From positions 1,178,001 to 1,242,000 of the forward strand of contig NC_009663.1 in NCBI RefSeq assembly GCF_000010345.1: DNA of 64,000 bases, read 5' to 3'. The notes under the pieces were generated by a model. It saw nothing but the letters and a program-made list of their open reading frames with translations, ran no database searches and had not been told where the DNA came from. The position numbers were made by a program, and so were the translations under genes. The DNA comes from Sulfurovum sp. NBC37-1 (lineage in GTDB: Bacteria; Campylobacterota; Campylobacteria; Campylobacterales; Sulfurovaceae). Within the stretch, counting starts at the first letter, position 1. Each line of letters starts with the position of its first letter. Of the stretch, positions 1-64,000 are shown piece after piece.

Positions 1-447
1 ATGGATGAGGACGGTTACATTACCATTACCGGACGTACTGATGATGTCATTAATGTCTCAGGCCACAGAATGGGTACGGCAGAAGTCGAAGCGGCGGTCA
101 AGAAACATGACAATGTCGCAGCAGTCGCAGTAGTCGGTAAACCGCACGAGATCAAAGGCGAGGGGATCTTCGCCTATGTGGTCCTCAAGGATCCGCATAG
201 TGTAGCAGATGAATTTGCCATGATGAAAGAGATCAATACGATCATCAAGTCCGAGATCGGTGCCATCGCACTGTGTGACGATATGGCATTCGTGCCCGAC
301 CTCCCGAAAACACGGTCAGGAAAGATCATGAGAAGAATCCTCAGAAGCCTCGTCAAAGGTGAAGCGATCACGCAGGATACTTCAACACTGGAAGATCCGA
401 GTATCGTGGGTATCATCGAAGATATTCTCAAAAAAGAGTGTGAATAG
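1..447 (+). CDS. acs: Acetyl-CoA synthetase, C-terminal part (cut by window edge)
   Basis: This is the last 148 residues of an AMP-forming acetyl-CoA synthetase, which activates acetate to acetyl-CoA through acetyl-AMP. The fragment covers the mobile C-terminal domain. It opens with the hinge-type motif GRTDDVINVSGHR (residues 11-23) and carries PKTRSGKIMRR near residue 105, whose lysine is the adenylation-step catalytic residue and known acetylation target in this family. The reading frame is open at base 1, so the initial ATG is internal and the real start lies upstream. Full-length Acs is about 650 residues. The gene ends in TAG, just before a terminator-like hairpin. Other acyl-CoA synthetases share the fold, but VSGHRMGTAEVE is typical of Acs. 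Confidence 0.93.
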   Translation: MDEDGYITITGRTDDVINVSGHRMGTAEVEAAVKKHDNVAAVAVVGKPHEIKGEGIFAYVVLKDPHSVADEFAMMKEINTIIKSEIGAIALCDDMAFVPDLPKTRSGKIMRRILRSLVKGEAITQDTSTLEDPSIVGIIEDILKKECE

Positions 448-455
448 GCACATAT

Positions 456-487
456 CCGGGGAAGGAAAAATATCTTCCCCATTATTC
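456..487 (+). terminator. Hairpin terminator after acs
   Basis: GGGGAAG (458-464) pairs with CTTCCCC (474-480) around a 9-nt AT-rich loop, nine bases after the acs stop codon and followed by ATTATT. It fits an intrinsic terminator, though the U-tract is short. It lies between the convergent acs and uracil-DNA glycosylase genes. Confidence 0.55.
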
Positions 488-564
488 CGGGCCTGACCTG
501 GGATCTCTCTCCTACAGACAAAATCCATTTTGATCCGAAGGGATCCTGAAACAAGTTCAGGATG
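483..564. repeat. Intergenic palindromic repeat ending in GGATGACG
   Basis: The stretch starts with ATTCCGGGCCTGACCTGGGATC and ends with the perfect 7-bp hairpin TCCTGAA-ACAAG-TTCAGGA (544-562) followed by TGACG. This recalls the CGTCATTCC...GGATGACG palindromic intergenic repeats found in many proteobacteria; that comparison is from memory. It encodes nothing and sits between convergent genes. Confidence 0.45.
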
Positions 565-573
565 ACGAATGCT

Positions 574-1242
574 TTAAAAGCTCTTCATCAACTCTTTTAC
601 TTTCAACAGATCTTCAAACACCTCTTTTTTTGCACTGGGATTTCTCAGCAGATAGCTTGGATGGTAGGTTGGGATAAGTGTAGCGTTTCCGTGTTTGTGG
701 ATACTGCCTCTGACCTTGGTGATACCGGTATCGTCTCCGGTCAGATAGTGGTATGCGGTCGCTCCGAGTGTCAGGATGAGTTTGGGTTTGATAAGCTCTA
801 TCTGCTTGAGCAGGTAGGGCTGGCATGTGTGTGCCTCGGTGGGAGTAGGAGCCCTGTTGTTGGGCGGACGGCACTTGACGATGTTGGTGATGTAGACATC
901 GGCTCTTTTGAGACCAAGAACATTTTCGAGCATTTTGGAAAGCAGTTCTCCCGAACGCCCTACGAAAGGTTTCCCGGTGCTGTCCTCAGTTGCTCCGGGA
1001 CCTTCACCGATGATCAGTATATCCGCATGGGGATTCCCCTCTCCGAAGACAACCTTCTGCCGACTCTTGCTCAGGTCACAGAGGTGGCAGTTTATTGCCT
1101 GTTTCTGCAGCGAGTCCAGTGTGTCAGGCAGGGTAAGGTCGATCTTCTCTTCCTGATAGGGCATGATATCGGTATACCTGTACCCCAACTGCTTGAGCTG
1201 GTAAAGTTGTTTTAAAAGAAGGGCATTGTGCAGATTTTTCAT
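574..1242 (-). CDS. Uracil-DNA glycosylase, family 4 (iron-sulfur type)
   Basis: This 222-residue protein should remove uracil from DNA as the first step of base excision repair. Motif 1 is GEGPGATED (79-87) and motif 2 is HPSYLLR (194-200), both typical of family 4 (UdgA-like) enzymes. Cys52, Cys55, Cys124 and Cys140 have the spacing of the four [4Fe-4S] ligands of this family. The N-terminal 45 residues precede the catalytic domain and are usual for the longer members. The gene is convergent with acs and monocistronic. The start at 1242 is the first ATG in frame; no strong ribosome-binding site decides it. Confidence 0.92.
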   Translation of the reverse strand: MKNLHNALLLKQLYQLKQLGYRYTDIMPYQEEKIDLTLPDTLDSLQKQAINCHLCDLSKSRQKVVFGEGNPHADILIIGEGPGATEDSTGKPFVGRSGELLSKMLENVLGLKRADVYITNIVKCRPPNNRAPTPTEAHTCQPYLLKQIELIKPKLILTLGATAYHYLTGDDTGITKVRGSIHKHGNATLIPTYHPSYLLRNPSAKKEVFEDLLKVKELMKSF

Positions 1243-1353
1243 AGAAGTATTATACTCCTATGGAACTTAACAGACAGTACTTACATCCTCACCAAATCTC
1301 GAAATAAAGTTAAAAAACTTTATTAACCAAAGTATACTCAATTCAGAATATAT

Positions 1354-2379
1354 TTATCCCATAGGGTAAAGTATGTTTGCATGTACTTTGTCGCAAGCAC
1401 GAAGAACTTCATCGCTGAGAATAAGGTCCATGGCAGCCAGTGAGGCATCGAGCTGTTCCGCGCTGGTGGCACCGATGATCGTGGAAGCGACAAAATCAAA
1501 CTGTTTTGACCATGCTGTGGCAAGTGTGACCGGATGCAGTTCTGCCTCTGCGGCGATTTTGAGGTACTGTTGTGTCGAAGCCAGGGTCCTGTCATTCATG
1601 AAACGCTGTGCCATGGCACGCTGTCTCTGATTAGGCGACTTGAGGTAGTCGGCAAATCTCCCTTTAGCCTCTTCGGGTTTCATCGCCTGGTTGTATTTCC
1701 CGCTGAGCACCCCGCCTGCCAGAGGAGAATAGGGCAGAAGGGAGACCTGTTCTTTTTTGCAAAGTTCTGAAAGTTCATCCAGAAATCGTCTGTTGAGCAG
1801 GGAAAAGTTGTTCTGGATCGATTCAAACCGTGCCAGACCTTTGTAATGCGAGGTCATCAGAGCTTTAGCGGTACCGTAGGCAGTGCCGTTGGAGGTACCT
1901 ATGTAGCGAACTTTTCCGGTACGTACCAGTCTGTCGAAGGCTTCAAGCGATTCCTCTATTGGCACGACCGTATCGGGCCAGTGCATCTGATAGAGGTCGA
2001 TGTAATCTGTGTTAAGTTTTTGCAGGCTGCCCTCGACCGCACGTTCTATGTGGAAACGATCGATGGCCGTCAATCCGTGACGAATAGGGGGAACAAACCA
2101 CCCACTGGCAGCACCGGCGACCTTGGTAGCCAGAATGATAGAATCTCGGGGCTTCGTCTGTATCCATTCTCCCACCCACTGCTCCGTGATGCCCGCCAGA
2201 TCCGCTTCCGGAGGGACAGGATAAAGTTCTGCCGTATCATAAAAATTCACCCCGTGATCATAAGCTTTGTCCATAATCCTGAAGGCTTCTTTTTTGTCAC
2301 ACTGTGTACCGAAGGTCATCGTCCCCATGCAGATAGGGGAGACACGAAGCCCTGTTCTTCCTATATATCTGTACTGCAT
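1354..2379 (-). CDS. Aldo/keto reductase (Tas-like)
   Basis: This 341-residue NADPH-dependent aldo/keto reductase has the full catalytic tetrad Asp48, Tyr53, Lys86 and His133 in a TIM-barrel frame. The opening MQYRYIGRTGLRVSPICMG is characteristic of the Tas/YajO branch. The substrate is unknown; members reduce aldehydes and methylglyoxal-type compounds in the cytoplasm. The start at 2379 is preferred over one 36 bases upstream because AGGAG stands 7 bases before it. It is divergent from the 256-residue unknown protein at 2465, with about 85 bases between them. Confidence 0.92.
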   Translation of the reverse strand: MQYRYIGRTGLRVSPICMGTMTFGTQCDKKEAFRIMDKAYDHGVNFYDTAELYPVPPEADLAGITEQWVGEWIQTKPRDSIILATKVAGAASGWFVPPIRHGLTAIDRFHIERAVEGSLQKLNTDYIDLYQMHWPDTVVPIEESLEAFDRLVRTGKVRYIGTSNGTAYGTAKALMTSHYKGLARFESIQNNFSLLNRRFLDELSELCKKEQVSLLPYSPLAGGVLSGKYNQAMKPEEAKGRFADYLKSPNQRQRAMAQRFMNDRTLASTQQYLKIAAEAELHPVTLATAWSKQFDFVASTIIGATSAEQLDASLAAMDLILSDEVLRACDKVHANILYPMG

Positions 2380-2464
2380 TTGTGTACTCCTGAATGTTTT
2401 TTCTAATGCTATCATATCTTAATGGTATAATAATAGTGATTATTCCAGAGAAAGGAGCCTAAGG

Positions 2465-3235
2465 ATGCAGGACCGTTATGTAGCAGATGTAGGCGATTTC
2501 GGGAAATTCCAGCTTTTCCGGTATCTTTTTGATCATAATGAGAGCCCGATGTCAGGAAAAATGCTTTCTCAGATATGGTTTCTGCATGAAGGTGAGGGTG
2601 AAATGAACAATGACGGAAAGCATATCGACTATTTTGAAAGAATGATGGGCAGTGACGAGTATCTGGAGGAGTCACTGATGGGTATTCTCATGCGTAACAA
2701 ACGTGAGGTAGTGGAACTTGAAAAGCTCAAGTTGTTGAAACATGCCCGTTTTTTCTATGATAAAGTACCCAAAGCGCTTGAAGACCGCTATTTGTGGCTC
2801 AACAGAGCATTGACATTCTCAAGCAAGTCACAGATAGTCGCTGTCGCACCCGATAACGGTATGGCACTCAAATGCAAAAGGGCAGAGCATGCCTTTGAAT
2901 TCCTGACACTCTCTTCTCACTATACGCAGAAGGTCTACCCGCATAAATATATTTTTGCCGACGAGATCAGCTACTTTTACAGACTGCCGTATCTTGAAGT
3001 GTGCATTGTCTACCAGCATCTGGGACGCTGTTTTACGCATCATGAGCAGATACGAACCCTGCTTCATGATCTGAAGAAAGAATATCATCATGTGCTGGCT
3101 ATCAAACATAAACCGTATTCCCCACGGATTTTTTTCTTTCTGTGTAAAAGTCAGGTCATCAAAGAGAGCCTTGAGCTAAGGCTGAAGAAATTTGAAAGTG
3201 AATTCGGTGATTTTTGGGAACTGTTTGCTCCATAA
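2465..3235 (+). CDS. Uncharacterised 256-residue protein (QDRYV...GDFGK family)
   Basis: Function is not known. The protein opens with MQDRYVADVGDFGKFQLFRY and has VAPDNGMALK near residue 123. I recall a family of bacterial proteins that begin QDRYVGDIGDFGKYGLLR and carry a DPDNG motif; here the aspartate before PDNG is alanine. There is no signal peptide or membrane segment, so it should be cytoplasmic. Expression looks independent: TATAAT lies at 2426-2431 and AAAGGAG 6 bases before the ATG. The C-terminal third is basic and aromatic. A nuclease- or methyltransferase-like role has been suggested by the company such genes keep, but nothing in this sequence proves it. Confidence 0.8.
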   Translation: MQDRYVADVGDFGKFQLFRYLFDHNESPMSGKMLSQIWFLHEGEGEMNNDGKHIDYFERMMGSDEYLEESLMGILMRNKREVVELEKLKLLKHARFFYDKVPKALEDRYLWLNRALTFSSKSQIVAVAPDNGMALKCKRAEHAFEFLTLSSHYTQKVYPHKYIFADEISYFYRLPYLEVCIVYQHLGRCFTHHEQIRTLLHDLKKEYHHVLAIKHKPYSPRIFFFLCKSQVIKESLELRLKKFESEFGDFWELFAP

Positions 3236-3285
3236 CCATTCTTCTGTTGTTTAGCGTTTTATGTGATATTATTAGATTAGTATAA

Positions 3286-3340
3286 AGGGAACCTCTAATA
3301 ATAGGTAATACCTACAATCACCTATTTTTAGAGGTTCCCT
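3286..3340. repeat. 55-bp inverted repeat, short member of the AGGG(A/C)ACCTCTAATAA family
   Basis: Arms of 21 bp (3286-3306 and 3320-3340) match with a single mismatch around a 13-nt loop. The outer ends read AGGGAACCTCTAATAA, almost the same as the ends of the 268-bp element at 22971. It ends 12 bases before the TTG start of the MscS gene, so transcripts of that gene starting upstream would carry a long hairpin in the leader. Confidence 0.8.
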
Positions 3341-3352
3341 AAAGGATATTAT

Positions 3353-5197
3353 TTGAAAAAATTACTTGTTTTAACCATTCTCTTTACATCGATCCTCTTG
3401 GCAAATACAAGACTCGATGCTTTTCTTGACCAGCAGATGAAAGTTGAAAAACAACTACTCGAACAGAACCTGACGAAAGATGAGAGAACAGAAATAAAAA
3501 AAGAGCAGGACAGAGAGTACCAGAGTTTCTTTCTGCAGTATGCCACCAATAAAAAAGAGAATCTGCAGGCATCCAATCCCTACCGTACGCAGATCAGCAA
3601 ACTCAAGCTTCGGCTGAACCGCAATATGCAGCGTGGTAATAAGACAGCTGTACTGAGAGATGAAGCCATTCTGCATGAATATATGATCAGAGATCTGATC
3701 AGGAATATCCTCAATGACGTACTACGGAACACGGACAATAAATCCAAAGCGTTTTACGAGGACAAGGTCGACGAGATACTACTGAAGCATTTTTCAGAAT
3801 ACAAGCCTTTGGATAAAGAGGTATATGAGATAGTCAAAAGCAGTGATAAAAAAGGAAGTATTATTAAAGAGATACGAAAGTCCGTTGAACGTAATAATCT
3901 CCTCGAAGCCGTCAGCAGGACGTTCAGTGCCAAACTTGTGGAAAACCGTCTAAACATTTACCGTACAGCGAGGCTTTCAGAAGCGAAACTTTTCGCCTTT
4001 GCAAGCAAGGTAAATCAATCCACTATTGGACAGAAACTGAATCCCTATCTTGTACCGCTGAATCTCGACAGCAGCAAACTGACGGTAGTTATCGTTGTTA
4101 TACTCTTCATACTCCTGGTACAGAAGATCATTTACTTGATCATGAATCTGATATTGAAAAAGTATCAGGTCAAAGAAGAGGACAGGGACTATATCAACAG
4201 TCATTTGGTAAAACTCCTCAATCTTATTGTCACACTCTTCATTATTCAGGTGATTTTTGTTGTCTTTTTGGGTGTCGATACAAAAAGCGTACTAATAAGC
4301 AAGATTTTTGCCGTGCTTTACATCATACTGTTCACGATCCTCATATATCGCAGCAGTAACTTTCTTGTCCATATGAAACTTGAAAGGATCCAAAGCAACA
4401 AATACCTCAAAAAAGAAGTGATCAATCTGATCATCAAAAGTACCAATATACTTATCATAACGATCGCTTTTATTCTCATACTTTATATCCTGGGAGTTGA
4501 TCTCACCGCAGTACTCTCAGGTCTGGGTATCGGTGGTTTTGCCGTAGCGTTCGCGGCCAAGGACAGTATCGCCAATATATTCGGTTCCATCTCCATTCTC
4601 GCCGGTGACCTTTTTCAGCAGGGTGACTGGATAGAGATAGACAAAATGGACGGGACGGTCGTTGAAATAGGGCTTCGGGCAACGACCATACGTACCTTCG
4701 ACAATGCACTTATCTCAATTCCCAACTTTAAGCTGGTGAACGAAGGTATTAAAAACTGGAGCCGCAGGAGTGTCGGAAGACGTATCAAAATGAAGATCGG
4801 TGTGAGTTATGAATCGGACTTTGACGATATCAGGCAGGCAGTAGAAGATATACGCATAATGTTGAAAGAACATCCCGGTATAGCCAATGAAAGAACAAAA
4901 TTCCAATCCTACTACCGTCAACCCAAGATCATATCGGCCGAAGATTTCAAAGGTGTGAAGCGGACCACGCTTGTCTATATGGATGAATTTGCAGACTCAA
5001 GCATCAATATTCTGGTCTACTGTTTTTCCCGTTCCGTTGTCTGGCAGGAGTGGCTTTCGGTCAAAGAGGACGTGATGTACAAGATTGCCGAGATACTCAA
5101 GAAACATGATTTGGATTTCGCTTATCCGGCACTGACCATATATCAGGGAAAAGAGAATTGTCCAGATATATCTGCTGAAAATGGTATTGAGAAATAG
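3353..5197 (+). CDS. MscS-family mechanosensitive ion channel, large periplasmic N-domain
   Basis: This 614-residue inner-membrane channel should release solutes on hypo-osmotic shock. It has a signal peptide (residues 1-18), about 220 residues of charged periplasmic domain, then transmembrane helices near 245-265, 282-300, 312-330 and 358-380. The pore helix and the start of the beta domain read GLGIGGFAVAFAAKDSIANI, the signature of the family. A cytoplasmic MscS C-domain follows. The start is TTG at 3353, supported by AAAGGA 8 bases upstream and the signal peptide that follows directly. Its extended N-domain puts it with the larger YbdG/MscK-like members rather than the 286-residue MscS. 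The hairpin repeat just upstream is unusual. Confidence 0.92.
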   Translation: MKKLLVLTILFTSILLANTRLDAFLDQQMKVEKQLLEQNLTKDERTEIKKEQDREYQSFFLQYATNKKENLQASNPYRTQISKLKLRLNRNMQRGNKTAVLRDEAILHEYMIRDLIRNILNDVLRNTDNKSKAFYEDKVDEILLKHFSEYKPLDKEVYEIVKSSDKKGSIIKEIRKSVERNNLLEAVSRTFSAKLVENRLNIYRTARLSEAKLFAFASKVNQSTIGQKLNPYLVPLNLDSSKLTVVIVVILFILLVQKIIYLIMNLILKKYQVKEEDRDYINSHLVKLLNLIVTLFIIQVIFVVFLGVDTKSVLISKIFAVLYIILFTILIYRSSNFLVHMKLERIQSNKYLKKEVINLIIKSTNILIITIAFILILYILGVDLTAVLSGLGIGGFAVAFAAKDSIANIFGSISILAGDLFQQGDWIEIDKMDGTVVEIGLRATTIRTFDNALISIPNFKLVNEGIKNWSRRSVGRRIKMKIGVSYESDFDDIRQAVEDIRIMLKEHPGIANERTKFQSYYRQPKIISAEDFKGVKRTTLVYMDEFADSSINILVYCFSRSVVWQEWLSVKEDVMYKIAEILKKHDLDFAYPALTIYQGKENCPDISAENGIEK

Positions 5198-5260
5198 TAT
5201 TAACATACTGTTTACTATAGACAAGTAGAATTGTCTGACAGTAAATTAAAGGAAAATAAA

Positions 5261-5896
5261 ATGAAAAAAATAGCACTCGCATCAATTGCAACACTCTCTA
5301 TGCTCCTTGCAGCACCAAATGCCGGAATGATGGGCGGACAGGGGCAAGGGGCTCAGATGAAATGTGGTGGAAAAATGCAGATGAAAAAGAAAATGATGAA
5401 AAGAAAGATGATGATGAACTCTCCTTTCCTCATCAAGCATGGACTTCCCCATTTGACTAAGGATGTCATGAGAAACTGGGATAATGCTGCATTCGCACTG
5501 ACTGCTGAGCAGAAAGAAAAACTGACAGCGGTCAGAAAAGAGACCATGGGCACCGTCAAGAGACTAAAACCTGAAGTCATAGCACTTAAGAAAGAGATCG
5601 TACAGGCAAGTACATCGGGTACAAAGGCTGCTGACCTTAAAGAAAAAGTGGATAAACTGGCTTCATTGGAAGCGGAAGCTACGATGGTACACCTGAACTG
5701 CATTGAAAAGACCAAAGATATTTTGACCAAAGACCAGCTCCTTTTCCTGCTTGCTAACAAAAATAAGACGCATGGCATGCAAGGTAAAATGATGAAAAAA
5801 AGAATGGGTCAGGGCAAAGGTATGAAAATGAAATGCGGCGGTGGAAAATGCGGTATGGGAATGAAGCAGGGCGCCGGTAAGATCCAGACACATTAA
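5261..5896 (+). CDS. Met/Cys-rich periplasmic Spy/CpxP-like protein
   Basis: This 211-residue secreted protein has a signal peptide (MKKIALASIATLSMLLAAP). The mature part begins and ends with Met-, Cys- and Lys-rich tracts: GMMGG, a run of KKKMMKRKMMMN, and CGGGKCGMGM at the C-terminus. The middle is helical and contains LTAEQKEKL, the LTxxQ-type motif of Spy/CpxP/ZraP chaperones and heavy-metal-resistance proteins. The tails suggest binding of soft metals such as copper or silver; this is inference. ATG 5261 is chosen because AAAGG precedes it and the signal peptide starts there. The next gene, 31 bases on, also encodes a small exported protein and may be co-transcribed. Confidence 0.82.
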   Translation: MKKIALASIATLSMLLAAPNAGMMGGQGQGAQMKCGGKMQMKKKMMKRKMMMNSPFLIKHGLPHLTKDVMRNWDNAAFALTAEQKEKLTAVRKETMGTVKRLKPEVIALKKEIVQASTSGTKAADLKEKVDKLASLEAEATMVHLNCIEKTKDILTKDQLLFLLANKNKTHGMQGKMMKKRMGQGKGMKMKCGGGKCGMGMKQGAGKIQTH

Positions 5897-5927
5897 TTAA
5901 ACAATAAATAAATCTTGGAGAGATAGC

Positions 5928-6359
5928 ATGAACAGACATAATTTCATAGGTGTAACAATACTTGTTTCTGTATTGGCCCTGAACCCTCTGCTCGCAGTAG
6001 AGTTTCAGAACAACATACAGACAAGATTTAACTCAGCCAAAAAACTCTCCAACAGCATTGCATCCATCCTTCATAAAAGAGGGCTGGATGAAGATGCTGC
6101 CGAAGAGATCGCTGCTGCTTCGGTAGGTAATGATGAAGAACATTTAACACAGATGGTTGAAAACCTTAGCTCTGTCCTGCCGCATGATGAGATTATGGAA
6201 CATCTCAGTACCATGGCGTTGCACAGAAAAGAGATACAACTGGACTCATACGACTACCTGGTCAGTATGGCATCGAAGATCAAAAAAACCTCTTTGGACA
6301 AAAACATGTTAAATCATTTACATGTGATTGCCAAACTCAACAGTAAACTGATCGGATAG
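5928..6359 (+). CDS. Small exported protein of unknown function
   Basis: This 143-residue protein has an N-terminal signal sequence, cleaved probably after the ALNPLLA segment near residue 24. The remainder is mostly helical and charged, without cysteines or a recognisable motif. A GGAGAG ribosome site precedes the ATG. It lies directly after the Met-rich Spy-like gene in the same direction, so a shared transcript and a periplasmic role beside that protein are plausible. No family is recognised. Confidence 0.72.
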   Translation: MNRHNFIGVTILVSVLALNPLLAVEFQNNIQTRFNSAKKLSNSIASILHKRGLDEDAAEEIAAASVGNDEEHLTQMVENLSSVLPHDEIMEHLSTMALHRKEIQLDSYDYLVSMASKIKKTSLDKNMLNHLHVIAKLNSKLIG

Positions 6360-6387
6360 AGTCCAATCGGTCCCGGAACCTATATTA

Positions 6388-6717
6388 TTAATGTAGTTTG
6401 ATGGTACCTATGTTGAGGCCTTCAAGAATCTCTTTTGCCTTATTGGCCTTTTCAGTTTCTCCTCTGACGATCACAAGAATTTTGTTTTCTTTTTCAAAGT
6501 TCTCATATTTGATGGCGTCCTCTTCAGCAAATCCCCGGTCTACACGTGCAGCACCAAGAGCAGTAAAAGCGCCTCCCCAACCATGGCATTGCCGACAAGG
6601 TCAGAATAGTGAAGCTGTGAGAGGGTCTGTAGCAATCAGCGGGCCAAACCCCGGGATGAGAAAAAAGAGACCATCCAACATAAAACCGGAAAGACCACCC
6701 AAAAGTACCAAATTCAC
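6388..6717 (-). pseudogene. Decayed DUF1269-like stress/membrane protein
   Basis: The minus strand encodes GGLSGFMLDGLFFLIPGFGP..ATDPLTASLF, then an in-frame TGA. The glycine-rich helical hairpin and the later RGFAEEDAIKYENF and KENKILVIVRG segments are typical of DUF1269/YflT-like proteins. Between SLF and GGAFTAL the correct residues (LVGNAMVG) are found only in another frame, so two compensating indels lie within about 35 bases. The usual N-terminal half is also missing: a TAA stops the frame just upstream of the GTG at 6717. It is therefore a truncated, frameshifted remnant, unless the indels are sequencing errors. Confidence 0.7.
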
Positions 6718-6826
6718 CCCAGAATTTGTGATTTACATTGTATAATGTCAAGATAAAATGAATAAGATTTTCATTTTCAGAGTATTATATATAGTGTGGG
6801 AAAAACTAACGGCAGGAGTCTATCAG

Positions 6827-8743
6827 ATGAATAAAGGAAGGTTCAGGTTTGCAGCCAACTTCATTGCTATTTTCATTTTTGTAAGTTTCATTACAAGGAT
6901 CGTGTTACTGGCAATGACCTATGATCAGGCAGATACGGGTATTGTTGAGCTGATAAAAGTCTTTTCCATAGGGGTGTTCTATGATTTCGTAGCTGTTTCC
7001 TACTATCTGATACCATTTGTTATCTATCTTATTATCGTGCCCCGGAAGATCTTCAACTCAACCCTTCACAAGATCATCAGTCTGCTGATCTATTTTGCTG
7101 TGATCTATACGGTGGTGTTCAATGGTTTCAGTGAATATTTTTTCTGGGAAGAATTCGGGAAACGTTTTAACTTTATCGCGGTGGATTATCTGGTCTATAC
7201 ACATGAAGTGATACATAATATTCTGGAATCCTACCCTATACCGCTTCTTGTGATGATCATTCTGTTCATTACGGGAGGGATCTTCTATGTCAACCATAAA
7301 AAGAGTGATCTGCACAAGGCGGCATTTCAATGTGACATGCCGTTTTCACAACGACTGAAGATAGGAAGTATTTACCTTGCGCTGCCGCTGCTTTTCTTTG
7401 TATTCCTGGACAAGCAGACTCTGACAGAAAATGTTCCGAACAAGTTCGACCAGGAGTTGGCGAAGAATGGTTTCTATTCACTTTTCAGTGCCTTTAGACA
7501 CAATGAACTGGACTATGATGAATTTTACAAAACACTGGATAATGAAAGTGTGTTCAGACGATTGCATATTCTTCTACAAAGAGAGAATGCGACCTTTAAA
7601 ACGAACGATATACATGATATTACCAGAGTGGTTAACAATAATGGACCAGCACATCGTTACAATATCGTCCTGATCATGGTGGAGAGTCTCAGTGCGGAAT
7701 ATCTTGGTGCGTTTGGTGACAAAAGAGGGCTGACCCCGCACCTGGATGAGTTGGCGAAAAAATCACTCTTTTTTAACAATCTGTATGCGACAGGTACAAG
7801 AACAGTCAGGGGTATGGAAGCGGTCACGCTCTCTCTGCCACCGACACCGGGCAGAAGTATTGTTAAAAGACCCGATTGCCAGCACATGAACTCTGCAGGT
7901 TTTGTCTTTCAAAACCTGGGCTATGAAAATAAATTTATCTATGCTGGTCACGGTTACTTTGACAATATGAACTACTTTTTTTCCAATAACGGGTTTGAAG
8001 TGGTGGACAGATTTGATTTCAAGGATGATGAAGTGACATTCTCCAATGTATGGGGTGTCTGTGATGAAGATCTTCTGAACAAGGTCAGCAAAGAGGCAGA
8101 CAAATCTTTTGCGAAACAGAAACCTTTTTTCAGTTTTGTCATGACCACCTCCAACCACAGACCCTATACCTATCCTGATGGAAAGATCGACATTCCTTCC
8201 CATACAGGACGCAGCGGCGGGGTAAAATACACCGATTATGCCATTGATAAATTTTTCAAAGAGGCATCCAAAAAACCATGGTTTGACAATACGATCTTCG
8301 TAGTCGTTGCGGACCATAACGGTGGGAGTGCGGGCAAAACAGCACTACCGGTATGGCGCTACAAGATACCGCTTTTCATCTATGCACCAAAACTCATCAA
8401 GCCGAAAGTTGTCAGCAAGCTTGCTTCGCAGGTAGATATTGTACCTACGCTTTTGGGGATCCTCGGACAGAATTATGAGGCCAAATTTTATGGAGATGAT
8501 ATTTTAAAGCCGGACCACAAGGAAAGGGCATTCCTAGGCAACTACCAAAAACTGGGGCTTTTCAGAAACAACACTCTGACCGTGCTATCGCCGGACAAAA
8601 CGGTACAGAATTACAAAGTGAAGAAACAGACACTCTATAGTGTGGCGTATACTGAAGAAAAACCATCCGAAGCAGATGTAGACGATACGGTCAGCTATTA
8701 TCAGAGTGCGAGTTACCTCTACAAGCATCAGTTGTTAAGATAG
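6827..8743 (+). CDS. LtaS/MdoB-like sulfatase-family phosphoglycerol transferase
   Basis: This 638-residue inner-membrane protein has about five transmembrane helices in the first 215 residues, followed by a periplasmic sulfatase-fold domain. Conserved parts are VLIMVESLSAEYLGAF (metal-binding Glu), GTRTVRGMEA with the nucleophilic Thr, SLPPTPGRSIVKRP, and VVVADHNG with the metal-binding Asp-His. Such enzymes move phosphoglycerol or phosphoethanolamine onto envelope glycans or lipids; the acceptor here is unknown. ATG 6827 is preferred because AGGAG stands 8 bases ahead; an upstream in-frame ATG at 6758 lacks a ribosome site. A hairpin follows the gene. Confidence 0.9.
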   Translation: MNKGRFRFAANFIAIFIFVSFITRIVLLAMTYDQADTGIVELIKVFSIGVFYDFVAVSYYLIPFVIYLIIVPRKIFNSTLHKIISLLIYFAVIYTVVFNGFSEYFFWEEFGKRFNFIAVDYLVYTHEVIHNILESYPIPLLVMIILFITGGIFYVNHKKSDLHKAAFQCDMPFSQRLKIGSIYLALPLLFFVFLDKQTLTENVPNKFDQELAKNGFYSLFSAFRHNELDYDEFYKTLDNESVFRRLHILLQRENATFKTNDIHDITRVVNNNGPAHRYNIVLIMVESLSAEYLGAFGDKRGLTPHLDELAKKSLFFNNLYATGTRTVRGMEAVTLSLPPTPGRSIVKRPDCQHMNSAGFVFQNLGYENKFIYAGHGYFDNMNYFFSNNGFEVVDRFDFKDDEVTFSNVWGVCDEDLLNKVSKEADKSFAKQKPFFSFVMTTSNHRPYTYPDGKIDIPSHTGRSGGVKYTDYAIDKFFKEASKKPWFDNTIFVVVADHNGGSAGKTALPVWRYKIPLFIYAPKLIKPKVVSKLASQVDIVPTLLGILGQNYEAKFYGDDILKPDHKERAFLGNYQKLGLFRNNTLTVLSPDKTVQNYKVKKQTLYSVAYTEEKPSEADVDDTVSYYQSASYLYKHQLLR

Positions 8744-8755
8744 TGAGTATAAATA

Positions 8756-8794
8756 TTTCATCTTCGTGTAGAACTCCATAGTGGAGAGATGAAA
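8756..8794 (+). terminator. Two-level hairpin after the LtaS-like gene
   Basis: TTTCATCT (8756-8763) pairs with AGATGAAA (8787-8794), enclosing the inner stem CTCCA-TAG-TGGAG. It lies 13 bases after the stop codon. The U-tract is poor, so the terminator role is tentative. Confidence 0.45.
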
Positions 8795-9524
8795 ATAACT
8801 TCTGTGTTAGATAGTGGAACTACAGTTCATATTGTTTTGTAGGATACCATTTATTTATGCAGATATGTTAAAGTCTATAAAATTATTCTTAAGCATAGTA
8901 ATAAAATCTCTATTGATTAACATAATATAAATTCTATTAAAAAAGCAACTCTCTACTTCTAGGCATAAATGTGTAAAGGGAAAAGTGAATTTAAAAAGTA
9001 CTATTTGACTAAAATATAAAAATAACTTCAATAATAGATAAAACCTAACCTATTTTGTATTTTTCGAATGACTTCATGTATAAACATCTTTCCAGTGGCA
9101 CTATTCAGATTAATTTGTATTCGGACCATCTTTTATTAAATATAAAAAAATTTAAAATTTCTATTCTGAGCATTTTTCAGTACCAACAATAATCCATCTG
9201 AAATTTTTTGTCACAAGTAATAAATTTGTTTTAATCATTTTTTCAATTATTCAGTGTTTGTCTTTTTTTGAGTAAATGTAATTTTCGATATGGGGTACGT
9301 CATCCATGTATATTAAAAATTCAATCAAGAACAACAGTAAAGTAATAAATTTTATACTATTTAATATTATTATTCCCTTATTCTGGCATGCAAAGAAGGA
9401 TCAAAATCTAGAATAATATAATACTAATAAATATAATAATTACCCCTTCCTCTAACGATATCTGTATAGTTACAGTACCGATCTCAATAGATAGCGTATT
9501 TCTGGGCAGCAGACACCATTTAAA
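8795..9524. other. AT-rich stretch of about 730 bp without a gene
   Basis: I see no supported coding sequence on either strand. The composition is markedly richer in A and T than the flanking genes, with many stop codons in all frames and runs such as AAATATAAAAAAATTTAAAA. No transposase, tRNA or structured RNA was recognised. It leads into the TetR operator array. Confidence 0.6.
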
Positions 9525-9662
9525 GAACAAATGTTCATAAAGAATTATTAATGAGTGCAAATAAATGAACAAATGTTCATAAGGAATAATATCTTAAATA
9601 ACATAAAAGAACAAATGTTCACTTACATTCGTACTCTACTCTTGACTTATGAACAAATGTTC
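9525..9662. promoter_or_regulatory. Four identical palindromic operators at exact 42-bp spacing
   Basis: GAACAAATGTTC occurs four times, at 9525-9536, 9567-9578, 9609-9620 and 9651-9662. Each is a GAACA-AA-TGTTC dyad, extended to TGAACA...TGTTCA in copies two and four. Starts are exactly 42 bp apart, i.e. four turns of B-DNA, so bound proteins would lie on one face of the helix. The last copy fills the spacer of the tetR promoter. The sequences between copies are mostly unrelated, so this is not a simple tandem repeat. The likely ligand is the TetR protein encoded at 9689. Confidence 0.9.
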
Positions 9663-9670
9663 ATTATAAT
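9642..9670 (+). promoter_or_regulatory. Promoter of the tetR operon
   Basis: TTGACT (9642-9647) and TATAAT (9665-9670) are separated by 17 bases, a near-consensus sigma-70 promoter. The fourth GAACAAATGTTC operator lies inside the spacer, so a bound repressor would block RNA polymerase. The AAAGGAG ribosome site of tetR follows. Confidence 0.85.
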
Positions 9671-9688
9671 ATCGTTAAAGGAGCCGCA

Positions 9689-10342
9689 ATGAACGAGCAG
9701 AGCGTTAAAACTCCCCTATCCAAAGGGGCTAAAACTAAAGAGAAAATATTGAAGAATGCCCTGAAACTCTTTTCATCCAAAGGGTATAAGGCAACAACGG
9801 TAAGAGATATAGCAGGGGCGATGGGAGTGAAGCAGAGCGCGCTCTATAACCACTTCAAGAACAAAGACGAGATACTGGAAACACTTATAAGCAACCTGAC
9901 CTCGTCAGCCATCGTCACATTATTTGACGATAAAGAGGGCCAGGAGCTCCATAAACAGGGGAAATCACTTCTAATGAACCTTGCCACTACCTTCAAGCTT
10001 ATTGGCTTTGACAGCCAAAATGAGGCGCTTTTAAAGCTTTTGATGCAGGAGATCTACCGTAACGAGCGAATACGGGAGATATACAACGAGCATTTCTACC
10101 AGGAGAACGTCAAAAAGCTCTCCGGTTTCTTCTTTGCAATGATGCAGGATGGGATGATTAAGTCCTCAGACCCCCTTTTGCTGGCAAATGAGTTCTTTTC
10201 TCCCCTGTTCTTCTATCAGATGCAGGTTTCTTTGCTAAAATTAGATAAAAAATCGACCTCTTCAGTTGTCTCTTTATTTGAAAAACATGTTGATTTCTTC
10301 TGGGATAATATTAAAATAGAGAAACAAGAGACGCTTTTTTAG
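9689..10342 (+). CDS. TetR-family transcriptional regulator
   Basis: This 217-residue regulator has the TetR DNA-binding domain at about residues 16-62; the recognition part reads TVRDIAGAMGVKQSALYNHF. The C-terminal helical ligand domain (65-217) is not assignable to a ligand. AAAGGAG sits 6 bases before the ATG. The operator in its own promoter implies autorepression, and the methyltransferase and YjdF-like genes immediately downstream should be co-regulated. The three extra upstream operators suggest cooperative or looping repression. These regulatory statements are inferred from sequence layout. Confidence 0.93.
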   Translation: MNEQSVKTPLSKGAKTKEKILKNALKLFSSKGYKATTVRDIAGAMGVKQSALYNHFKNKDEILETLISNLTSSAIVTLFDDKEGQELHKQGKSLLMNLATTFKLIGFDSQNEALLKLLMQEIYRNERIREIYNEHFYQENVKKLSGFFFAMMQDGMIKSSDPLLLANEFFSPLFFYQMQVSLLKLDKKSTSSVVSLFEKHVDFFWDNIKIEKQETLF

Positions 10343-10398
10343 ATAAATACTAAATAATATTAAAAGTTACAGATATTATTATATTAAGGAATATTAAA

Positions 10399-11007
10399 AT
10401 GAAAAATAAAGTAGATCACTTTGAACACAAGTCAAAATCATGGGATATGAACTCGAAAAGAGTACAGAATGCCAAAGGCATTGCAGATTTAATACTAAAG
10501 AATATAGAACTCACCCCTTCTGTAGAGATCATGGACTTTGGTGCAGGAACAGGATTGTTGAGTTACTTTGTTGCACCTCATGTAGGCAGGATCGTAGCGG
10601 TAGACAATTCCCCTTCTATGCTTCTTGAGTTCACAAAAAAGTGTGACGAGTTCGGCTGTGAGACCGAAGTGGTTGAAAAGGACCTCAGTATCGATACGCT
10701 CGAAAGAAAATTTGACGGTATCATCTCCTCCATGACCATTCATCATGTTGAAGATCAAAAGGCCCTCTTCTCCAAGTTCTACGACATGCTTAATGAGGGA
10801 GGCTTCATTGCCATTGCCGATCTTGACAGTGAAGATGGCAGCTTCCACAGTGACAACACCGGTGTCTTCCATCACGGGTTTGACAGACAGGCACTCGAAA
10901 AGATCGCTAAAGAGGCCGGATTTAAAGATATCCGCTTTGATCTGGCCAATACGATCAGCAAACCGTACCGTGACTTTACCGTCTTTTTAATGACTGCGGT
11001 GAAATAG
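10399..11007 (+). CDS. Class I SAM-dependent methyltransferase
   Basis: This 202-residue cytoplasmic methyltransferase has SAM-binding motif I DFGAGTG (46-52), an acidic residue ending strand 2 (AVDNSPSML, Asp72 region), and motif IV-like GIISSMTIHHV. The substrate cannot be told from sequence; the small-molecule Methyltransf_11/12 type fits best. It is the second gene of the tetR operon, 56 bases after tetR and 1 base ahead of the YjdF-like gene, so it should be controlled by the four-operator promoter. Confidence 0.9.
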   Translation: MKNKVDHFEHKSKSWDMNSKRVQNAKGIADLILKNIELTPSVEIMDFGAGTGLLSYFVAPHVGRIVAVDNSPSMLLEFTKKCDEFGCETEVVEKDLSIDTLERKFDGIISSMTIHHVEDQKALFSKFYDMLNEGGFIAIADLDSEDGSFHSDNTGVFHHGFDRQALEKIAKEAGFKDIRFDLANTISKPYRDFTVFLMTAVK

Positions 11008-11008
11008 T

Positions 11009-11605
11009 ATGAAATATTTATGGCTGGGTATCTTTTTTATCGCTTTGGTTTGGTCGGCTATCAACCCTAAAGACCAGTTCACCTGGTTTCTGGAAGTATT
11101 CCCTGCACTGATCGGCTTCATATTGATCGTAGTAACTTATAAAAAGTTCCCACTTACACCCCTGCTCTATACATTGATATTAGTACATATGATCATCTTA
11201 ATGGTCGGTGGTCACTATACCTATGCGGAAGTACCTCTTTTTGACTGGATCAGGGAAGTGCTGCATCAGAGCAGGAACAATTACGACAAAGTCGGACATT
11301 TCATGCAGGGGTTCGAACCTGCAATCCTTGCCAGAGAGATACTGATAAGAAAAGAGATCGTTCACGGGTCACGTATCTGGCTGAACTACATCGTTCTCAG
11401 TATCGTCCTGGCGTTTTCCGCTTTTTATGAACTGGTCGAGTGGTGGGTTGCCCTGGCAACGGGCGATGATGCAGAAGCATTTTTGGGCACGCAGGGATAT
11501 ATCTGGGATACACAGTCAGATATGATGTATGCACTTATCGGCGGCATAACTGCCCTGCTTCTGCTCGCCCGCTGGCATGACAGGCAATTGCGGGAAATAG
11601 AGTAA
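11009..11605 (+). CDS. DUF2238/YjdF-like inner-membrane protein
   Basis: This 198-residue protein has about six transmembrane helices. It shows the family's conserved segments: GGHYTYAEVPLF, the acidic-histidine segment YDKVGHFMQGF, and AFYELVEWWVA with two acidic residues in a helix. Function of the family is unknown; the His/Asp/Glu pattern within the membrane suggests metal or proton chemistry, which is speculation. The ATG follows the methyltransferase TAG by one base, so the two are likely translationally coupled and under TetR control. Confidence 0.88.
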   Translation: MKYLWLGIFFIALVWSAINPKDQFTWFLEVFPALIGFILIVVTYKKFPLTPLLYTLILVHMIILMVGGHYTYAEVPLFDWIREVLHQSRNNYDKVGHFMQGFEPAILAREILIRKEIVHGSRIWLNYIVLSIVLAFSAFYELVEWWVALATGDDAEAFLGTQGYIWDTQSDMMYALIGGITALLLLARWHDRQLREIE

Positions 11606-11644
11606 CGTTTGACTTGAGAAATGGTTGTGCCTGTAGGGGGATAA

Positions 11645-12634
11645 CTATTTCTCTCCAAAGTTTTTGTTATCTATATTATCGAAAGGAATTTTCTTTTCAT
11701 TGCAATATTCTTCAATCTCTGAATCATTTTTAAAATATGAATCACTAAAATCATCAAATTCCTTTTCAACTGAATTATAATATCTATCTTCAACAGACAG
11801 TATTTTTTCAGTATTTTCGATAAACTTTTCAAATTCTTTATTGATTTTACATAACTTATCAATAGTTTTAAAATCTAGTTCTTTTAGCTTTGATTGATAT
11901 AAAATTTTGCTTTTATATGGATTTGAGTTTAATTCAATTATACCTATTCCAAAAGATTGATTTAATCGTTCCATTTCATCTATAAGACTATCGCTGATTT
12001 CAAAAGCTACTAAATATCCATAATTTGCCCAACTAGAATTTGAGACAGCCTGAAAATATGCTTGTTTTAATTCATAGTCTGTGTTAATTTCTTTTTTTAG
12101 TTCATACGAAGTTATTTTAAATGTATCACCTTTATTGAGGATTTTCATAAAAGCTTGATTTACTTTTGAGGATAAGTTTAAAAACTTGATACCAATCATA
12201 TCTGGATGAATCCATTTTTGGTTCTTATCACTATTATTTTTTGATTGTTCGTGAAAAATAGTTTTTGAATAGATATTCTGATTTTTCAAATAGCTACTTA
12301 ATAATTTATGCAAATCTCTTTCTTTATATGTTAATGAAGGTTTTATGTTTTTTTTCTTTTCGGATACCTCATTTTGAAGGTTTTCAATATCTAATTCTTG
12401 TTCATATTTTGCAAGATAATATAAATAGGTCCCACCTTCTCCTTTTATTCTCTTGACCCTAGAGTCATTATTTCTAATAAAGTCACCAAGCAAGGCTGAT
12501 ATCGTCGCTTCTGGTGTTTTTCCTTTACTAAAATCATAATATTTTTTTGAAGTTATATGATTAAGAACATCTTTATGAGTAACTATTTTTTTTAAATCTT
12601 CTAAGCTTTTTAGAATTGCTTCTTTCACTGTCAT
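11645..12634 (-). CDS. HARE-HTH plus PD-(D/E)xK-like protein (COG2958 type)
   Basis: This 329-residue protein begins with a HARE-HTH winged-helix domain (residues 1-75: TVKEAILKSLEDLKK... ending KGEGGTYLYYLAKYE). After a charged linker come HPDMIGI (about 143-149), SYELKKEI (about 176-183) and AVSNSSWANYGYLVAF. The Asp, the ExK and the following Q/Y segment match a restriction-endonuclease-like core. The coding sequence is visibly richer in A and T than its neighbours, which suggests acquisition by transfer. No methyltransferase or specificity gene lies beside it. A defence role is possible but unproven. TAA at 11645 and ATG at 12634; a weak GGA precedes the start. Confidence 0.8.
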   Translation of the reverse strand: MTVKEAILKSLEDLKKIVTHKDVLNHITSKKYYDFSKGKTPEATISALLGDFIRNNDSRVKRIKGEGGTYLYYLAKYEQELDIENLQNEVSEKKKNIKPSLTYKERDLHKLLSSYLKNQNIYSKTIFHEQSKNNSDKNQKWIHPDMIGIKFLNLSSKVNQAFMKILNKGDTFKITSYELKKEINTDYELKQAYFQAVSNSSWANYGYLVAFEISDSLIDEMERLNQSFGIGIIELNSNPYKSKILYQSKLKELDFKTIDKLCKINKEFEKFIENTEKILSVEDRYYNSVEKEFDDFSDSYFKNDSEIEEYCNEKKIPFDNIDNKNFGEK

Positions 12635-12979
12635 AATTTTCCTTCAAATTTTTTCAGATAACTATTTATTAGGGGGAAAGTATATCCCTTTATTTATGTT
12701 AGGAGTATACAAAAAATATCCTGCTATTTCAAGAAAGGTAGCAATTTGCCATATTGTCAGTAGTTTCTCTTTAGAAACTCTAAGATCGTAAAGTTCTTAT
12801 GTCCTTTTAGGCAGAAATAAGCCAATATACGGACAAAACTAGTAAATACGGTTTCATCTATGATGAAAAGTTTCTTTAGTAAAGCGTTCCCCTACTTGTT
12901 GATTTCAGGCAATAGAGAGGACATGATATCCTGCTCTTTTTAAGGGGAAAAATCGTTTTGTATTGCGAGTGGTGTGCGA
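12635..12979. other. Intergenic stretch, 345 bp, no gene seen
   Basis: No supported reading frame. It contains small hairpins: GTTTCT-CTTT-AGAAAC near 12765-12780 and TTTCATC-TAT-GATGAAA near 12852-12868. The AT-rich part adjoins the nuclease-like gene and may hold its promoter. Confidence 0.5.
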
Positions 12980-13549
12980 TCAGTGTTTCTTGATCTCCGC
13001 GATGATCACACCTCTGAGATCACCCTCTTTGAAACCTGTCGCTTTGTCGTTCGGATAAGCGGTCTTGATGGCTTCAGAGATCTTGGGAGAAAGATCGGTG
13101 CCGTGGCACTTGAGGCAGACAGCTTTGGCAACGAGAGGTTTATAGACTCTTGTTACATCGCCCTCTTCCACTACCTTGATATCTTTCGGGCTGAATTTTT
13201 TGGCCTGGATGGATGCAACATATTCCTCCATAACCTTCCGGTCTGTGGCATCGGGTGTATTGACTTTGCCGTTTCTTACTTTGAGGGACGTTCTTCTTAC
13301 TTTTGCATAAGGAGGAAGTTTCTTGTTCACTTCATTGGTGATATCGTTCGCACTGCCTGTACAGAAGGCAAGCGCGGTCAATCCTGTTTTGTCCTCTTTC
13401 ATTTTGGCCTGAAGCTGTGATTTGAGGGCACCGCCCAGCATTTTGATGTATTTGACACCTTCGAGTTTAACATTTGGTGTCTGTGCCGTATCGGCTGCCA
13501 TAGTTGAAGTGGCGATCAGCAAAGATGCTGCAAATAAACTTAGTTTCAT
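12980..13549 (-). CDS. Periplasmic Tll0287-like (DUF3365) haem protein
   Basis: This 189-residue exported protein has a signal peptide (cleavage near Ala19) and a Tll0287-like domain. It carries one c-type haem site, CLKCHG (Cys145, Cys148, His149). Upstream features are typical of DUF3365: the FCTGSANDITNEVN segment and the VRRTSLKVRNGKVNTPDATD segment. These proteins are thought to be haem redox or sensor domains of the periplasm; no partner is seen here. It appears monocistronic. The start has a run of AAGG-like bases (AAGGACAAAAGT) ahead of it. Confidence 0.87.
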   Translation of the reverse strand: MKLSLFAASLLIATSTMAADTAQTPNVKLEGVKYIKMLGGALKSQLQAKMKEDKTGLTALAFCTGSANDITNEVNKKLPPYAKVRRTSLKVRNGKVNTPDATDRKVMEEYVASIQAKKFSPKDIKVVEEGDVTRVYKPLVAKAVCLKCHGTDLSPKISEAIKTAYPNDKATGFKEGDLRGVIIAEIKKH

Positions 13550-13643
13550 ACTTTTGTCCTTGTTTTTTATTTTTCGATTATAGTAAAGATAGGTTAACCA
13601 CAGATAAAACTATATGATACCCAGTGTGCTGTAAATTATCGTT

Positions 13644-16241
13644 TTATGTCTCATCATGTTCGGTTTCACCTGGCGGCATCGGCACAAAGTATCCTATGAG
13701 CAAAAGCAATGTTCCCACCACGATAAAAGAGACAATGCGTTCAATGGTTCCGGAGTGTGCAAGTTCTACAAAGAAGAGTTTGAGTACCACAACGATGAGT
13801 AGCCCAAAACCTCCCAGCCAAAGTATTTTTTGCCCATAACGTTTGGAAAGTACCATTAAAACAATGGCTATCATGCTCCAAAGTAATGACAGTCCTGTTT
13901 GGAAGTAGTCACTATCCCATAATGCATGCATATTGTATGCTATACCTTGAGAGTGGTGTACCGCTCTTGCGAAAATGACAGTGATCAATAGAATTCCCAT
14001 TATCGCTACTGCACCATAGAGCGTATTCCCTGCCTCTTTGGACAATAAGTTTTTTTGACGATATCCCCAGTAACCCATCATAGCCAAGACCATTATCTGT
14101 ATGATGTCAAGCAGGTTGAATACAGGCAATGCATTCCCCACAGGCACCACTGAAAAAGTACGTAGCTGCCATACCCCCAAAGCCGTCAATAGACCGCCTG
14201 CACCCAACATCTGGTACGCTTCCCTTTGTTCTTCCAGCCAACCTCTATACTGTTTGGGAAGCATGAGTAAAAAAGAAACTACAAGAGGCACACATGCCAA
14301 AGCCATAAGCGAATCACTCTGTTGATGGTAAAGATTTTCTATATGATAATGCAATTCCAAACTAACAACAAGAACAAAGAACCAGAGCCCTGCGACATGA
14401 ATAGCCTTGGCCCACTGCCATTCTTTTCGGTAGAGATAAAGCAGTAAAAAGTGCAAGAGTAAAAAGATACCATAAAGTACGGCTCCCAAATCTACAAAAG
14501 GATGCACATAAAGCAGTCTGATGATACCTCCCGCCTGTAAAAAAAAGACAAGCATCCCCAGAAAAAGAAAGCCCTGAAGAGTCTTTACAAGTAATTGCCA
14601 CTGTACTTTCATCGTCACAGCAACCAAAAGCAAGGTGCCTGCGATAAGTGTAAACAGAATGTCCTGTCCTGCTACAAAAGCGTATATACGCGGTAAAATA
14701 TTCAATGTCCCCGTAAACCAGAACAATATGGCAAAAAACAAATAGACTTTAGCGATAAATACATCAAGTGCAGGAAGTACATGTTTATGTGTATCTAGCA
14801 AATACGCCGCGATGAATGTGGCTGTGATGATGATAAGATAACCCAGATATTCCGCCAGAGTCAGACTATTGTAATATCCTACAGAATCCGGATAGACAAA
14901 AAGAGCAACAAACAGTAGAGCCATACCAAAGTAACGTGTTAAAGGACGAGACTGTTTCAGTGCTATCCAGATAATACCGGTACTCTCAAGTGACCAGAGT
15001 GCAGCAGAGACATCTGCATCAAAAATGTACGGTATGGCTATGGTAAAAAAGACCACACTGAGTGCCAGAAACGACTGCGCTAAAAGCAAAGTACGTTCTT
15101 TGTTTTTCAGCCAAAACCAAAGTGCCAGGTAAAGCAGACCCAAAAAGAGTGCACTGTAAGCTTCTGCATAGGAAAAATCGTGTACCAAACTTATCTGTAA
15201 AGGAAATGCTATCATCGGTAAGCCAAAGACCAATGTTCCATCTACAAGATTTTTAGGCTCAAATGGATGTTTGATGGTAAACAAAACAGAAATACACAAA
15301 TACATAAAGAAATACAGTATCAGAAACGGTTCAGTCGTAGTAAAAAGTTCTGACTTGTAACGTAAAACACCCCACACCGTTGCGATGACAAAGGTAAAAA
15401 GGAAACCAACCACATTTAACACACGCCATGAACGGAACCATGCGACGATGAACAGACCAAGGTTTAAGAAAGCATAGTAGGAAAACAGCATGATATGAGA
15501 ACCATCTCCGCTTGAAGTCAGGATGGGTACCAGAAAACCGCCTGCCGTTGCAAAAAGTGCCAACGGCAGGGAATCTTCCATCACGGCCAAAATCGAGCCT
15601 AATACTACTACACCAAGCATTAAAACAAATGCCATTTCCAAAGAGAGTAAGCCATAAAACTTCGATGCCCCGTAGATGAGCAGATAGAGTATCGCCACGC
15701 CAAGTCCCTGGAGTATCTGTCCGTAGGCACCTTCTCTGTCACGCAGTCTCCAGCCCGTCACTATCAATGCCACGGCAATCAGGGCAATACCCCATAAACG
15801 CATCTCTATGCTTATCACACTGTGTTCTGCGGCATATTTGACCAAAAATGCCAAACCAAAAAAGAGTATCACTCCTCCTATGCGCACAAGCAGATTGCCG
15901 CCGGTAAAGTAGTTACTGAGCATTTGCATAAGCCATGAGGGTTCGGTATGCACATACGCTTCTTTAGGAGCAGTATCCCTTGTTGGTTTAGGTGATTCAT
16001 GTGCCATTTCCAGTTGTGAGACTGCACTGACATATTCCGGCTCCTCTTCTGCCTGATCCTCCGATTCAACGGGTTTCGTTTCAGGTTTGACTGCTTGCTG
16101 TTCAACAGTCAGAGTTTGAGCTACAGGTTTTGTATCTTTGTCCAATAGTCTGGATACTATTTTTTCCAAGTGTTTGACTCTGTTTTGAAGTGTAAATATC
16201 CAAAGGCCTAATACGATAATCCAAAATGCTGATGTGTTCAT
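13644..16241 (-). CDS. DUF2339 multi-pass membrane protein
   Basis: This 865-residue integral membrane protein has an N-terminal helix, a coiled/charged segment to about residue 100, then roughly 25 hydrophobic helices to the end. The family is recognised from the layout: an N-terminal anchor, a charged linker, then WLMQMLSNYFTGGNLLVRIGG leading into the multi-helix region. Function is unknown. Its start lies 3 bases after the stop codon of the aas-like gene, so it is translationally coupled within the merR-aas operon and may belong to envelope lipid or glycan biology. Confidence 0.88.
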   Translation of the reverse strand: MNTSAFWIIVLGLWIFTLQNRVKHLEKIVSRLLDKDTKPVAQTLTVEQQAVKPETKPVESEDQAEEEPEYVSAVSQLEMAHESPKPTRDTAPKEAYVHTEPSWLMQMLSNYFTGGNLLVRIGGVILFFGLAFLVKYAAEHSVISIEMRLWGIALIAVALIVTGWRLRDREGAYGQILQGLGVAILYLLIYGASKFYGLLSLEMAFVLMLGVVVLGSILAVMEDSLPLALFATAGGFLVPILTSSGDGSHIMLFSYYAFLNLGLFIVAWFRSWRVLNVVGFLFTFVIATVWGVLRYKSELFTTTEPFLILYFFMYLCISVLFTIKHPFEPKNLVDGTLVFGLPMIAFPLQISLVHDFSYAEAYSALFLGLLYLALWFWLKNKERTLLLAQSFLALSVVFFTIAIPYIFDADVSAALWSLESTGIIWIALKQSRPLTRYFGMALLFVALFVYPDSVGYYNSLTLAEYLGYLIIITATFIAAYLLDTHKHVLPALDVFIAKVYLFFAILFWFTGTLNILPRIYAFVAGQDILFTLIAGTLLLVAVTMKVQWQLLVKTLQGFLFLGMLVFFLQAGGIIRLLYVHPFVDLGAVLYGIFLLLHFLLLYLYRKEWQWAKAIHVAGLWFFVLVVSLELHYHIENLYHQQSDSLMALACVPLVVSFLLMLPKQYRGWLEEQREAYQMLGAGGLLTALGVWQLRTFSVVPVGNALPVFNLLDIIQIMVLAMMGYWGYRQKNLLSKEAGNTLYGAVAIMGILLITVIFARAVHHSQGIAYNMHALWDSDYFQTGLSLLWSMIAIVLMVLSKRYGQKILWLGGFGLLIVVVLKLFFVELAHSGTIERIVSFIVVGTLLLLIGYFVPMPPGETEHDET

Positions 16242-16244
16242 TTG

Positions 16245-19200
16245 TTATCCCTTCCGGTTTTCACTCATCTTTTGAGCCAAGCTCTTAGCTCCTTTAAAGT
16301 CAGCCTTTCCTGTCCCAAGTTTTGGTAGCTCTTCTACTTTATAGTACTCGCCAGGCACAAAAAGAGGGTTCATTTCCAGTGATTTTATCTTCTCTTTGAG
16401 TGTCTCTATTTCCATCTCTCCTTCAAGAAGAAGCACAAGCTTTTCACCCTTTTTGGCATCTGGCAATGCAGCAACTGCTATTTGGTCATTTTCGCCTAAC
16501 ACAGTTGCTATTTCAAACTCTACAAGACCGAGGCTTACCATCTCGCCGGCTACTTTGGCAAAGCGGCTGTAGCGATCAACTATGGTGAGGAAACCATCTT
16601 CATCTATGCGTCCTTTGTCTCCGGTGACGTACCAACGAATGCCATCGATCTCTTTGATGACAGAGGCTGTCTTTTCAGGGTCTCCGATGTAGCCTTTCAT
16701 GATCTGTGTACCCCCTATGAGTATCATGCCCTCTTCTCCTGTTGGAAGCTCTTCGAAACTCTCAGGATCGACTATCTTGAAACTTGATCCAGGTACAGGC
16801 AGTCCTACCGTACCTATCTTGTGACCTATCTGAGGTTTCCAAGAATCCTGCATGAGTACGTCCGGTATGTTTATGGAGGCTACAGGTGTAGTTTCTGTAG
16901 CACCGTAACCTTCGTAAATGTCATGTCCGAATTTCTTTTTAAACTCGTCTCGTATCTCTTGGGGGAGTTTTTCTGCTCCTGCTATGACCATACGAAGATC
17001 TTTAAACATCAAAGGATGCAGCTTCTTGTTACGTGTATAAAGTCTGAAGAAGGTAGCTGTCGCAAAAAGCATCGTCGCTTCATACTTCGCAGCCATCTTC
17101 CCTATGCCAAATCCATCCGTCGGGTCAGGATGGCACACTACAGGTAAGCCTTCTATCAGCGGCAGGAGTGTCGTTACGGTGAGCCCGAACGAATGGAAAA
17201 TAGGCAAGGTCCCCAACATGACATCATCATCTTTAGGATTGATGAGCGTAATGGCCTGCTTGATGTTCCCCATCATATTTTTATGGCTAAGTTCTATGCC
17301 TTTTGGTGTACCTTCACTGCCACTTGAGAAAAGTATTGCAGCTGTCTCTTCCAAGTCTGCATCTTTGATATAGAACAGGCTCAGTAAGCACGCAGGTAAA
17401 AGTTTGACAAGTCCCAAAGTAAACACTCCTTTGACTTTACCCATCTTCGCTTTGATATCTTCAAGGTAAATGACTTCCACTTTTGAGAGTACTTCACCCA
17501 AGTCAAATCCTTTGGCTTTGAGTTTTGTGACAAACTGTTTTGAGGCTACCACTTTTGTGATGTTGGCGATCTTTAGCGCATGAAGTAGTGATGCTTCACC
17601 ACTTGAGTAGTTTAGATTTACAATCGTTTTGCCAAGTGTTAAAATTGCCATATTTGCCATGGATCCGGCTACTGAAGTAGGTAACAACAGCCCAATGTTT
17701 TGACTCTCTTTGAGTATGGGTTTGAGGGCAGAAGCGATCATCAGCGTGCCTGTGACAAACCTGTCACCATTTACCTCTACGCCAGTAGAATCAGCAATAC
17801 AGAGTTTGCCACCCTGCTCTTTTGCAGCCCTTATCCATGCTTTTTGCAATGAAGGCAGCGTCTGTGTATAGGTTTTCCAACTCTTCACGGAGAGATCAAA
17901 CACAGCTTTTTTGACCTCACTTGCACCACTATGCACATTCAACTCCTCTCCAAATGTGACAGAGATGTCTTTATTTGTGTTGCGTTTCATTTTGTTGGAA
18001 GCATATGAAAAGTTGTCTTCCCACAACCCTCTTAGATAAAAAGGTATGATGACAGCATCTTCGGCATCTTTGGCCGCCACTTCAAAACCTCTTTGAAAAG
18101 TACCCAGGTGTCCATTACGGGACAGATGCCCTTCAGGAAACAGCGCCACAGTCTCACCTCTGTTGAGTGCTGCGGTCACCAAAGCCAAGGCACCTTTGCT
18201 TCCACGACTTGAGATGGGTATCACCCCGAAGAAATCCAGAAACGGCTTCAGGTACCATTTATCATAATAGCTTCTCTCCATCACAAAACGTATCTGTTTG
18301 GGGTATGCCATCTGGAGGATCGCCCAGTCCAGGAAAGAGACATGGTTTCCCAAAAGGAGTACGCCTTTATCGGCAGGTATATTTCGGAGTCCATCTACAT
18401 GCAAACGGTACTTAAACCCTATGATCATACGTACAACATACCGAACGAGTGACTGAGGGAGCTTGATAAATGTATATCCCATCCCCAGTAGCGAAACCGT
18501 TGCAATAATATAGAACAACCCTACTGCATCTAAATTGAAGTAGCCAAACAGTGCCGTAAGAATGAGAAAGCCGAACATACTCACATTTTGCATAAAGTTG
18601 TTTCCCGCAAGTACTTTTCCCAGGATAGGCGACGGGGCGGCAAACTGGATGATGGCATTAAGGGGTACGACAAACAGTCCTGCAGAAAACCCAAATAGGA
18701 ACAGTGCACTTCCCAATGTCCATAGTGAGGAGAGTGTCGGCATCATAAAAAGCATCACAGTCACACCCAGCGCCCCTAGCGGGATGATACCTGTTTCAAT
18801 GTAGTTTCTACTCACACGCCCTACCACCATGGAGCCTGCTATCATCCCAAGCCCGGAGAGTGCCAACAGTCCTTGTGCCGTCACTGTATCTGTTACGCCC
18901 AGTGTTGCCTTAAGATACTCTCCAAAGATAGCAAGTACCACCTGTGAAACACCCCAGATAATACTTAGACCCAAAATACTCAACCATACTGCACTGTTTT
19001 GCCTGATTATAGAAAGATTTTCTTTTAGATAATGCAGATCTTTGTACGCTTGGGGCTCGAAGGCCATACTCTCATCTATAGCGACAGGTTTCACTTTTTT
19101 GACCAATCGGCGAGCCAGTATATATTCAAGGATGCTTGCTCCAATGAGCATATACCCAACCGGCGCGATATAGGTTAAAATTTCAGAAGGTATCACACTT

Positions 19201-19706
19201 CTGTCCTGCAAAAGAGACTCAAAGAAAACAGAGTAGATGACCGCACCTGCCAAGATAGACACAATAGTTACAGACTGTACCAATGCATTGGCGGGCGCCA
19301 GGTTTTCATTGCCCGTCATCTCTTTGATAAGACCGTATTTGGCAGGGGAATAAATGGCTGACTGTGCCGCAAGTATAAATGTTAGTCCAAAGGCTGCCCA
19401 AAACCAACCCATATAATAAGAAAGAAGTATAAGCGTCGTGATGCCTATGGCAGCAGCAGAAGCATACTCTACAACCTTCACTTTCGGATATTTGTCAGAG
19501 ATGAACCCGGCAGGAGAGAAAAGAAAGATGAACGGCAGCAGGATAAGCGCGTTGACGATGGCAGTAAGGACGATGAGCTCTGAGCCGTCATAGGCTTTAA
19601 AAATGGTGTTTTGCAGGATGATCTTGTGTCCCAGATCCGTCATAGCATTGAGCAGGATGATAAATATGTAGGGAGTAAAACCCGAGATTTTAAATAGGTG
19701 TTTCAT
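16245..19706 (-). CDS. aas: Fused lysophospholipid transporter / acyltransferase / acyl-ACP synthetase (Aas-like)
   Basis: This 1153-residue protein joins three activities. Residues 1-410 form an MFS transporter with about 12 helices, like LplT. Residues 425-620 are a PlsC-type acyltransferase with NHVSFLD (HX4D) and FPEGHLSRNG. Residues 640-1150 are an AMP-forming acyl synthetase: P-loop LFSSGSEGTPKG, EGYGATETTP, and the C-terminal LPKLGTGKADFKG with the catalytic Lys. The set should take up lysophospholipid and re-acylate it at the inner membrane. In E. coli LplT and Aas are separate proteins. The ATG follows the merR stop codon immediately. Confidence 0.92.
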   Translation of the reverse strand: MKHLFKISGFTPYIFIILLNAMTDLGHKIILQNTIFKAYDGSELIVLTAIVNALILLPFIFLFSPAGFISDKYPKVKVVEYASAAAIGITTLILLSYYMGWFWAAFGLTFILAAQSAIYSPAKYGLIKEMTGNENLAPANALVQSVTIVSILAGAVIYSVFFESLLQDRSVIPSEILTYIAPVGYMLIGASILEYILARRLVKKVKPVAIDESMAFEPQAYKDLHYLKENLSIIRQNSAVWLSILGLSIIWGVSQVVLAIFGEYLKATLGVTDTVTAQGLLALSGLGMIAGSMVVGRVSRNYIETGIIPLGALGVTVMLFMMPTLSSLWTLGSALFLFGFSAGLFVVPLNAIIQFAAPSPILGKVLAGNNFMQNVSMFGFLILTALFGYFNLDAVGLFYIIATVSLLGMGYTFIKLPQSLVRYVVRMIIGFKYRLHVDGLRNIPADKGVLLLGNHVSFLDWAILQMAYPKQIRFVMERSYYDKWYLKPFLDFFGVIPISSRGSKGALALVTAALNRGETVALFPEGHLSRNGHLGTFQRGFEVAAKDAEDAVIIPFYLRGLWEDNFSYASNKMKRNTNKDISVTFGEELNVHSGASEVKKAVFDLSVKSWKTYTQTLPSLQKAWIRAAKEQGGKLCIADSTGVEVNGDRFVTGTLMIASALKPILKESQNIGLLLPTSVAGSMANMAILTLGKTIVNLNYSSGEASLLHALKIANITKVVASKQFVTKLKAKGFDLGEVLSKVEVIYLEDIKAKMGKVKGVFTLGLVKLLPACLLSLFYIKDADLEETAAILFSSGSEGTPKGIELSHKNMMGNIKQAITLINPKDDDVMLGTLPIFHSFGLTVTTLLPLIEGLPVVCHPDPTDGFGIGKMAAKYEATMLFATATFFRLYTRNKKLHPLMFKDLRMVIAGAEKLPQEIRDEFKKKFGHDIYEGYGATETTPVASINIPDVLMQDSWKPQIGHKIGTVGLPVPGSSFKIVDPESFEELPTGEEGMILIGGTQIMKGYIGDPEKTASVIKEIDGIRWYVTGDKGRIDEDGFLTIVDRYSRFAKVAGEMVSLGLVEFEIATVLGENDQIAVAALPDAKKGEKLVLLLEGEMEIETLKEKIKSLEMNPLFVPGEYYKVEELPKLGTGKADFKGAKSLAQKMSENRKG

Positions 19707-20369
19707 CTAACTCTCCTTTTTGATGATTTTTTTATGCGTCTCTACCGTGTGCATATTGAAGATATAGGGTTTGAGGGTCAAGACCAGATCAAAAAGCAGT
19801 TCATAGCGTTCATCATGTGACTTGCTATCATCCTTGAGAAGTTTTGAACCTATCTCATTTTCTTTTTTTGCAAGTACCTTTGCATCGGCCACATAGGCAT
19901 CTAGCAGAGAGCAGTCCAGGCCTAAAGCATATGCTCGCTGAAGCACCTTTGCGACTTCCACCTCTTTGGAGGAGAACCCTTTCGCCCGTTCGAACAGGTA
20001 CCCTTTCACCTGGTATGCCCTTAACGTCTCTTCATCCATATCCAATAGCGTCAAAAACTCTTCTTTGCTGTACCATTGGTTGTCTTTTGTGCCCGAGATA
20101 AGCTCCAACGAACGTACCATCATCTCAAAACTGCCATCAAAGTCAAATCTGTTGTCTTCAAATATACTTTTTATCTCAGAGATTGTGTAGGAGAAGTTGT
20201 GTTGGAGGTATTTGATAAATTTGAGTATCTGCACACAAGACTCATCATACAGATGTACATTGGGTTTGGGCCTTGAAGGCTCGGGAAGCAGTCCTTCTTT
20301 GACGTAGTAAAGTATCGTTGATTTGCTCACATCACTAAGAGCCATCAGTTCTTTCATTTTATATGCCAT
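19707..20369 (-). CDS. MerR-family regulator of the aas operon
   Basis: This 220-residue protein starts with a MerR winged helix (MKELMALSDVSKSTILYYVKEG). The long C-terminal part (75-220) is helical and not of the metal-binding MerR type; it has no conserved Cys set. A GTG one codon upstream is possible, but ATG 20369 has the better spaced AGGA. It directly precedes the aas-like gene, so it probably controls lysophospholipid recycling together with its own synthesis. A 27-bp dyad in the promoter is its likely operator. Confidence 0.88.
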   Translation of the reverse strand: MAYKMKELMALSDVSKSTILYYVKEGLLPEPSRPKPNVHLYDESCVQILKFIKYLQHNFSYTISEIKSIFEDNRFDFDGSFEMMVRSLELISGTKDNQWYSKEEFLTLLDMDEETLRAYQVKGYLFERAKGFSSKEVEVAKVLQRAYALGLDCSLLDAYVADAKVLAKKENEIGSKLLKDDSKSHDERYELLFDLVLTLKPYIFNMHTVETHKKIIKKES

Positions 20370-20396
20370 CACAAATCCTTTTTATTGACTTGTGAC

Positions 20397-20443
20397 AGTA
20401 TAGTCATTTTAATCTTAAAGTGTAAAGTGACACTCTACACTTT
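20397..20443 (-). promoter_or_regulatory. Promoter and 27-bp dyad operator of the merR-aas operon
   Basis: On the minus strand TTTACA (20426-20421) and TATACT (20402-20397) are 18 bases apart. A dyad with 13-bp arms, AAAGTGTAAAGTG and CACTCTACACTTT, spans 20417-20443 with one mismatch and a single central base. It overlaps the -35 element, so a bound protein would affect polymerase access. The MerR protein just downstream is the obvious candidate. Role inferred from position. Confidence 0.7.
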
Positions 20444-20479
20444 TAATATATTTCTACTTTTTTATGATAAGTCTTTCTT

Positions 20480-21412
20480 TCATACTCCAATTTTCGTAGC
20501 AGTCAAAAAGAGATAATGCTTCCCTGTAATGGTCACTCTGTATTTTTTCTGCTGAAGGTACTTCTTGGTGAACATCACATCGTTACAAAGCAGGCTCATC
20601 TCGTTCATGGCATAGTTAGGAGCCTTGGCACCGTAGATCATCTCTCCACCGATCCATCTGGAGTTGGGGAAGCCGAGAATCAGGGCCGAGTCCTCCTTCC
20701 TAATGTGGTTTTGGACCAGTTCCATGAAAAAAGGTTTGAAGTTGATGCCGGGGCTTTGCAGTGTGCCAATGCTGATGAGCAGATCGAATCTGCCCACATT
20801 CAAACTGTTCAGTTGATTGATATCTTCGGCATGGAACGTTACATTATTTTCGGGAAACTGCCTCTTTGCATATTCTATGGCTGTTTGACTGTGGTCGATG
20901 CCGACCAACTCCATATCCTGGTAGGTTTTGACATCTACCCGATTCCTGATAACATCAAATTCATCCCCACGGTTCACACCCAGGTCCAGGATGTGCTTTC
21001 TTTTTTCTATGTGTACATTGTTTAGCGCCTGTTGATAGTAGTAGAAAAAAGCCGGTTCCTCCATCTTGTGGATGGCGAAGAAGTCTGAAGCCACACCGTA
21101 TTTTTTTGCTTTTGGACCTGCCGTATCCAAGTGAAAAGAACTGTCTGTTCGCAGTTTTTGGTATGTCACTGTTATAAACGGGTAGCTGCCCTCTTTGGGC
21201 AGGAGTAGCCTGCACAATAGTAGTTCCGCCAGATCACTCCAGGCTTTAAGGCTGCGATAGATATATGTTTCGCCATCTATCTCTATGTGAGTGCCGGCAT
21301 ACCCTTCGGCAAGATCGGGGTTAAGTACAGAGAAGGAGACGCTGTCGTGCTGTGCTATCTCTTTTTGGAGCAAGGGAAGGATATCCTGCATGCTCTGTGT
21401 TGTAAATACCAT
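20480..21412 (-). CDS. SAM-dependent methyltransferase, 310 residues
   Basis: The C-terminal two thirds form a class I methyltransferase: ILDLGVNRGDEFDVI as motif I, MELVGIDHSQTAIEYAKRQF as motif II and FDLLISIGTLQSPG as motif IV. In motif I the usual GxGxG is altered to GVNRG, yet the strand-loop-helix pattern is clear. The N-terminal 110 residues are not recognised. The substrate is unknown. It is divergent from the BaiN-like gene at 21455 with only about 42 bases between starts, so the promoters overlap. Confidence 0.82.
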   Translation of the reverse strand: MVFTTQSMQDILPLLQKEIAQHDSVSFSVLNPDLAEGYAGTHIEIDGETYIYRSLKAWSDLAELLLCRLLLPKEGSYPFITVTYQKLRTDSSFHLDTAGPKAKKYGVASDFFAIHKMEEPAFFYYYQQALNNVHIEKRKHILDLGVNRGDEFDVIRNRVDVKTYQDMELVGIDHSQTAIEYAKRQFPENNVTFHAEDINQLNSLNVGRFDLLISIGTLQSPGINFKPFFMELVQNHIRKEDSALILGFPNSRWIGGEMIYGAKAPNYAMNEMSLLCNDVMFTKKYLQQKKYRVTITGKHYLFLTATKIGV

Positions 21413-21454
21413 ACCTGTATCTCTTTCTTTGTCATATTTTGATAGTATTCTATC

Positions 21455-22708
21455 ATGAAATGTACAGAAAAGAGGTATGACCTCATTGTCATTGGCTCCG
21501 GGGCAGCTGGGATGATGGTAGCCATTACTGCTGCACGTAAGGGTAAAAAAGTCCTACTGCTTGAAAAACTCTCCAAGATAGGTGCCAAACTGAAAGCGAC
21601 GGGCGGTGGACGCTGCAACCTGACTAACACTCTGGACAACGAGACCTTCATGTCACGTTTCGGTCGTGACGGAAAGTTCATGATGCCTGCCCTTGAAGCG
21701 TTTGACCACAAAGAACTGATGGCTTTCTTCAAAGAGATCGGTGTGGAAAGTCATGCCCCTGACGGCTACAGGGTCTTTCCTGTGACACACAGTTCATCAA
21801 CCATCATCAATGCCATGGAGAAGGAGATGCAGCGGTTGGGTGTAGAGGTGCGCTGTTCGCAGAAAGTGACGGGACTCTCACATGATGACAGCCAGGTTGC
21901 TGGCGTGGAGACCGAGACAGACAGTTTCGAGGCAGACCATATCGTGGTCGCAACCGGAGGTAAAGGCTATCCGGTACTGGGTGCAGAGGGTGACGGCTAC
22001 ATGCTTGCGAAATCCATCGGGCATACGGTCACCGAAGTGTATCCGGCCATGATGCCTCTGAAAACCAAGGAGAAATGGGTAGCCAACTGTACGGCCGACA
22101 CCATCGCAAAGGTCGTTATGACCGTTGATATGAAGAAATATAAAAAACTGAAAGCCCAGGGGGATCTCATCTTTACCAAAAGCGGTATCAGGGGTCCTGT
22201 CGTATTGGATTTTTCCCGCGAGATCACCCCGCTTTTAAGCAAATATGAGGAAGTGCCTGTTCTGATGAACTTGACCAAAGGGATGAATGAGGAACAGATT
22301 CGCAGTCATATCAAAAAGGAGTTAGAAAAAAAACCGCACAGAAACACTTTGGAGATTGTTTCCACCCTGCTTCCCGAATCTGTTAGTCGCGAACTCTGCA
22401 AACTCGCAGAAGCCGATACCAACACTGCGTTGGGAAAACTTAAAGGCCAGACACGGGACAGGCTCATCAGGCTTCTTGTCTCCACCCCGCTGACCGTCAA
22501 CGGCCATGACGGGTTCAAAATGGCGATGATCACACGCGGCGGCGTCTCGCTCAAAGAGATAGACCCCTATACGATGCAGAGCAGAAAAATGGACGGCCTG
22601 TACTTTTGTGGTGAGGTGATGAACCTGGACGGCCCCTGCGGGGGCTATAACCTGCAGTGGTCCTTTGCCAGCGGATATATGGCAGGTTTGCTTAAAGATT
22701 TTCGTTAA
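21455..22708 (+). CDS. HI0933/BaiN-like NAD(P)/FAD-dependent oxidoreductase
   Basis: This 417-residue flavoprotein begins with a Rossmann FAD site (IVIGSGAAGMMVAITAARKG) and has the family signatures GGGRCNLTNT (near 50) and CGEVMNLDGPCGGYNLQWSF near the C-terminus. These proteins are widespread and mostly of unknown substrate; some act on bile acid intermediates. The start at 21455 is the ATG just upstream of the FAD motif. It overlaps the convergent small gene at 22692 by 17 bases. Confidence 0.92.
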   Translation: MKCTEKRYDLIVIGSGAAGMMVAITAARKGKKVLLLEKLSKIGAKLKATGGGRCNLTNTLDNETFMSRFGRDGKFMMPALEAFDHKELMAFFKEIGVESHAPDGYRVFPVTHSSSTIINAMEKEMQRLGVEVRCSQKVTGLSHDDSQVAGVETETDSFEADHIVVATGGKGYPVLGAEGDGYMLAKSIGHTVTEVYPAMMPLKTKEKWVANCTADTIAKVVMTVDMKKYKKLKAQGDLIFTKSGIRGPVVLDFSREITPLLSKYEEVPVLMNLTKGMNEEQIRSHIKKELEKKPHRNTLEIVSTLLPESVSRELCKLAEADTNTALGKLKGQTRDRLIRLLVSTPLTVNGHDGFKMAMITRGGVSLKEIDPYTMQSRKMDGLYFCGEVMNLDGPCGGYNLQWSFASGYMAGLLKDFR

Positions 22709-22955
22709 GGTCTTTTGCTTCTTGCCACTTTTCATCTGCAAGAATCCGGCACTTTTTAAGGGTTGCGGGATCAGCTTCTTCGGCTGTTTTGAACCCCTTT
22801 TCGTGCAGACAGTCTCGCATGGTATCAGCTTTCAGCTTCTGCCCTATATGGGTTATCTCCTCTTTTCTAAAGTTGTCTTTCTTCACTGCAAGATACCAGA
22901 TGGTCCCCAGCGCTATGATGGTGATGAGCAGCAGGAATTTATACAGTTTTGTCAT
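22692..22955 (-). CDS. Small membrane-anchored protein
   Basis: This 87-residue protein has one N-terminal hydrophobic helix (residues 5-22, LYKFLLLITIIALGTIWYLA) followed by a charged helical domain with two cysteines (about 49 and 69) that may form a disulfide outside the membrane. No family is recognised. Its 3' end overlaps the BaiN-like gene. A 268-bp repeat lies just upstream of it. Confidence 0.65.
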   Translation of the reverse strand: MTKLYKFLLLITIIALGTIWYLAVKKDNFRKEEITHIGQKLKADTMRDCLHEKGFKTAEEADPATLKKCRILADEKWQEAKDLNENL

Positions 22956-22970
22956 ATGGCACCTTTGTAA

Positions 22971-23238
22971 AGGGCACCTCTAATAACCCTAAATACTCAT
23001 AATGGGTTTTGCAAATGTGAGATTTTGCAAGAGGCTTTCAAGTCCTAGCCAAAGCTAAGACGAAGTAAGTATCTTGTGAAAGATTACGTTTGCAAAGCCC
23101 ACCCTGTGGGCATCACTAGCTTTTGCCTATGCGTCGTTACTCTTTTTCGACTTAGCTACGGCTAGGCCTTTAAAAGAGTGCCTAGCCTAGACAAAAGCTA
23201 GAGATGTTATGAGCATCTAGGGTTATTAGAGGTGCCCT
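22971..23238. repeat. 268-bp palindromic element with perfect 21-bp terminal inverted repeats
   Basis: The ends AGGGCACCTCTAATAACCCTA (22971-22991) and its exact complement (23218-23238) bound a non-coding stretch. The symmetry continues inward with mismatches (CTCATAA in both arms). Two inner hairpins are visible: GGGTTTTGCAAA with TTTGCAAAGCCC, and CACTAGCTTTTGCCTA with its near-complement before 23205; CCTAGCC-AAGCTAAG also recurs inverted. It looks like a non-autonomous, MITE-like or structured repeat. A shorter relative lies at 3286 and single ends at 23312 and 49232. Confidence 0.85.
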
Positions 23239-23311
23239 AAAGTTAATTTTGTAGGAAAACTATAGCCAATTTTTCTACTTATTTTCATAAAAAATCAAAT
23301 GATTCTTCAAA

Positions 23312-23330
23312 TAGGCACATCTAATACTAT
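23312..23330 (+). repeat. Degenerate solo end of the AGGGCACCTCTAATAA family
   Basis: TAGGCACATCTAATACTAT resembles the terminal sequence of the 268-bp element, with a few changes and no matching second arm. It lies about 45 bases before the SulP start. It could be chance given its short length. Confidence 0.35.
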
Positions 23331-23372
23331 TATGCTAAAATTCCACACTTTTATTTTATGTAAGGATTTGAT

Positions 23373-24956
23373 GTGTTCAACATTCAAAACTACTCAAAAC
23401 AGAATATCAAAAATGATATTCTTTCCGGTGCGCTTGTATCTGTAGCATTGGTTCCCGAAGCGATCGCCTTCTCGTTCATTGCCGGTGTCTCTCCGGTGGT
23501 CGGCCTTTACGGAGCCTTCATCATCGGGCTCATTACAGCGCTCATTGGCGGTAAACCCGGTATGATCTCTGGTGCTACGGGTTCTGTGGCCGTGGTATTT
23601 GTCTCACTCGGCCTTTCGGTCAAATATATGTACCCGGAACTCGATGCGGAAGCACTTTCTATGATGGTATTGCATTACATACTGGTCACCTCCATTATTG
23701 CAGGACTTATACAGGTAGCCATTGGTCTGTTGAGAATGGGTAAGTTCATTCGTCTCGTACCCCAGCCTGCCCTTTTTGGTTTCGTGAACGGTCTGGCCAT
23801 AGTCATCGCACTGGCACAGCTTCCTTTCCTTGCTCCAGCTAATATAGGTCAGTACAGTTCCTGGATTGACATTATCAAAGCCAGTCTCTCCGAGAACTAC
23901 ATCATGTACATTATCATCATCATTACTATGGCGACCATGCAGTACCTGCCAAAAGTAAGTAAAGCCGTACCTGCAGGCCTTGTGGCGATCATTGTGGTCA
24001 CACTTGTAGTCTACTTTGGGCATATCGATACCAGGACCGTAGGTGACCTTGCAGATCTTTCCAATGTCTCTTTCCCTCATTTTGCCATGCCGGACTGGTC
24101 ATTGCTTTTCAGCTTGGAATCACTGAAGATCATTCTTCCAACTGCGGTTATCGTTGCGCTGGTTGGTCTCATCGAGTCCCTTCTTACCCTCTCCGTTCTG
24201 GATGAAATGGGAGGGAAAAGAGGCTCCGGGAACAAAGAGTGTGTCGCATTGGGTGTCGGAAACGCTACGTCAGGACTCTTTGGCGGTATGGCAGGTTGTG
24301 CGATGATCGGACAGTCCGTTATCAACTTCACGTCAGGCGGTCTTGGGAGACTTTCCTCCTTTACTGCAGCAACTCTGCTGATCATTCTTGTAGTAAGTTT
24401 CTCGGATGTGATCGCTGCCATTCCTATGGCTGTCCTTGTCGGGATCATGTTCATGGTGAGTATCGGTACATTCGAGTTCTCCTCGATTAAACGTATCAGC
24501 CACATGCCAAAGTCCGATGCCTTCGTGCTTGTGATTGTGACCATCATCACCATCTTCTTTGACCTGGCCGTTGCAGTCATTGCCGGTATCATTATTTCCG
24601 CGCTTGTCTTTGCCTGGAAACATGCAAAGATCTTTTCCCATACTAAAATGGAAGGGGATAAAAAGATCTATGAACTTGACGGCCCGCTTTTCTTCGGTTC
24701 GGTCACTTCATTCAATGAACAGTTCGATGTTGAAAATGACCCTGAAGAAGTGGTCATCGACTTCAAAAAGGCACGGGTCATGGATTCTTCAGGAGCCGAA
24801 GCCATTGATGCACTGACAGAGAAGTACAGAAAAGCCGGCAAGAAGCTCACGCTCAGACACCTTTCCGAAGACTGTAAAAAGATGCTGCGAACAGCCGGAC
24901 CGTTCTGCACCTATGAAGAAGATGACCCGACCTACAAGGTTGCACACGACGTTTAA
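23373..24956 (+). CDS. SulP-family anion transporter with STAS domain
   Basis: This 527-residue inner-membrane protein has a SulP transport core of 12-14 helices (residues 15-410), beginning with NDILSGALVSVALVPEAIAFSF, and a C-terminal STAS domain (about 430-520) with VMDSSGAEAIDAL. Members carry sulfate, bicarbonate or other anions with protons or sodium. A bicarbonate role is tempting because a periplasmic carbonic anhydrase is encoded 800 bases downstream, but that is inference. The start is GTG 23373 with AAGGA 6 bases upstream; the ATG two bases earlier is in another frame. Confidence 0.92.
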   Translation: MFNIQNYSKQNIKNDILSGALVSVALVPEAIAFSFIAGVSPVVGLYGAFIIGLITALIGGKPGMISGATGSVAVVFVSLGLSVKYMYPELDAEALSMMVLHYILVTSIIAGLIQVAIGLLRMGKFIRLVPQPALFGFVNGLAIVIALAQLPFLAPANIGQYSSWIDIIKASLSENYIMYIIIIITMATMQYLPKVSKAVPAGLVAIIVVTLVVYFGHIDTRTVGDLADLSNVSFPHFAMPDWSLLFSLESLKIILPTAVIVALVGLIESLLTLSVLDEMGGKRGSGNKECVALGVGNATSGLFGGMAGCAMIGQSVINFTSGGLGRLSSFTAATLLIILVVSFSDVIAAIPMAVLVGIMFMVSIGTFEFSSIKRISHMPKSDAFVLVIVTIITIFFDLAVAVIAGIIISALVFAWKHAKIFSHTKMEGDKKIYELDGPLFFGSVTSFNEQFDVENDPEEVVIDFKKARVMDSSGAEAIDALTEKYRKAGKKLTLRHLSEDCKKMLRTAGPFCTYEEDDPTYKVAHDV

Positions 24957-25054
24957 CCTTCTTTGGGTACGCCATAAGCGTACTCACTTTCTATTTACAA
25001 AATTCTTTATTTTTATGCTACTATATAAGTAATAAATATTATATGGAGCATATT

Positions 25055-25741
25055 ATGAGATTTTTTCCCTTACTTCTACCTCTTTTTGCCGCTACGTCCC
25101 TCTTTGCTCTTGTGCAGAGTATTGAACATCGTGGCGTCAAGGTAACGACCACTCTGCCAGACAAGAAAAAGATAACCTACCATGTAAAACGAAAGATACC
25201 AGACATCTGCAAAAAAGTGCCTATTAACAATGAGATGCTTTGGACGGGGAATTTTGCCAACCCCAAAGTTCCTACTGTCTGCAAATCAACCTTTGTACAC
25301 ACCAAAGGGAAACTGCTGCCGATGCATCTGGAGGAAGGACTGGAGACCTTTGGTGAGCTGGAAGTCCTCATCTTTCTAAAAGAGATGCAAAAAGACAAAA
25401 ATATGCTGCTCCTAGACAGTCGTACGAAACCCTGGTTCGACTATATGACGATACCGGGGGCGGTCAATATGCCGTTTATCTATTTCAAAAAACATAAGGA
25501 GTATGAGTTTCATTTTGAATACGCACTAAAATATCTTGGAGTGAAAAAAGATGCGAATGGAGAATATGATTTTACTGAAGCCAAAACCCTGCTGCTTTTT
25601 TGTAACGGTCCCTGGTGTACCCAGTCCCCCGAAATGATCTTTGCTCTGCTGAAGATAGGCTATCCGGCAGAAAAGTTGAAGTGGTACCGCGGTGGTATGC
25701 AGGACTGGCTGGGTGCGGGAATGACCTCTACCCGCAAGTAG
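25055..25741 (+). CDS. Exported rhodanese-domain protein
   Basis: This 228-residue protein has a signal peptide (MRFFPLLLPLFAATSLFA). Residues about 105-225 form a rhodanese domain: LLLDSRTKPWFDYMTIPGAVNMP, then the active loop LLFCNGPWCTQSPEM whose first Cys is the probable persulfide carrier, and WYRGGMQDWLGAG at the end. A second Cys in the loop is unusual but seen in periplasmic rhodaneses. Sulfur handling in the periplasm would suit a sulfur-oxidising lineage. ATG 25055 is chosen because TGGAG lies 7 bases ahead; an in-frame ATG at 25043 overlaps that site. Confidence 0.87.
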   Translation: MRFFPLLLPLFAATSLFALVQSIEHRGVKVTTTLPDKKKITYHVKRKIPDICKKVPINNEMLWTGNFANPKVPTVCKSTFVHTKGKLLPMHLEEGLETFGELEVLIFLKEMQKDKNMLLLDSRTKPWFDYMTIPGAVNMPFIYFKKHKEYEFHFEYALKYLGVKKDANGEYDFTEAKTLLLFCNGPWCTQSPEMIFALLKIGYPAEKLKWYRGGMQDWLGAGMTSTRK

Positions 25742-25760
25742 AGATCTATTTGGGATAGGC

Positions 25761-26507
25761 TTATTCTTCTACAACAACCCTTGCATCAAGCGGTTGAATC
25801 GGTCTGTTGTTCGGGTGATGCATCACATGCTCGAATGCTTCAACCTGTTTTTTTGAGATCGTTAGTGGTTTTTCAAGTACGAACCATCTCACTCCTTCAG
25901 TACACGGAGGTGTTGTCAGAGAACCGTTAAATCTGTAATAGTGCTGTTTTTCAGGAATGAGGTTCGCAGCAATATCGGCTATTTTTAAGTCATTCTTCTC
26001 TCCCGCTTTTTGTGGCATCTTTGCCCAGATCTTTGCAAGGTCCTTGTTTTCGGCTCCCTCTTCGAACATGACTGCAACTACAGCGATGTCCCCGTCTTTG
26101 TCAAGGTGTACAAAGTGTGCTTCGAGCGGGAATGCTTTCCCGTTGATGCGGTTCTCACTTGGTGAATGGAAGTGGAACTGCTTGAGTTCAAAAGTGTCTC
26201 CGTCAACCACAAGCTTGTCTCCGGCTTCTACATTGACCTGAATGGTATGGCCGTTGTTGACCACCTCTTTGGAACCTTTTTTATAGTCAAGGTTCAACGG
26301 TGCATGGTTGGGATCGGAGATTGAGTGTGTGATATTAATAGGCGACTGGTTCAATCCTTCGCTGCACATATGGTATTTTTCTGAAAGATGCCCCCATGTT
26401 TCAGGTGTATTGTGACCTGTGTATCCCCATTTTGCTCCATGCCCGCTTGCGTATGAAGCTGATCCCATAAGTGCTACAGCTGCAAGTAGTGAGAGTGTTT
26501 TTTTCAT
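25761..26507 (-). CDS. Periplasmic alpha-carbonic anhydrase
   Basis: This 248-residue enzyme interconverts CO2 and bicarbonate in the periplasm. It has a signal peptide (MKKTLSLLAAVALMGSASYA), the entry motif WGYTGHNTPETWG, the zinc histidines in QFHFHSPSEN and EAHFVHLD, and the substrate-pocket LTTPPCTEGVRW. Cys in HMCSEG and Cys in PPCTEG should form the conserved disulfide. Length is normal. It is convergent with the rhodanese gene, 19 bases apart. It may supply bicarbonate to the nearby SulP transporter. Confidence 0.95.
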   Translation of the reverse strand: MKKTLSLLAAVALMGSASYASGHGAKWGYTGHNTPETWGHLSEKYHMCSEGLNQSPINITHSISDPNHAPLNLDYKKGSKEVVNNGHTIQVNVEAGDKLVVDGDTFELKQFHFHSPSENRINGKAFPLEAHFVHLDKDGDIAVVAVMFEEGAENKDLAKIWAKMPQKAGEKNDLKIADIAANLIPEKQHYYRFNGSLTTPPCTEGVRWFVLEKPLTISKKQVEAFEHVMHHPNNRPIQPLDARVVVEE

Positions 26508-26673
26508 TCTTGATCCTTTTGTTTGGTTTGTTTTATAAGTATAGACCCATTCGGGTTAAAAAGTATCAAAAAATTCCCACAAGGCTGGGAAATATCATGA
26601 AAAATAATCAGATGTTTAATATAGGTCAAAAATATTGTTTATCTTTGACAGTAGAATTGAAGCTCAAATATCT

Positions 26674-26889
26674 TCAGCTGACGAACATCCATACGATCAA
26701 AATGAGGAATGGCAGGAATGCAAGTGCATAGACTGTTTTTTGTGTCCTGACAGCCTTGTAGATACCCCAGAAAAACAGGACAATGCTCAAGAGCGCTCCA
26801 CCAACGATCACCGATGAAGGTACAGGAAGTTTCTCTCCGGCAAAAAGAAACAGTGTCGTAATATTTAGAAGGAGCAGTAATCTGATCAT
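26674..26889 (-). CDS. Small two-helix membrane protein
   Basis: This 71-residue protein has a signal-like N-terminal segment (MIRLLLLLNITTLFLFA) and two hydrophobic helices (about 26-45 and 52-70) with a short basic turn. No family is recognised. Its start overlaps the stop of the 69-residue gene upstream by 4 bases (ATGA), showing translational coupling in the mogA operon. Confidence 0.7.
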   Translation of the reverse strand: MIRLLLLLNITTLFLFAGEKLPVPSSVIVGGALLSIVLFFWGIYKAVRTQKTVYALAFLPFLILIVWMFVS

Positions 26890-27095
26890 TTTTCCATATC
26901 CTCCCTGTTGAGCCTGTCCACCATCTTGATACTGTCAAGCGCATTGACAAGTATCTGTTTGGTCGATGCAAGCGGTTTCATACGGAGATTGGTATTCTGC
27001 TTGTCTATCGTCTCATCTGTCACGATCTCCATAACCTCTTTTTCAAGTTCTGCAATGATCTCGTTGATCTTTTCTTCGATAAATTCAATATTCAT
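26886..27095 (-). CDS. Small charged helical protein downstream of mogA
   Basis: This 69-residue soluble protein starts MNIEFIEEKINEIIAELEKE and is largely acidic coiled helix. A longer reading frame extends upstream into mogA but the ATG at 27095 is the sensible start, 16 bases after the mogA stop. No family recognised. It sits between mogA and a two-helix membrane protein in one operon. Confidence 0.7.
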   Translation of the reverse strand: MNIEFIEEKINEIIAELEKEVMEIVTDETIDKQNTNLRMKPLASTKQILVNALDSIKMVDRLNREDMEK

Positions 27096-27111
27096 ATTGT
27101 TTAGTATGTTC

Positions 27112-27645
27112 CTATTTTGCTTTGGGTCTGAAGATAGTGATGACTTCTTCGTTCGCTTCCATGTATGCACCGCCAATGAGGTCGATACAGTACGGCACGG
27201 CAGGAAATACTGCATCCAGGCATTCACGGATCGACTTTGGTTTTCCCGGAAGATTGATGATAAGTGAACCGTTACAGATACCTGCAGTCTGGCGTGAAAG
27301 TATAGCCGTAGGAACATACTGCAGACTGACCGCCCTCATCTGTTCCCCAAAACCGGGAAGGAGTTTCTGGCAGACATTCTCCGTAGCCTCCGTAGTAACA
27401 TCGCGCATTGTAGGCCCCGTTCCACCTGTAGTAACGATCAGGTCACAGTTCTCATCACGCGACAATTTCACAAGTGTCGTCTCGATGAGACTCTGCTCAT
27501 CAGGGATACACCTGTATTCATACTCGCATTCATTAAGTAAATACTCTTTCATGGTATCCATAATGGCTACCCCGGAGATATCCTCGTAGATACCCTTGCT
27601 TGCCCTGTCACTTGTCGTTACTACACCGATCTTTATCTTGTCCAT
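27112..27645 (-). CDS. mogA: Molybdopterin adenylyltransferase MogA
   Basis: This 177-residue cytoplasmic enzyme adenylates molybdopterin before molybdenum insertion. Conserved parts are GVVTTSDRASKG at the start, the nucleotide loop LIVTTGGTGPTMRDVT, and INLPGKPKSIRECLDA near the C-terminus. Length fits MogA (about 180-195). It is the first gene of a three-gene operon with two small unknown proteins. It supports molybdoenzymes not present in this window. Confidence 0.93.
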   Translation of the reverse strand: MDKIKIGVVTTSDRASKGIYEDISGVAIMDTMKEYLLNECEYEYRCIPDEQSLIETTLVKLSRDENCDLIVTTGGTGPTMRDVTTEATENVCQKLLPGFGEQMRAVSLQYVPTAILSRQTAGICNGSLIINLPGKPKSIRECLDAVFPAVPYCIDLIGGAYMEANEEVITIFRPKAK

Positions 27646-27706
27646 TGTTCATCCTAAAAAAAATTGAGATACTATAGCTTAAAATCGTTAATATCTACCC
27701 TAATAG

Positions 27707-28522
27707 TTATCCTGTTTTAAGCAGGAGTTTATCCAAAAGAGAAGTACTCAGCAAACGTTTCATAAAACCGAGCAGATAGGTAGCCTTGGTAATGTAGTAT
27801 CTGGGCTTCGGCTTTTGGGCTAATATAATCCTGTGCACCACACGTGAGACAGAGACCGCCTCTTCATTGAAAGGGACATCACTTTTCTTTGCCTTCAGAC
27901 TCTTAAGGTACTTCTCTTTATGGTCTGAATGCTCAATATCGACATTCTGGCACAGTTTTTGCATGGCCGTTTCTCTGAAATGGCTGGTGATCGGTCCCGT
28001 ATTAAGCAGTACAGCATAAATCTCAGTGCCCTGCAGTTCGAGCCGAAGCGTATCGGTCAGTCCTTCGATGGCGTATTTGCTGGCATTGTACGCTCCTCTG
28101 CCAAAGAGTGAAATGAGACCAAGCACGGAACTGTGCTGGATGATCTTGCCGTGTCCCTGCTTTTTCATCACCGGTATGATCTGGCGGGTACACTCATGCA
28201 GACCGAACACATTGGTCTCGAACTGCTCTCTGAGCACATCGGTGCGTATGTCTTCAATCGCTCCAGGCTGTCCGTATCCTGCATTGTTGAACCAGACATC
28301 GATGCTGCCCTCTTTTGCAAGTACGTTTTCGATCACACTTTCTACCTGTTCAGGTTTGGTCACATCGAGCTGCATGGCATTTTCAAAGCCCATTGACCTG
28401 AGCATCTCCACATCTTTGGGATCTCTTGCCGTCGGATAGACTGTAATGTATCTCTCTTTGAGATACCTGGCTGTCTCCAGGCCAATACCCGTACTGCAGC
28501 CAGTGATCACGATATTTGACAT
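27707..28522 (-). CDS. Short-chain dehydrogenase/reductase
   Basis: This 271-residue NAD(P)-dependent SDR has the cofactor motif VITGCSTGIGLE at residues 5-16, the NNAGYG motif, and the catalytic YNASK with an upstream Ser in HSSVLG. The C-terminal extension ends in a hydrophobic stretch (ATYLLGFMKRLLSTSLLDKLL) that may associate with membranes. The substrate is unknown. ATG 28522 is preferred to an ATG 27 bases upstream because AAGGA stands 7 bases before it and the cofactor strand follows at once. It is divergent from the patatin gene. Confidence 0.9.
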   Translation of the reverse strand: MSNIVITGCSTGIGLETARYLKERYITVYPTARDPKDVEMLRSMGFENAMQLDVTKPEQVESVIENVLAKEGSIDVWFNNAGYGQPGAIEDIRTDVLREQFETNVFGLHECTRQIIPVMKKQGHGKIIQHSSVLGLISLFGRGAYNASKYAIEGLTDTLRLELQGTEIYAVLLNTGPITSHFRETAMQKLCQNVDIEHSDHKEKYLKSLKAKKSDVPFNEEAVSVSRVVHRIILAQKPKPRYYITKATYLLGFMKRLLSTSLLDKLLLKTG

Positions 28523-28591
28523 ATGCAATCCTTTGTTAGTGTTCCCCATATTTTATCTTAGAATGGCTAATGGATATGTTACAATACTTCC

Positions 28592-29374
28592 ATGATTGAA
28601 AAACTACGGCAAAACGATTTCTCGTTGGTACTTTCCGGTGGCGGTGCTCTTGGTATCTCACATCTTGGCATACTGCATGACCTTGAAAAAGAGGGACTTT
28701 ACCCTATCGAGATCATCGGTACGAGTATGGGTGGCATAGTCGGTGCCTGTGTGGCTATCGGTATGAAAGAGGCTGAGATCTATGAACATATTAAAAACTT
28801 CAGTAAAATATACAACTGGATGAAGTTCTCACTCTCCGGTAATGCCATGATAGACAACGACAAGATCGCCCTGATCTTTGAAGGGCTCTTTGGGAAGAGA
28901 AAAATGAAGGATACAAAAACGCCCCTCAAACTTATCGCAACCAACCTTTTTAACGGACATAAACGTATATTTACTGCCAAAGATGATGTAACTATCAAAG
29001 ATGCCATTCTCTGTACCTTGGCCATACCAGGCATATTTGAAGAGCATGTGGTCGAGGGCAAAACATACGGTGACGGTTTTTTGTGTGAGAATCTCGGAGT
29101 GAACGAAGCTTCCTGTAAAACCGTACTGGCAGTCGATGTTCTTGGAGAGAACTCTTTTGAAAAAGAGATGCCTGACAACTTTTTCAAAACAGCCAATGTT
29201 ATGGAAATGTTCGAGAAATCCGTCCGTCTACTCATATATAACCAGAGCAGATCGCACATAGCCTGTTCTACAAAAGAAATTCTGCTCATAGAACCAAAGA
29301 CCAAAGGATACAAGACTTTCTCATTCCACAAGTATGAAGAGATACGTCAACTGGGGCTGGGACTGCTGAGATGA
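28592..29374 (+). CDS. Patatin-like phospholipase
   Basis: This 260-residue lipid acyl hydrolase has the oxyanion motif SGGGALG (15-21), nucleophile GTSMGG (Ser45) and the dyad aspartate in TYGDGF (Asp161). No signal peptide is seen, so it is probably cytoplasmic or membrane-associated. It overlaps the isoprenylcysteine-methyltransferase-like gene by 4 bases (ATGA), forming an operon with it and probably the DUF819 gene. Confidence 0.92.
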   Translation: MIEKLRQNDFSLVLSGGGALGISHLGILHDLEKEGLYPIEIIGTSMGGIVGACVAIGMKEAEIYEHIKNFSKIYNWMKFSLSGNAMIDNDKIALIFEGLFGKRKMKDTKTPLKLIATNLFNGHKRIFTAKDDVTIKDAILCTLAIPGIFEEHVVEGKTYGDGFLCENLGVNEASCKTVLAVDVLGENSFEKEMPDNFFKTANVMEMFEKSVRLLIYNQSRSHIACSTKEILLIEPKTKGYKTFSFHKYEEIRQLGLGLLR

Positions 29375-29805
29375 AGCATCTGTACTCAAAACTGCTGGTA
29401 TTTTTACAGTTCAGTACCATAGGCGTGATGCTCCTGCTGGTGCATTACCGTTTTGATCTTCTGTCCATTCTGGTATTCAGCATCGGGGCTGTTGTGGGCC
29501 TGTGGGCATTGACTCACAACAGGCTGGGTAATTTCAACATCGAACCCGAGCTCAGAGAGAACTGCGAGCTGGTTACTACAGGAATCTACCGCTGGATACG
29601 CCACCCCATGTATGCCTCCGTGACTCTGATGATGCTTGGAGTGGCTTTGATGGATCCTCGTGCGGTACAATGGCTGCTCTGGCTTTTTCTTGTCAATGTA
29701 CTACTGCTGAAAGCACAAAGAGAAGAATCCCTCTGGCTTTCACACGATCCATGTTACCTCGAATACAGGGGAAAAACGAAATATTTCATACCGTATATTT
29801 TATAA
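29371..29805 (+). CDS. Isoprenylcysteine methyltransferase/PEMT-family membrane protein
   Basis: This 144-residue protein has three or four transmembrane helices and the family signature VTTGIYRWIRHPMYASVTLMM, with the SAM-binding RHPMY. C-terminal EESLW and YLEYRGKTKYFIPYI complete the pattern. Bacterial members methylate small lipids or carry unknown reactions. It overlaps the patatin gene, which suggests a joint role in membrane lipid turnover. Confidence 0.88.
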   Translation: MKHLYSKLLVFLQFSTIGVMLLLVHYRFDLLSILVFSIGAVVGLWALTHNRLGNFNIEPELRENCELVTTGIYRWIRHPMYASVTLMMLGVALMDPRAVQWLLWLFLVNVLLLKAQREESLWLSHDPCYLEYRGKTKYFIPYIL

Positions 29806-29820
29806 CATGAAAGGCTTTCT

Positions 29821-30984
29821 ATGATCACTGACGGATTTAGCTATCTCGCTTTACTGATGGCCATTGCAGCATCTATTGTATTTGCCGAGAAGAAGACGAA
29901 AGCAAAGATCTTCGCGTATCTTCCTGCCATTGTCATCATCTACTTTGTCGTCATGCTTTTCTCCACATTAGGGCTCTGGCAGAAAAGCGAATCGATCACG
30001 GCTACCTATAAAACACTCAAGTCCGACCTGCTTCCTGCTATGATCTTTTTGATGCTGCTGCATGCAGATATGCGGGAGATTATGAAACTGGGCAAAAAAA
30101 TGCTTTTGACCTTCCTTCTGGCATCGATAAGCATCGCCATAGGCTTCATAGGTATGTTCACCCTCTTCCACAGTTCCTTTGCGTCTGATTCATGGAAAGC
30201 ATTCGCTGCGCTTTCAGGTTCCTGGATGGGCGGTACGGGGAATATGGTGGCTATTCAGGGTGCTTTGGACCTCCCTGATGCCGCATTGGGGTACACCTTG
30301 CTCATCGATTCTGTCGATTATGCCGTCTGGGTCATGGTACTGCTTGCCCTGGTACCCTTCGCCAAACGCTTCAATGCCTGGAGCAAAGCAGATACTTCTG
30401 TCATAGATAAAGTCGGGAAGCATCTCGCATTCAAGGATGCCCAGCGCAAAGCGATCACTTTCCCCTCGCTTTTCCTGCTGCTGGGCTCAGCACTGCTCGT
30501 TTCAGCACTCTCACAGTATGCAGGTGCATTGCTGCCAACAACGGATTTTCTTACCATGACGACCTGGGTAGTCATCATAGCTACCGTTGCGGGCATACTC
30601 TTTGCCATGACACCTGTTGCAAGGCTCTCAGGATCTTCAGAACTGGCGAGCATCATGCTCTATCTTATTGTTGCACTCATCGCTTCCCGTGCCAACTTTG
30701 CTGAACTGGCAGAAGCACCGCTCTACATCATGGCCGGTTTTGTCATTATTGCTATACATGCGACTATCATGATATTTTTTGCAAAAATATTCAGGCTTGA
30801 CCTATTTTCTTTGGGAGTCGCATCATTGGCCAACATAGGTGGTGTCGCTTCCGCACCCATTCTGGCTTCAGCCTATTCGAAGGCTTTGATCCCCATAGGT
30901 GTGCTCATGGCTATGATGGGATACATTCTCGGTACCTTCGGAGGCCTGATGGTTGGCAAGGTCCTGGAGATGATCGCAGGATAA
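29821..30984 (+). CDS. DUF819 family (YjcL-like) membrane protein
   Basis: This 387-residue integral membrane protein has about eleven helices. The segment GSWMGGTGNMVAIQGAL and the later VASLANIGGVASAPILASAY are the two repeated re-entrant motifs of this family, resembling sodium-coupled transporters. The substrate is unknown. It starts 15 bases after the upstream gene and is probably in the same operon. Confidence 0.88.
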   Translation: MITDGFSYLALLMAIAASIVFAEKKTKAKIFAYLPAIVIIYFVVMLFSTLGLWQKSESITATYKTLKSDLLPAMIFLMLLHADMREIMKLGKKMLLTFLLASISIAIGFIGMFTLFHSSFASDSWKAFAALSGSWMGGTGNMVAIQGALDLPDAALGYTLLIDSVDYAVWVMVLLALVPFAKRFNAWSKADTSVIDKVGKHLAFKDAQRKAITFPSLFLLLGSALLVSALSQYAGALLPTTDFLTMTTWVVIIATVAGILFAMTPVARLSGSSELASIMLYLIVALIASRANFAELAEAPLYIMAGFVIIAIHATIMIFFAKIFRLDLFSLGVASLANIGGVASAPILASAYSKALIPIGVLMAMMGYILGTFGGLMVGKVLEMIAG

Positions 30985-30994
30985 GAGCCGGATC

Positions 30995-31363
30995 TTATGC
31001 CGATTTAATCCAGCTTTTCGCTTCTTCGAAATCATCATAGTCAAAGACTTTGATCTCTGCATCTACGAACGGTGCAGCGATCATTTTACTGAATTCTATA
31101 ACAGAAGTATCGGTAACAAAAGCCAGACGCCTGATCTTCTGATGATGGTTCTTCACGAATGTGATATGTCGGCTCAAAGCCGCGAAATCTTCCCAGCCTG
31201 GGAAAGACTTCGTATAGATGATGATACCGTTGAGTTTCCCGTCACTCTCAAGAATGAACGGATCTATTACCTTGGCAGCATTGTCAAAATCCTTTTTGCT
31301 CAATGCACCATGCGGTTCAAGTACCGCAAGAGCGTTCTCTTTATCTATGTTTACTTCCAACAT
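30995..31363 (-). CDS. SpoIIAA-like/STAS-fold protein (DUF3478)
   Basis: This 122-residue cytoplasmic protein matches the SpoIIAA-like family: an N-terminal strand (ALAVLEPHGALSKKDFD), then YTKSFPGWEDFAAL and a FVKNHHQKIRRLAFVTD stretch, ending in an acidic helix (DYDDFEEAKSWI). Members are small lipid-binding or regulatory proteins of unclear role. AGGAG stands 7 bases ahead of the ATG. It is convergent with the DUF819 gene. Confidence 0.86.
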   Translation of the reverse strand: MLEVNIDKENALAVLEPHGALSKKDFDNAAKVIDPFILESDGKLNGIIIYTKSFPGWEDFAALSRHITFVKNHHQKIRRLAFVTDTSVIEFSKMIAAPFVDAEIKVFDYDDFEEAKSWIKSA

Positions 31364-31488
31364 TAATAGTCTCCTTTGTAACTGGTCTTACGAAGTATAA
31401 CCATTATAGATTAATGGTTCTCCAAAGCGTCACGATTTATTCACGATTGTAGTATAATATAAAAAATCAGAATACAAAAGGATTTGGA

Positions 31489-32001
31489 ATGGTAAGTAAA
31501 AAATTTAAACATTTGGGTGCAATAGGTGTACTCTGCTCTGCTCTACTTTTCTCAGGATGTACTCCGGAAGATGAGGCTATGGCTACAGGAGCGGCACTGG
31601 GTGTGGCAACTGGATTAGCCCTTTCCTCCTATAGTTATCCGTACTATTATGGACATCCATATTATTATTATGGTGGGCATTATTATTATGGCGGATACTA
31701 TCGTAATGGCTATTACTATTACAGAGGTCACCGGTATAGAAATGGACACTATTATAATAATGGGTACAGATACTACAATGGTCGACGCTACAGAGCACAA
31801 CCAGGACGCTACGGATATTATAGAAACCAAAATGAATACAACAGATACAGAAGTAGTAGCTACAACAGAAATAGAAGTTACAATAGCAATTATAGAAGTA
31901 ACAGCAATTACAATAGAAGGTATAGTAACCGAAACTACACGACCACACGTAGCAGCAGGGTTAGGAATACGACAAGAGTAAGAACTTATCGCCGATATTA
32001 A
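31489..32001 (+). CDS. Tyr/Arg/Asn-rich lipoprotein
   Basis: This 170-residue protein has a lipoprotein signal peptide with lipobox LFSGC (Cys23). After a small glycine-alanine helix (ATGAALGVATGLA) the rest is a low-complexity chain dominated by Tyr, Arg, Asn, Ser and Gly. Tyrosine runs such as YPYYYGHPYYYYGG occupy residues 48-75. Such aromatic-basic chains can be sticky or crosslink through tyrosine; a surface coating role is speculative. The promoter has TATAAT (31453-31458) behind a TCACGATT direct repeat (31430-31448). It starts an operon with the next two genes. Confidence 0.8.
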   Translation: MVSKKFKHLGAIGVLCSALLFSGCTPEDEAMATGAALGVATGLALSSYSYPYYYGHPYYYYGGHYYYGGYYRNGYYYYRGHRYRNGHYYNNGYRYYNGRRYRAQPGRYGYYRNQNEYNRYRSSSYNRNRSYNSNYRSNSNYNRRYSNRNYTTTRSSRVRNTTRVRTYRRY

Positions 32002-32012
32002 AAGAGGAAAAG

Positions 32013-32237
32013 ATGCAGGAAAAAACGGTATTGACAGCAGAAGAACAGCTTAAAGAGTATGAAAAGCTCAAAGCTGAACTTCTAACAGCCTATCGTAAGC
32101 TGAAAATGGAACTCGAATATGCAATGGATAATGTTGAAGAGGGACTGGTCAAAGAAAAACAGGAAAAACTTTCCCGACAGATCAAAGCGCTTTCCGTAAA
32201 GATAGATACAATAAAAACAGAAGAAAGTATGGCGTGA
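32013..32237 (+). CDS. Small coiled-coil protein
   Basis: This 74-residue soluble protein is almost wholly charged helix with heptad character (LKEYEKLKAELLTAYRKLKM and KEKQEKLSRQIKALSVKI). It begins 11 bases after the lipoprotein gene and overlaps the epimerase start by 4 bases (GTGA). No function is recognised; it may be a structural or regulatory partner in the operon. Confidence 0.7.
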   Translation: MQEKTVLTAEEQLKEYEKLKAELLTAYRKLKMELEYAMDNVEEGLVKEKQEKLSRQIKALSVKIDTIKTEESMA

Positions 32238-33313
32238 AAATATCCCGTATCAGAACCGATCTGCTTAAAGCACCCCTTAAAAATCCTTTTGTCACTTCTT
32301 TGCGTCGTGTAGATGTGCTGGAGGATCTTGTCGTCATCATCGAGTGTGACGACGGTTCTGTCGGTTATGGAGAAGGAGCTCCTACGCCTGTCATTACCGG
32401 TGAGACCATCGGTTCCATTGAAGCAGCCCTTGCTTTGATAGAACCGTTTCTTATAGGTATGGAGATAGAGGATTTTGATACGCTTCTTGGACATGTTCAC
32501 TCCCATATCATCAAAAATACTACAGCCAAATCCGCACTGGAGATCGCCCTGTACGATCTTAGAGCCAAATCTTTCTCTCTGCCTCTTTATGCAATGCTTG
32601 GCGGAGAAAAGAGAGAGTTTGAGACCGATATTACTATCAGTATGGGAGAGATAGACAAAATGATAGCCAATTCTCTGAATGCGGTTTCTCTTGGCTACAG
32701 TACACTCAAAATTAAGATCGGAGATGACCCCCAAAAGGACATTGAACGCATTATTGCCATACATGAAGCCCTGGACGATAGCATTCAACTGAGACTCGAT
32801 GCCAACCAGGGCTGGACAGCAGAACAGAGTGTGGAACTCCTGCACGGCATTGAAAAGCGGGGAATCATCACCGAATTCATCGAGCAGCCTGTGGCGGCAG
32901 ATGATATTGAAGGGTTGAAATATATCAAAGAGAGAGTAGAGACTCCCCTGCTTGCCGATGAATCGATTTTCTCGCTCAAAGATGCCCGCAGACTGCTCGA
33001 ACTTGAAGCCATAGACTATGTCAATATCAAACTGGCAAAGACAGGAGGCATCACACAGGCACTTGCCCTTGCCGATCTCTCAAAAGAATTCGGTGTGCAA
33101 TGTATGATAGGGTGTATGCTGGAAGGTCCCATATCCGTTACCGCAGGTGTACATGTAGCCTCGGCCAAAGCAGATGTGATCACTATGCTCGATTTGGATG
33201 CCGTCAGCTTGCTGGTTTCTCACCCTGTTGAAACCACCGTACACTATAATGAGAGTCGAATCATGCTTTCAGAGGATGTCGGCCTGGGTATTTCAGGGAT
33301 TAAAGATCTATAA
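32234..33313 (+). CDS. Dipeptide epimerase (L-Ala-D/L-Glu type)
   Basis: This 359-residue member of the enolase superfamily (MLE subgroup) should epimerise L-Ala-D-Glu from murein to L-Ala-L-Glu. It shows the KIK base motif in STLKIKIGDD, metal ligands in LRLDANQGW, FIEQPV and LLADESIF, and the second catalytic Lys in YVNIKLAKTGG. The start is GTG 32234, overlapping the previous stop. A NlpC/P60 peptidase gene follows, which is the usual partner in murein peptide recycling. Confidence 0.92.
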   Translation: MKISRIRTDLLKAPLKNPFVTSLRRVDVLEDLVVIIECDDGSVGYGEGAPTPVITGETIGSIEAALALIEPFLIGMEIEDFDTLLGHVHSHIIKNTTAKSALEIALYDLRAKSFSLPLYAMLGGEKREFETDITISMGEIDKMIANSLNAVSLGYSTLKIKIGDDPQKDIERIIAIHEALDDSIQLRLDANQGWTAEQSVELLHGIEKRGIITEFIEQPVAADDIEGLKYIKERVETPLLADESIFSLKDARRLLELEAIDYVNIKLAKTGGITQALALADLSKEFGVQCMIGCMLEGPISVTAGVHVASAKADVITMLDLDAVSLLVSHPVETTVHYNESRIMLSEDVGLGISGIKDL

Positions 33314-33395
33314 AATGACCTATTATATCAAAGCATACACACTCTATTAACTTATCTGTATTAGAATAGCAAAAACCAAAATAAAGCATACAAAA

Positions 33396-34733
33396 ATGTA
33401 CAGAAAGATCAACTTTGTTATTTTTATAATCTTTTCTTTTTCCACACTTCTACCTGCCCAGTATCTGCTTAAAGAGAGTACCCGAAAACCCAGTAAAATC
33501 GACCATATGCCAAAAAATAAAGTGGCGGATATGCGAAGAATACCTCAGGACCCTGCCTACTATGCCAAACAGATCAAACTCTGGCCAAAAGCCAGGCAGA
33601 AGCGTTCCGATAAAGCATTTAACCGCAAATACTTCAAACCATGGCGACTGAAAAAACTGGATATCCCCATGAAGGATTTCGCTTGGGAAGTGCGTTTTGT
33701 AACCAAAAACAAGATATACACAGAAAACGGGAAGCAAATACCGGCATCAACCTATAAAAAATGGATACGTAATGCAAACTACAAACATAAAAATGCCAAG
33801 CGCTACAAAGCCATCACGACCGAACGTACCAATGTAAGGGCATTGCCTACCTCTACCCCCTTCTACCTTGATCCTCACCGTGTCGGGGAGGGATTTCCTT
33901 TTAACTACAATCAGAACTCGGCCCTACATATGAATGTACCGGTGTTCGTATCACACTTTTCAAAGGACGGTAGGTGGGCATTCGTCCGTGCCTCCTACGC
34001 TTTCGGATGGGTAAAGGTGAGTGATATCGCCTTTGTCGATCAAAAGTTTATTCGAGCTTTCAGGAACGGTAAGTATGCCATCACGATCAAAGATGACCTC
34101 AGACTGTATGACGAGAACGGCAAAGAGGTGAGTTTCGTGAAACTGGGAACGCTTTTCCCAGTTTCGAAGGACGGAAAGCACTATCTTGCGGCCAAACGTG
34201 ACAGAAATGGCAAAGCACAGATAGAAAAGATTGCTGTGAGCAATCCCAAGATCATTGCAAAAAAACCGCTTCCGTTCACACCTCATAATGTTGCCAAAGT
34301 GGCCAAAGAATTCTACAATGAACCCTACGGCTGGGGCGGTGGCTACGGCTGTCGTGACTGTTCTGCGACAACCAGAGATTTTCTGGGTGTGTTCGGTATT
34401 TTCCTCAGGCGTAACTCAAGCAAACAGGCAAAGGACGGTCAGTCCATACCCATCAAAGGTATCCCGAGACAGGCAAAGAAAAAGAAGATCATCCGGGAAG
34501 CAGACCCTTTCCGCTCCCTGCTCTACGTTCCCGGGCATATAGTTCTCTATCTTGGCGAGTACAAAGGGGAACCGGTGATCATGCATACCTATTGGGGTAT
34601 TCGCAAGAAGGACGGTTCAAAGCTGGTTACAGGACGAACCATAATTACCTCTACGGAACCGGGCAAGGAACGCAGAGATACCAAAGAGAGCAGCAGGCTT
34701 ATCAATACACTCAAAACGATAGTGAAATTCTAA
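33396..34733 (+). CDS. NlpC/P60 endopeptidase with SH3b domains
   Basis: This 445-residue exported peptidase has an N-terminal hydrophobic signal (MYRKINFVIFIIFSFSTLLPA), a basic region, then SH3b-type domains near 140-300 (ERTNVRALPTSTPFYLDP is the opening strand). The catalytic NlpC/P60 domain at about 300-430 has Cys in GYGCRDCSATTRDFL and His in PGHIVLYLG, with HTYWG as the third site. It should cut between D-Glu and meso-DAP in murein stems, giving the dipeptide used by the epimerase upstream. There is a gap of 82 bases from that gene. Confidence 0.92.
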   Translation: MYRKINFVIFIIFSFSTLLPAQYLLKESTRKPSKIDHMPKNKVADMRRIPQDPAYYAKQIKLWPKARQKRSDKAFNRKYFKPWRLKKLDIPMKDFAWEVRFVTKNKIYTENGKQIPASTYKKWIRNANYKHKNAKRYKAITTERTNVRALPTSTPFYLDPHRVGEGFPFNYNQNSALHMNVPVFVSHFSKDGRWAFVRASYAFGWVKVSDIAFVDQKFIRAFRNGKYAITIKDDLRLYDENGKEVSFVKLGTLFPVSKDGKHYLAAKRDRNGKAQIEKIAVSNPKIIAKKPLPFTPHNVAKVAKEFYNEPYGWGGGYGCRDCSATTRDFLGVFGIFLRRNSSKQAKDGQSIPIKGIPRQAKKKKIIREADPFRSLLYVPGHIVLYLGEYKGEPVIMHTYWGIRKKDGSKLVTGRTIITSTEPGKERRDTKESSRLINTLKTIVKF

Positions 34734-34770
34734 TAGAATATAATCAATAAAACAAGGTAAAATACGCTCT

Positions 34771-35382
34771 ATGAAAAGAAAAGAAAAGATCAAATTGTTC
34801 ACCACCACCATCATCGCGGGGGAATTCAAAGGAAAACATATCGAGATACCCGATATCTCGACCACGCGGAGCTCCAAGTCCATTCTGAAGGAATCCTTCT
34901 TCAATACCGTCCAATTCGACATCATCGACAGGAATTTCGTTGAAGTCTTTGCAGGCAGCGGTTCGGTTGGACTGGAAGCACTCAGCCGCGGTGCGGCACA
35001 GTGTTATTTTATGGAGTATAACAAGACTGCCTTCCGATCCCTCGAGAATAACATCAAACAGACCGACCCAAGCCGGTGTCATGCATTCTACGGAGACAGT
35101 TTTGAGAATTTTGCCACTGTTTACGGATTGTTGAAACGTCAGGGCGGGAAAACCTATTTCTATTTTGATCCGCCTTTTTCTACCAGAGACGGGATGGATG
35201 AGGTCTACGACAAAACCATAGCCCTCATCGGACAGATCGAACCTGAGGTATGTGAAATGGTTGCCGTGGAACATATGACCAACCTGACCATGCCTGATGA
35301 TATCGGTGCTCTTGAAAAGGTTAAAAAGAAAAAATTCGGACGCAGTACATTGACCTACTACCGTCCAAAAGGTAAAGCATGA
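34771..35382 (+). CDS. rsmD: 16S rRNA m2G966 methyltransferase RsmD
   Basis: This 203-residue enzyme methylates G966 of 16S rRNA on the small subunit. It has the RsmD landmarks: an N-terminal RPT-like TTRSSKSILKESFFNT, SAM motif VEVFAGSGSVGLEALSRGA and catalytic motif YFDPPFS. The stop overlaps the next start (ATGA), so it is coupled to the NYN-domain gene. Length fits the family (about 180-200). Confidence 0.93.
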   Translation: MKRKEKIKLFTTTIIAGEFKGKHIEIPDISTTRSSKSILKESFFNTVQFDIIDRNFVEVFAGSGSVGLEALSRGAAQCYFMEYNKTAFRSLENNIKQTDPSRCHAFYGDSFENFATVYGLLKRQGGKTYFYFDPPFSTRDGMDEVYDKTIALIGQIEPEVCEMVAVEHMTNLTMPDDIGALEKVKKKKFGRSTLTYYRPKGKA

Positions 35383-36128
35383 CAAAAAAAGAAGACCATA
35401 TCGCCCTTTTCATCGACTGTGACAACATTTCACACCGCTCGATCGAAGGGATCATCAATGAACTGAGCAAATACGGCGTGGTGAATATCCGCCAGGCTTA
35501 CGGGAACTGGACTAAAGACAATCTAAAAAACTGGGAAGATAAACTCCTCGAGTTCGCCATCAAGCCCATACAGCAGTTCGATTATTCCAAGAACAAGAAT
35601 GCTACGGATATCCTTATGACCATCGACGCCATTGACCTGTTGCATACCAAAGATATCGATGCCTTTGCTTTTGCAACCAGTGATTCAGACTTTACCCCTG
35701 TAGTTATGCGTGTACAGGCCGAAGGTATCAAGGTATTCGGTTTTGGGGAGAAAAAGACTCCCAAACCCTTTATGGCAGCCTGTTCACAGTTCATTTTTAC
35801 CGAAAAACTGATGGCGACATCGGTCAAGCATGAAGATATACCGAACGCTGAAGTAACAACACCTGTACGCAAAAGCGGCAAAGAGATGCGCCAGGATACC
35901 TGGCTGGTCAATGTACTGCGAAATGCTGTGGACCATACCATGGATGAATACGGCTGGGCAAACCTTGCAGACGTGGGGACCTACATCAACAATTCTACCT
36001 CTTTTTCACCCATCAACTACGGCTACAAGAAACTGAGCAATCTTGTCAAGGAAATAGACCTTTTTGATATCGCCTACGATGAGCACACCAAACAGCTGAG
36101 TATCAGAGATAAACGCTGGAAGAGTTAA
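35379..36128 (+). CDS. NYN-domain nuclease-like protein with LOTUS/OST-HTH domain
   Basis: This 249-residue protein has an N-terminal NYN (PIN-like) domain with the metal-binding aspartates in LFIDCDN, ATDILMTIDAID and FATSDSDFTP. After about residue 165 comes an OST-HTH/LOTUS RNA-binding module (LRNAVDHTMDEYGWANLADVG). The pair points to an RNA-directed nuclease of unknown target. It sits between rsmD and a nucleoside deaminase gene in a tight three-gene operon with overlaps. Confidence 0.9.
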   Translation: MTKKEDHIALFIDCDNISHRSIEGIINELSKYGVVNIRQAYGNWTKDNLKNWEDKLLEFAIKPIQQFDYSKNKNATDILMTIDAIDLLHTKDIDAFAFATSDSDFTPVVMRVQAEGIKVFGFGEKKTPKPFMAACSQFIFTEKLMATSVKHEDIPNAEVTTPVRKSGKEMRQDTWLVNVLRNAVDHTMDEYGWANLADVGTYINNSTSFSPINYGYKKLSNLVKEIDLFDIAYDEHTKQLSIRDKRWKS

Positions 36129-36590
36129 ATGGACCCTTTTATGCGGGAAGCCTTCCTTGAAGCAAAAAGAGGGATAGAAGCAGGAGACGGCGGTCCCTTC
36201 GGTGCCGTTATTGTCAAAGACGGAAAGATCATTGCGTCCGGGCACAATGAAGTGGTCAAAACCAATGATCCCACCGCGCATGCCGAAATGATCGCCATAC
36301 GAAATGCCTCTGCAAAACTCCAAAACTTCAAGCTTGAAGGATGCACGCTCTATGTGACAGGAGAACCCTGTCCCATGTGTTTCTCCGCGATCCACTGGGC
36401 ACATATAGAGAGGGTCTACTACTGTAACACAAAAGAAGATGCTGCCCGCATTGGTTTTGACGACAGCCTGATCACCGAGATCATTCTGGGGAAGAAAAAA
36501 GATCCGGTCTCCTTTATGCATACACCCCATGAACAATGTCAGACACTCTTTAGTGTGTGGTATGAAGATCCGGAGAAAATACCTTATTGA
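36129..36590 (+). CDS. Guanine deaminase-like nucleoside deaminase
   Basis: This 153-residue zinc enzyme of the cytidine-deaminase fold has HAEMIAI (His and catalytic Glu) and EPCPMCFSAIHWA (two zinc cysteines). The C-terminal EQCQTLFSVWYEDPEKIPY and overall length match bacterial guanine deaminase (GuaD type) more than TadA. It starts right after the NYN gene stop codon. It probably converts guanine to xanthine in the cytoplasm; a different purine substrate remains possible. Confidence 0.88.
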   Translation: MDPFMREAFLEAKRGIEAGDGGPFGAVIVKDGKIIASGHNEVVKTNDPTAHAEMIAIRNASAKLQNFKLEGCTLYVTGEPCPMCFSAIHWAHIERVYYCNTKEDAARIGFDDSLITEIILGKKKDPVSFMHTPHEQCQTLFSVWYEDPEKIPY

Positions 36591-36674
36591 TCGCTATCGG
36601 TATAAGTAGGTTATTTCGTACTGTGTCAAATGGTTTTTTCTTTGGTTACTGCATTCTTGCCTTCTTATCCAGGG

Positions 36675-36689
36675 AGGACATTTTGTCCT
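36675..36689. promoter_or_regulatory. Short perfect dyad AGGACA-TTT-TGTCCT
   Basis: A 15-bp dyad lies in the 293-bp gap between guaD-like and P460 genes; TTTGTCCT recurs in part at about 36722-36729. A TATAAT at 36846-36851 is the likely -10 of the P460 gene. The dyad could bind a regulator but none is identified. Confidence 0.35.
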
Positions 36690-36883
36690 TTAAAACGATT
36701 ATTTGACAAATAACGGAACACTTTGTCCTATTAACGCCAATTTTAGGTGCTAAATTTTATAAGCTGATCGGTATATAATGTTCCTTGAATAAATAGAATC
36801 TACAAAAAACTATATAATATTTAGATAATCTCCACAATTATTTTTTATAATACAATTATCTTAAAAATACGAGGATATATTTT

Positions 36884-37417
36884 ATGAAAACAATAACAAA
36901 AGTTCTAATCTCAACAGTTTTAGCTTCAGGCTTATTCGCACAATCCGATGTTTATTTAACGAACAATGCTGGTGTTCCAGATTTAAAAATGCCAAATAAT
37001 AAATTGGCCTTCAAAGAAATTGAGGGGTATCAAAACTATAAAATTATTGCCACCCATTTCAGAACCGATAAAAATGAGATACGATATGTTTTAGCAAATC
37101 CAGTTGCTTATAATGCTCTTTTACATCAGACTAAGATTATGCCTGATGGAAGTAAAATTGTAAAAATCGGATGGAGTGTGAAAAAAATGCCGACTTGGCC
37201 GGGAGCACTTGAATCAGATAAAATACAAAGAGTCGAATAGATGATAAAAAACAGTAAAAAGTTTAATCATGACGGAGACCACTGGGGTTATGCCCGTTTT
37301 GTCAAAACTAAAGACGGTTATAAGCCTTGGGCTAAAGGTACACAAAGCTGTATTGCATGCCATGCGAGTGTAAAAAGTGATGATTATCTTTTTACGCACT
37401 TTCAAAAAACATTTTAG
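36884..37417 (+). pseudogene. Cytochrome P460-family gene interrupted by an in-frame amber codon
   Basis: The first 118 codons encode a signal peptide (MKTITKVLISTVLASGLFA) and a P460-like domain (RTDKNEIRYVLANPVAYNALL, then KIGWSVKKMPTWPGALE). A TAG at 37238-37240 follows KIQRVE. The very next codon is ATG and the same frame continues for 58 residues with the rest of the domain: DGDHWGYARFVKT and the haem site SCIACHAS, ending SDDYLFTHF. In intact P460 proteins these parts are one chain. The break is a single nonsense codon, not a frameshift. It may be a recent pseudogene, a readthrough case or a two-piece protein. A two-component system follows directly. Confidence 0.8.
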
Positions 37418-37424
37418 AGAGTAC

Positions 37425-38108
37425 ATGAAAAAAAAACTTCTTGTCATCGAAGATGAAAAAGCCATTGCTGATTTGATTGTACAAAGATTTGACACCTCTT
37501 TGTATGATGTAGATATATCTACAGATGGCAATGAAGCTCTTGCTAAATTACGTACAGATAAATACGACCTGGCAACTATTGACATTATGCTTCCTCATGT
37601 TGACGGACTTACGCTTTGCAAAAAATTCAGAGAATTCTCACCACAAACATTTTTAATTATAGTGAGTGCTCTTGATGAAGAAGAAACTAAACTCAAGGGA
37701 TATGCATACGGTGCAGATGATTATATTACAAAACCTTTTAGTACCAAAGAGTTGCTTGCAAAAGTGGAGTCATATTTTAGAAGAGAAAACATTCTAATAT
37801 CCCAAAAGTCAATAAATCTACAAAACCTTTCCTTGGATGATGCAAAAAAAGAGATTAAAATAAATGGTCGTGGTCTTGCGTTTACACCTAGTGAATATTT
37901 ACTTTTCTTTACCCTTATAAACAATCCGAAAAAACTTTTTTCAAGAGAGGAGTTGTCATATCTGATTTATGAAAATAATTTAGGTGAAATAGACAGTAGA
38001 GGAATTGACTCACATATTTCGCATATTCGGAAAAAGATAAAAAAATTCGATACCGTAGAATACATTAAAACAGTTCATGGCCAAGGGTACATAATAAATG
38101 AGCATTAA
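37425..38108 (+). CDS. OmpR-family response regulator
   Basis: This 227-residue regulator has a receiver domain (1-120) with phospho-acceptor Asp53 in TIDIMLPHVDG and the conserved Lys in YITKPFSTKE. A winged-helix DNA-binding domain (about 130-227) ends in DSHISHIRKKIKK...HGQGYII. ATG 37425 is chosen because the receiver begins there. Only 7 bases separate it from the P460 gene, and it overlaps the histidine kinase gene by 11 bases. The pair may control the P460 region. Confidence 0.92.
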   Translation: MKKKLLVIEDEKAIADLIVQRFDTSLYDVDISTDGNEALAKLRTDKYDLATIDIMLPHVDGLTLCKKFREFSPQTFLIIVSALDEEETKLKGYAYGADDYITKPFSTKELLAKVESYFRRENILISQKSINLQNLSLDDAKKEIKINGRGLAFTPSEYLLFFTLINNPKKLFSREELSYLIYENNLGEIDSRGIDSHISHIRKKIKKFDTVEYIKTVHGQGYIINEH

Positions 38109-39099
38109 AAAATTACTACTGATTTCCTACATTATTGCAGGATTTATCATATCAATATTTACCGCCTTTATGACATTTTATATTATTGATGTTCCTATCG
38201 GTATGAAAATGTTTTCAAAAATAGTCATAACTATTAGTATCGTTTTGCCTGTAATTGCTTTGTTGAGTTATTTGATTGGAAGTTATTTTTCCAAGAAATT
38301 TGCAGATATACAAAAGAGACTTATTTTAATATCTAAAGAAGATTTTACTCTCTATGATAAAAATGAATATATAGATGAGATAACTGAGATAAATAAAATA
38401 CTCAACACTGTTTCCATACAGCTGGAGAACTCTATTAATGAGCTCAAAGAAAAAAATAGTGAACTGACATGGATGGTTCGCTCATTTGCTCATGATTTTC
38501 GAACGCCTTTGACTATTATACAAGGGAATATAGAGGCTATAGAAGATGGTTTGGTAGCCAATGAAAATATACCGTTAGTCTTAGAAAAAGTTAAATACGA
38601 GACTCACTATATGAATGAACTGCTCAGTGACGTACTTTTATTTATTGGGTCTATGAAAAGTGTTGTAAAAAAAGAGAAGATACAACTCAAAGAATTTATA
38701 GATAAAGAAATATTTGTACTCCTTGTGCCTGATGCAAGTGTCACTTTGATAAATGCAATGAAAGAAGAAGATGAGATTCTATTTACTAAAACAGATTTGA
38801 AAAAGATTATCATAAATTTACTTGACAATAGTATCAAGTTTACTACTAAAGGTAGTATCACTATTGCTTTAGAAAATAATTCCCTTATAGTGCAAGACAC
38901 AGGAACAAGCATAGAGACAAAAGAGTGTGAGAAAATTTTTCAACCATTTTATACAGTGGATGAAAGTAAAAACCGCCTTAAAAGCGGTTTTGGATTGGGA
39001 CTTGCAATAACAAAAAATCTAGCACAAAAAAATGATTATTCTTTAGCATGTGATACCAAGTATAAGAATGGGTTTAAAATAGCTTTAATACCTCAATGA
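38098..39099 (+). CDS. Sensor histidine kinase
   Basis: This 333-residue inner-membrane kinase has two helices (about 5-30 and 40-62) with almost no periplasmic loop, so it probably senses within the membrane. The dimerisation helix has His132 in SFAHDFRTPLTIIQGN. The ATPase domain contains KIIINLLDNSIKFT, VQDTGTSIE and KSGFGLGLAITKN. The overlap with the response regulator gene indicates coupled translation. The gene is AT-rich like its partner. Confidence 0.92.
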   Translation: MSIKKLLLISYIIAGFIISIFTAFMTFYIIDVPIGMKMFSKIVITISIVLPVIALLSYLIGSYFSKKFADIQKRLILISKEDFTLYDKNEYIDEITEINKILNTVSIQLENSINELKEKNSELTWMVRSFAHDFRTPLTIIQGNIEAIEDGLVANENIPLVLEKVKYETHYMNELLSDVLLFIGSMKSVVKKEKIQLKEFIDKEIFVLLVPDASVTLINAMKEEDEILFTKTDLKKIIINLLDNSIKFTTKGSITIALENNSLIVQDTGTSIETKECEKIFQPFYTVDESKNRLKSGFGLGLAITKNLAQKNDYSLACDTKYKNGFKIALIPQ

Positions 39100-39168
39100 G
39101 TCAACTGTATTCACCTTATTTTAGAGTAAAGAGGTCTGTAAAGTTTATCGGATCTAAAGGAGAAGAAT

Positions 39169-39240
39169 ATGCCACGTAAACCTCGTATTGAGATAGCAGA
39201 AGTACGGGGGTCAGTTGCCACCTATTGTCTGTTATTAACG
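39169..39240 (+). pseudogene. Remnant of a REP-associated tyrosine transposase
   Basis: AAAGGAGAAGAAT precedes an ATG followed by MPRKPRIEIA, the typical first residues of REP-associated (Y1/RAYT) transposases, which go on GYYHVINRG. Here the match breaks at codon 11; GTTATTAACGG a little later may be the remains of VINRG in another frame. The rest of the gene is gone and the helicase gene begins on the other strand. Recognised from memory of the family, so tentative. Confidence 0.45.
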
Positions 39241-39249
39241 GTGCCCTTA

Positions 39250-41319
39250 TTAAACTTCTGCCGTTTTCTTCACCCTCTTCTTTTTGGGCTCTGGTTCAAC
39301 GAACTCCCCTTTGATCAACCCTGCCTCATGCAGGAACTGTGAAGGTTTGTAGTCTATTTTCTTGACTTTGTCGTACTGGGCAAGAGAAAGGTAGAGTTTG
39401 TCTTTTGCTCGTGTGACGGCCACATAGAACAACCTTCGTTCTTCTTCAATGCTGCTCATCATCTTTCTATTGGGAAAACGGCCGTCCACCAGATCGACTA
39501 CATAAACTTCCGGGAATTCCAGGCCTTTGCTGGCATGTACCGTCAGCAGATTCACCCCTTCCCCTTCACTGAGCTCTCCGCCGCCCAGCACCATGGCATT
39601 GACGAATCGGCCCAATTCTTTGTATTGTCGTGAAAGGTCGAGCAGCAGGTTGGCTTTACGCAAAATGCGTTCACGTGCCACTTTCTTCTTCTCTTCGTCC
39701 ACCTCTCCGGTTTTCAGGCGCCCTCTCTGTGTCGAGAGCATTTCAACGATCCCGCTGTAGAGTTTGGATGAAATGGCTGTCCGGAGAATCTTGGCAGGAT
39801 TCTTCTCGGATTTGATCTCATTCATCAGTCTGTAGAAATCATTGAAGAACTTTACACCGTCCTGAATGATCTTCGGGTGCTTGAGTAAAGGATGGCCGTA
39901 AACACTGTGAGGAAGATCGAGATGTTTGAAACGCGTGGCTGAACCGATCTCATGGTCATCGTCAAAGAGCCCGAGCTGAACATTTTTGTTGGGGTTAAGC
40001 TTGGGAAGTTCCGAATTAACCGGGTAGAGAACCCCCTGCATGAAATTACCGTTCCCAAAATGAAGAAAACACTGAAAGAACTCTTTGGAAAGTGCGGAAC
40101 CCACGCCTGATGCATATTCAAAAACATGTATGAACGCCATCATATCCTTGGGGTTGACCAGCAGGGAGAGCAGATCGAGAAGAAATTTGATCTCTTTGGC
40201 ATCGAAAAAACTTGTTCCACCCTTTCGTTTACACGGTATTCCCACTTCACGAAGACTCGCTTCTATCCCGTCTGCAGAAGAGTTGTTGCGGAAGATCACG
40301 GCAATGTTGTCATTGGGAACATGGGTATGCTTGATGCTCTGTGCAATAGCCTGATACTGTTCAAAGAGGTCTTTGTACATCAGCAGTCTTGGCGGGTGGG
40401 TCTTTCCGTGACGCCCTACTTCAAGTTTTTTGGGGTAAATGCGTTCGTTGCGCTCTATGACCCTGTTGGCAAGAGAAAGAATGGGGGCAGTAGAGCGGTA
40501 ATTCGTTTTGAGTGTAAAAACATTGGCATCGGGGTATCGCTTGGAAAAGGTAGCGATATTTTCTATATTCGCACCATTAAAGGCGTAAATACTCTGATCA
40601 TAATCTCCGACGCAAAAAAGCGAACGTGGTTTGAGTGTATCGATGAGCGCTCCCTGAAGCGTGTTGGTGTCCTGGTATTCATCTACCAGTACCTCTTCAA
40701 AGTGTATGGTGTTCTCCTCAAGATGACTTTTGATACGCAGCAGCAGGTCATTGAACGAAGCAAAACCGTAATCGATCTTCTCCTTCTCAAACTCCTGCAC
40801 AATGTCCATATAGGCATCCATAATCACTTCATGATCTGGGTACTTTTCCAAAAACCACTCATCGAATCCCTCAAGGGAGGCATTTTGGTACAGAGAATAC
40901 ATCTCGTAAAGGTAGGTGGCCGAAAAAGGCGCCAGAGGCAGGTTCATTCGCTCAAAATTTCGTTTTTCGTAAATACTCCTGAAAAGTGTTTTGAGTTCTG
41001 AAGGCTGTTTGAGCGCAAGGTTGGGGTGCAGTTCTTTGAGCCATCGGTAGGAGACGGCATGAAACGTACCTGACTCGATACGCGATACGACTTTTTTTGG
41101 GAAATACCTCTCCAGACGGGCGATCATCTCTCCTGCAGCTTTGTTGGTAAAGGTCAGCAGAAGGATCTTCGAAGGGTCCGTGCCTTCATTTAGAAGATGG
41201 GCGATACGCCCGACGATGGTTGAAGTTTTCCCTGTCCCGGCGCTGGCGATGATGAGATTTTGTCCCAGAGATGCGGTGGCAGCGCTGAGCTGTTCAGCGT
41301 TGAGTGTGCTGAGTGGCAA
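39250..41319 (-). CDS. UvrD/Rep-family ATP-dependent DNA helicase
   Basis: This 689-residue superfamily 1A helicase has motif I IIASAGTGKTSTIVGRI, motif II VDEYQDTN, motif III GDYDQSIYAFNGA, motif IV TNYRST and motifs V-VI LTVHASKGLEF and VAVTRAKDKLYL. It should unwind DNA 3'-5' in repair or replication restart. Length is normal for PcrA/Rep. The reading frame starts with TTG directly after the stop codon of the 112-residue gene, so translation probably couples to it. The C-terminus is basic (PKKKRVKKT). Confidence 0.93.
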   Translation of the reverse strand: MPLSTLNAEQLSAATASLGQNLIIASAGTGKTSTIVGRIAHLLNEGTDPSKILLLTFTNKAAGEMIARLERYFPKKVVSRIESGTFHAVSYRWLKELHPNLALKQPSELKTLFRSIYEKRNFERMNLPLAPFSATYLYEMYSLYQNASLEGFDEWFLEKYPDHEVIMDAYMDIVQEFEKEKIDYGFASFNDLLLRIKSHLEENTIHFEEVLVDEYQDTNTLQGALIDTLKPRSLFCVGDYDQSIYAFNGANIENIATFSKRYPDANVFTLKTNYRSTAPILSLANRVIERNERIYPKKLEVGRHGKTHPPRLLMYKDLFEQYQAIAQSIKHTHVPNDNIAVIFRNNSSADGIEASLREVGIPCKRKGGTSFFDAKEIKFLLDLLSLLVNPKDMMAFIHVFEYASGVGSALSKEFFQCFLHFGNGNFMQGVLYPVNSELPKLNPNKNVQLGLFDDDHEIGSATRFKHLDLPHSVYGHPLLKHPKIIQDGVKFFNDFYRLMNEIKSEKNPAKILRTAISSKLYSGIVEMLSTQRGRLKTGEVDEEKKKVARERILRKANLLLDLSRQYKELGRFVNAMVLGGGELSEGEGVNLLTVHASKGLEFPEVYVVDLVDGRFPNRKMMSSIEEERRLFYVAVTRAKDKLYLSLAQYDKVKKIDYKPSQFLHEAGLIKGEFVEPEPKKKRVKKTAEV

Positions 41320-41658
41320 TTATATGTGACCGAGAATGTAGTAAGTATTTTTGTTGTCGACTTTTTTCAGGTTCAGTTTGTACTTATCCGCCCAGTGGTT
41401 GACGATCTTGTTGAAGGCACTGAGGTTGTCTGCCGAACTATCCTCGTTACATTTGATCTTAAGGTAGTTCTCCGAATTGGACATAGCAATATACCCTTTT
41501 TCCACGGCAAGTGCATCGTTAAATGATGGGAGATGCGGAGAAAATTTTTCAAAACCGTCCGTATTTGCGATGATATCTTTGATCTGATTAAGTGTCTGCG
41601 GGGTCTGCGAATAGCCGAGTTGAATCAAAAGTGCTTCAGGTGTTAGTTCGAGATGCAT
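41320..41658 (-). CDS. Uncharacterised 112-residue protein upstream of the helicase
   Basis: This soluble protein has no recognised domain. It begins MHLELTPEALLIQLGYSQTP and has a helical middle and a strand-rich C-terminus (LNLKKVDNKNTYYILGHI). AGGA stands 6 bases before the ATG. Its stop codon abuts the TTG start of the helicase gene, so the two are co-translated; it could be a helicase partner. That is inference from layout. Confidence 0.75.
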   Translation of the reverse strand: MHLELTPEALLIQLGYSQTPQTLNQIKDIIANTDGFEKFSPHLPSFNDALAVEKGYIAMSNSENYLKIKCNEDSSADNLSAFNKIVNHWADKYKLNLKKVDNKNTYYILGHI

Positions 41659-41744
41659 GTTTTTCCTAATATATATAGATAGTGTGTCAAGAATCAGATT
41701 GTAGCAAAAAAGAGGTTAGGAAAGAGAAGAAAAAAGACCGAAAT

Positions 41745-42308
41745 TTAAAACAGTGTCTCTTTTGGTGTCTCTACTCTGGCAATAAGGTCTTTGTAGTGTT
41801 CGACGTTCTGAAAAGCTTTTTCATAACGCCATCGTAGTACGAATTCAATGATCTCATTCTTGAGTGTAGGATCAAGTGTTTCCGCTTTTCCAAAATATCC
41901 GAGTGAAACGTTTTTGGCTTTTTTCTTTCCATTCTTGTCTGGTTCGTAGGTAATAGCGATGATTTGGATATATTTTCCTTCTCGTACTTCTCCAAAATCT
42001 TCTTCTTTGAGACCGATACCGGATAGATTCATTGCTTTATAGATAAAGATATCATCAAAATTCGGAGATTTCTCAAAGATCTTCAGCTTTTCATAAAGAG
42101 CCTTGACTCTCGCGATATTTTCTTCTCTGACACCCTCAAAGCTGATATTTTCAACCGGTTTTTCATTCTTTTTGGCAGGTGTGGGAACGGGTGATACTTT
42201 GGGTTCTCTTTTCTCCTCTGTACTGACATCAGCAGCTGCTTCTTTCTGTGACAACTCCTCTTCCAAACGACTGGTAAGTGCTTTAAGTTTGTCTAAACTA
42301 TTTGACAT
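41745..42308 (-). CDS. Uncharacterised protein under a c-di-GMP-I riboswitch
   Basis: This 187-residue soluble protein has an acidic N-terminal coiled coil, a Pro/Lys-rich linker (about 38-54, PKVSPVPTPAKKNEKP), and a C-terminal domain of mixed helices and strands with GKYIQIIAITYEP and VSLGYFGKAETLDP. No family is recognised and there is no signal peptide. A GTG one codon before the ATG is possible. The AAAGGGAACC ribosome region lies 34 bases or less after a cyclic di-GMP riboswitch, so this protein is probably an output of c-di-GMP signalling, perhaps in motility, adhesion or biofilm. Confidence 0.8.
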   Translation of the reverse strand: MSNSLDKLKALTSRLEEELSQKEAAADVSTEEKREPKVSPVPTPAKKNEKPVENISFEGVREENIARVKALYEKLKIFEKSPNFDDIFIYKAMNLSGIGLKEEDFGEVREGKYIQIIAITYEPDKNGKKKAKNVSLGYFGKAETLDPTLKNEIIEFVLRWRYEKAFQNVEHYKDLIARVETPKETLF

Positions 42309-42341
42309 CACGGTTCCCTTTTCTTTAAATAATCAAAGTCT

Positions 42342-42403
42342 GGCAACCCGGCTATCTTCATGAGACCCGTGGCTTTCCGTCCCTGTTTCGCAACAGGTTT
42401 GGC
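42342..42403 (-). ncRNA. Cyclic di-GMP-I (GEMM-I) riboswitch
   Basis: Read on the minus strand from 42403 to 42342, the RNA has the GEMM-I core. CCTGTT-GCGA-AACAGG is a stem with a GNRA tetraloop; GGACGGAAAGCC is the conserved joining segment; ACGGGTCT...AGATAGCC forms the tetraloop-receptor stem; and CGGGTTGCC is the 3' closing strand. The last helix has one C-C mismatch with GCCAA. It lies 34 bases ahead of the 42308 start, with no terminator between. GGTTGCC of the switch can pair with GGGAACC at the ribosome site (6 of 7 pairs), suggesting translational control in which ligand binding frees the start. That mechanism is inferred. Confidence 0.87.
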
Positions 42404-42593
42404 ATATATTAGATAATATAGTACTGCACATTTTATAATATTAACTTTAAATCATAGTGAATAATATCAAAATTTTTCTATTTTTTAATGTGAAAAGCTG
42501 AAAATAATAATATTATTTAATATTCTATTTGTTCTTCTACTCTTAACCAATCTTTTGATAGAATCCCTATACATTAAAAAGAGGTGGAGAACA

Positions 42594-43862
42594 GTGCAGT
42601 ATCTGGAGATAAAAGGCGGGAAAAAACTGAGTGGCAGCGTGACAATAAGCGGTGCGAAAAATGCGGCGCTCCCTGTGATCGCTGCAACGATCCTGAGTGA
42701 CAAAGATGTAACCCTCACCAATTTGCCAAATGTGGTCGATATCCGTACACTGCTCAAACTGCTTACCATGCTTGGCGGCGTGGTGGAACATGAGGGAACG
42801 GTTGCAAAGATCAATAATGGATCCATCACCTCGACCAAAGCGGTCTATGAGATCGTCTCGCAGATGCGAGCCTCCATTCTGGTACTGGGTCCCCTGCTCA
42901 CCCGTTTTGGTGAATGTGAAGTCTCCTTGCCCGGCGGGTGTGCCATCGGGCAGCGCCCTATTGACCTGCATCTCAAAGCACTGGAAGCCATGGGTGCAAA
43001 GATTACGATAGAAAGCGGTTATGTCCATGCTGTCGCTCCCAACGGACTGCACGGTGCAAAGATCATTTTTGACAAGATCACGGTAGGCGGTACGGAAAAC
43101 ATCATTATGGCAGCCGCACTTGCCAAAGGAACGACCATCATCATCAATGCGGCCAAAGAACCTGAGATCGTACAACTATGTGAAATGATTGCTGATGCCG
43201 GTGTAAAGATAGAAGGTATCGGTACCAATGAACTCACTATAGAAGGCACGGACGGTATACCGCTTGCATTTAAAACCGTAGAGATCATCCCCGACCGTAT
43301 CGAAGCGGGGACCTACCTTTGTGCCGGTGCGATCACAAAATCGGAGATTACATTAAACAAGGTCAATGCGGAGCATATACGCGCTTCTATTGACAAACTT
43401 GAAAGTATGGGGTTCACCTTTGATATAGCTAAGGACAGCATTACCATTCATCCTACAGATATTATCAACCCTGTCAATCTCATCACGATAGAGTATCCGG
43501 GATTTCCTACCGATATGCAGGCACAGTTCATGGCTGTTGCTGCTATGGCTGATGGGGAAAGCCTGATTGAGGAGCGTCTTTTTGAGAACCGATTCATGCA
43601 TGTAAGCGAATTGAACCGTCTGGGTGCCGATATCTGGCTCAAGGGGAGTGTTGCTGCGGTAAAAGGAGTAAAAGAACTTCATGGTGCAGATGTCATGGCG
43701 ACCGATCTGCGGGCCAGTTCTGCTTTGGTCCTTGCCGGGCTTGTAGCCGAGGGAACGACCAATGTCCGTCGTATCTACCACCTTGACCGAGGTTATGACA
43801 ACCTGGAAGGCAAACTGGCTGCGCTGGGTGCGGATATCGTCAGAAAAGAAGAAGAGAAGTAA
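42594..43862 (+). CDS. murA: UDP-N-acetylglucosamine 1-carboxyvinyltransferase MurA
   Basis: This 422-residue enzyme makes the first committed step of murein synthesis, moving enolpyruvate from PEP to UDP-GlcNAc. It starts [20 protein letters not shown] and contains the PEP-site loop [15 protein letters not shown] with the fosfomycin-sensitive Cys, GAKNAALPV near the N-terminus, and the C-terminal [16 protein letters not shown] 42594 is used as start, preceded by AGGTGGAG; an ATG frame 39 bases upstream lacks the conserved residues. It is followed by a CYTH gene 5 bases on. Confidence 0.95.
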
Positions 43863-43867
43863 GTCGT

Positions 43868-44341
43868 ATGCCAAAAGAGATAGAGCGAAAATTCCTTGTT
43901 GACAGCACAAAACTTCCCAAACTTCCTACCGCTCATCACATTAAACAGGGCTATATCCCTACAGCCGGTACTGCCACAGTCCGTATCCGTATCAGTGATG
44001 ACCGGGCATTTCTTACCCTAAAAGGCAAAGCCAAAGGCTTGACCCGCTCAGAGTTCGAGTACGGCATACCTGTTGAAGAGGCAGAAATGATGCTTACCGA
44101 GCTCTGTACTTCCTCTCACATCAAAAAAAAACGTTATCTTATTCCCTATGGTGACCATACCTGGGAACTGGATATCTTCGAAGGGGACAATGAAGGACTG
44201 ATCGTTGCTGAAATAGAGCTGCAGGCTGAGCACGAAACCTTCCAAAAGCCTCCATGGGTCACAGAGGAAGTCTCCTACGATCCACACTACAGAAACGCCT
44301 ACCTTATCGATCACCCCTACTCCATGTGGGCTGATAGCTAG
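43868..44341 (+). CDS. CYTH-domain protein
   Basis: This 157-residue protein starts with the CYTH signature EIERKF (ExExK, residues 4-8) and has the tunnel-fold charged strands TVRIRIS, LTLKGKAKG and WELDIFEGDNEGLIVAEIEL. Members hydrolyse triphosphates such as thiamine triphosphate or inorganic tripolyphosphate, or make cAMP. Short single-domain bacterial forms are usually tripolyphosphatases, but the activity cannot be decided here. It follows murA by 5 bases, in one operon. Confidence 0.9.
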   Translation: MPKEIERKFLVDSTKLPKLPTAHHIKQGYIPTAGTATVRIRISDDRAFLTLKGKAKGLTRSEFEYGIPVEEAEMMLTELCTSSHIKKKRYLIPYGDHTWELDIFEGDNEGLIVAEIELQAEHETFQKPPWVTEEVSYDPHYRNAYLIDHPYSMWADS

Positions 44342-44343
44342 CG

Positions 44344-47300
44344 CTAACGCATCAGATACTGGGTCATTTCTTGCTTGGGGATGGGTCTTGAATAATGGTA
44401 GCCCTGTATGATGTAACAGCCGTTCTCCAACAAGTAACGTACCTGATCCCTGTGCTCCACACCTTCTGCTATGATCTCCAGATGCAGGCTCTCCGCCAGT
44501 GCGATCACAGCATTTGTAATGGCACAATCCTCGGTATTGTACGGTAAGTCAAAAATAAAAGTTTTGTCTATCTTCAGCTTGTCTACGGGTAGACGCTTCA
44601 GATAGGCCAAAGAGGAATAACCGGTACCAAAATCATCTATAGATATCTTGATCCCCATTTGGTTGAGCATATAGAGTTTTTTAATGGAGTGCTTTGGGTT
44701 GAGCATTACCTGGGTCTCCGTTATTTCGAACGTCAGCCATTTGACCTTGAAACCGGTTTTCAGTATTGTATTCTGCAGTGTGTAGAAGAAGTTTTCTTTC
44801 ATTAGCTGTGAAATAGGAAGGTTCAAAGAGAGTATGCCCGGGTTAAGACCTATATGATACCACTCGACCATATCGCTCATGGCCTGATGCATGACATAGT
44901 AGTCCATCTCCCTTATAAGACCCGTCTCTTCTGCCAAAGGTATGAATGCATCAGGCAATATAAGCCCTTTTTCGGGATGTTCCCATCGTACAAGCGCTTC
45001 TAGCCCGACTACACTCCTGTTACGCGCATTGATCTGTGGCTGATAATAGACACGCAGCTGGTTCTTTGCTATTGCTTTGCGTAACTCCTTCTCCATCGTG
45101 GCTTTTTCCATAGCCAGGTTGGTCATTTCGGATGAGTAGAACTGGTAATTGTTCCTGCCCACTTCCTTGGCCTTGTACATGGCACTGTCGGCATATTTGA
45201 GCAGGTCGTTCTTGTAGACCGCATCCCTGGGGTAAAGACTGATACCGATACTGGCGGTCACATGTAGTGTTTGCCCCTCTACTACGACCTCCTCTTTGAG
45301 TGAACCCATCATCTTCCCAGCTATCTTTGCTGCAGATTCAGGTGTATTGAGCTCATGTACCAATACGGTAAACTCATCCCCTCCCAGACGCGAAAGCGTA
45401 TCTTCTTCCCTGATACACTTGGAAAACCTGTGTGAAACGATTTTCAGTACTTCATCTCCCAAATGGTGCCCGAGTGTGTCGTTGATAAGTTTGAAGTTAT
45501 CCAGATCAATGAAGAATACCCCGAACTTTTCATTATGTCTATGCGCATAGGTGATCGTCTGCTCCAGCCTGTCGTTAAAGAGCGTCCTGTTTGGGAGCTG
45601 GGTGAGCGGGTCATGGTACGCCTGGAAGTTAAGCTGTTTGGTCTGTTCCAACAACTCCAGTTCTATCTCTTTTTTTTGGCTAATATCCTGTGAATAACGT
45701 GTAATACCAATGATCCTCTTTTTCTCATCTCTTAGAACTGAAGCAGATACATCCGTATAGATCATCTTTCCCTCTTTAGTCTGTTTGCGTATCTGGTCTC
45801 GATAGGATCCGTACAGAAGTGTCTGCATTTTCATCCATTGTGCCTTTTTAAGCTCATCCTCCGGATAGAGAATATCAATGTTCCTCCCGATCATTTCAGA
45901 AGCATCATACCCCAGTAACTCGGTTGCCCCATGGTTCCAGTGAATAATTTTGTTGTCCAGGTCAGTTGAGATCACCGCATCATGTATCTGTTCGAGTATC
46001 TGTGCCTGTTCTATCTCTTTCTTTTCGATGGCTACCAAATGGCTGATATCAAGGTTGAAGATGATCATAGCATCCCTGTTATGGTATTTTCCGTACTGTG
46101 CATAGGTCTGTACTGGGTATTTACTATCATCCTTTTTTGTGTAGACAGTCCTGTTAAGTACCGTACCATTGGCCCGTATCTCTTTTTCAAATTCCCTAAG
46201 CTGTTTATGGGTGATCTCTCTGTTGATATCCAGAATGGAAAGTCTGCATATCTCTTCACGGGTATAACCCAGTTTCCGGATAGCCGCATCATTGGCGTAC
46301 AGGTAGCGGAATGTGCCCAGCTCAACGATCAGTACTTCACCGCTGGCGTACTCTATGATGTCGCCCAGTTCTTTGTTCTCCTGTTTTAACCTGAGCTGTT
46401 CCGTGATATCGAGTGTCGTTCCAACGATTCTGTCCGGCTCCCCTTGCTTGTCGAAGAGCATCTTGGCATTGATCAGCACCGTGATGATCTCTCCGTCCTC
46501 ACGTCTGACACGAAGCGAAACACTTTTGACCTTTCCATCCTGAAGGCTTCTCAGTCCCTCATAGGCAATATGTCTGTCTTTTTTAACCACCCGTGAAAGG
46601 AAGGTGTCGAGTGTCGGCTGTGTGTTTTCCGGATCCAGCTGGTAGATATCATAACTTCTTTTCGACCATTGTGCCGTATTGTGTTTCAGGTCTATTTCCC
46701 AGCTTCCAAAATGTCCGATCTGCTGTATTCTGTGCAAGGCCTCTTTTTGTGCTTCTATCACCCTGGTTTTTTCTTCAAGCTTCTGAAATTCCTTTTGAGC
46801 CTCCTGCATATTTACATTTATGAAATGGGATAATGCTTTTGCTGATGCCTGATATTCATTCAAAACAATTTTTTGTTTCACTATTTTTTTATCTGTTTTA
46901 TGAGATGATTCGCTGAGGCCCAAAATCGTCATTGTCTGATTAAGCAGCGCCTTTTTGCCTGAAAAGGAGAAAAATTCACCATAGGTGAAAAATCCCGATA
47001 CCGGCGCTACACTCTGTAATGGTTTTGTTTCCTGTTCAATCAACTCGGGCAGGAATCTTCTTCTAGCCATACATGAATAGATAAAGATGCATTCAACAGG
47101 CTGGGAAACAATATCCTGGCCAATCTGTTCGGACTGATCCAAAAGCATCTTGGCATCACCGTAGCCGAAATAGACTGTGTCTCCCTGATGAAAGTTCCCC
47201 GAAAAAGAGAGAGAACCATCCTCATGTACCGACAGAATTGCTCTGGCCGTAAGGTCACCTCCTTTTTTAATGATCAGCGGAAATTCAATACCAATGGCAG

Positions 47301-48018
47301 GCAGTTTTTGGGCCACTTCTTCACCAAAATATTTTTTATATACGTCATAGGCCGACATGTCATCAATGGTATAGACACGGTTTCTATCGACTTTCGTTAC
47401 AACAAGGCTTCTGCCAATTGGCTTCCAGTTGAAATTGTATTTTGTATAGATATGCAGCTTCGGATTGGATAACGCTACTCCTACGGCTCCGCGTGAAATA
47501 ATCTGTTCTCCCGTAAATACATAAGTGTTTTTAAACTCTGCATAGTCCCCGGCCATTCCGCCTGCTACAGTCAGTTCCGGACAGACTGCATCGATGCCTC
47601 TAAGAAACTCTTCACCATTGCTTTTGGTACCGTCCAAAAAAGCAATGAGTACTTTTTTGTCTTCTTGAGAAGTAACGGCCTCTGCCAGTGTCTGGCCTGT
47701 CTCATGACTATCCATCTTACCGTCAGCGTCTACGCAAACAGGGTAGAGGACGGTATCTTCAAACTGTGTCAGTGAAATGACATGGGTATGGGTAGTAACT
47801 TTACCCGAACAGATCTCTCCGTCGGTTGTTGCCCCTATAATGACCGCACGGGGGAAAAGTGAGGTGATCTCATTCGTCATTACCTCGATTTTGGTTTTGT
47901 CGGTATAGCTGGTGAAAACTTGGATCAGGAGTTGATCATTGTCAGCAATATCCACTTGTAGGACAAACTCTTGAAAATGTTGCTTGTCTGTATAGTAGGT
48001 ATTGACTGTTCTCATCAC
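44344..48018 (-). CDS. FIST-PAS-GGDEF-EAL signalling protein
   Basis: This 1224-residue soluble protein begins with FIST and FIST_C sensor domains (about 10-375), which bind small ligands such as amino acids. Three PAS domains follow (about 425-530, 545-655, 665-785; for example IIHWNHGATELLGYDASEMIGR). The GGDEF domain has the intact active site SRLGGDEFTV. The EAL domain has VGLEALVRW, ETQVMLN, DDFGTGYSSLAYL and EGVEH. It could make or break c-di-GMP; both sites look intact. It lies 2.0 kb from a c-di-GMP riboswitch, with murA and CYTH between. Confidence 0.93.
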   Translation of the reverse strand: MMRTVNTYYTDKQHFQEFVLQVDIADNDQLLIQVFTSYTDKTKIEVMTNEITSLFPRAVIIGATTDGEICSGKVTTHTHVISLTQFEDTVLYPVCVDADGKMDSHETGQTLAEAVTSQEDKKVLIAFLDGTKSNGEEFLRGIDAVCPELTVAGGMAGDYAEFKNTYVFTGEQIISRGAVGVALSNPKLHIYTKYNFNWKPIGRSLVVTKVDRNRVYTIDDMSAYDVYKKYFGEEVAQKLPAIGIEFPLIIKKGGDLTARAILSVHEDGSLSFSGNFHQGDTVYFGYGDAKMLLDQSEQIGQDIVSQPVECIFIYSCMARRRFLPELIEQETKPLQSVAPVSGFFTYGEFFSFSGKKALLNQTMTILGLSESSHKTDKKIVKQKIVLNEYQASAKALSHFINVNMQEAQKEFQKLEEKTRVIEAQKEALHRIQQIGHFGSWEIDLKHNTAQWSKRSYDIYQLDPENTQPTLDTFLSRVVKKDRHIAYEGLRSLQDGKVKSVSLRVRREDGEIITVLINAKMLFDKQGEPDRIVGTTLDITEQLRLKQENKELGDIIEYASGEVLIVELGTFRYLYANDAAIRKLGYTREEICRLSILDINREITHKQLREFEKEIRANGTVLNRTVYTKKDDSKYPVQTYAQYGKYHNRDAMIIFNLDISHLVAIEKKEIEQAQILEQIHDAVISTDLDNKIIHWNHGATELLGYDASEMIGRNIDILYPEDELKKAQWMKMQTLLYGSYRDQIRKQTKEGKMIYTDVSASVLRDEKKRIIGITRYSQDISQKKEIELELLEQTKQLNFQAYHDPLTQLPNRTLFNDRLEQTITYAHRHNEKFGVFFIDLDNFKLINDTLGHHLGDEVLKIVSHRFSKCIREEDTLSRLGGDEFTVLVHELNTPESAAKIAGKMMGSLKEEVVVEGQTLHVTASIGISLYPRDAVYKNDLLKYADSAMYKAKEVGRNNYQFYSSEMTNLAMEKATMEKELRKAIAKNQLRVYYQPQINARNRSVVGLEALVRWEHPEKGLILPDAFIPLAEETGLIREMDYYVMHQAMSDMVEWYHIGLNPGILSLNLPISQLMKENFFYTLQNTILKTGFKVKWLTFEITETQVMLNPKHSIKKLYMLNQMGIKISIDDFGTGYSSLAYLKRLPVDKLKIDKTFIFDLPYNTEDCAITNAVIALAESLHLEIIAEGVEHRDQVRYLLENGCYIIQGYHYSRPIPKQEMTQYLMR

Positions 48019-48103
48019 TTCACTTTTATTGTGTATCTTAATAATATATTATAGTCAAATAGACAACAAATCACAATAGTTTACCCTTCCGGGCAGCTTG
48101 AAA

Positions 48104-49171
48104 TCAGGAAGCGTTACCTCTAAGCACATCCAATACATTCGTTGCATACGAGCCTTTGGGAAGCACAAAAGAGAGTTCATAGTGGGCTTTCTCTTCCACA
48201 TAATTCTTTTTGATCTCCGTTACCTGTATCCAGGCGTAGCGTCTTGCCCCGTTCATTTTGATCTCTTCATCGAAGTATTCTTCCAGCATTCTTGCGGTTG
48301 CAGCGGACCTTTTTACCCTTGTACCGGGTATGAGGCCTGTAGGCGCGATATCTTTTGTTTCAAACCGTTCTGCCTCTTTGCTGAGCTCTTCCACTTCAAA
48401 AAGCCTGCCGTACGGGTAGTGCATCATCAGGTCACCCTCAACAAGCTTGAAAAAGTTTTTTTGTTCTTTGCTACCTTTGAGTGAACCCTCAGGCAGATTC
48501 ATCAGCTTCTCCGTATCTGCTTCGCTGAACTCCTGTAGCAAGAGTGTGAGCTCCATTCGCCTGCAGAGCCAACTGTTGAAAAGATAACTCTGATACGATC
48601 CCATCAGGAACTCTCTGGTCTTTCTGTCGCGGATCTTCAGTTTCCCTTCTATCAGCTTTTTCCCGTCTTCCCAGTTATTCCCGTCCGTACCGAAGCGCTG
48701 GTTGCCGAAATAGTTCGGTACCCCATGACTCTTGATCCATTTCAGCACAGAATCCAGTTTATCCTTCTGCACACCGAGTACTTTTTTCAGACGGATCTCG
48801 AAACGGTTACCTTTGAGGTGCCCTACACGTATCTTATTGTTATGACGTACTTTATCGAGTATCTTGATCTTTTCATGGCTGAAAGCATCCAGTTTCTCTT
48901 CGAACTTCGCCGGCAGGGAGATGTACTGAATGGTCATGGCATGCTTGTCTTTCAAACCGGCATAGCCCATGTCACGTCTTCTGATGCCGACATGGTTGGA
49001 GATTGCATCAAGCATTTCCCAGGTAGTCATCTCTTTTTTTCGTACTTTGAGAACCAAATGCTCACCCTCCCCTGTAAATTCGTACAGAGGTATCTCTTCA
49101 ACGGTAAAATCACGCGGAGTAGAATTGAAGACAAAGTCGTTCTTAATATTGAGAGGGTAGATAAGTTTCAT
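48104..49171 (-). CDS. truD: tRNA pseudouridine(13) synthase TruD
   Basis: This 355-residue enzyme makes pseudouridine at position 13 of tRNA. The catalytic motif GYAGLKDKHAMTIQYISLP carries the Asp nucleophile, and the N-terminal DFTVEEIPLYEFTGEGEHL and later GVPNYFGNQRFG are typical of TruD. Length fits. The protein lacks signal or membrane segments. It reads toward the FIST gene and starts just downstream of a solo repeat end. Confidence 0.94.
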   Translation of the reverse strand: MKLIYPLNIKNDFVFNSTPRDFTVEEIPLYEFTGEGEHLVLKVRKKEMTTWEMLDAISNHVGIRRRDMGYAGLKDKHAMTIQYISLPAKFEEKLDAFSHEKIKILDKVRHNNKIRVGHLKGNRFEIRLKKVLGVQKDKLDSVLKWIKSHGVPNYFGNQRFGTDGNNWEDGKKLIEGKLKIRDRKTREFLMGSYQSYLFNSWLCRRMELTLLLQEFSEADTEKLMNLPEGSLKGSKEQKNFFKLVEGDLMMHYPYGRLFEVEELSKEAERFETKDIAPTGLIPGTRVKRSAATARMLEEYFDEEIKMNGARRYAWIQVTEIKKNYVEEKAHYELSFVLPKGSYATNVLDVLRGNAS

Positions 49172-49231
49172 TGGGCACAGTCCTGGTATTGTAATGAGTA
49201 TTTATTTTATCTGAATTGTGGTTACATATGG

Positions 49232-49250
49232 GCACCTCCAATAACCCAAC
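49232..49250 (+). repeat. Solo end of the AGGGCACCTCTAATAA family
   Basis: GGGCACCTCCAATAACCCA matches the terminal sequence of the 268-bp element at 22971 with a single change in the first 16 bases. No second arm is seen nearby. It precedes a promoter. Confidence 0.55.
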
Positions 49251-49260
49251 GGAAAAAGAA

Positions 49261-49289
49261 TTGACAACTTAATCTTTTAAAAGTATAAT
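49261..49289 (+). promoter_or_regulatory. Consensus promoter of the host-attachment-family gene
   Basis: TTGACA (49261-49266) and TATAAT (49284-49289) are 17 bases apart, a full consensus. The gene also has the perfect ribosome site AGGAGGTG before its ATG. Strong constitutive expression is expected. Confidence 0.85.
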
Positions 49290-49328
49290 CAACCTGTATA
49301 AAAGAATTTCCCAAACAGGAGGTGTTAA

Positions 49329-49799
49329 ATGAAAGTAGGAAACATTGTTATTTTGGCTAACCTTGGTGAACTTAAAGTATATGAGGCAATGCCCCGTGAC
49401 CTTGAAGCGGAAGCGGGACTGAAACCTACAAATGTGAAACTTGATCTTGTCGATGAAAAGTGCTACAGTGAGTCACACAAGAAACTGCATGAAATGCTGA
49501 CTGATCAGGCAGGCCGCTTTAAAGGCGGAAGTCAGGGACGAGGTACATTCACACAGGGCAGTATCGGAGAGAAGCATACGATTGAACAGGAAATCGAAGA
49601 AGATGTGTTGAGAGAACTCGCTAAAGATATCTCGGATATCATTATTCAAAAGAGTGCTCCAGCATACCTTGCTCTACCCGATATGGTCTGCAAACGTATT
49701 GTGGAGCGTATATCTCCTGACGCAAAGGCAAAAGTGGTCAAAACAATAGAAAAAGATCTTATAAAAGTAAACAAAACAGAACTGCCGGACCAATTCTAG
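49329..49799 (+). CDS. Host attachment (baeRF-like) family protein
   Basis: This 156-residue soluble protein resembles the family annotated as required for attachment to host cells. It starts VGNIVILANLGELKVYEA, has an acidic-basic middle (GRFKGGSQGRGTF) and a helical C-terminal half with a VKTIEKDLIKV ending. The family name comes from Agrobacterium; fold comparisons place it near archaeal eRF1-like domains, and real function is unknown, certainly not host attachment in a free-living cell. The consensus promoter and strong ribosome site point to high expression. Confidence 0.82.
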   Translation: MKVGNIVILANLGELKVYEAMPRDLEAEAGLKPTNVKLDLVDEKCYSESHKKLHEMLTDQAGRFKGGSQGRGTFTQGSIGEKHTIEQEIEEDVLRELAKDISDIIIQKSAPAYLALPDMVCKRIVERISPDAKAKVVKTIEKDLIKVNKTELPDQF

Positions 49800-49811
49800 T
49801 CTGCCCTCCCC

Positions 49812-49843
49812 GGTCTTGTCCTGATAGATAGCTGGGCAAGACC
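49812..49843 (+). terminator. Terminator after the host-attachment-family gene
   Basis: GGTCTTGTCC (49812-49821) pairs with GGGCAAGACC (49834-49843) with one G-U type change, followed by ATTTCTCTTTTT. It fits an intrinsic terminator 13 bases after the stop codon. Confidence 0.75.
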
Positions 49844-49865
49844 ATTTCTCTTTTTCCCGATTAGA

Positions 49866-50029
49866 ACCCAAATCCCGAAATAGAAATTCAGCACTCCTCA
49901 CCATCATCGCATCCATGAACTTTGCTTCATATTCATCACCGCACCTACGGGTGTGCCTCAAACATGAAAACAAACCCCATGGACACGAGCATGGCAAAGA
50001 TTACAAGAATTCTATTTCGAGATTTGGGT
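49866..50029. repeat. 164-bp palindromic element with imperfect terminal inverted repeats
   Basis: ACCCAAATCCCGAAATAGAAATTC (49866-49889) and GAATTCTATTTCGAGATTTGGGT (50007-50029) are near-perfect complements, differing by one base and one indel. Inside lies the hairpin GCACC-TACG-GGTGTGC. No coding sequence is seen. It is unlike the AGGGCACC family in its ends. It lies between the terminator and gph. Confidence 0.7.
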
Positions 50030-50104
50030 AGAATATACCGGATTGACTTTTCCCCAAAAATATGTATAATCACAGTGAATAATAAAAATAATACAGGACA
50101 ACGT

Positions 50105-50782
50105 TTGAAACTTCATAACAAAGAACTCATACTATTCGACCTGGACGGTACACTTATAGACAGTGTACCTGACCTGACGCTTGCGGTCAATGAAATGCTC
50201 AGTGCACTTGGCAGAAAGACCTTCCCTGAGGATACGGTACGGTACTGGGTGGGTAACGGAGCCCAAATGCTGGTCAAACGTGCCCTGCTGGGAACAAGAG
50301 AAACAGACGAAGAGGTGGATGAAGTACTGTTCGAGAAGGCAATGGCCCTTTTTCTGGACTTCTATGCAAAACATCTGGCAGAAAGTACGGTCACCTACCC
50401 TCATGTGGAAGAGACACTCCGCAGCCTGAAGAAGAACGGCTACAGACTTGCCGTCATTACCAACAAACCTTTTGCCTTCGTTGGTCCGATCCTGCAAAAT
50501 CTGGGTCTGGATGACCTCTTTGAGCTGATCCTGGGCGGCGACTCTCTGCCCCAAAAGAAACCTGACCCCGCACCGCTTCTGCATACCTGTCAGACACTGG
50601 GAGTAAGCGTAGAACAATCCCTTATGGTCGGAGACTCCAAAAACGACATTCTTGCAGCCAATACTGCCGGTATGCAGAGTATCGGTGTGACCTACGGCTA
50701 CAATTATGGTGAAGATATCGCTGTCTACGGACCGGATGCCATCGTGGATGACTTTGCCGATATTTTAAACTTTTTAATGTAG
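50105..50782 (+). CDS. gph: Phosphoglycolate phosphatase
   Basis: This 225-residue HAD-family hydrolase removes phosphate from 2-phosphoglycolate. HAD motif I is LFDLDGTLIDS (Asp12 and Asp14), motif II AVITNKP, motif III a Lys in PQKKPDPAPL and motif IV MVGDSKNDILAA. Residues 15-90 form the cap. The start is TTG 50105 with AGGA 6 bases before it; the frame extends further upstream only into the palindromic element. It is followed by the FAD oxidoreductase gene 10 bases on. Confidence 0.9.
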   Translation: MKLHNKELILFDLDGTLIDSVPDLTLAVNEMLSALGRKTFPEDTVRYWVGNGAQMLVKRALLGTRETDEEVDEVLFEKAMALFLDFYAKHLAESTVTYPHVEETLRSLKKNGYRLAVITNKPFAFVGPILQNLGLDDLFELILGGDSLPQKKPDPAPLLHTCQTLGVSVEQSLMVGDSKNDILAANTAGMQSIGVTYGYNYGEDIAVYGPDAIVDDFADILNFLM

Positions 50783-50792
50783 GGATGTGCGT

Positions 50793-52229
50793 ATGATGAA
50801 AAAAAGTAGAATAGCCGTCATAGGCGGCGGTGTTGCGGGTGCAACAGCGGCACTTTACCTTGGGCAGCTGGGACTTGACGTTACCCTGTTTGAGAAGGAG
50901 AAAAGTCTCATTAGCGGCCCTCCCTTCTGCCATCTGCACGCGGGAGGGAATCTTTACCGAGAGATCTCTGATGCCCAGTGTGTCACACTTCTAAAACAGT
51001 CTGTAGATTTTCTGCGTTACTACCCTTTCATCGTTGATTACCGCCCGACAGTCATTGCCATTCCTGTTGAAGATCACGGAACGCCGGATGCCCTGCTGCC
51101 ACGCCTGAAACTCCTGGTCGGAGAATATGAAAAGCTCATAGAGGCTGACCCGAAAAACAAGGTACTGGGAGAGAATGAAGCCTATTACAGGCTCTACAGC
51201 CGTGAGCAGATGGAATCTCTCAGACAAAAACCTGTCGTACCGATACCAACAAACAGTGACGAATGGATGATCCCTGTAGCCAGGTACATAGACCTTGACA
51301 AAGTACAGTTCCCGCTCATTATGGTACAGGAATACGGGCTTAACCTTTTCCGTATGGCTTCCGGTGCGATCCTGGCACTCGAAACTTTGCAGAATGTGGA
51401 CCTGAAACTGGAGACCATAGTAAGTAATATTCAGGAAGATTGCCGTTCTGGGGCTTGGGAGATCATCTATATCCAGAACGACCGGGCTGTACACGAGCAC
51501 TTTGACTACCTTATCAATGCGGCAGGTTTCAGATCCGGGAAGATCGATGATCTCATAGGGGTGGAATGCAAACGTATGGTCGAATTCAAAGCTGCCTATA
51601 TCAGCCGCTGGGAAAGCTGCTGCGACAGCCTCTGGCCGGAGGTCATCTTCCATGGTGAACGCGGGACACCACGGGGCATGGGGCAATTCACCCCTTATCC
51701 TGACGGCTATTTCCAGCTTCACGGTATGACAAAGGATATCACGCTCTATGAAGACGGACTGGTCGCCAATACAGCTTTCAGCTGCCAGCCGCACCTGAAA
51801 CAGGACTTCCTTGAAAAGATCGAAAGATCATGGCGCCCTGAAGAGACAAAACAAAGAACACAAAGTGCCATCAGACACCTCTCGCAGTTCATTCCTGAAT
51901 TCTCAGAAGCCAAAGTAGGTTCCAAACCGCTGTTCGGGGCACAGCAGATCCCCGGAGATGACCCGACACTGCGTGTGGCCGAAGTTTCCTTCCCCGCACC
52001 CAGGTATGCCCGCTGCGAGATCGTAAAAGTCTCTTCCGCCCTAGATATGGCCGATGCGATCGCCAAAGATCTGGTCAAGCTCGGATACCTCCCGCCTTCG
52101 GCGCAACATCGCAGGGATCACCATGCCATCTCTACCCTGAAGAAATCAGAGATAGCCAGCTATGCCGAGGAGATCGCAGAAGCAAGACAATACCCGGCCT
52201 CTCTCTCCAAACGGACAAATCCAAAGTGA
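50793..52229 (+). CDS. FAD-dependent oxidoreductase
   Basis: This 478-residue flavoprotein has an N-terminal dinucleotide-binding motif RIAVIGGGVAGATAALYLGQLG, with FEKEKS as the ribose-binding acidic end, and DYLINAAGFRSGKIDDL mid-protein. It has no signal peptide. The fold resembles malate:quinone-oxidoreductase and amino acid oxidase families but I cannot assign a substrate. ATG 50793 fits the AGGGA 7 bases ahead; a GTG 6 bases earlier is less likely. It is the second gene of a gph-FAD-magIII run. Confidence 0.83.
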   Translation: MMKKSRIAVIGGGVAGATAALYLGQLGLDVTLFEKEKSLISGPPFCHLHAGGNLYREISDAQCVTLLKQSVDFLRYYPFIVDYRPTVIAIPVEDHGTPDALLPRLKLLVGEYEKLIEADPKNKVLGENEAYYRLYSREQMESLRQKPVVPIPTNSDEWMIPVARYIDLDKVQFPLIMVQEYGLNLFRMASGAILALETLQNVDLKLETIVSNIQEDCRSGAWEIIYIQNDRAVHEHFDYLINAAGFRSGKIDDLIGVECKRMVEFKAAYISRWESCCDSLWPEVIFHGERGTPRGMGQFTPYPDGYFQLHGMTKDITLYEDGLVANTAFSCQPHLKQDFLEKIERSWRPEETKQRTQSAIRHLSQFIPEFSEAKVGSKPLFGAQQIPGDDPTLRVAEVSFPAPRYARCEIVKVSSALDMADAIAKDLVKLGYLPPSAQHRRDHHAISTLKKSEIASYAEEIAEARQYPASLSKRTNPK

Positions 52230-52273
52230 CCAGAGTTCAACCTGATTTCAAAAGAAAAGTGGAGATCTGATCT

Positions 52274-52882
52274 ATGATCAAAAACAGTTATACACTTTAC
52301 AAAAAACTCGAGTCCCTCGAGCTCCTTTCCCACAGGCCACGATACTGGTGGCCCAATGCAGGGAGTTTCGAGGTGGTCGTCGGCGCACTTCTTACGCAGA
52401 ATACGACATGGAAGAATGTGGAGAAGTCTCTAAAAAATCTTGAAGGGCACCTGACACTTGAAGGCCTTCTAAAGCTGGATGAAGTGCAACTCAAGGAACA
52501 CATATACCCAAGCGGGTTCTACAACCAGAAAGCCCCAAGACTGCTTACACTTGCCGGAAACATAGCAGAAGATTTCCGTACTTTTGAACGCTTTCAGAGT
52601 GAAGTGACACGGGAATGGCTTCTAAAGCAGAAAGGTGTCGGACCCGAAACGGCGGACAGCATCCTATGCTATGCCTGCTTCCGGGATGAAATGGTCGTTG
52701 ACAGCTACACCCAAAGAGTACTTAGAGAGCATGGTATTGTACTTCAAAACTACACTTCCTACAAAACATTCCTGGAAGAAGGGATTAGAGAACAGTTCCC
52801 CAAAGAAGATATCAACCTAATATTCGCCCGCTTTCACGGCATGATCGTGGAGTACAACAAAAAGATGAAACTGAAAGCCTAA
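52274..52882 (+). CDS. 3-methyladenine DNA glycosylase MagIII-like
   Basis: This 202-residue HhH-GPD glycosylase resembles Helicobacter MagIII, which removes 3-methyladenine. The helix-hairpin-helix with GPD-type loop is LLKQKGVGPETADSILCYA (116-134), and the catalytic Asp143 is in VVDSYTQRV. Unlike Nth, the C-terminal iron-sulfur cysteines are absent. LLTQNTTWKNVEKSL fits the substrate-pocket helix. It follows the FAD gene by 44 bases and is convergent with thiL, 5 bases away. Confidence 0.9.
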   Translation: MIKNSYTLYKKLESLELLSHRPRYWWPNAGSFEVVVGALLTQNTTWKNVEKSLKNLEGHLTLEGLLKLDEVQLKEHIYPSGFYNQKAPRLLTLAGNIAEDFRTFERFQSEVTREWLLKQKGVGPETADSILCYACFRDEMVVDSYTQRVLREHGIVLQNYTSYKTFLEEGIREQFPKEDINLIFARFHGMIVEYNKKMKLKA

Positions 52883-52887
52883 ATTCC

Positions 52888-53709
52888 CTATAGAAAGTGA
52901 TGGCTTTTACAGGGAAAGCGTTCACTGTTTTTAACGACTTCTGCAAAAACTGTCAGTGTCGTTCCTGATACTTCGGCAATTCTTTTCAATGTCTCCAGAT
53001 ACGCTTTATTGAAACCGACAAGCATTTCATACTCTTCCCCACTAAAGCCTATTTCATCGCTTATATTATTTAATATTTCGAATCCATATTTATTCATATC
53101 AAGCAACTTGTTCGTATCGCAGTAGAGACCGTCGGAGATATCCATCCCGGCACTCAGGAACGGTCTTGCTTTCGTGACGAAACCGGCTCTCAGTTTCGGT
53201 TCATAGAAGCATGAATTCTCTGCGATCGCCTCTCCGCTTAATAGTCTGTCCAGGTCTCGTTTGCACTCACCCAGTGTTCCGGTATAGGCAAGCAGGTCAC
53301 CCTCTTCCAACCCCTTACGTAAAAGCGGATCATCACTCTGTGAAATGATGGTGATGGAGAGGTGAAGCTTGTCTCCGGCAACGGTATCGCCACCGATGAT
53401 CTCACAGCCGAACTGGGCAGCCGTGTTCTCCAGGCTTTGCGTCAACGCGTCTATCTCTTCCGTGCTCACATTCTGAGGCAGGGAGACTGTTACCAAAGCG
53501 TATTTGGGCTGTGCGTTCATCGCTATGGCATCCGAGAGATTTACCAGCATGGCCTTCCTCCCTATCTGCGTCATGCTCATCCACGCTCTTTTGTAGTGTG
53601 TATCTTCAAAGAAGGCATCCATACTGTAGAGTGTATTCCCTACCACAGCGGCATCGTCACCGATATATTTGGAACTCAGTTTGTGAATGAGATAGTGCTC
53701 TTTATCCAT
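52888..53709 (-). CDS. thiL: Thiamine-monophosphate kinase ThiL
   Basis: This 273-residue kinase makes thiamine pyrophosphate from the monophosphate. It opens with LIHKLSSKYIGDDAAVV, the ATP/Mg-binding GDDAAV of the PurM-like fold. Further family segments are MSMTQIGRKAMLVNLSDAIAMNA, IIGGDTVAGDKLHLSITI and SAGMDISDGLYCDTNKLL. It is somewhat shorter than E. coli ThiL (325). No thiamine riboswitch is seen upstream. It is divergent from the SdhB/SdhE-hybrid gene. Confidence 0.92.
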   Translation of the reverse strand: MDKEHYLIHKLSSKYIGDDAAVVGNTLYSMDAFFEDTHYKRAWMSMTQIGRKAMLVNLSDAIAMNAQPKYALVTVSLPQNVSTEEIDALTQSLENTAAQFGCEIIGGDTVAGDKLHLSITIISQSDDPLLRKGLEEGDLLAYTGTLGECKRDLDRLLSGEAIAENSCFYEPKLRAGFVTKARPFLSAGMDISDGLYCDTNKLLDMNKYGFEILNNISDEIGFSGEEYEMLVGFNKAYLETLKRIAEVSGTTLTVFAEVVKNSERFPCKSHHFL

Positions 53710-53860
53710 TTTATATACTTTATATACAGAACATTCTGCAGATTATTTGGCAAAATTGTAACATACTTCTACAGATTTAACACCAAAAGAGTCTGAATTT
53801 GGAATGAGAACGAAAAAGTAAGTTATAATCTAGCCAATGATAACAAGAAGGAACGAACTT

Positions 53861-54916
53861 ATGTCATATACACTTAATATCAAAGCATTCTTTTTCAATG
53901 CACAAACGGATTATCTTCCTTACTATAAACAATTCAAGGTCACTTTGGATGAAGCGGCAAAAGCCGTTGATATGTTGGCGCAGATCAAAGCGCAGAACGA
54001 GAACTTTTCCTATCCTGAAGAGAAATTGGTCTTCAGGATCAACGATCTTGTCGTAGAGGGTGAGCAGCCCATGAAAGAGGTGGTGGAGAGACTCGGTACC
54101 GCGCTTCAGATCGATCCTGTCAATGCCTACCGCTCCAACAACGGGCTGATCATAAATGACGATGACTTCATGCAATCCTATGAGTTGCTTGCCCCGTATG
54201 CCTCAGAAGAAGACCTGGAGTACTATAAGACACTTTACGCCCTGCATTACGCTTCTGAAACAGAGAAGTTCGACCATGACTACATCGGGGATGCCGTACT
54301 TGTGCTGGCACACAGGCTCATTGCCGAAGAGAGCGAACATGCCGAAGTGATCCTGCATACGATCTCCACTGCCCACAGCGGCCTGTTCGAATGCGAATAC
54401 GAGAACAACCTCTTCAGGGCACAGGATCATACGGATGCCATCGAGGCGCTCAAGCTGATGGTCAAACCACCCAAAAAGACCGAACCGGGATTGATAGATA
54501 AAATGACCGCAAAATTCATCAAAAAGCCTGAAACCAAAAAAGCATCTGTCGTACTTATCGAGACCGAAGGTAAAGAGATCGCCTACTATTATGGTGGCGG
54601 AAATGACAACTCAGAAGCCGTCGCAAAAAAGATCGCCGCGCTGGGTGCGACCATGACTACATTTGCCAGAGCTCATAAACTCTGCGGACTGGCACTGCTT
54701 GAAGACCGCAAAGCGCTTGCATTCAAAAAAGCGGGCATTACACTGCTCGATGCCCTCGACTGCGGAGCGGACATTCTGGTCGTGGAAAATGCCGCTGCCT
54801 ATGAGATGTTCAAAAAGAACCTTTCCGCCATTGCAAGGACTATGGGTAGAGACATAGAACTGACGCTGATCACCACTGAAGACTTTCTTACTATGAACGA
54901 ATCAGTAGCCGCTTGA
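53861..54916 (+). CDS. Cysteine-poor hybrid of SdhB-like and SdhE-like domains (DUF5644-like)
   Basis: This 351-residue protein starts NIKAFFFNAQTDYLPYYK (6-23), which matches SdhB residues 8-25 (TIKAFRFNAETDYLPYYK) at 15 of 17 core positions. The following NFSYPEEKLVFRINDLVVEG aligns with the [2Fe-2S] loop of SdhB but has none of its four cysteines. Residues 228-325 resemble the SdhE CCG domain: HKLCGLALLED against NKCCGFHVELQ, and LLDALDCGADILVVENAAAY against MVDAIDNNADIMVTPCPLCH. Only Cys275 of the metal-binding set survives. A helical region (about 100-200) links them. It is encoded just upstream of sdhABE in the same direction. ATG 53861 is preferred; an earlier ATG lies too close to the TATAAT at 53824. 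Confidence 0.85.
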   Translation: MSYTLNIKAFFFNAQTDYLPYYKQFKVTLDEAAKAVDMLAQIKAQNENFSYPEEKLVFRINDLVVEGEQPMKEVVERLGTALQIDPVNAYRSNNGLIINDDDFMQSYELLAPYASEEDLEYYKTLYALHYASETEKFDHDYIGDAVLVLAHRLIAEESEHAEVILHTISTAHSGLFECEYENNLFRAQDHTDAIEALKLMVKPPKKTEPGLIDKMTAKFIKKPETKKASVVLIETEGKEIAYYYGGGNDNSEAVAKKIAALGATMTTFARAHKLCGLALLEDRKALAFKKAGITLLDALDCGADILVVENAAAYEMFKKNLSAIARTMGRDIELTLITTEDFLTMNESVAA

Positions 54917-54924
54917 TAAAAATG

Positions 54925-54960
54925 TCTGATGCATTACATTAAATAATGTAATGCATCAGA
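54925..54960. terminator. Perfect 17-bp inverted repeat between the hybrid gene and sdhA
   Basis: TCTGATGCATTACATTA (54925-54941) and its exact complement (54944-54960) are separated by 2 bases. A-runs flank it on both sides, so a U-tract follows the hairpin only on the minus strand; on the plus strand it ends TGAAAAACC. It may terminate or protect the upstream transcript, or bind a dimeric regulator of the sdh promoter. Confidence 0.65.
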
Positions 54961-55013
54961 TGAAAAACCGTAACATCCTTCTATTCTATTATCCTATTCT
55001 CCCGCCATATTAA

Positions 55014-55041
55014 TTAGACTTAATGACTAAATAGCTATAAT
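55014..55041 (+). promoter_or_regulatory. Promoter of sdhABE
   Basis: TTAGAC (55014-55019) and TATAAT (55036-55041) are 16 bases apart. The -10 is consensus. The AAAGGA ribosome site of sdhA and its ATG at 55074 follow. The sdh genes therefore need not be read only from the hybrid gene's promoter. Confidence 0.65.
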
Positions 55042-55073
55042 CAATGTAAATTGCAACAAAGGACATAGCTACT

Positions 55074-56801
55074 ATGAATACGAACTCAGATGTTAAAATC
55101 TACGAATATGATGCTGTGATTGTCGGTGCCGGTCTTGCCGGTCTCGCTGCTGCCAAAGAACTGACAGCTGCGGGGAAAAAGACTGCGGTCATCACCAAGC
55201 TTCATCCCCTGAGGTCACACTCGGGTGCTGCACAGGGTGGTATCAATGCCGCTTTGGGTAAAGACGACTCTACGGAACTACATGAATTTGATACAGTCAA
55301 AGGGTCTGACTACCTTGCGGACCAGGATGCAGTCGAACTTATGTGTACCAAAGCCCCTGAAACGATCCGGTGGGCAGAGCACATGGGAACGGTCTTCTCC
55401 AGAGATGAAGAAGGTGATATCGCTATCAGACCATTCGGCGGCCAGTCCAAACCCCGTGCCTGCTATGCGAAAGACAGAACCGGGCTTGCATTGCTCCAGG
55501 CAATCTACGAGCAGGCATTCCGTGAAGGTATTGAAGTATTTGATGAGTGGTACTGCGCAGACCTGCTGTATGAAGACGGGAAAGTTTCAGGGGTCTCTGC
55601 TTTCAACATTCGTAATTCAGAGCCGGCTATTTTCAATGCAAAAGTAACCATGTTTGCGACAGGCGGACATGCAAGAGCGTACAGATTTAACTCCAATGCG
55701 CATGCCAATACGGGTGATTCACTTTCAATCGTTGCAAGACACGGCCTTCCGCTTGAAGATATGGAATTCGTACAGTTCCACCCGAGCGGACTCGGTGGTT
55801 CGGGGGTACTTATCTCTGAAGCAGCACGTGGTGAAGGGGGTCGTCTTTACAATTCTGAAGGTGAAAGATTTATGTCCAAGTATGCTCCCAATGCTATGGA
55901 GCTTGCATCAAGGGATGTTGTAAGCCGTGCGATCATGGAAGAGGTCCGTCAGGGACGCGGTGTGGGTAAGGACGGTCAGTCCGTGAATATCGACCTGACG
56001 CACCTCGACCCAGAGATCATTCTGACAAGACTGCCGGAGCTTCGTGAACTCGCCATCGCTTTCCAGGGGCAGGATATGCTTAAAGAGCCTATCCATATCT
56101 CTGCAACGGCACACTACTCCATGGGGGGTATTCCGGTCAATATCGACTGTCAGGTACGCAAAAGCCCTACGGAGTTCGTAGAAGGTTTCTATGCTGCGGG
56201 TGAATGTTCCTGTGTTTCCGTACACGGAGCAAACAGACTGGGTGCCAACTCGGTACTCGAAGCCCTGCTTTTCGGACGTCATGCCGGTGAAAACATGGTA
56301 AAAGCACTTGATGAAGGTGTAGAATTGCGTAAAGCGAACAAAGCAGATGCACAGAGAATGCTCGATGAGCTCAAGAGGATCAAGACATCCAATGGAACAG
56401 AGAGGGTTGCGGACCTCAGAACGGAACTGCAGAACGGGATGACAGCTGATGCAGGTGTATTCAGGACTAAAGAATCACTGGAAAGACAGCTCAAACTGAT
56501 CGACAGACTGCTGAAGCGCTTCAATAACATCCGTATTGATGACAAGTCTCATACTTTTAACACCGAATTGCAGGAAGCTCTTGAGCTTGGTCATATGCTT
56601 GAGTTCTCCAAATTCATTGTCGTAGGCGCGCTCAACAGAGAAGAGAGCCGCGGTGGCCACTACCGTGAAGACTTCCCGACACGAGATGATGAAAGATTCC
56701 TCAAACATACGTACGCCTATATGGATGAAGACTTCAACATAACCACGGAATGGGGAGACGTTGTCCTCGGCAAGTTTGAACCTAAAGAAAGAACATATTA
56801 A
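55074..56801 (+). CDS. sdhA: Succinate dehydrogenase/fumarate reductase flavoprotein subunit (SdhABE type)
   Basis: This 575-residue flavoprotein interconverts succinate and fumarate. It has an FAD motif [16 protein letters not shown], the covalent-FAD histidine in [19 protein letters not shown], substrate-site HPSGLGGSG and HYSMGGI, and [19 protein letters not shown]. The first residues carry no Tat signal, so unlike the periplasmic MfrA of Wolinella this enzyme should face the cytoplasm. A C-terminal extension follows residue 420 as usual. It is first of the sdhABE operon. Physiological direction cannot be told. Confidence 0.94.
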
Positions 56802-56811
56802 GGAGGGCATG

Positions 56812-57801
56812 ATGAGTGATACAAGAAAAGTAACGATAAAAGCATTCAGATTCAATGCTGAAACAGACTATCTTCCATACTATAAAGAGTATGAGATGGA
56901 AGTGGGAAAAGATGAACTCATTCTCGACCTCCTCAACAGGATCAAATGGGAACATGACGGTTCTTTCTCCTACAGACGTTCATGCAGGCACGGTATCTGC
57001 GGTGCCTGTGCGATCAAGGTGAACGGAAGAGCGACACTGGCATGTAAACAGAATGCCATTGAACTGCTTGATCTGTTCAACAATGAACTGGTATTTGAAC
57101 CTTCCAGTAAAAAACGCGTGGTTAAAGATATGATCATCGACAAAAAGGACTTCTGGGACAAACATGCGGCGGTCCAGCCGTATGTAGTTGCAGATATCGA
57201 CCCGCATCCCGAGCATGAAACAAAGCAGAGTATTGCAGAATTCAACAAATTCCTTGATTCTGACCTTTGTATCCAGTGTGGTGCCTGTCACTACTCCTGT
57301 CCTGCACTTGAAGCGAATCCTGACTATCTCGGGCCTGCAGCACTCAATGCAGCATACCGATTCACGGTCGATACCAGAGACCATGCCGGCAAAGAGAGAC
57401 TTGAACTCACAGCTGAACCGGGTGTGGGTGTCTGGGACTGTGTGAAGTGTTTCGAGTGTGCCGAAGCCTGCCCCAAAGATATCAATCCTATCGAGAAGAT
57501 CACTAAATTGCACAATATGCAGTTTGAGCAGCATGTGGCAAAAAGCAATGTCGCTACAAGACACGCGGAAGGTTTTGTACGAAGTATCAAAAAGCACGGT
57601 TTCCTTGACGAAGCGGATATCGTGGTATATTCAGAGGGGTACCTCGGTATGTACAAACACCTCAAAACCGCGATGAAAATGATGAAAGCCGGCAAGATCC
57701 ACTGGAACGACGGACTGCCTTGGGTGGACAATGTGCCTAAATCCAAAAATCTTGATGAAATCCAGAAACTCATCGAGATCTCACAAACGAACAAGCTGTA
57801 A
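56812..57801 (+). CDS. sdhB: Succinate dehydrogenase/fumarate reductase iron-sulfur subunit
   Basis: This 329-residue protein carries electrons from SdhA. The [2Fe-2S] cysteines are Cys58, 63, 66 and 78 in SCRHGICGACAIKVNG and LACKQ. Two further clusters lie in CIQCGACHYSCPAL and CVKCFECAEACPKD. The third site keeps four cysteines, so a [4Fe-4S] is likely where classical SdhB has [3Fe-4S]. The C-terminal extension (about 250-329) is typical of SdhABE types. ATG 56812 has AGGAGG 5 bases ahead. Its N-terminus is nearly repeated in the hybrid protein at 53861. Confidence 0.94.
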   Translation: MSDTRKVTIKAFRFNAETDYLPYYKEYEMEVGKDELILDLLNRIKWEHDGSFSYRRSCRHGICGACAIKVNGRATLACKQNAIELLDLFNNELVFEPSSKKRVVKDMIIDKKDFWDKHAAVQPYVVADIDPHPEHETKQSIAEFNKFLDSDLCIQCGACHYSCPALEANPDYLGPAALNAAYRFTVDTRDHAGKERLELTAEPGVGVWDCVKCFECAEACPKDINPIEKITKLHNMQFEQHVAKSNVATRHAEGFVRSIKKHGFLDEADIVVYSEGYLGMYKHLKTAMKMMKAGKIHWNDGLPWVDNVPKSKNLDEIQKLIEISQTNKL

Positions 57802-57810
57802 GGAGAAACG

Positions 57811-58695
57811 ATGAGCAAATTAAAATATGCACTATTTACAGGATGTACCGCAAAGCAGTCCACACCTGAACTACTGTCATCTACGCTTGCAGTAGCGGAT
57901 AAACTGGGTATCGAAATCACCATTCTGGAAGAGGCTTCCTGCTGCGGCGCGAGCCATCTTCAGGACTTCGACGAATTCCTGGCACATGTACTGAATGCAA
58001 GGAACATCTGCTATGCAGAAAAGCTTGGTCTTACCATGATCACCATCTGTAACACCTGTCAGCTCAACTCTGCCATGACAAAACATGCGCTTGACACGGA
58101 TCCGGATCTCAAAGCGAGGGTCAACGAGAAACTTGCAGAGGTAGGCTTGGAATACAAGGGTACTTCAGAGATCAAACACTTCCTCTACTGCCTCATCGAC
58201 GAGTATGGTCTTGAAAACATCAAGGATAAGGTGGAGGTACCACTCAGCCATCTGAACATTGCGCCATTTTACGGATGTCACAACATCCGCCCGTCCGAAC
58301 TGCACCACACGAGCAACGGCGGAGAGAACCCGTACAACCCTACCTCACTCGACCAGCTCATCGATGCGCTCGAGGGCCATCCGGTCAACTACGACCACAA
58401 GAACAAGTGCTGCGGTTTCCACGTAGAGCTTCAGGCGAACCATACCTCAGAAATACTTGCAGGTAATGCCATGGTAGATGCTATCGACAACAATGCTGAT
58501 ATCATGGTAACACCCTGCCCACTCTGCCATCTCAAGATGGATACCTACCAGGACGATGTAGGCAAGGTTATCGGACGCGATATAGAACTTCCCGTTCTTC
58601 ACATGCCTCAAATGGTTGCGCTTGCACTCGGCTGTACACCAAAAGAGATCGGACTGAACTACCACGTTCAGAAAGCCACTCACCTTACGGCATAA
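57811..58695 (+). CDS. sdhE: SdhE/HdrB-like CCG-domain subunit
   Basis: This 294-residue cysteine-rich protein replaces the membrane cytochrome b of classical complexes and links the enzyme to quinone or heterodisulfide-type chemistry. It has two CCG repeats: Cys12, Cys44-45 and Cys80/83 in the first, and Cys156, Cys200-201 and Cys236/239 in the second. Each repeat can bind an unusual iron-sulfur cluster, as in heterodisulfide reductase subunit B. It begins 9 bases after sdhB with AAGGAG. No transmembrane helix; an amphipathic C-terminus may attach to the membrane. Confidence 0.94.
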   Translation: MSKLKYALFTGCTAKQSTPELLSSTLAVADKLGIEITILEEASCCGASHLQDFDEFLAHVLNARNICYAEKLGLTMITICNTCQLNSAMTKHALDTDPDLKARVNEKLAEVGLEYKGTSEIKHFLYCLIDEYGLENIKDKVEVPLSHLNIAPFYGCHNIRPSELHHTSNGGENPYNPTSLDQLIDALEGHPVNYDHKNKCCGFHVELQANHTSEILAGNAMVDAIDNNADIMVTPCPLCHLKMDTYQDDVGKVIGRDIELPVLHMPQMVALALGCTPKEIGLNYHVQKATHLTA

Positions 58696-58817
58696 CTGCT
58701 GACATACTTCCGTATTCTGCGGGAGTATCTGTTTTTCTCCCAACTAAATATTTCAAATTTAACTATGATTAGTATTAATCCACTATAATGCAAAAAATAT
58801 AATTTTAGGAATATTTC

Positions 58818-59255
58818 ATGTTCAAAATAATACTTGCCTGGCTCTTCGGTGCCCTCATCCTTATACAGGCCATCCAAATATCCATACCCAAACCCGAAAA
58901 GGTCACTCCGGATGAAGAGATCAAGGCACCCGCAGAGATCATGAAGATGCTGAAGACTTCCTGCTATGACTGCCACTCCTATGAAACGAAAATGCCATGG
59001 TACGGTAATATAGCGCCTCTCTCATGGGAAGTCAAGAGCCATATCAAAGAGGGACGTGAGTGGCTGAACTTTCAGACATGGTACCGTTATGATGATGACA
59101 AGAAACAGAAACTCTACAAGGGCATTGCAAAGACCATAAACTTTTCTATGCCTATGCCAATGTATCTTAGCCTGCATGAAGAGGCCAAACTCAGTAGAGA
59201 ACAAAGAAGACAGATAAAAGAATGGGCGGAAAGTAACATCAAAGAGGATTATTGA
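58818..59255 (+). CDS. Membrane-anchored haem-binding-domain protein
   Basis: This 145-residue protein has an N-terminal anchor helix (FKIILAWLFGALILIQAIQI) and one c-type haem site CYDCHS (Cys49, Cys52, His53), followed by the family segment MPWYGNIAPLSWEVKSHIKEGREWLNF. That pattern is the Haem_bd family, with Met-rich MPMPMYLSLH as likely second haem ligand. It faces the periplasm. Partner enzymes are unknown; it lies between sdhE and the superoxide reductase gene in the same direction. Confidence 0.9.
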   Translation: MFKIILAWLFGALILIQAIQISIPKPEKVTPDEEIKAPAEIMKMLKTSCYDCHSYETKMPWYGNIAPLSWEVKSHIKEGREWLNFQTWYRYDDDKKQKLYKGIAKTINFSMPMPMYLSLHEEAKLSREQRRQIKEWAESNIKEDY

Positions 59256-59335
59256 TCAAATAAGATAATTTTTGTCCTATTTGTTAATTATTTATGTTAT
59301 AATAACTGTACAAAACCAAATTAAAAGGATATAAC

Positions 59336-59722
59336 ATGCCAAAAATTAATAAATATGTTGACATCGACACAGTAGAAAGAGAAGCAAAAAAAGACCTTAT
59401 CGACAGACACTCACCGTTCATCACCGTTTTAGGTGACGCAAAAAAAGGTGAAATGCTTGCAGTAAACGTTAAAATGGGTCAGGAATACACTCACCCGGAT
59501 GATTTCGACCACTACATCGAGTCTATCACACTTTTTGACGGTGACACAAAACTCGCTATGGCTACATTCGTACCGGGAACACTCGGTAACGAAAAATCTC
59601 ATGCTGAAGTAACATTCAACATCAGACCAATGAAAAGCAAACTTAACCTTGTTGCACACGGTTACTGTACAAAACACGGAATCTGGGAATCTACTCCTGT
59701 TGAAGTAGCTGTAGCAGACTAA
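59336..59722 (+). CDS. Superoxide reductase (neelaredoxin type)
   Basis: This 128-residue enzyme reduces superoxide to peroxide at a [Fe(His)4Cys] site. Ligands are His25 (DRHSPFI), His53 and His59 (YTHPDDFDHYI), Cys111 and His114 (CTKHGIWES). The desulforedoxin N-domain is absent, so it is a class II enzyme. The usual Glu-Lys-His before the first ligand is Asp-Arg-His here; the lysine often gates the iron, so the arginine is notable. A TATAAT lies at 59298-59303 and AAAGGA 6 bases before the ATG. A terminator follows. Confidence 0.92.
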   Translation: MPKINKYVDIDTVEREAKKDLIDRHSPFITVLGDAKKGEMLAVNVKMGQEYTHPDDFDHYIESITLFDGDTKLAMATFVPGTLGNEKSHAEVTFNIRPMKSKLNLVAHGYCTKHGIWESTPVEVAVAD

Positions 59723-59729
59723 TACAAGG

Positions 59730-59746
59730 CCCGCTATGCGGGTTTT
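59730..59746 (+). terminator. Terminator after superoxide reductase
   Basis: CCCGC-TAT-GCGGG followed by TTTT, eight bases after the stop codon. A compact stem that fits an intrinsic terminator, although the U-tract is short. Confidence 0.85.
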
Positions 59747-59753
59747 AGAAGCC

Positions 59754-61060
59754 TTTTCAGGGTTGACTAAGTACTTTCTACTACTTTATTTTTTCCACTA
59801 TTTTTCGCTTTGTAAAGTGCTCTGTCTGCTCTATCAATAACATTATGTATACTTGTATTACTTTCCTTATTAACTAATGCTACACCACAACTTATTGTAA
59901 ACTTCAATTCATTTCCATCTTCAAGAGTTCTAACAAGATTTTCAACTTTTTTTCTTATTTTTTCAGCAATTGTAAGAACACTTTTACCATTTGTATTTGC
60001 TAAAAGTATTATAAACTCTTCTCCGCCCCATCTACATACAATATCACTTTGTCTACTTCCTCTTTTTAAGATTGTGGCTAAATCCACAATAACATCATCA
60101 CCAACTTTATGTCCATAGGTATCATTTATTTTTTTAAAATTATCAATATCTATCACTATGATGGCTATCTCTGTATCATTTCTTTTTGCAAGTTCCAAGA
60201 ATGGCTCTGTTAAACTTTCAAAATGTCTTCGATTAAATAACTCAGTCAATGGGTCTGTAGATGCCAATTTTTTTAATTTTTCATTTGTTTTATTCAACTC
60301 TTTAGTTCGCTTTTCGACTTTTGACTCTAAAGCTTTTTTAGAGTACCATAGTTCTCGAAAATAAAAAATAATAAAAGGTACTAGAAACATTACAAACCAT
60401 AAAGAATTCATCAAGCTTTTAAACAGAGAATCTTTTAATAATGATTTAACATAACTAGTTTCGATATCTGCCGCAACTAGATAGGTTACCTTACCTTTTG
60501 TCAGCATTGGGATAAATACACTACGAAAGTCTCCCCACTTGTCAGAATATTCAGCAAACTGTATTTTACCCGTATCAAAAGCCATTTTAACTTCTGGAGG
60601 GACATCATCATAATGTGTAAAATAGGTTGCTAAATTGTGGTGAGTTTTCCGTTCTTCAGCAGTTCCACTTGAAGAGGAAAAGTATATTTTGCCATCTTTT
60701 AATATTAATGAATAAATATATTTCAGTCCCATTACATCAGCAACCTTAGAAATTAAGATAATATTTCTCCAGTCTTCCTCTTTGCTAACAGTATCTTTAT
60801 TCATTTCTTTTTTATGGAAATTACTAGAAAGCAGTAAAGGTAAAATTTTAGCACCAGATATAAGTTTTGTATCTATTTCTTTGTATATTCTATTCTTCTC
60901 TTCTATATAGTTATTTACAGTAAAATAGCCAACCCAAAAGAGATATAAAATTATTGCAAGTAATATTTTTTTAGAATTGGCATTTTTATACTGCACACTT
61001 CCCCTTTTGATTTTAGACTGATAATAAATACATATAACTCTAAATAGTCAACCCTGAAAA
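59754..61060. mobile_element. Putative cassette: GGDEF gene framed by perfect 16-bp inverted repeats
   Basis: TTTTCAGGGTTGACTA (59754-59769) and its exact complement (61045-61060) frame the GGDEF gene. The left copy contains the gene's stop codon. The content is visibly richer in A and T than the neighbours on both sides. No transposase lies within and no clear target duplication is seen. This could be a passively mobilised or recombined gene cassette; the assignment is inference. Confidence 0.45.
59767..60996 (-). CDS. Membrane GGDEF protein (probable diguanylate cyclase)
   Basis: This 409-residue protein has helix 1 near residues 12-30, a periplasmic sensor of about 165 residues, helix 2 near 200-218, a coiled linker (ALESKVEKRTKELNKTNEKL) and a GGDEF domain (about 245-405). 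The active site is CRWGGEEFIILLA, an intact GGEEF, so c-di-GMP synthesis is likely. The periplasmic part resembles a Cache-type ligand sensor (YIYSLILKDGKIYFSSSSG). TAG ends the gene inside a 16-bp inverted repeat. AT-rich codon use suggests a different origin. Confidence 0.9.
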   Translation of the reverse strand: MQYKNANSKKILLAIILYLFWVGYFTVNNYIEEKNRIYKEIDTKLISGAKILPLLLSSNFHKKEMNKDTVSKEEDWRNIILISKVADVMGLKYIYSLILKDGKIYFSSSSGTAEERKTHHNLATYFTHYDDVPPEVKMAFDTGKIQFAEYSDKWGDFRSVFIPMLTKGKVTYLVAADIETSYVKSLLKDSLFKSLMNSLWFVMFLVPFIIFYFRELWYSKKALESKVEKRTKELNKTNEKLKKLASTDPLTELFNRRHFESLTEPFLELAKRNDTEIAIIVIDIDNFKKINDTYGHKVGDDVIVDLATILKRGSRQSDIVCRWGGEEFIILLANTNGKSVLTIAEKIRKKVENLVRTLEDGNELKFTISCGVALVNKESNTSIHNVIDRADRALYKAKNSGKNKVVEST

Positions 61061-61343
61061 AACTACTTCTCAGACAAGCCAACTATTCTATACCATTAAT
61101 TCTACCACAACCTGTGTAAAGCATCAGATAAAAATCAGCATATTTTCGTCTTTCCTCTGCTCTGATATACCACATTTTTGAAAGTGAGTGAGGTAACGTA
61201 AAAATAATTCTGTAAATTCCAAACCAGCTATGATAAAAAGAAAAAGGAATCATAGCAGTGGAAGTAAGAGAAAATAAGATAGAGTTGGCACCACTGTTTA
61301 TAGCCAATAAAAACAGAAGGCTTTAGACAGATAGGTGAGAAGA
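61061..61343. other. Intergenic stretch with no convincing gene
   Basis: A 74-codon frame on the minus strand (61083-61307) has only a TTG start and no ribosome site. It contains IIFTLPHSL, which faintly recalls IS91-type transposases, so it may be a worn fragment. Nothing else is recognised. Confidence 0.4.
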
Positions 61344-62102
61344 TTATCTGTCCACACTAAAACGTCTTTGCCATTTTTCTCTCAACTTTGGGTAACGGTG
61401 TTTCAGAGTGTTCAACTCTTTTTCCAGCTTGGAGTTGAAATCAACCTCTTTCTTTTTCAGTATCTGCAGGAAAGCGATACGGCGTTCTACAAAATAGAAG
61501 TAGAGCAGGACACTGATCGCAGCGGCATAGAGGCACCAGACAGAAGTCAAACCGTATGGGATGAAAACATAGACAAGGACTAGAAATAAAAAGTTCAGTA
61601 AACCAAAAAGCTGTATAGCGATACTTCGGCTCAAAAGTAGTGCACCGCATGTGGTCAGAACGTACAGGATCCCTACCCAGATTTTGTCTGTCCATTCATT
61701 GACATAGACCAGTATATGATTTTTTACATAAACAGAGGTAGATTCTTCGGCAAGTCCGTAGAGTGTATACGCCGTAAGGATACCACCGATAACCATCAGT
61801 ACCCCTATCAGTTTTCTCCGTGTTCCTGCCGGCTCGATGAGCCAGAGTGACAAAGGAATGAGGAATTGCAGCAATCCCTGTGCATAGAATACGAAAATAC
61901 CTTCCGCAAGACCCAGAGCACGAGGACCGATCAAGCCATACATCCCCAGCCAGACAAATCCCTGCGTGAACTGATGCAGTGCAAAGAGAAACGGCAAGCT
62001 GGCAAAGGCCACCTCTTTGGGTATGCTGACCTTTTTGAAAGTTAGGATTGCTACGACAAAAAGTGCACCCGAAAGGGTAAAATTCAAAATAATAGAAAAC
62101 AT
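61344..62102 (-). CDS. Seven-helix membrane protein (DUF6629-like)
   Basis: This 252-residue protein has about seven transmembrane helices and a short basic cytoplasmic C-terminus with a coiled segment (KKKEVDFNSKLEKELNTLKH). The first helices include FALHQFTQGFVWLGMYG, a pattern I associate with the DUF6629 family. Function is unknown. It is close to the LOG gene (69 bases) and in the same direction. Confidence 0.8.
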   Translation of the reverse strand: MFSIILNFTLSGALFVVAILTFKKVSIPKEVAFASLPFLFALHQFTQGFVWLGMYGLIGPRALGLAEGIFVFYAQGLLQFLIPLSLWLIEPAGTRRKLIGVLMVIGGILTAYTLYGLAEESTSVYVKNHILVYVNEWTDKIWVGILYVLTTCGALLLSRSIAIQLFGLLNFLFLVLVYVFIPYGLTSVWCLYAAAISVLLYFYFVERRIAFLQILKKKEVDFNSKLEKELNTLKHRYPKLREKWQRRFSVDR

Positions 62103-62170
62103 AGGATTATTATACTTAAACCCTCTGAATATAGAATTGACTAATAGAATGGGATCTTCAGAACAGTGCT

Positions 62171-63118
62171 CTATACCAGAGGATCATCACTATCAATATA
62201 CCATTGAAGTATCGTCTCCCAGGCCTCTTCAGCCGTTTCTACAAAGGTAAATATATCCATGTCTTCCGGGTCTATTACACCCTCTTCCACAAAACCTTCA
62301 AAATAGACCATGTTTTTCCAGTAGCTTTCCCCTACGAATATGATGGGAATGGGATCGACTTTTCGTGTCTGAACCAGAGTCAGGACCTCAAAACACTCAT
62401 CCATGGTACCAAAACCGCCAGGAAAAACCACCAGTGCCTTGGCACGTCTGAGAAAATGCATTTTCCTGACAGCAAAGTAATGGAGCCGGAAACAGAGTTC
62501 AGGTGTGATATAGGGATTGGGGTACTGTTCATACGGCAAAGTGATGTTCAGTCCTATCGTTTTAGCACCGACATCAAAAGCCCCACGGTTCGCCGCTTCC
62601 ATTATGCCCGGCCCTCCCCCTGTCATCAGTGTGACTCTTGCGTCATCAGGACCTTTCCCCGAATTACCTACAAGCCGTCCAAATTCCCTTGCCGTATCGT
62701 AATAATGGGTTTTTGCCAATAGGTTTTTAGTCGTACGCAACTCCCTTTCCATGTCACTGTTATCACCTTTGTCACTAAGGCTCTCCTCGAGTTTTTCGAT
62801 ACGTCTTTTTATTTCAGATTCTTCGGAAATACGTGTTGAACCAAAAACTACAATAGTATGCTCTATGCCATGTTCTTTCAGCAGTAACTCTGTTTTAAGG
62901 TAATCTACTTCAAGCCTAACGCCACGTACTTCATCTCTTCGAAGAAAATCAGAATCACTGTCTGCCTCTATATAATTGTGGTTACGCATAATAGCTTCAA
63001 TACGTTCACGTACCTCAGGTTCTTCCTCTTCAGGTTTAGGGTGCTGCCATGGCATTAGCTTTTTATGAACTTTTGGTATCTTGTAAAACATTTCTTTTTT
63101 ATTGTTTTTTTCTTGCAT
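62171..63118 (-). CDS. LOG-family nucleotide phosphoribohydrolase-like protein
   Basis: This 315-residue cytoplasmic protein has the LOG signatures GGGPGIMEAANRGA and FPGGFGTMDECFEVL. Members release nucleobase from nucleoside monophosphates, including cytokinin-type substrates, and are often misnamed lysine decarboxylase. The N-terminal 100 residues are a charged extension with a SDKGDNSDMEREL segment, making it longer than the usual 190-residue form. ATG 63118 has GTGAG 8 bases upstream; a GTG 12 bases earlier is less likely. Confidence 0.88.
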   Translation of the reverse strand: MQEKNNKKEMFYKIPKVHKKLMPWQHPKPEEEEPEVRERIEAIMRNHNYIEADSDSDFLRRDEVRGVRLEVDYLKTELLLKEHGIEHTIVVFGSTRISEESEIKRRIEKLEESLSDKGDNSDMERELRTTKNLLAKTHYYDTAREFGRLVGNSGKGPDDARVTLMTGGGPGIMEAANRGAFDVGAKTIGLNITLPYEQYPNPYITPELCFRLHYFAVRKMHFLRRAKALVVFPGGFGTMDECFEVLTLVQTRKVDPIPIIFVGESYWKNMVYFEGFVEEGVIDPEDMDIFTFVETAEEAWETILQWYIDSDDPLV

Positions 63119-63152
63119 ATCAGAACTCACTTTTTACTTTTTTTCAATGAAC

Positions 63153-63223
63153 TACCCCGCTGCAAGCAACGGGGTATCAAATGGTTTTTAAATTTATCAT
63201 CGGGACGGAACCCTCGATAAATT
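63153..63223. repeat. Two adjacent palindromes after the disulfide oxidoreductase gene region
   Basis: TACCCCG...CGGGGTA (63153-63176) is a 24-bp dyad with one mismatch and a 2-base centre. AATTTATC-(ATC)GGG...CCC-TC-GATAAATT (63191-63223) is a second hairpin. Such GCTGCAAGC-type hairpins often mark ends of small insertion elements, but no transposase is present. They lie between the LOG gene and the partial oxidoreductase gene. Confidence 0.5.
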
Positions 63224-63352
63224 ATTTTGACAGACTCCAACCGATACAAGCATCGGGAAAATTTTTTAGATAATATATACGTTCACCAGAGGAAAATCCA
63301 TTCCCGATAGTTCTTGCTATACGGCTGTAAGTATCGTTTTAGCGTAATGACC

Positions 63353-64000
63353 TTATAGACGCATAAAACTTTTTTCCAGACTCTCGCTGAAGGTGGGATG
63401 CGCCAGTATCGTCCGTTTGGCGAGTGTGGCATCCATCTCTCCGGCGATCGCCATGGCAACGATGGCAACAAGCTCTTCTGCATGGGGCGCAAAGATCTCG
63501 GCACCTATGATGAAGTTCTCTTCATCACTGTAGACAGCCATGAGCCCGAGGTCGGCATCGTTGATATGCGGATAGGGCAATCCTCCCAGCGGCACGCTGC
63601 TCTCATGATAGATCACACCCTCATCCTCCAGTTGCGAGCGTATCTTTCCGACATAGGCATAGGATGAGGGCAGCGTATGTATGAATTTGACGATATTATC
63701 TATACGTATCGCTTCACGCTGCTTCCCAAGGATACGGCGGACCACATAGAGTACTTCCGCCCGGGCGGCATGGGCAAGCTGAATCTTTCCGTTGCAGTCT
63801 CCGACGGCGTAGTGGTCTCGCAGCGTCGTTTCAAAATGCATGTCCGTCTCTATCCCTTTTTTGCCGACCTTCACTTCCTCGGTCTGTATGGCAGCCGTAT
63901 TGGCACGCCGGCCGGTGGCTACCAGCAGTTTGGGTACGTAGTGCTCTTTCCCATCACCAAAGACGATATGCACGCCGCGCTTCGTCTTCTTAGCCGTTTT
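63353..64000 (-). CDS. Pyridine nucleotide-disulfide oxidoreductase, C-terminal part (cut by window edge)
   Basis: The last 215 or so residues of a flavin disulfide reductase. The FAD-domain end motif is LLVATGRRAN and RDHYAVGDCNG, and the dimerisation domain ends LAHPTFSESLEKSF with the His of the catalytic His-Glu dyad. Resemblance to mercuric reductase and dihydrolipoamide dehydrogenase is clear, but the redox Cys pair lies beyond the edge, so the substrate is open. The frame is open at base 64000. Confidence 0.88.
   Translation of the reverse strand, partial: KTAKKTKRGVHIVFGDGKEHYVPKLLVATGRRANTAAIQTEEVKVGKKGIETDMHFETTLRDHYAVGDCNGKIQLAHAARAEVLYVVRRILGKQREAIRIDNIVKFIHTLPSSYAYVGKIRSQLEDEGVIYHESSVPLGGLPYPHINDADLGLMAVYSDEENFIIGAEIFAPHAEELVAIVAMAIAGEMDATLAKRTILAHPTFSESLEKSFMRL

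Follow-up and report, generated by a model that had tools for sequence, protein, structure and literature searches.

A class I c-di-GMP riboswitch most likely forms the start of the transcript that encodes a conserved, uncharacterized 187-residue protein of Sulfurovum sp. NBC37-1; it would hide the Shine-Dalgarno (SD) site in its free form and release this site in its locked form, so that the ligand acts as an ON signal for translation, and it appears to be a lineage-specific addition to the gene. We assign a probability of about 0.8 to this reading as a whole, which builds on covariance models, comparison with related genomes and modelled RNA folds. The window comprises the whole stretch of DNA analyzed, with a length of 64 kb. 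The features of the locus are collected in Table 1.

Table 1. Features of the riboswitch locus and its neighbouring genes; positions refer to the window.
Feature	Position	Strand	Basis or remark
Likely -10 element TACTAT	42418..42423	-	Orthologues without riboswitch have a similar sequence at this place
c-di-GMP class I (GEMM-I) aptamer	42338..42412	-	RF03167, RF01051, R1, family covariation
G20 equivalent (Vc2), G, predicted c-di-GMP contact	42403	-	27 nt 5' of the A47 equivalent, as in Vc2
P2 stem-loop CCTGTT-GCGA-AACAGG, GNRA tetraloop	42382..42397	-	
A47 equivalent (Vc2), A, predicted c-di-GMP contact	42376	-	G in the RF03167 consensus
P3 stem; its 3' strand CCGGGUU is also part of the predicted anti-Shine-Dalgarno strand	42345..42374	-	
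C92 equivalent (Vc2), C, predicted c-di-GMP contact	42343	-	Sequence
GGTTGCC: P3 3' strand, C92 and next C; predicted to pair with the Shine-Dalgarno region when ligand-free	42342..42348	-	Minimum-energy fold
GGGAACC: Shine-Dalgarno core GGGA and adjoining AACC, predicted to be hidden without ligand	42312..42318	-	Modelled SD openness
187-aa protein, function unknown, putatively controlled gene	41745..42308	-	ORF; no Pfam/NCBIfam family above cut-off
112-aa gene, function unknown, syntenic, 3' of the 187-aa gene	41320..41658	-	
UvrD/Rep-type helicase gene, downstream, syntenic in Sulfurovaceae	39250..41319	-	PF00580, PF13361
murA (EPSP-synthase family), divergent neighbour	42603..43862	+	PF00275

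The window was scanned with Rfam 15 at gathering thresholds. The single match was RF03167 (c-di-GMP-I-GGC) at 42412-42338 on the minus strand with 59.2 bits (E 2e-11), exceeding the family threshold of 59 bits by only 0.2 bits. At the same positions RF01051 (c-di-GMP-I/GEMM-I) reached 65.9 bits (threshold 35). Additionally, a model named R1 was built from 32 Sulfurovaceae aptamers, the window aptamer being one of its training rows; it gave 84.7 bits here and 6.8 bits at the next-best place in the window. Across the 32 aptamers, 98.4% of the cells were paired, and 11 of 18 pairs had changes on both sides, a number as high being found in none of 500 shuffles; pair 14-38, for example, covaries from C-G to U-A in six of the 32. 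The window aptamer has P2 with the GNRA tetraloop GCGA, P3 and the interhelical C-G, retains all 18 core pairs and all ligand contacts, and scores on par with other family members. Judged from its sequence, the segment is a well-formed class I c-di-GMP riboswitch aptamer. A P1 closing helix was not found in the window beyond the contiguous UCU/AGA with three possible pairs, which probably lies outside the transcript; P1 is weak in many family members as well and, being the variable part, was not treated as defining for membership in RF01051. Further matches in the leader to CRISPR-DR44, lncRNA and snoRNA families, obtained at low threshold, were regarded as chance.

The original prediction had named a c-di-GMP-I riboswitch with its core at 42403-42342 on the minus strand, and this is borne out by Rfam, by ligand contacts that fall exactly where expected and by the strong covariation seen across the family; the search with the Rfam GEMM-I covariance model, which had been suggested as a check, gave the significant RF01051 match. 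Both the coordinates of the core and its distance from the gene were correct, as the ATG at 42308 follows 33 bases past 42342. The open reading frame from this ATG encodes 187 residues, as had been read. A GTG directly 5' of it is a possible alternative start giving 188 residues; the aligned orthologues start with M-S-S/N at the ATG.

The likely -10 element upstream of the aptamer can be compared with the epsilonproteobacterial motif gnTAnaAT (PMC3847290), and transcription would start near 42411, at the 5' edge of the aptamer. Such an element is conserved in orthologue leaders with or without a riboswitch; the aptamer thus appears to have been placed at the beginning of the native leader. The predicted transcription start is overlapped by a perfect inverted repeat of 6 bp, ATATTA-TC-TAATAT (42419-42406); orthologues show a similar stretch whether or not they have a riboswitch. 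The repeat is a putative operator or promoter feature.

For folding of the leader, the transcription start was set near 42411 and the locked aptamer was represented by a forced fold with the three contact nucleotides left free. Pairing between GGTTGCC at the 3' end of the riboswitch and GGGAACC at the ribosome site had been proposed from the sequence, and both elements indeed pair in the minimum-energy fold of the ligand-free leader, with 4 + 2 bp around one G-G mismatch: GGUU (42348-42345) with AACC (42315-42312), and CC (42343-42342) with GG of the SD site. This pairing removes the base of P3 and C92 from the aptamer. Aptamer formation and hiding of the SD site are hence mutually exclusive in the thermodynamic prediction, and the ligand-bound fold is the one that frees the SD site. 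To lock the aptamer, 3.7-4.9 kcal/mol are needed (4.9 in the ensemble), a price that a tightly bound ligand could pay according to the model. Modelled openness of the SD core rose from 0.006 in the free leader to 0.573 with the aptamer locked, i.e. about 95-fold. As controls, 36 chimeric leaders were modelled in which an orthologue without riboswitch supplied the SD region behind the window aptamer; openness changed by about 1.1-fold in the median and by at most about 14-fold, so that none matched the contrast of the window. Considering only the energy of the duplex between P3 strand and SD region, the window was not exceptional, since 12 of 58 controls were as low. No terminator was found in the leader.

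Translational ON control is probably the best reading of this leader, because the modelled locking of the aptamer frees the SD site beyond all 36 controls and a terminator is lacking; the ON switch of the original prediction is thus backed by thermodynamic folding with a control, a purely computational result. At low c-di-GMP, GGUUGCC, consisting of the 3' strand of P3 and the two following Cs, would pair with GGGAACC and hide the SD site. At high c-di-GMP, the ligand would lock P3 and C92 into the aptamer, the SD site would be freed and translation of the 187-aa protein would be turned on. We infer that the RNA of the window binds c-di-GMP and also, in this way, the direction of control in the cell.

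An aptamer for c-di-GMP might instead act in the OFF direction, or control mRNA stability or processing, without any hiding of the SD site. Class I switches include ON as well as OFF types (PMC9262584), and three of the six riboswitch leaders found at orthologous loci showed no rise in modelled SD openness upon locking of the aptamer. Openness increased 11-fold in L167, which has an architecture like that of the window, and changed little or not at all in L141, L138 and L146; the L146 leader forms the pairing but does not open, and those of L141 and L138 do neither. We nevertheless consider this alternative unlikely for the window, where the SD site is hidden in the ligand-free fold and exposed once the aptamer is locked, and where the leader is devoid of a terminator.

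Aptamers of this type are common in the family. Five GEMM-I matches including that of the window were found in the Sulfurovum sp. NBC37-1 genome, four of them above the RF01051 cut-off, and 49 of 100 sampled Sulfurovaceae genomes had matches, with up to 16 per genome. In the genome studied here, aptamers precede the gene of a PilJ-domain protein, that of a large surface protein combining DUF11, Big_9 and CUB domains, and those of two further large proteins, one of which has a P_proprotein domain. Genes following the family aptamers encode PAS, PilJ, CAP, DUF11, bacterial Ig, cadherin-like, adhesin-type, HD and outer-membrane domains. The PAS, PilJ, CAP, adhesin-type and HD domains among them fit control by c-di-GMP, and the aptamer-linked gene set is an ordinary c-di-GMP regulon. 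The genome contains 18 GGDEF domains and no match to PilZ anywhere; therefore, riboswitches may be a main readout of c-di-GMP in this Sulfurovum. Near the riboswitch locus, at 44344-48018 on the minus strand, a FIST-PAS-GGDEF-EAL protein of about 1224 residues is encoded beside a CYTH-domain gene, and relatives of both genes are located at the same locus in L138.

Several aptamers of the family differ in form or arrangement. At L004:1501-1599, L005:1501-1597 and L100:301-399, all located before large proteins, the internal loops are altered, with GCCACCCC...GUUCGG, GCCUCCC...GUCCGG and GCCACACC...GGCCGG replacing GCCAAACC...GGACGG; these three possibly represent a variant or relaxed GEMM-I group. 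The L100 aptamer is followed by a second, near-identical copy. Tandem c-di-GMP-I aptamers precede a single gene in L075 (301-382 and 462-543) and in L080 (two on the minus strand), and contig C37 of G009 carries two divergent GEMM-I aptamers, 9102-9177 (-) and 9350-9438 (+), separated by about 170 bases.

The 187-aa protein is conserved in Campylobacterales; its N-terminal tail varies, whereas a domain spanning about residues 57-180 is highly conserved. Its gene is nearly always single-copy: 80 of 100 Sulfurovaceae genomes carry it, and a phylum-wide sample of 298 genomes contains 55 with it, among them members of other families of the order. It lies divergently beside murA in 103 of 110 loci; for murA, the synteny search used a start at 42603, the mechanical ORF start being a TTG at 42555. 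The usual order in Sulfurovaceae is the 187-aa gene, then the 112-aa gene, then the UvrD-type helicase gene. The 112-aa gene is likely to have its own promoter, judging from TACAAT in the 86-bp gap.

Searches with the 187-aa protein against Pfam, NCBIfam and PHROGs gave nothing above the cut-off, and this includes any Pfam family of c-di-GMP-binding domains. The profile A2 had no match among PDB chains at E<=1; profile A4 gave only CagD (E 0.11, limited to 34 helical residues) and Rad50 (E 0.41), both taken as chance. AlphaFold predicts the conserved domain (pLDDT 89.6) as a helix, a short helix, three strands and a long C-terminal helix, and a Foldseek comparison of two AlphaFold models with the PDB revealed no resembling solved structure (best E about 0.5). 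A basic beta-hairpin in the model would suit contact with nucleic acid; this is only a guess.

The proposal that the gene product is a candidate c-di-GMP effector did not hold up well: this is an old single-copy gene that keeps its place beside murA, and the riboswitch is absent in nearly all relatives. Because these relatives keep the gene without a riboswitch, the 187-aa protein is not a dedicated c-di-GMP output. It is a long shot that the protein is a new component of c-di-GMP output in Campylobacterales, e.g. a nucleic-acid-binding regulator of novel fold, and that its capture by a riboswitch in certain Sulfurovum lineages reveals this link in a genome devoid of PilZ.

To trace the distribution of the riboswitch, a covariance model was run on the window, on 80 named orthologue loci from Sulfurovaceae and on another 12 loci. 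Besides the window, an aptamer precedes the 187-aa gene at five of the 80 named loci (L167, L141, L138, L146 and L142), some of the 80 being incomplete 5' of the gene; all five belong to Sulfurovum. A tree built from four proteins encoded nearby splits the six riboswitch loci into two groups, namely the window with L138 and L141, and L142 with L146 and L167; within the latter group, L170 is devoid of a riboswitch. This distribution requires three changes on the tree, and there may have been one gain of the riboswitch with later losses. In the copy at L142:2895-2973, C replaces G20 and one P3 pair is broken; as a consequence, this copy is probably a degenerate and inactive riboswitch. A change of G20 in Vc2 lowers binding 30,000-fold (PMC4744006).

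Many riboswitch-less Sulfurovum orthologues have a short hairpin GGGC...GCCC directly 5' of the SD site, which may be the native regulatory leader that the riboswitch replaced. Examples occur within the last ~50 nt before the ATG in L139, L140, L154, L156, L158, L159, L166, L173 and L178; the hairpin also exists in the versions GGGU/ACCC, AGGC/GCCU and CGGG/CCCG, and its 3' CCC could pair with GGG of the SD site as well. Apparently, the riboswitch is a lineage-specific addition that places an old gene, usually devoid of such a switch, under control of c-di-GMP. The near absence of P1 in the window, the limitation of the riboswitch to two small Sulfurovum groups and the L142 copy without G20 and one P3 pair could also be explained by chance capture of a riboswitch that is now decaying or only weakly functional. 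For the window this is quite improbable, as its copy has kept every core pair and contact, scores like other members of the family and belongs to a leader with a switching contrast larger than that of all 36 controls.

The identity of the ligand was deduced from the contacts known for Vc2, in which G20, A47 and C92 contact c-di-GMP (PMC4744006). The equivalents of all three are present in the window, and the interhelical C (C44 of Vc2, same reference) is found at the expected spacing. Pair 21-46 is C-G in the window and G-C in Vc2; C-G is the rule in Sulfurovaceae, where this pair (13-39) is C-G in 30 of the 32 aptamers. GEMM-I members selective for cGAMP have A at position 20. According to our reading of its name and consensus, RF03167 is marked by a G in the column of A47, where the window has A; the 'GGC' label of the window aptamer should therefore, on its sequence, not be taken as a ligand variant. 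That the aptamer is a GEMM-I variant recognizing a different ligand, either 3',3'-cGAMP or that of a 'GGC' variant, is highly improbable: the best-kept Rfam family is c-di-GMP-I-GGC, but G20, A47 and C92 are the c-di-GMP set, A47 stands where the GGC model has G, RF01051 outscores RF03167 in bits, and the only departure is the swap of the 21-46 pair that is usual in Sulfurovaceae.

Sulfurovum sp. NBC37-1 is a deep-sea-vent bacterium. A literature search, with most subscription papers outside its reach, yielded no paper on c-di-GMP riboswitches in Sulfurovum. The type of switch is already known, and its presence before this conserved uncharacterized gene is limited to a few close relatives. The window offers a clean and testable pair of riboswitch and gene in a chemosynthetic group that seems to have received little study with regard to c-di-GMP outputs. 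Furthermore, the family provides a natural record of gain and loss of a riboswitch at an existing conserved gene, as close relatives have the riboswitch, lack it or carry a copy without G20. The predicted regulation by c-di-GMP also suggests growth conditions under which a phenotype of the conserved 187-aa protein may be sought.

Among known systems, Vc2 of Vibrio cholerae, the type member of RF01051, shares with the window P2 with a GNRA loop, P3, the residues G20, A47 and C92, the interhelical C and the spacing of 27 nt between G20 and A47; it differs from the window, where P1 is nearly absent and another gene follows. RF03167 resembles the window as its best-kept Rfam match over the full length. 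Vc1, located upstream of gbpA in V. cholerae, likewise begins its leader with a class I aptamer, and expression of gbpA drops when c-di-GMP is lowered (PMC4744006). The Vc1 leader is long and leads into gbpA, whereas that of the window has roughly 100 nt and precedes the gene of an uncharacterized, cytosolic-looking protein. Other GEMM-I elements of Sulfurovaceae (e.g. L002, L003, L009 and L088) share the C21-G46 variant and a similar P3 with the window but, taken together, precede PilJ, PAS, adhesin-like and CAP genes.

Follow-up and report, generated by a model that had tools for sequence, protein, structure and literature searches.

A protein-coding gene next to an intact sdhABE operon of Sulfurovum sp. 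NBC37-1 resembles two subunits of the operon at once, with their iron–sulfur ligands stripped away. What is this protein, here called X, and does it serve the enzyme beside which it is encoded? X begins with an ATG at 53861, which is preceded by AAGGA and matches the start position of its relatives in our alignment (A1), and its stop codon occupies 54914–54916. The operon (55074–58695) lies on one side of X and a divergent thiL-like gene on the other. The features below are numbered within the window, by which we mean the whole stretch of 64,000 nucleotides analyzed.

52888–53709, minus strand: ThiL-like gene, conserved divergent neighbor of X (named by eye, not by family search)
53861–54916, plus strand: protein X, 351 amino acids, DUF5644/HP0468 family; fused and shortened metal-free SdhB-like and SdhE-like parts (open reading frame; AAGGA upstream; dN/dS ~0.13 against genome G221)
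53861–54178, plus strand: X residues 1–106, SdhB N-terminal [2Fe-2S]-type domain without the four cysteines (dhsB models, E ~3e-6; hhalign, 8e-32; ligand columns; AlphaFold2 model with Foldseek matches to SdhB)
54179–54475, plus strand: X residues 107–205, DUF5644 region, cysteine-free SdhB dicluster domain (Pfam PF18712, E 6e-4; hhalign to the SdhB dicluster domain)
54476–54565, plus strand: X residues 206–235, low-confidence linker (pLDDT mostly <60; alignments)
54566–54889, plus strand: X residues 236–343, C-terminal half of SdhE/HdrB without cluster ligands (Pfam HdrB-like_C; hhalign to SdhE, 2e-15; Foldseek to HdrB 8rvu_B, E 9e-3, probability 1.00)
54925–54960, no strand assigned: perfect inverted repeat of 16 bp in the gap separating X from sdhA, resembling a terminator on the minus strand
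55074–56801, plus strand: sdhA, intact flavoprotein
56809–57801, plus strand: sdhB, all 12 cluster cysteines present, paralogue of the N-terminal part of X
57811–58695, plus strand: sdhE, CCG motifs present, paralogue of the C-terminal part of X

X combines SdhB-like and SdhE-like parts

As the preliminary description of the locus had pointed out, X residues 7–23 (IKAFFFNAQTDYLPYYK) match the neighboring SdhB (IKAFRFNAETDYLPYYK) at 15 of 17 positions, and BLASTP carried this likeness over residues 5–178 (63.5 bits, E 1.5e-15). The C-terminal third, which had been likened to the second CCG domain of SdhE, also aligned as described, with KLCG against KCCG and LDALDCGADILVVEN against VDAIDNNADIMVTPC, and residues 239–337 matched the neighboring SdhE by BLASTP (36.2 bits, E 1.2e-6). 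The highest score that any of 500 shuffled X proteins achieved against either subunit was 26.2 bits. When 31 relatives of X were compared with ten true SdhB proteins using hhalign, 217 columns aligned through the dicluster domain (E 8e-32), extending the likeness over both SdhB domains; the C-terminal part aligned with the second half of SdhE (E 2e-15).

Among curated family models, the NCBIfam dhsB models matched residues 5–139 below their cut-offs, Pfam DUF5644 (PF18712) matched residues 99–192 with 20.2 bits (cut-off 25), and Pfam HdrB-like_C matched residues 279–332 with 27.5 bits (E 3e-6, cut-off 33.4). Relatives of X exceeded the cut-offs for DUF5644 (including homologues in the same alignment as X) and HdrB-like_C, and two did so for the Fer2_3 2Fe-2S domain as well. 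The preliminary description had the layout of the N- and C-terminal parts right and had left the stretch between them unassigned. Because the SdhB alignment runs into the dicluster domain, this stretch, which is the DUF5644 region, is best read from its sequence as a degenerate second domain of SdhB.

The AlphaFold2 model of X (pLDDT 89.4) had two confident parts joined by the linker, with low confidence around residues 206–229. In the alignments, what relatives have at this linker is the break between two genes and/or the first CCG-type domain of their SdhE-like part. Foldseek matched the model to 3kwl (E 3e-14), then to SdhB/FrdB chains (from 9e-10), and then, more weakly, to HdrB (9e-3, probability 1.00). 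Profile alignment, AlphaFold2 and Foldseek thus agree on a two-domain SdhB fold, and hhalign and Foldseek agree on an HdrB-like C-terminal half. The preliminary description had proposed a comparison of predicted structures, and its outcome favored the assignment: the weaker HdrB match belongs to the short C-terminal domain of X, and the separate SdhE-like partner found in relatives with split genes had the full HdrB-like fold (predicted structure, pLDDT 92.7; TM 0.90 and 0.87 to HdrB and 0.84 to 3kwl). Identity falls to only ~25% outside the first 25 residues of X, as it might if the resemblance had arisen by chance or convergence; the shuffles, the profile E-values, the fold matches and the order of the parts, SdhB-like and then SdhE-like, already contradict that explanation, to which we give practically no credence.

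The cluster ligands are lost throughout the family

Of the 12 SdhB ligand columns, only two contained any cysteine in the 31 X proteins, with two cysteines each (four in total), and the conserved cysteine columns of SdhE were nearly as empty, the cysteines found there being stray. X of the window has none of the four [2Fe-2S] cysteines (some relatives have a stray single one), and the segment that carries the first two of these ligands in SdhB (C60 and C65) is absent from residues 1–106. Both cysteine sets of the dicluster domain are missing, as are the CCG motifs and, in the window, the first CCG domain itself; the one SdhE-type cysteine retained there is the C of KLCG. The loss of SdhB and SdhE ligands first noticed in this one protein therefore holds across the family, stray exceptions aside. 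Lacking clusters, X cannot carry electrons as SdhB and SdhE do.

Polar residues that do not vary in the SdhE-like half (D214, D218, R244 and H274) have counterparts in D226, D230, R256 and H285, which true SdhE retains. Being common to both, they probably serve the structure, and we found no new invariant motif that looks catalytic.

X belongs to a phylum-wide family that includes HP0468

A BLAST-type search found matches to X in 242 of 298 Campylobacterota genomes, the weak ones being true SdhB. Combining DUF5644 matches with strong X matches placed the family in 190 of the 298 genomes, and 14 control genomes outside the phylum had no match. (A profile search of the contigs, based on a narrower alignment than A1, reaches close relatives only.) The idea of one polypeptide that mimics SdhB and SdhE without metal has survived, and the idea of a peculiar hybrid has not: X is part of a phylum-wide family rather than a one-off. 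The likeness to SdhB and SdhE, which the preliminary description had asked about in orthologues outside this context, is indeed carried by relatives that are not beside sdhABE.

In many genomes X takes the form of two adjacent genes encoding SdhB-like and SdhE-like proteins of ~225 and ~275 amino acids, the second a full-length relative of SdhE (hhalign, 8e-33). Adjacent split genes occurred in 4 of 13 genome families (f2, f3, f10 and f13) and one frame in others; some genomes have a single frame of ~500 amino acids, as in HP0468. The PDB structure for the family, 3KWL, is, we infer from its length, organism and family, HP0468 itself. The N-terminal profile of X matched it at residues 24–226 (3.7e-50) and the C-terminal profile at 255–514 (5e-38); X alone matched with 1.6e-5 (phmmer), and the halves come in the same order.

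Our tree, which has no outgroup and so does not fix the position of the root, placed the X proteins in a single clade (support 100/100) that excludes SdhABE, MfrABE and another, third set from family f4. This grouping, together with the ligand columns, makes the ligand loss look like a single old event. The window-type proteins (~350 amino acids), whose SdhE-like half has no first CCG-type domain, fall on several branches, some with moderate support, so this shortening probably arose more than once. Taken together, the sequence comparisons make X almost certainly a member of the DUF5644/HP0468 family, derived from an ancient sdhB–sdhE copy that lacks the Fe–S ligands.

Two further observations concern where family members lie; the taxon names given to genomes in the whole-genome searches are deduced from records that carry a name. 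One Sulfurovum genome with X beside sdhABE has a second DUF5644 match, in a 387-amino-acid frame, away from the operon (G284:C19:47464-47712). In Helicobacteraceae-type loci (L052–L062) the X pair lies 3′ of an oligoendopeptidase (PepF-like) gene and 5′ of a CutA-like gene (both named by eye).

HP0468 emerged as a hit for gastric cancer in a genome-wide association study, in which it was called poorly conserved outside Helicobacter (PMC6090961); its orthologues across the Campylobacterota contradict that description. The family was already known by name and structure (3KWL), not by function: we found no functional study of DUF5644, HP0468, 3KWL or Cj1459/Cj1460 in the literature, and no open-access paper linking the family to SdhB or SdhE, although such a link may have been stated before.

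A probably inherited position beside sdhABE

In the preliminary description, X was suggested as a possible assembly scaffold for the SdhABE complex or as one of its structural subunits. Among the 298 genomes, 14 had both X and window-type SdhABE, 176 had X without it, and 56 had SdhABE without X, so a tie to this complex is not supported as a rule, and X occurs with sdhABE in only 14 of 190 cases. Where both are present, X adjoins sdhABE in 10 of the 14 genomes and lies 2–3 kb away in two more, and in one locus (L056, 4279–6962) the X stop codon overlaps the sdhA start by 4 bp, which likely places X in the sdh operon of that lineage. Coupling to sdhABE is accordingly possible in some lineages.

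The proximity has another explanation. In many genomes that lack sdhABE, X has the thiL–truD genes next to it; of 35 fetched loci with no X at this place, 24 have thiL next to sdhABE. Because thiL–X is kept without sdhABE and thiL–sdhABE without X, the adjacency of X and sdhABE is best seen as an inherited position; we dropped it as functional evidence, since truD–thiL–sdhABE is also the order in genomes without X. The most parsimonious ancestral arrangement would be truD–thiL–X–sdhABE, with X a tandem copy of sdhBE. It is therefore unlikely that X serves the neighboring complex as a dedicated assembly factor or as a subunit, whether accessory or structural: the adjacency and the L056 overlap speak for it, and the genomes with one and not the other, the inherited gene order and the much faster divergence of X than of SdhA, SdhB and SdhE (below) speak against it.

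In the window, the ~150-bp spacing between X and sdhA suggests that sdhA is a separate transcription unit. The sequence of the 16-bp inverted repeat in this gap is not kept in relatives, among which we found no conserved regulatory hairpin between X and sdhA; several have other hairpins. The ~1.4-kb gaps between thiL and sdhA in Sulfurimonas-type loci do not hide a diverged X. An unrelated protein of ~400 amino acids with a hydrophobic N terminus is encoded there (L172–L177, L188 and L204–L206). A small desulfoferrodoxin/superoxide-reductase-like gene (59336–59722, plus strand; named by eye) follows the operon in the window. Many loci have such a gene 3′ of sdhE; other families have it 3′ of the SdhE-like half of the X pair (observed in the window and in L178–L181, L183 and L184).

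X is constrained but diverges rapidly

Compared with its counterpart in the closest genome, G221, X had a dN of 0.051 and a dS of 0.40, a ratio of ~0.13. Across 41 Sulfurovum-type loci, median identity to the window copy was 51% for X, as opposed to 89% for SdhA, 83% for SdhB and 90% for SdhE. X is thus under purifying selection yet changes faster than its neighbors. In the same pair of genomes (G221 locus L003) sdhA had a dS of only 0.02 against the 0.40 of X, and dS was much lower in the middle of X than at its ends; the contrast suggests recombination at the X–sdhA locus.

A truncated SdhE half, lost ligands and fast divergence are what a decaying, functionless relic of a duplicated sdhBE pair might display. 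This explanation is very improbable, as it is already contradicted by open frames throughout the phylum, presence in 190 of 298 genomes, the dN/dS of 0.13 and a well-predicted fold.

A possible role as a protein-binding pseudo-subunit

How might a constrained protein of this build have arisen, and what would it do? In the explanation that we favor, an ancient sdhB–sdhE pair in the Campylobacterota was copied, presumably by duplication, and then lost its Fe–S cluster ligands. The halves of SdhB–SdhE and of HdrC–HdrB bind each other, and the constant pairing or fusion of the X halves, including in full-length HP0468, suggests that they do so too; the products of the two adjacent genes would then form a heterodimer of the same kind. 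In the lineage of the window the pair would have become fused and the SdhE half would have lost its first CCG-type domain. The retained fold could serve as a rigid, metal-free protein-binding module, making X a pseudo-subunit rather than a fixed SdhABE subunit: it would hold or regulate a partner, perhaps one belonging to the succinate/fumarate enzymes, while that partner is assembled or turned over. With a median identity of 51%, compared with 89% in SdhA and 90% in SdhE, X is unlike a tightly packed core subunit. Taken as a whole, we give this explanation, a metal-free SdhB–SdhE pair acting as a protein-binding pseudo-subunit, a probability of about 0.5.

Its functional part is more tentative. 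FrdB was present in 177 of 190 genomes with X and in 60 of 108 without (odds ratio 10.9), an association that follows family boundaries, may reflect shared ancestry, and is only a lead; in the loci examined, X was not seen beside frd genes. We tentatively favor a non-catalytic role for X in connection with fumarate reductase/succinate dehydrogenase, in scaffolding, assembly or regulation, with odds of somewhat over one in three. Mimicry of the way SdhB docks on the flavoprotein is doubtful, because the SdhB loop with the first ligand cysteines is missing from X. Less probable again is the specific proposal that a phylum-wide, metal-free pseudo SdhB–SdhE complex, H. pylori HP0468 included, serves the flavoproteins of these enzymes as a placeholder or as a scaffold for quality control.

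The metal-free pair may instead do something that has no connection with succinate/fumarate enzymes: it may, for example, bind a small molecule, act as a regulator or belong to another complex. Across the phylum the family is found in diverse surroundings, and apart from X's own second half no functional partner is conserved; HP0468, described as a protein of unknown function, is reported to be raised in H. pylori by H2 (PMC6090961). Nevertheless, no new catalytic-looking motif accompanies the old fold, and X still goes with FrdB. We rank such a new role level with, or close behind, the scaffolding, assembly or regulatory one.

Apart from the choice of role, X illustrates clearly how an electron-transfer module can lose more than 20 cluster ligands and still retain its whole fold, and the DUF5644 family, conserved across the Campylobacterota including pathogens, gains an origin and a testable frame. 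If a role in assembly holds, an enzyme's own subunits would have been turned into an assembly factor by the removal of their clusters.

Comparison with known systems

The nearest known system is DUF5644/HP0468 (PF18712, 3KWL), which has the same two-part metal-free build. Proteins of the HP0468 type are ~500 amino acids long with a whole SdhE-like half, whereas X of the window, at 351, has neither the first CCG-type domain nor the extreme C terminus. SdhB and FrdB share with X the two-domain fold and the N-terminal motif; they have the cluster cysteines, whereas X has none of them and lacks the stretch that bears the first two [2Fe-2S] ligands. The CCG proteins SdhE and HdrB (HdrB structures 5ODC and 8RVU) resemble the C-terminal half of X by profile, and in the split relatives the HdrB fold is complete; CCG motifs are present in these proteins and absent from X, of which the window form keeps the second half only. 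The 8-methylmenaquinol:fumarate reductase (MfrABE), present in some genomes, is a related SdhB/SdhE set; by BLAST, X matches SdhB of the SdhABE type (E down to 1e-15) and no MfrB.
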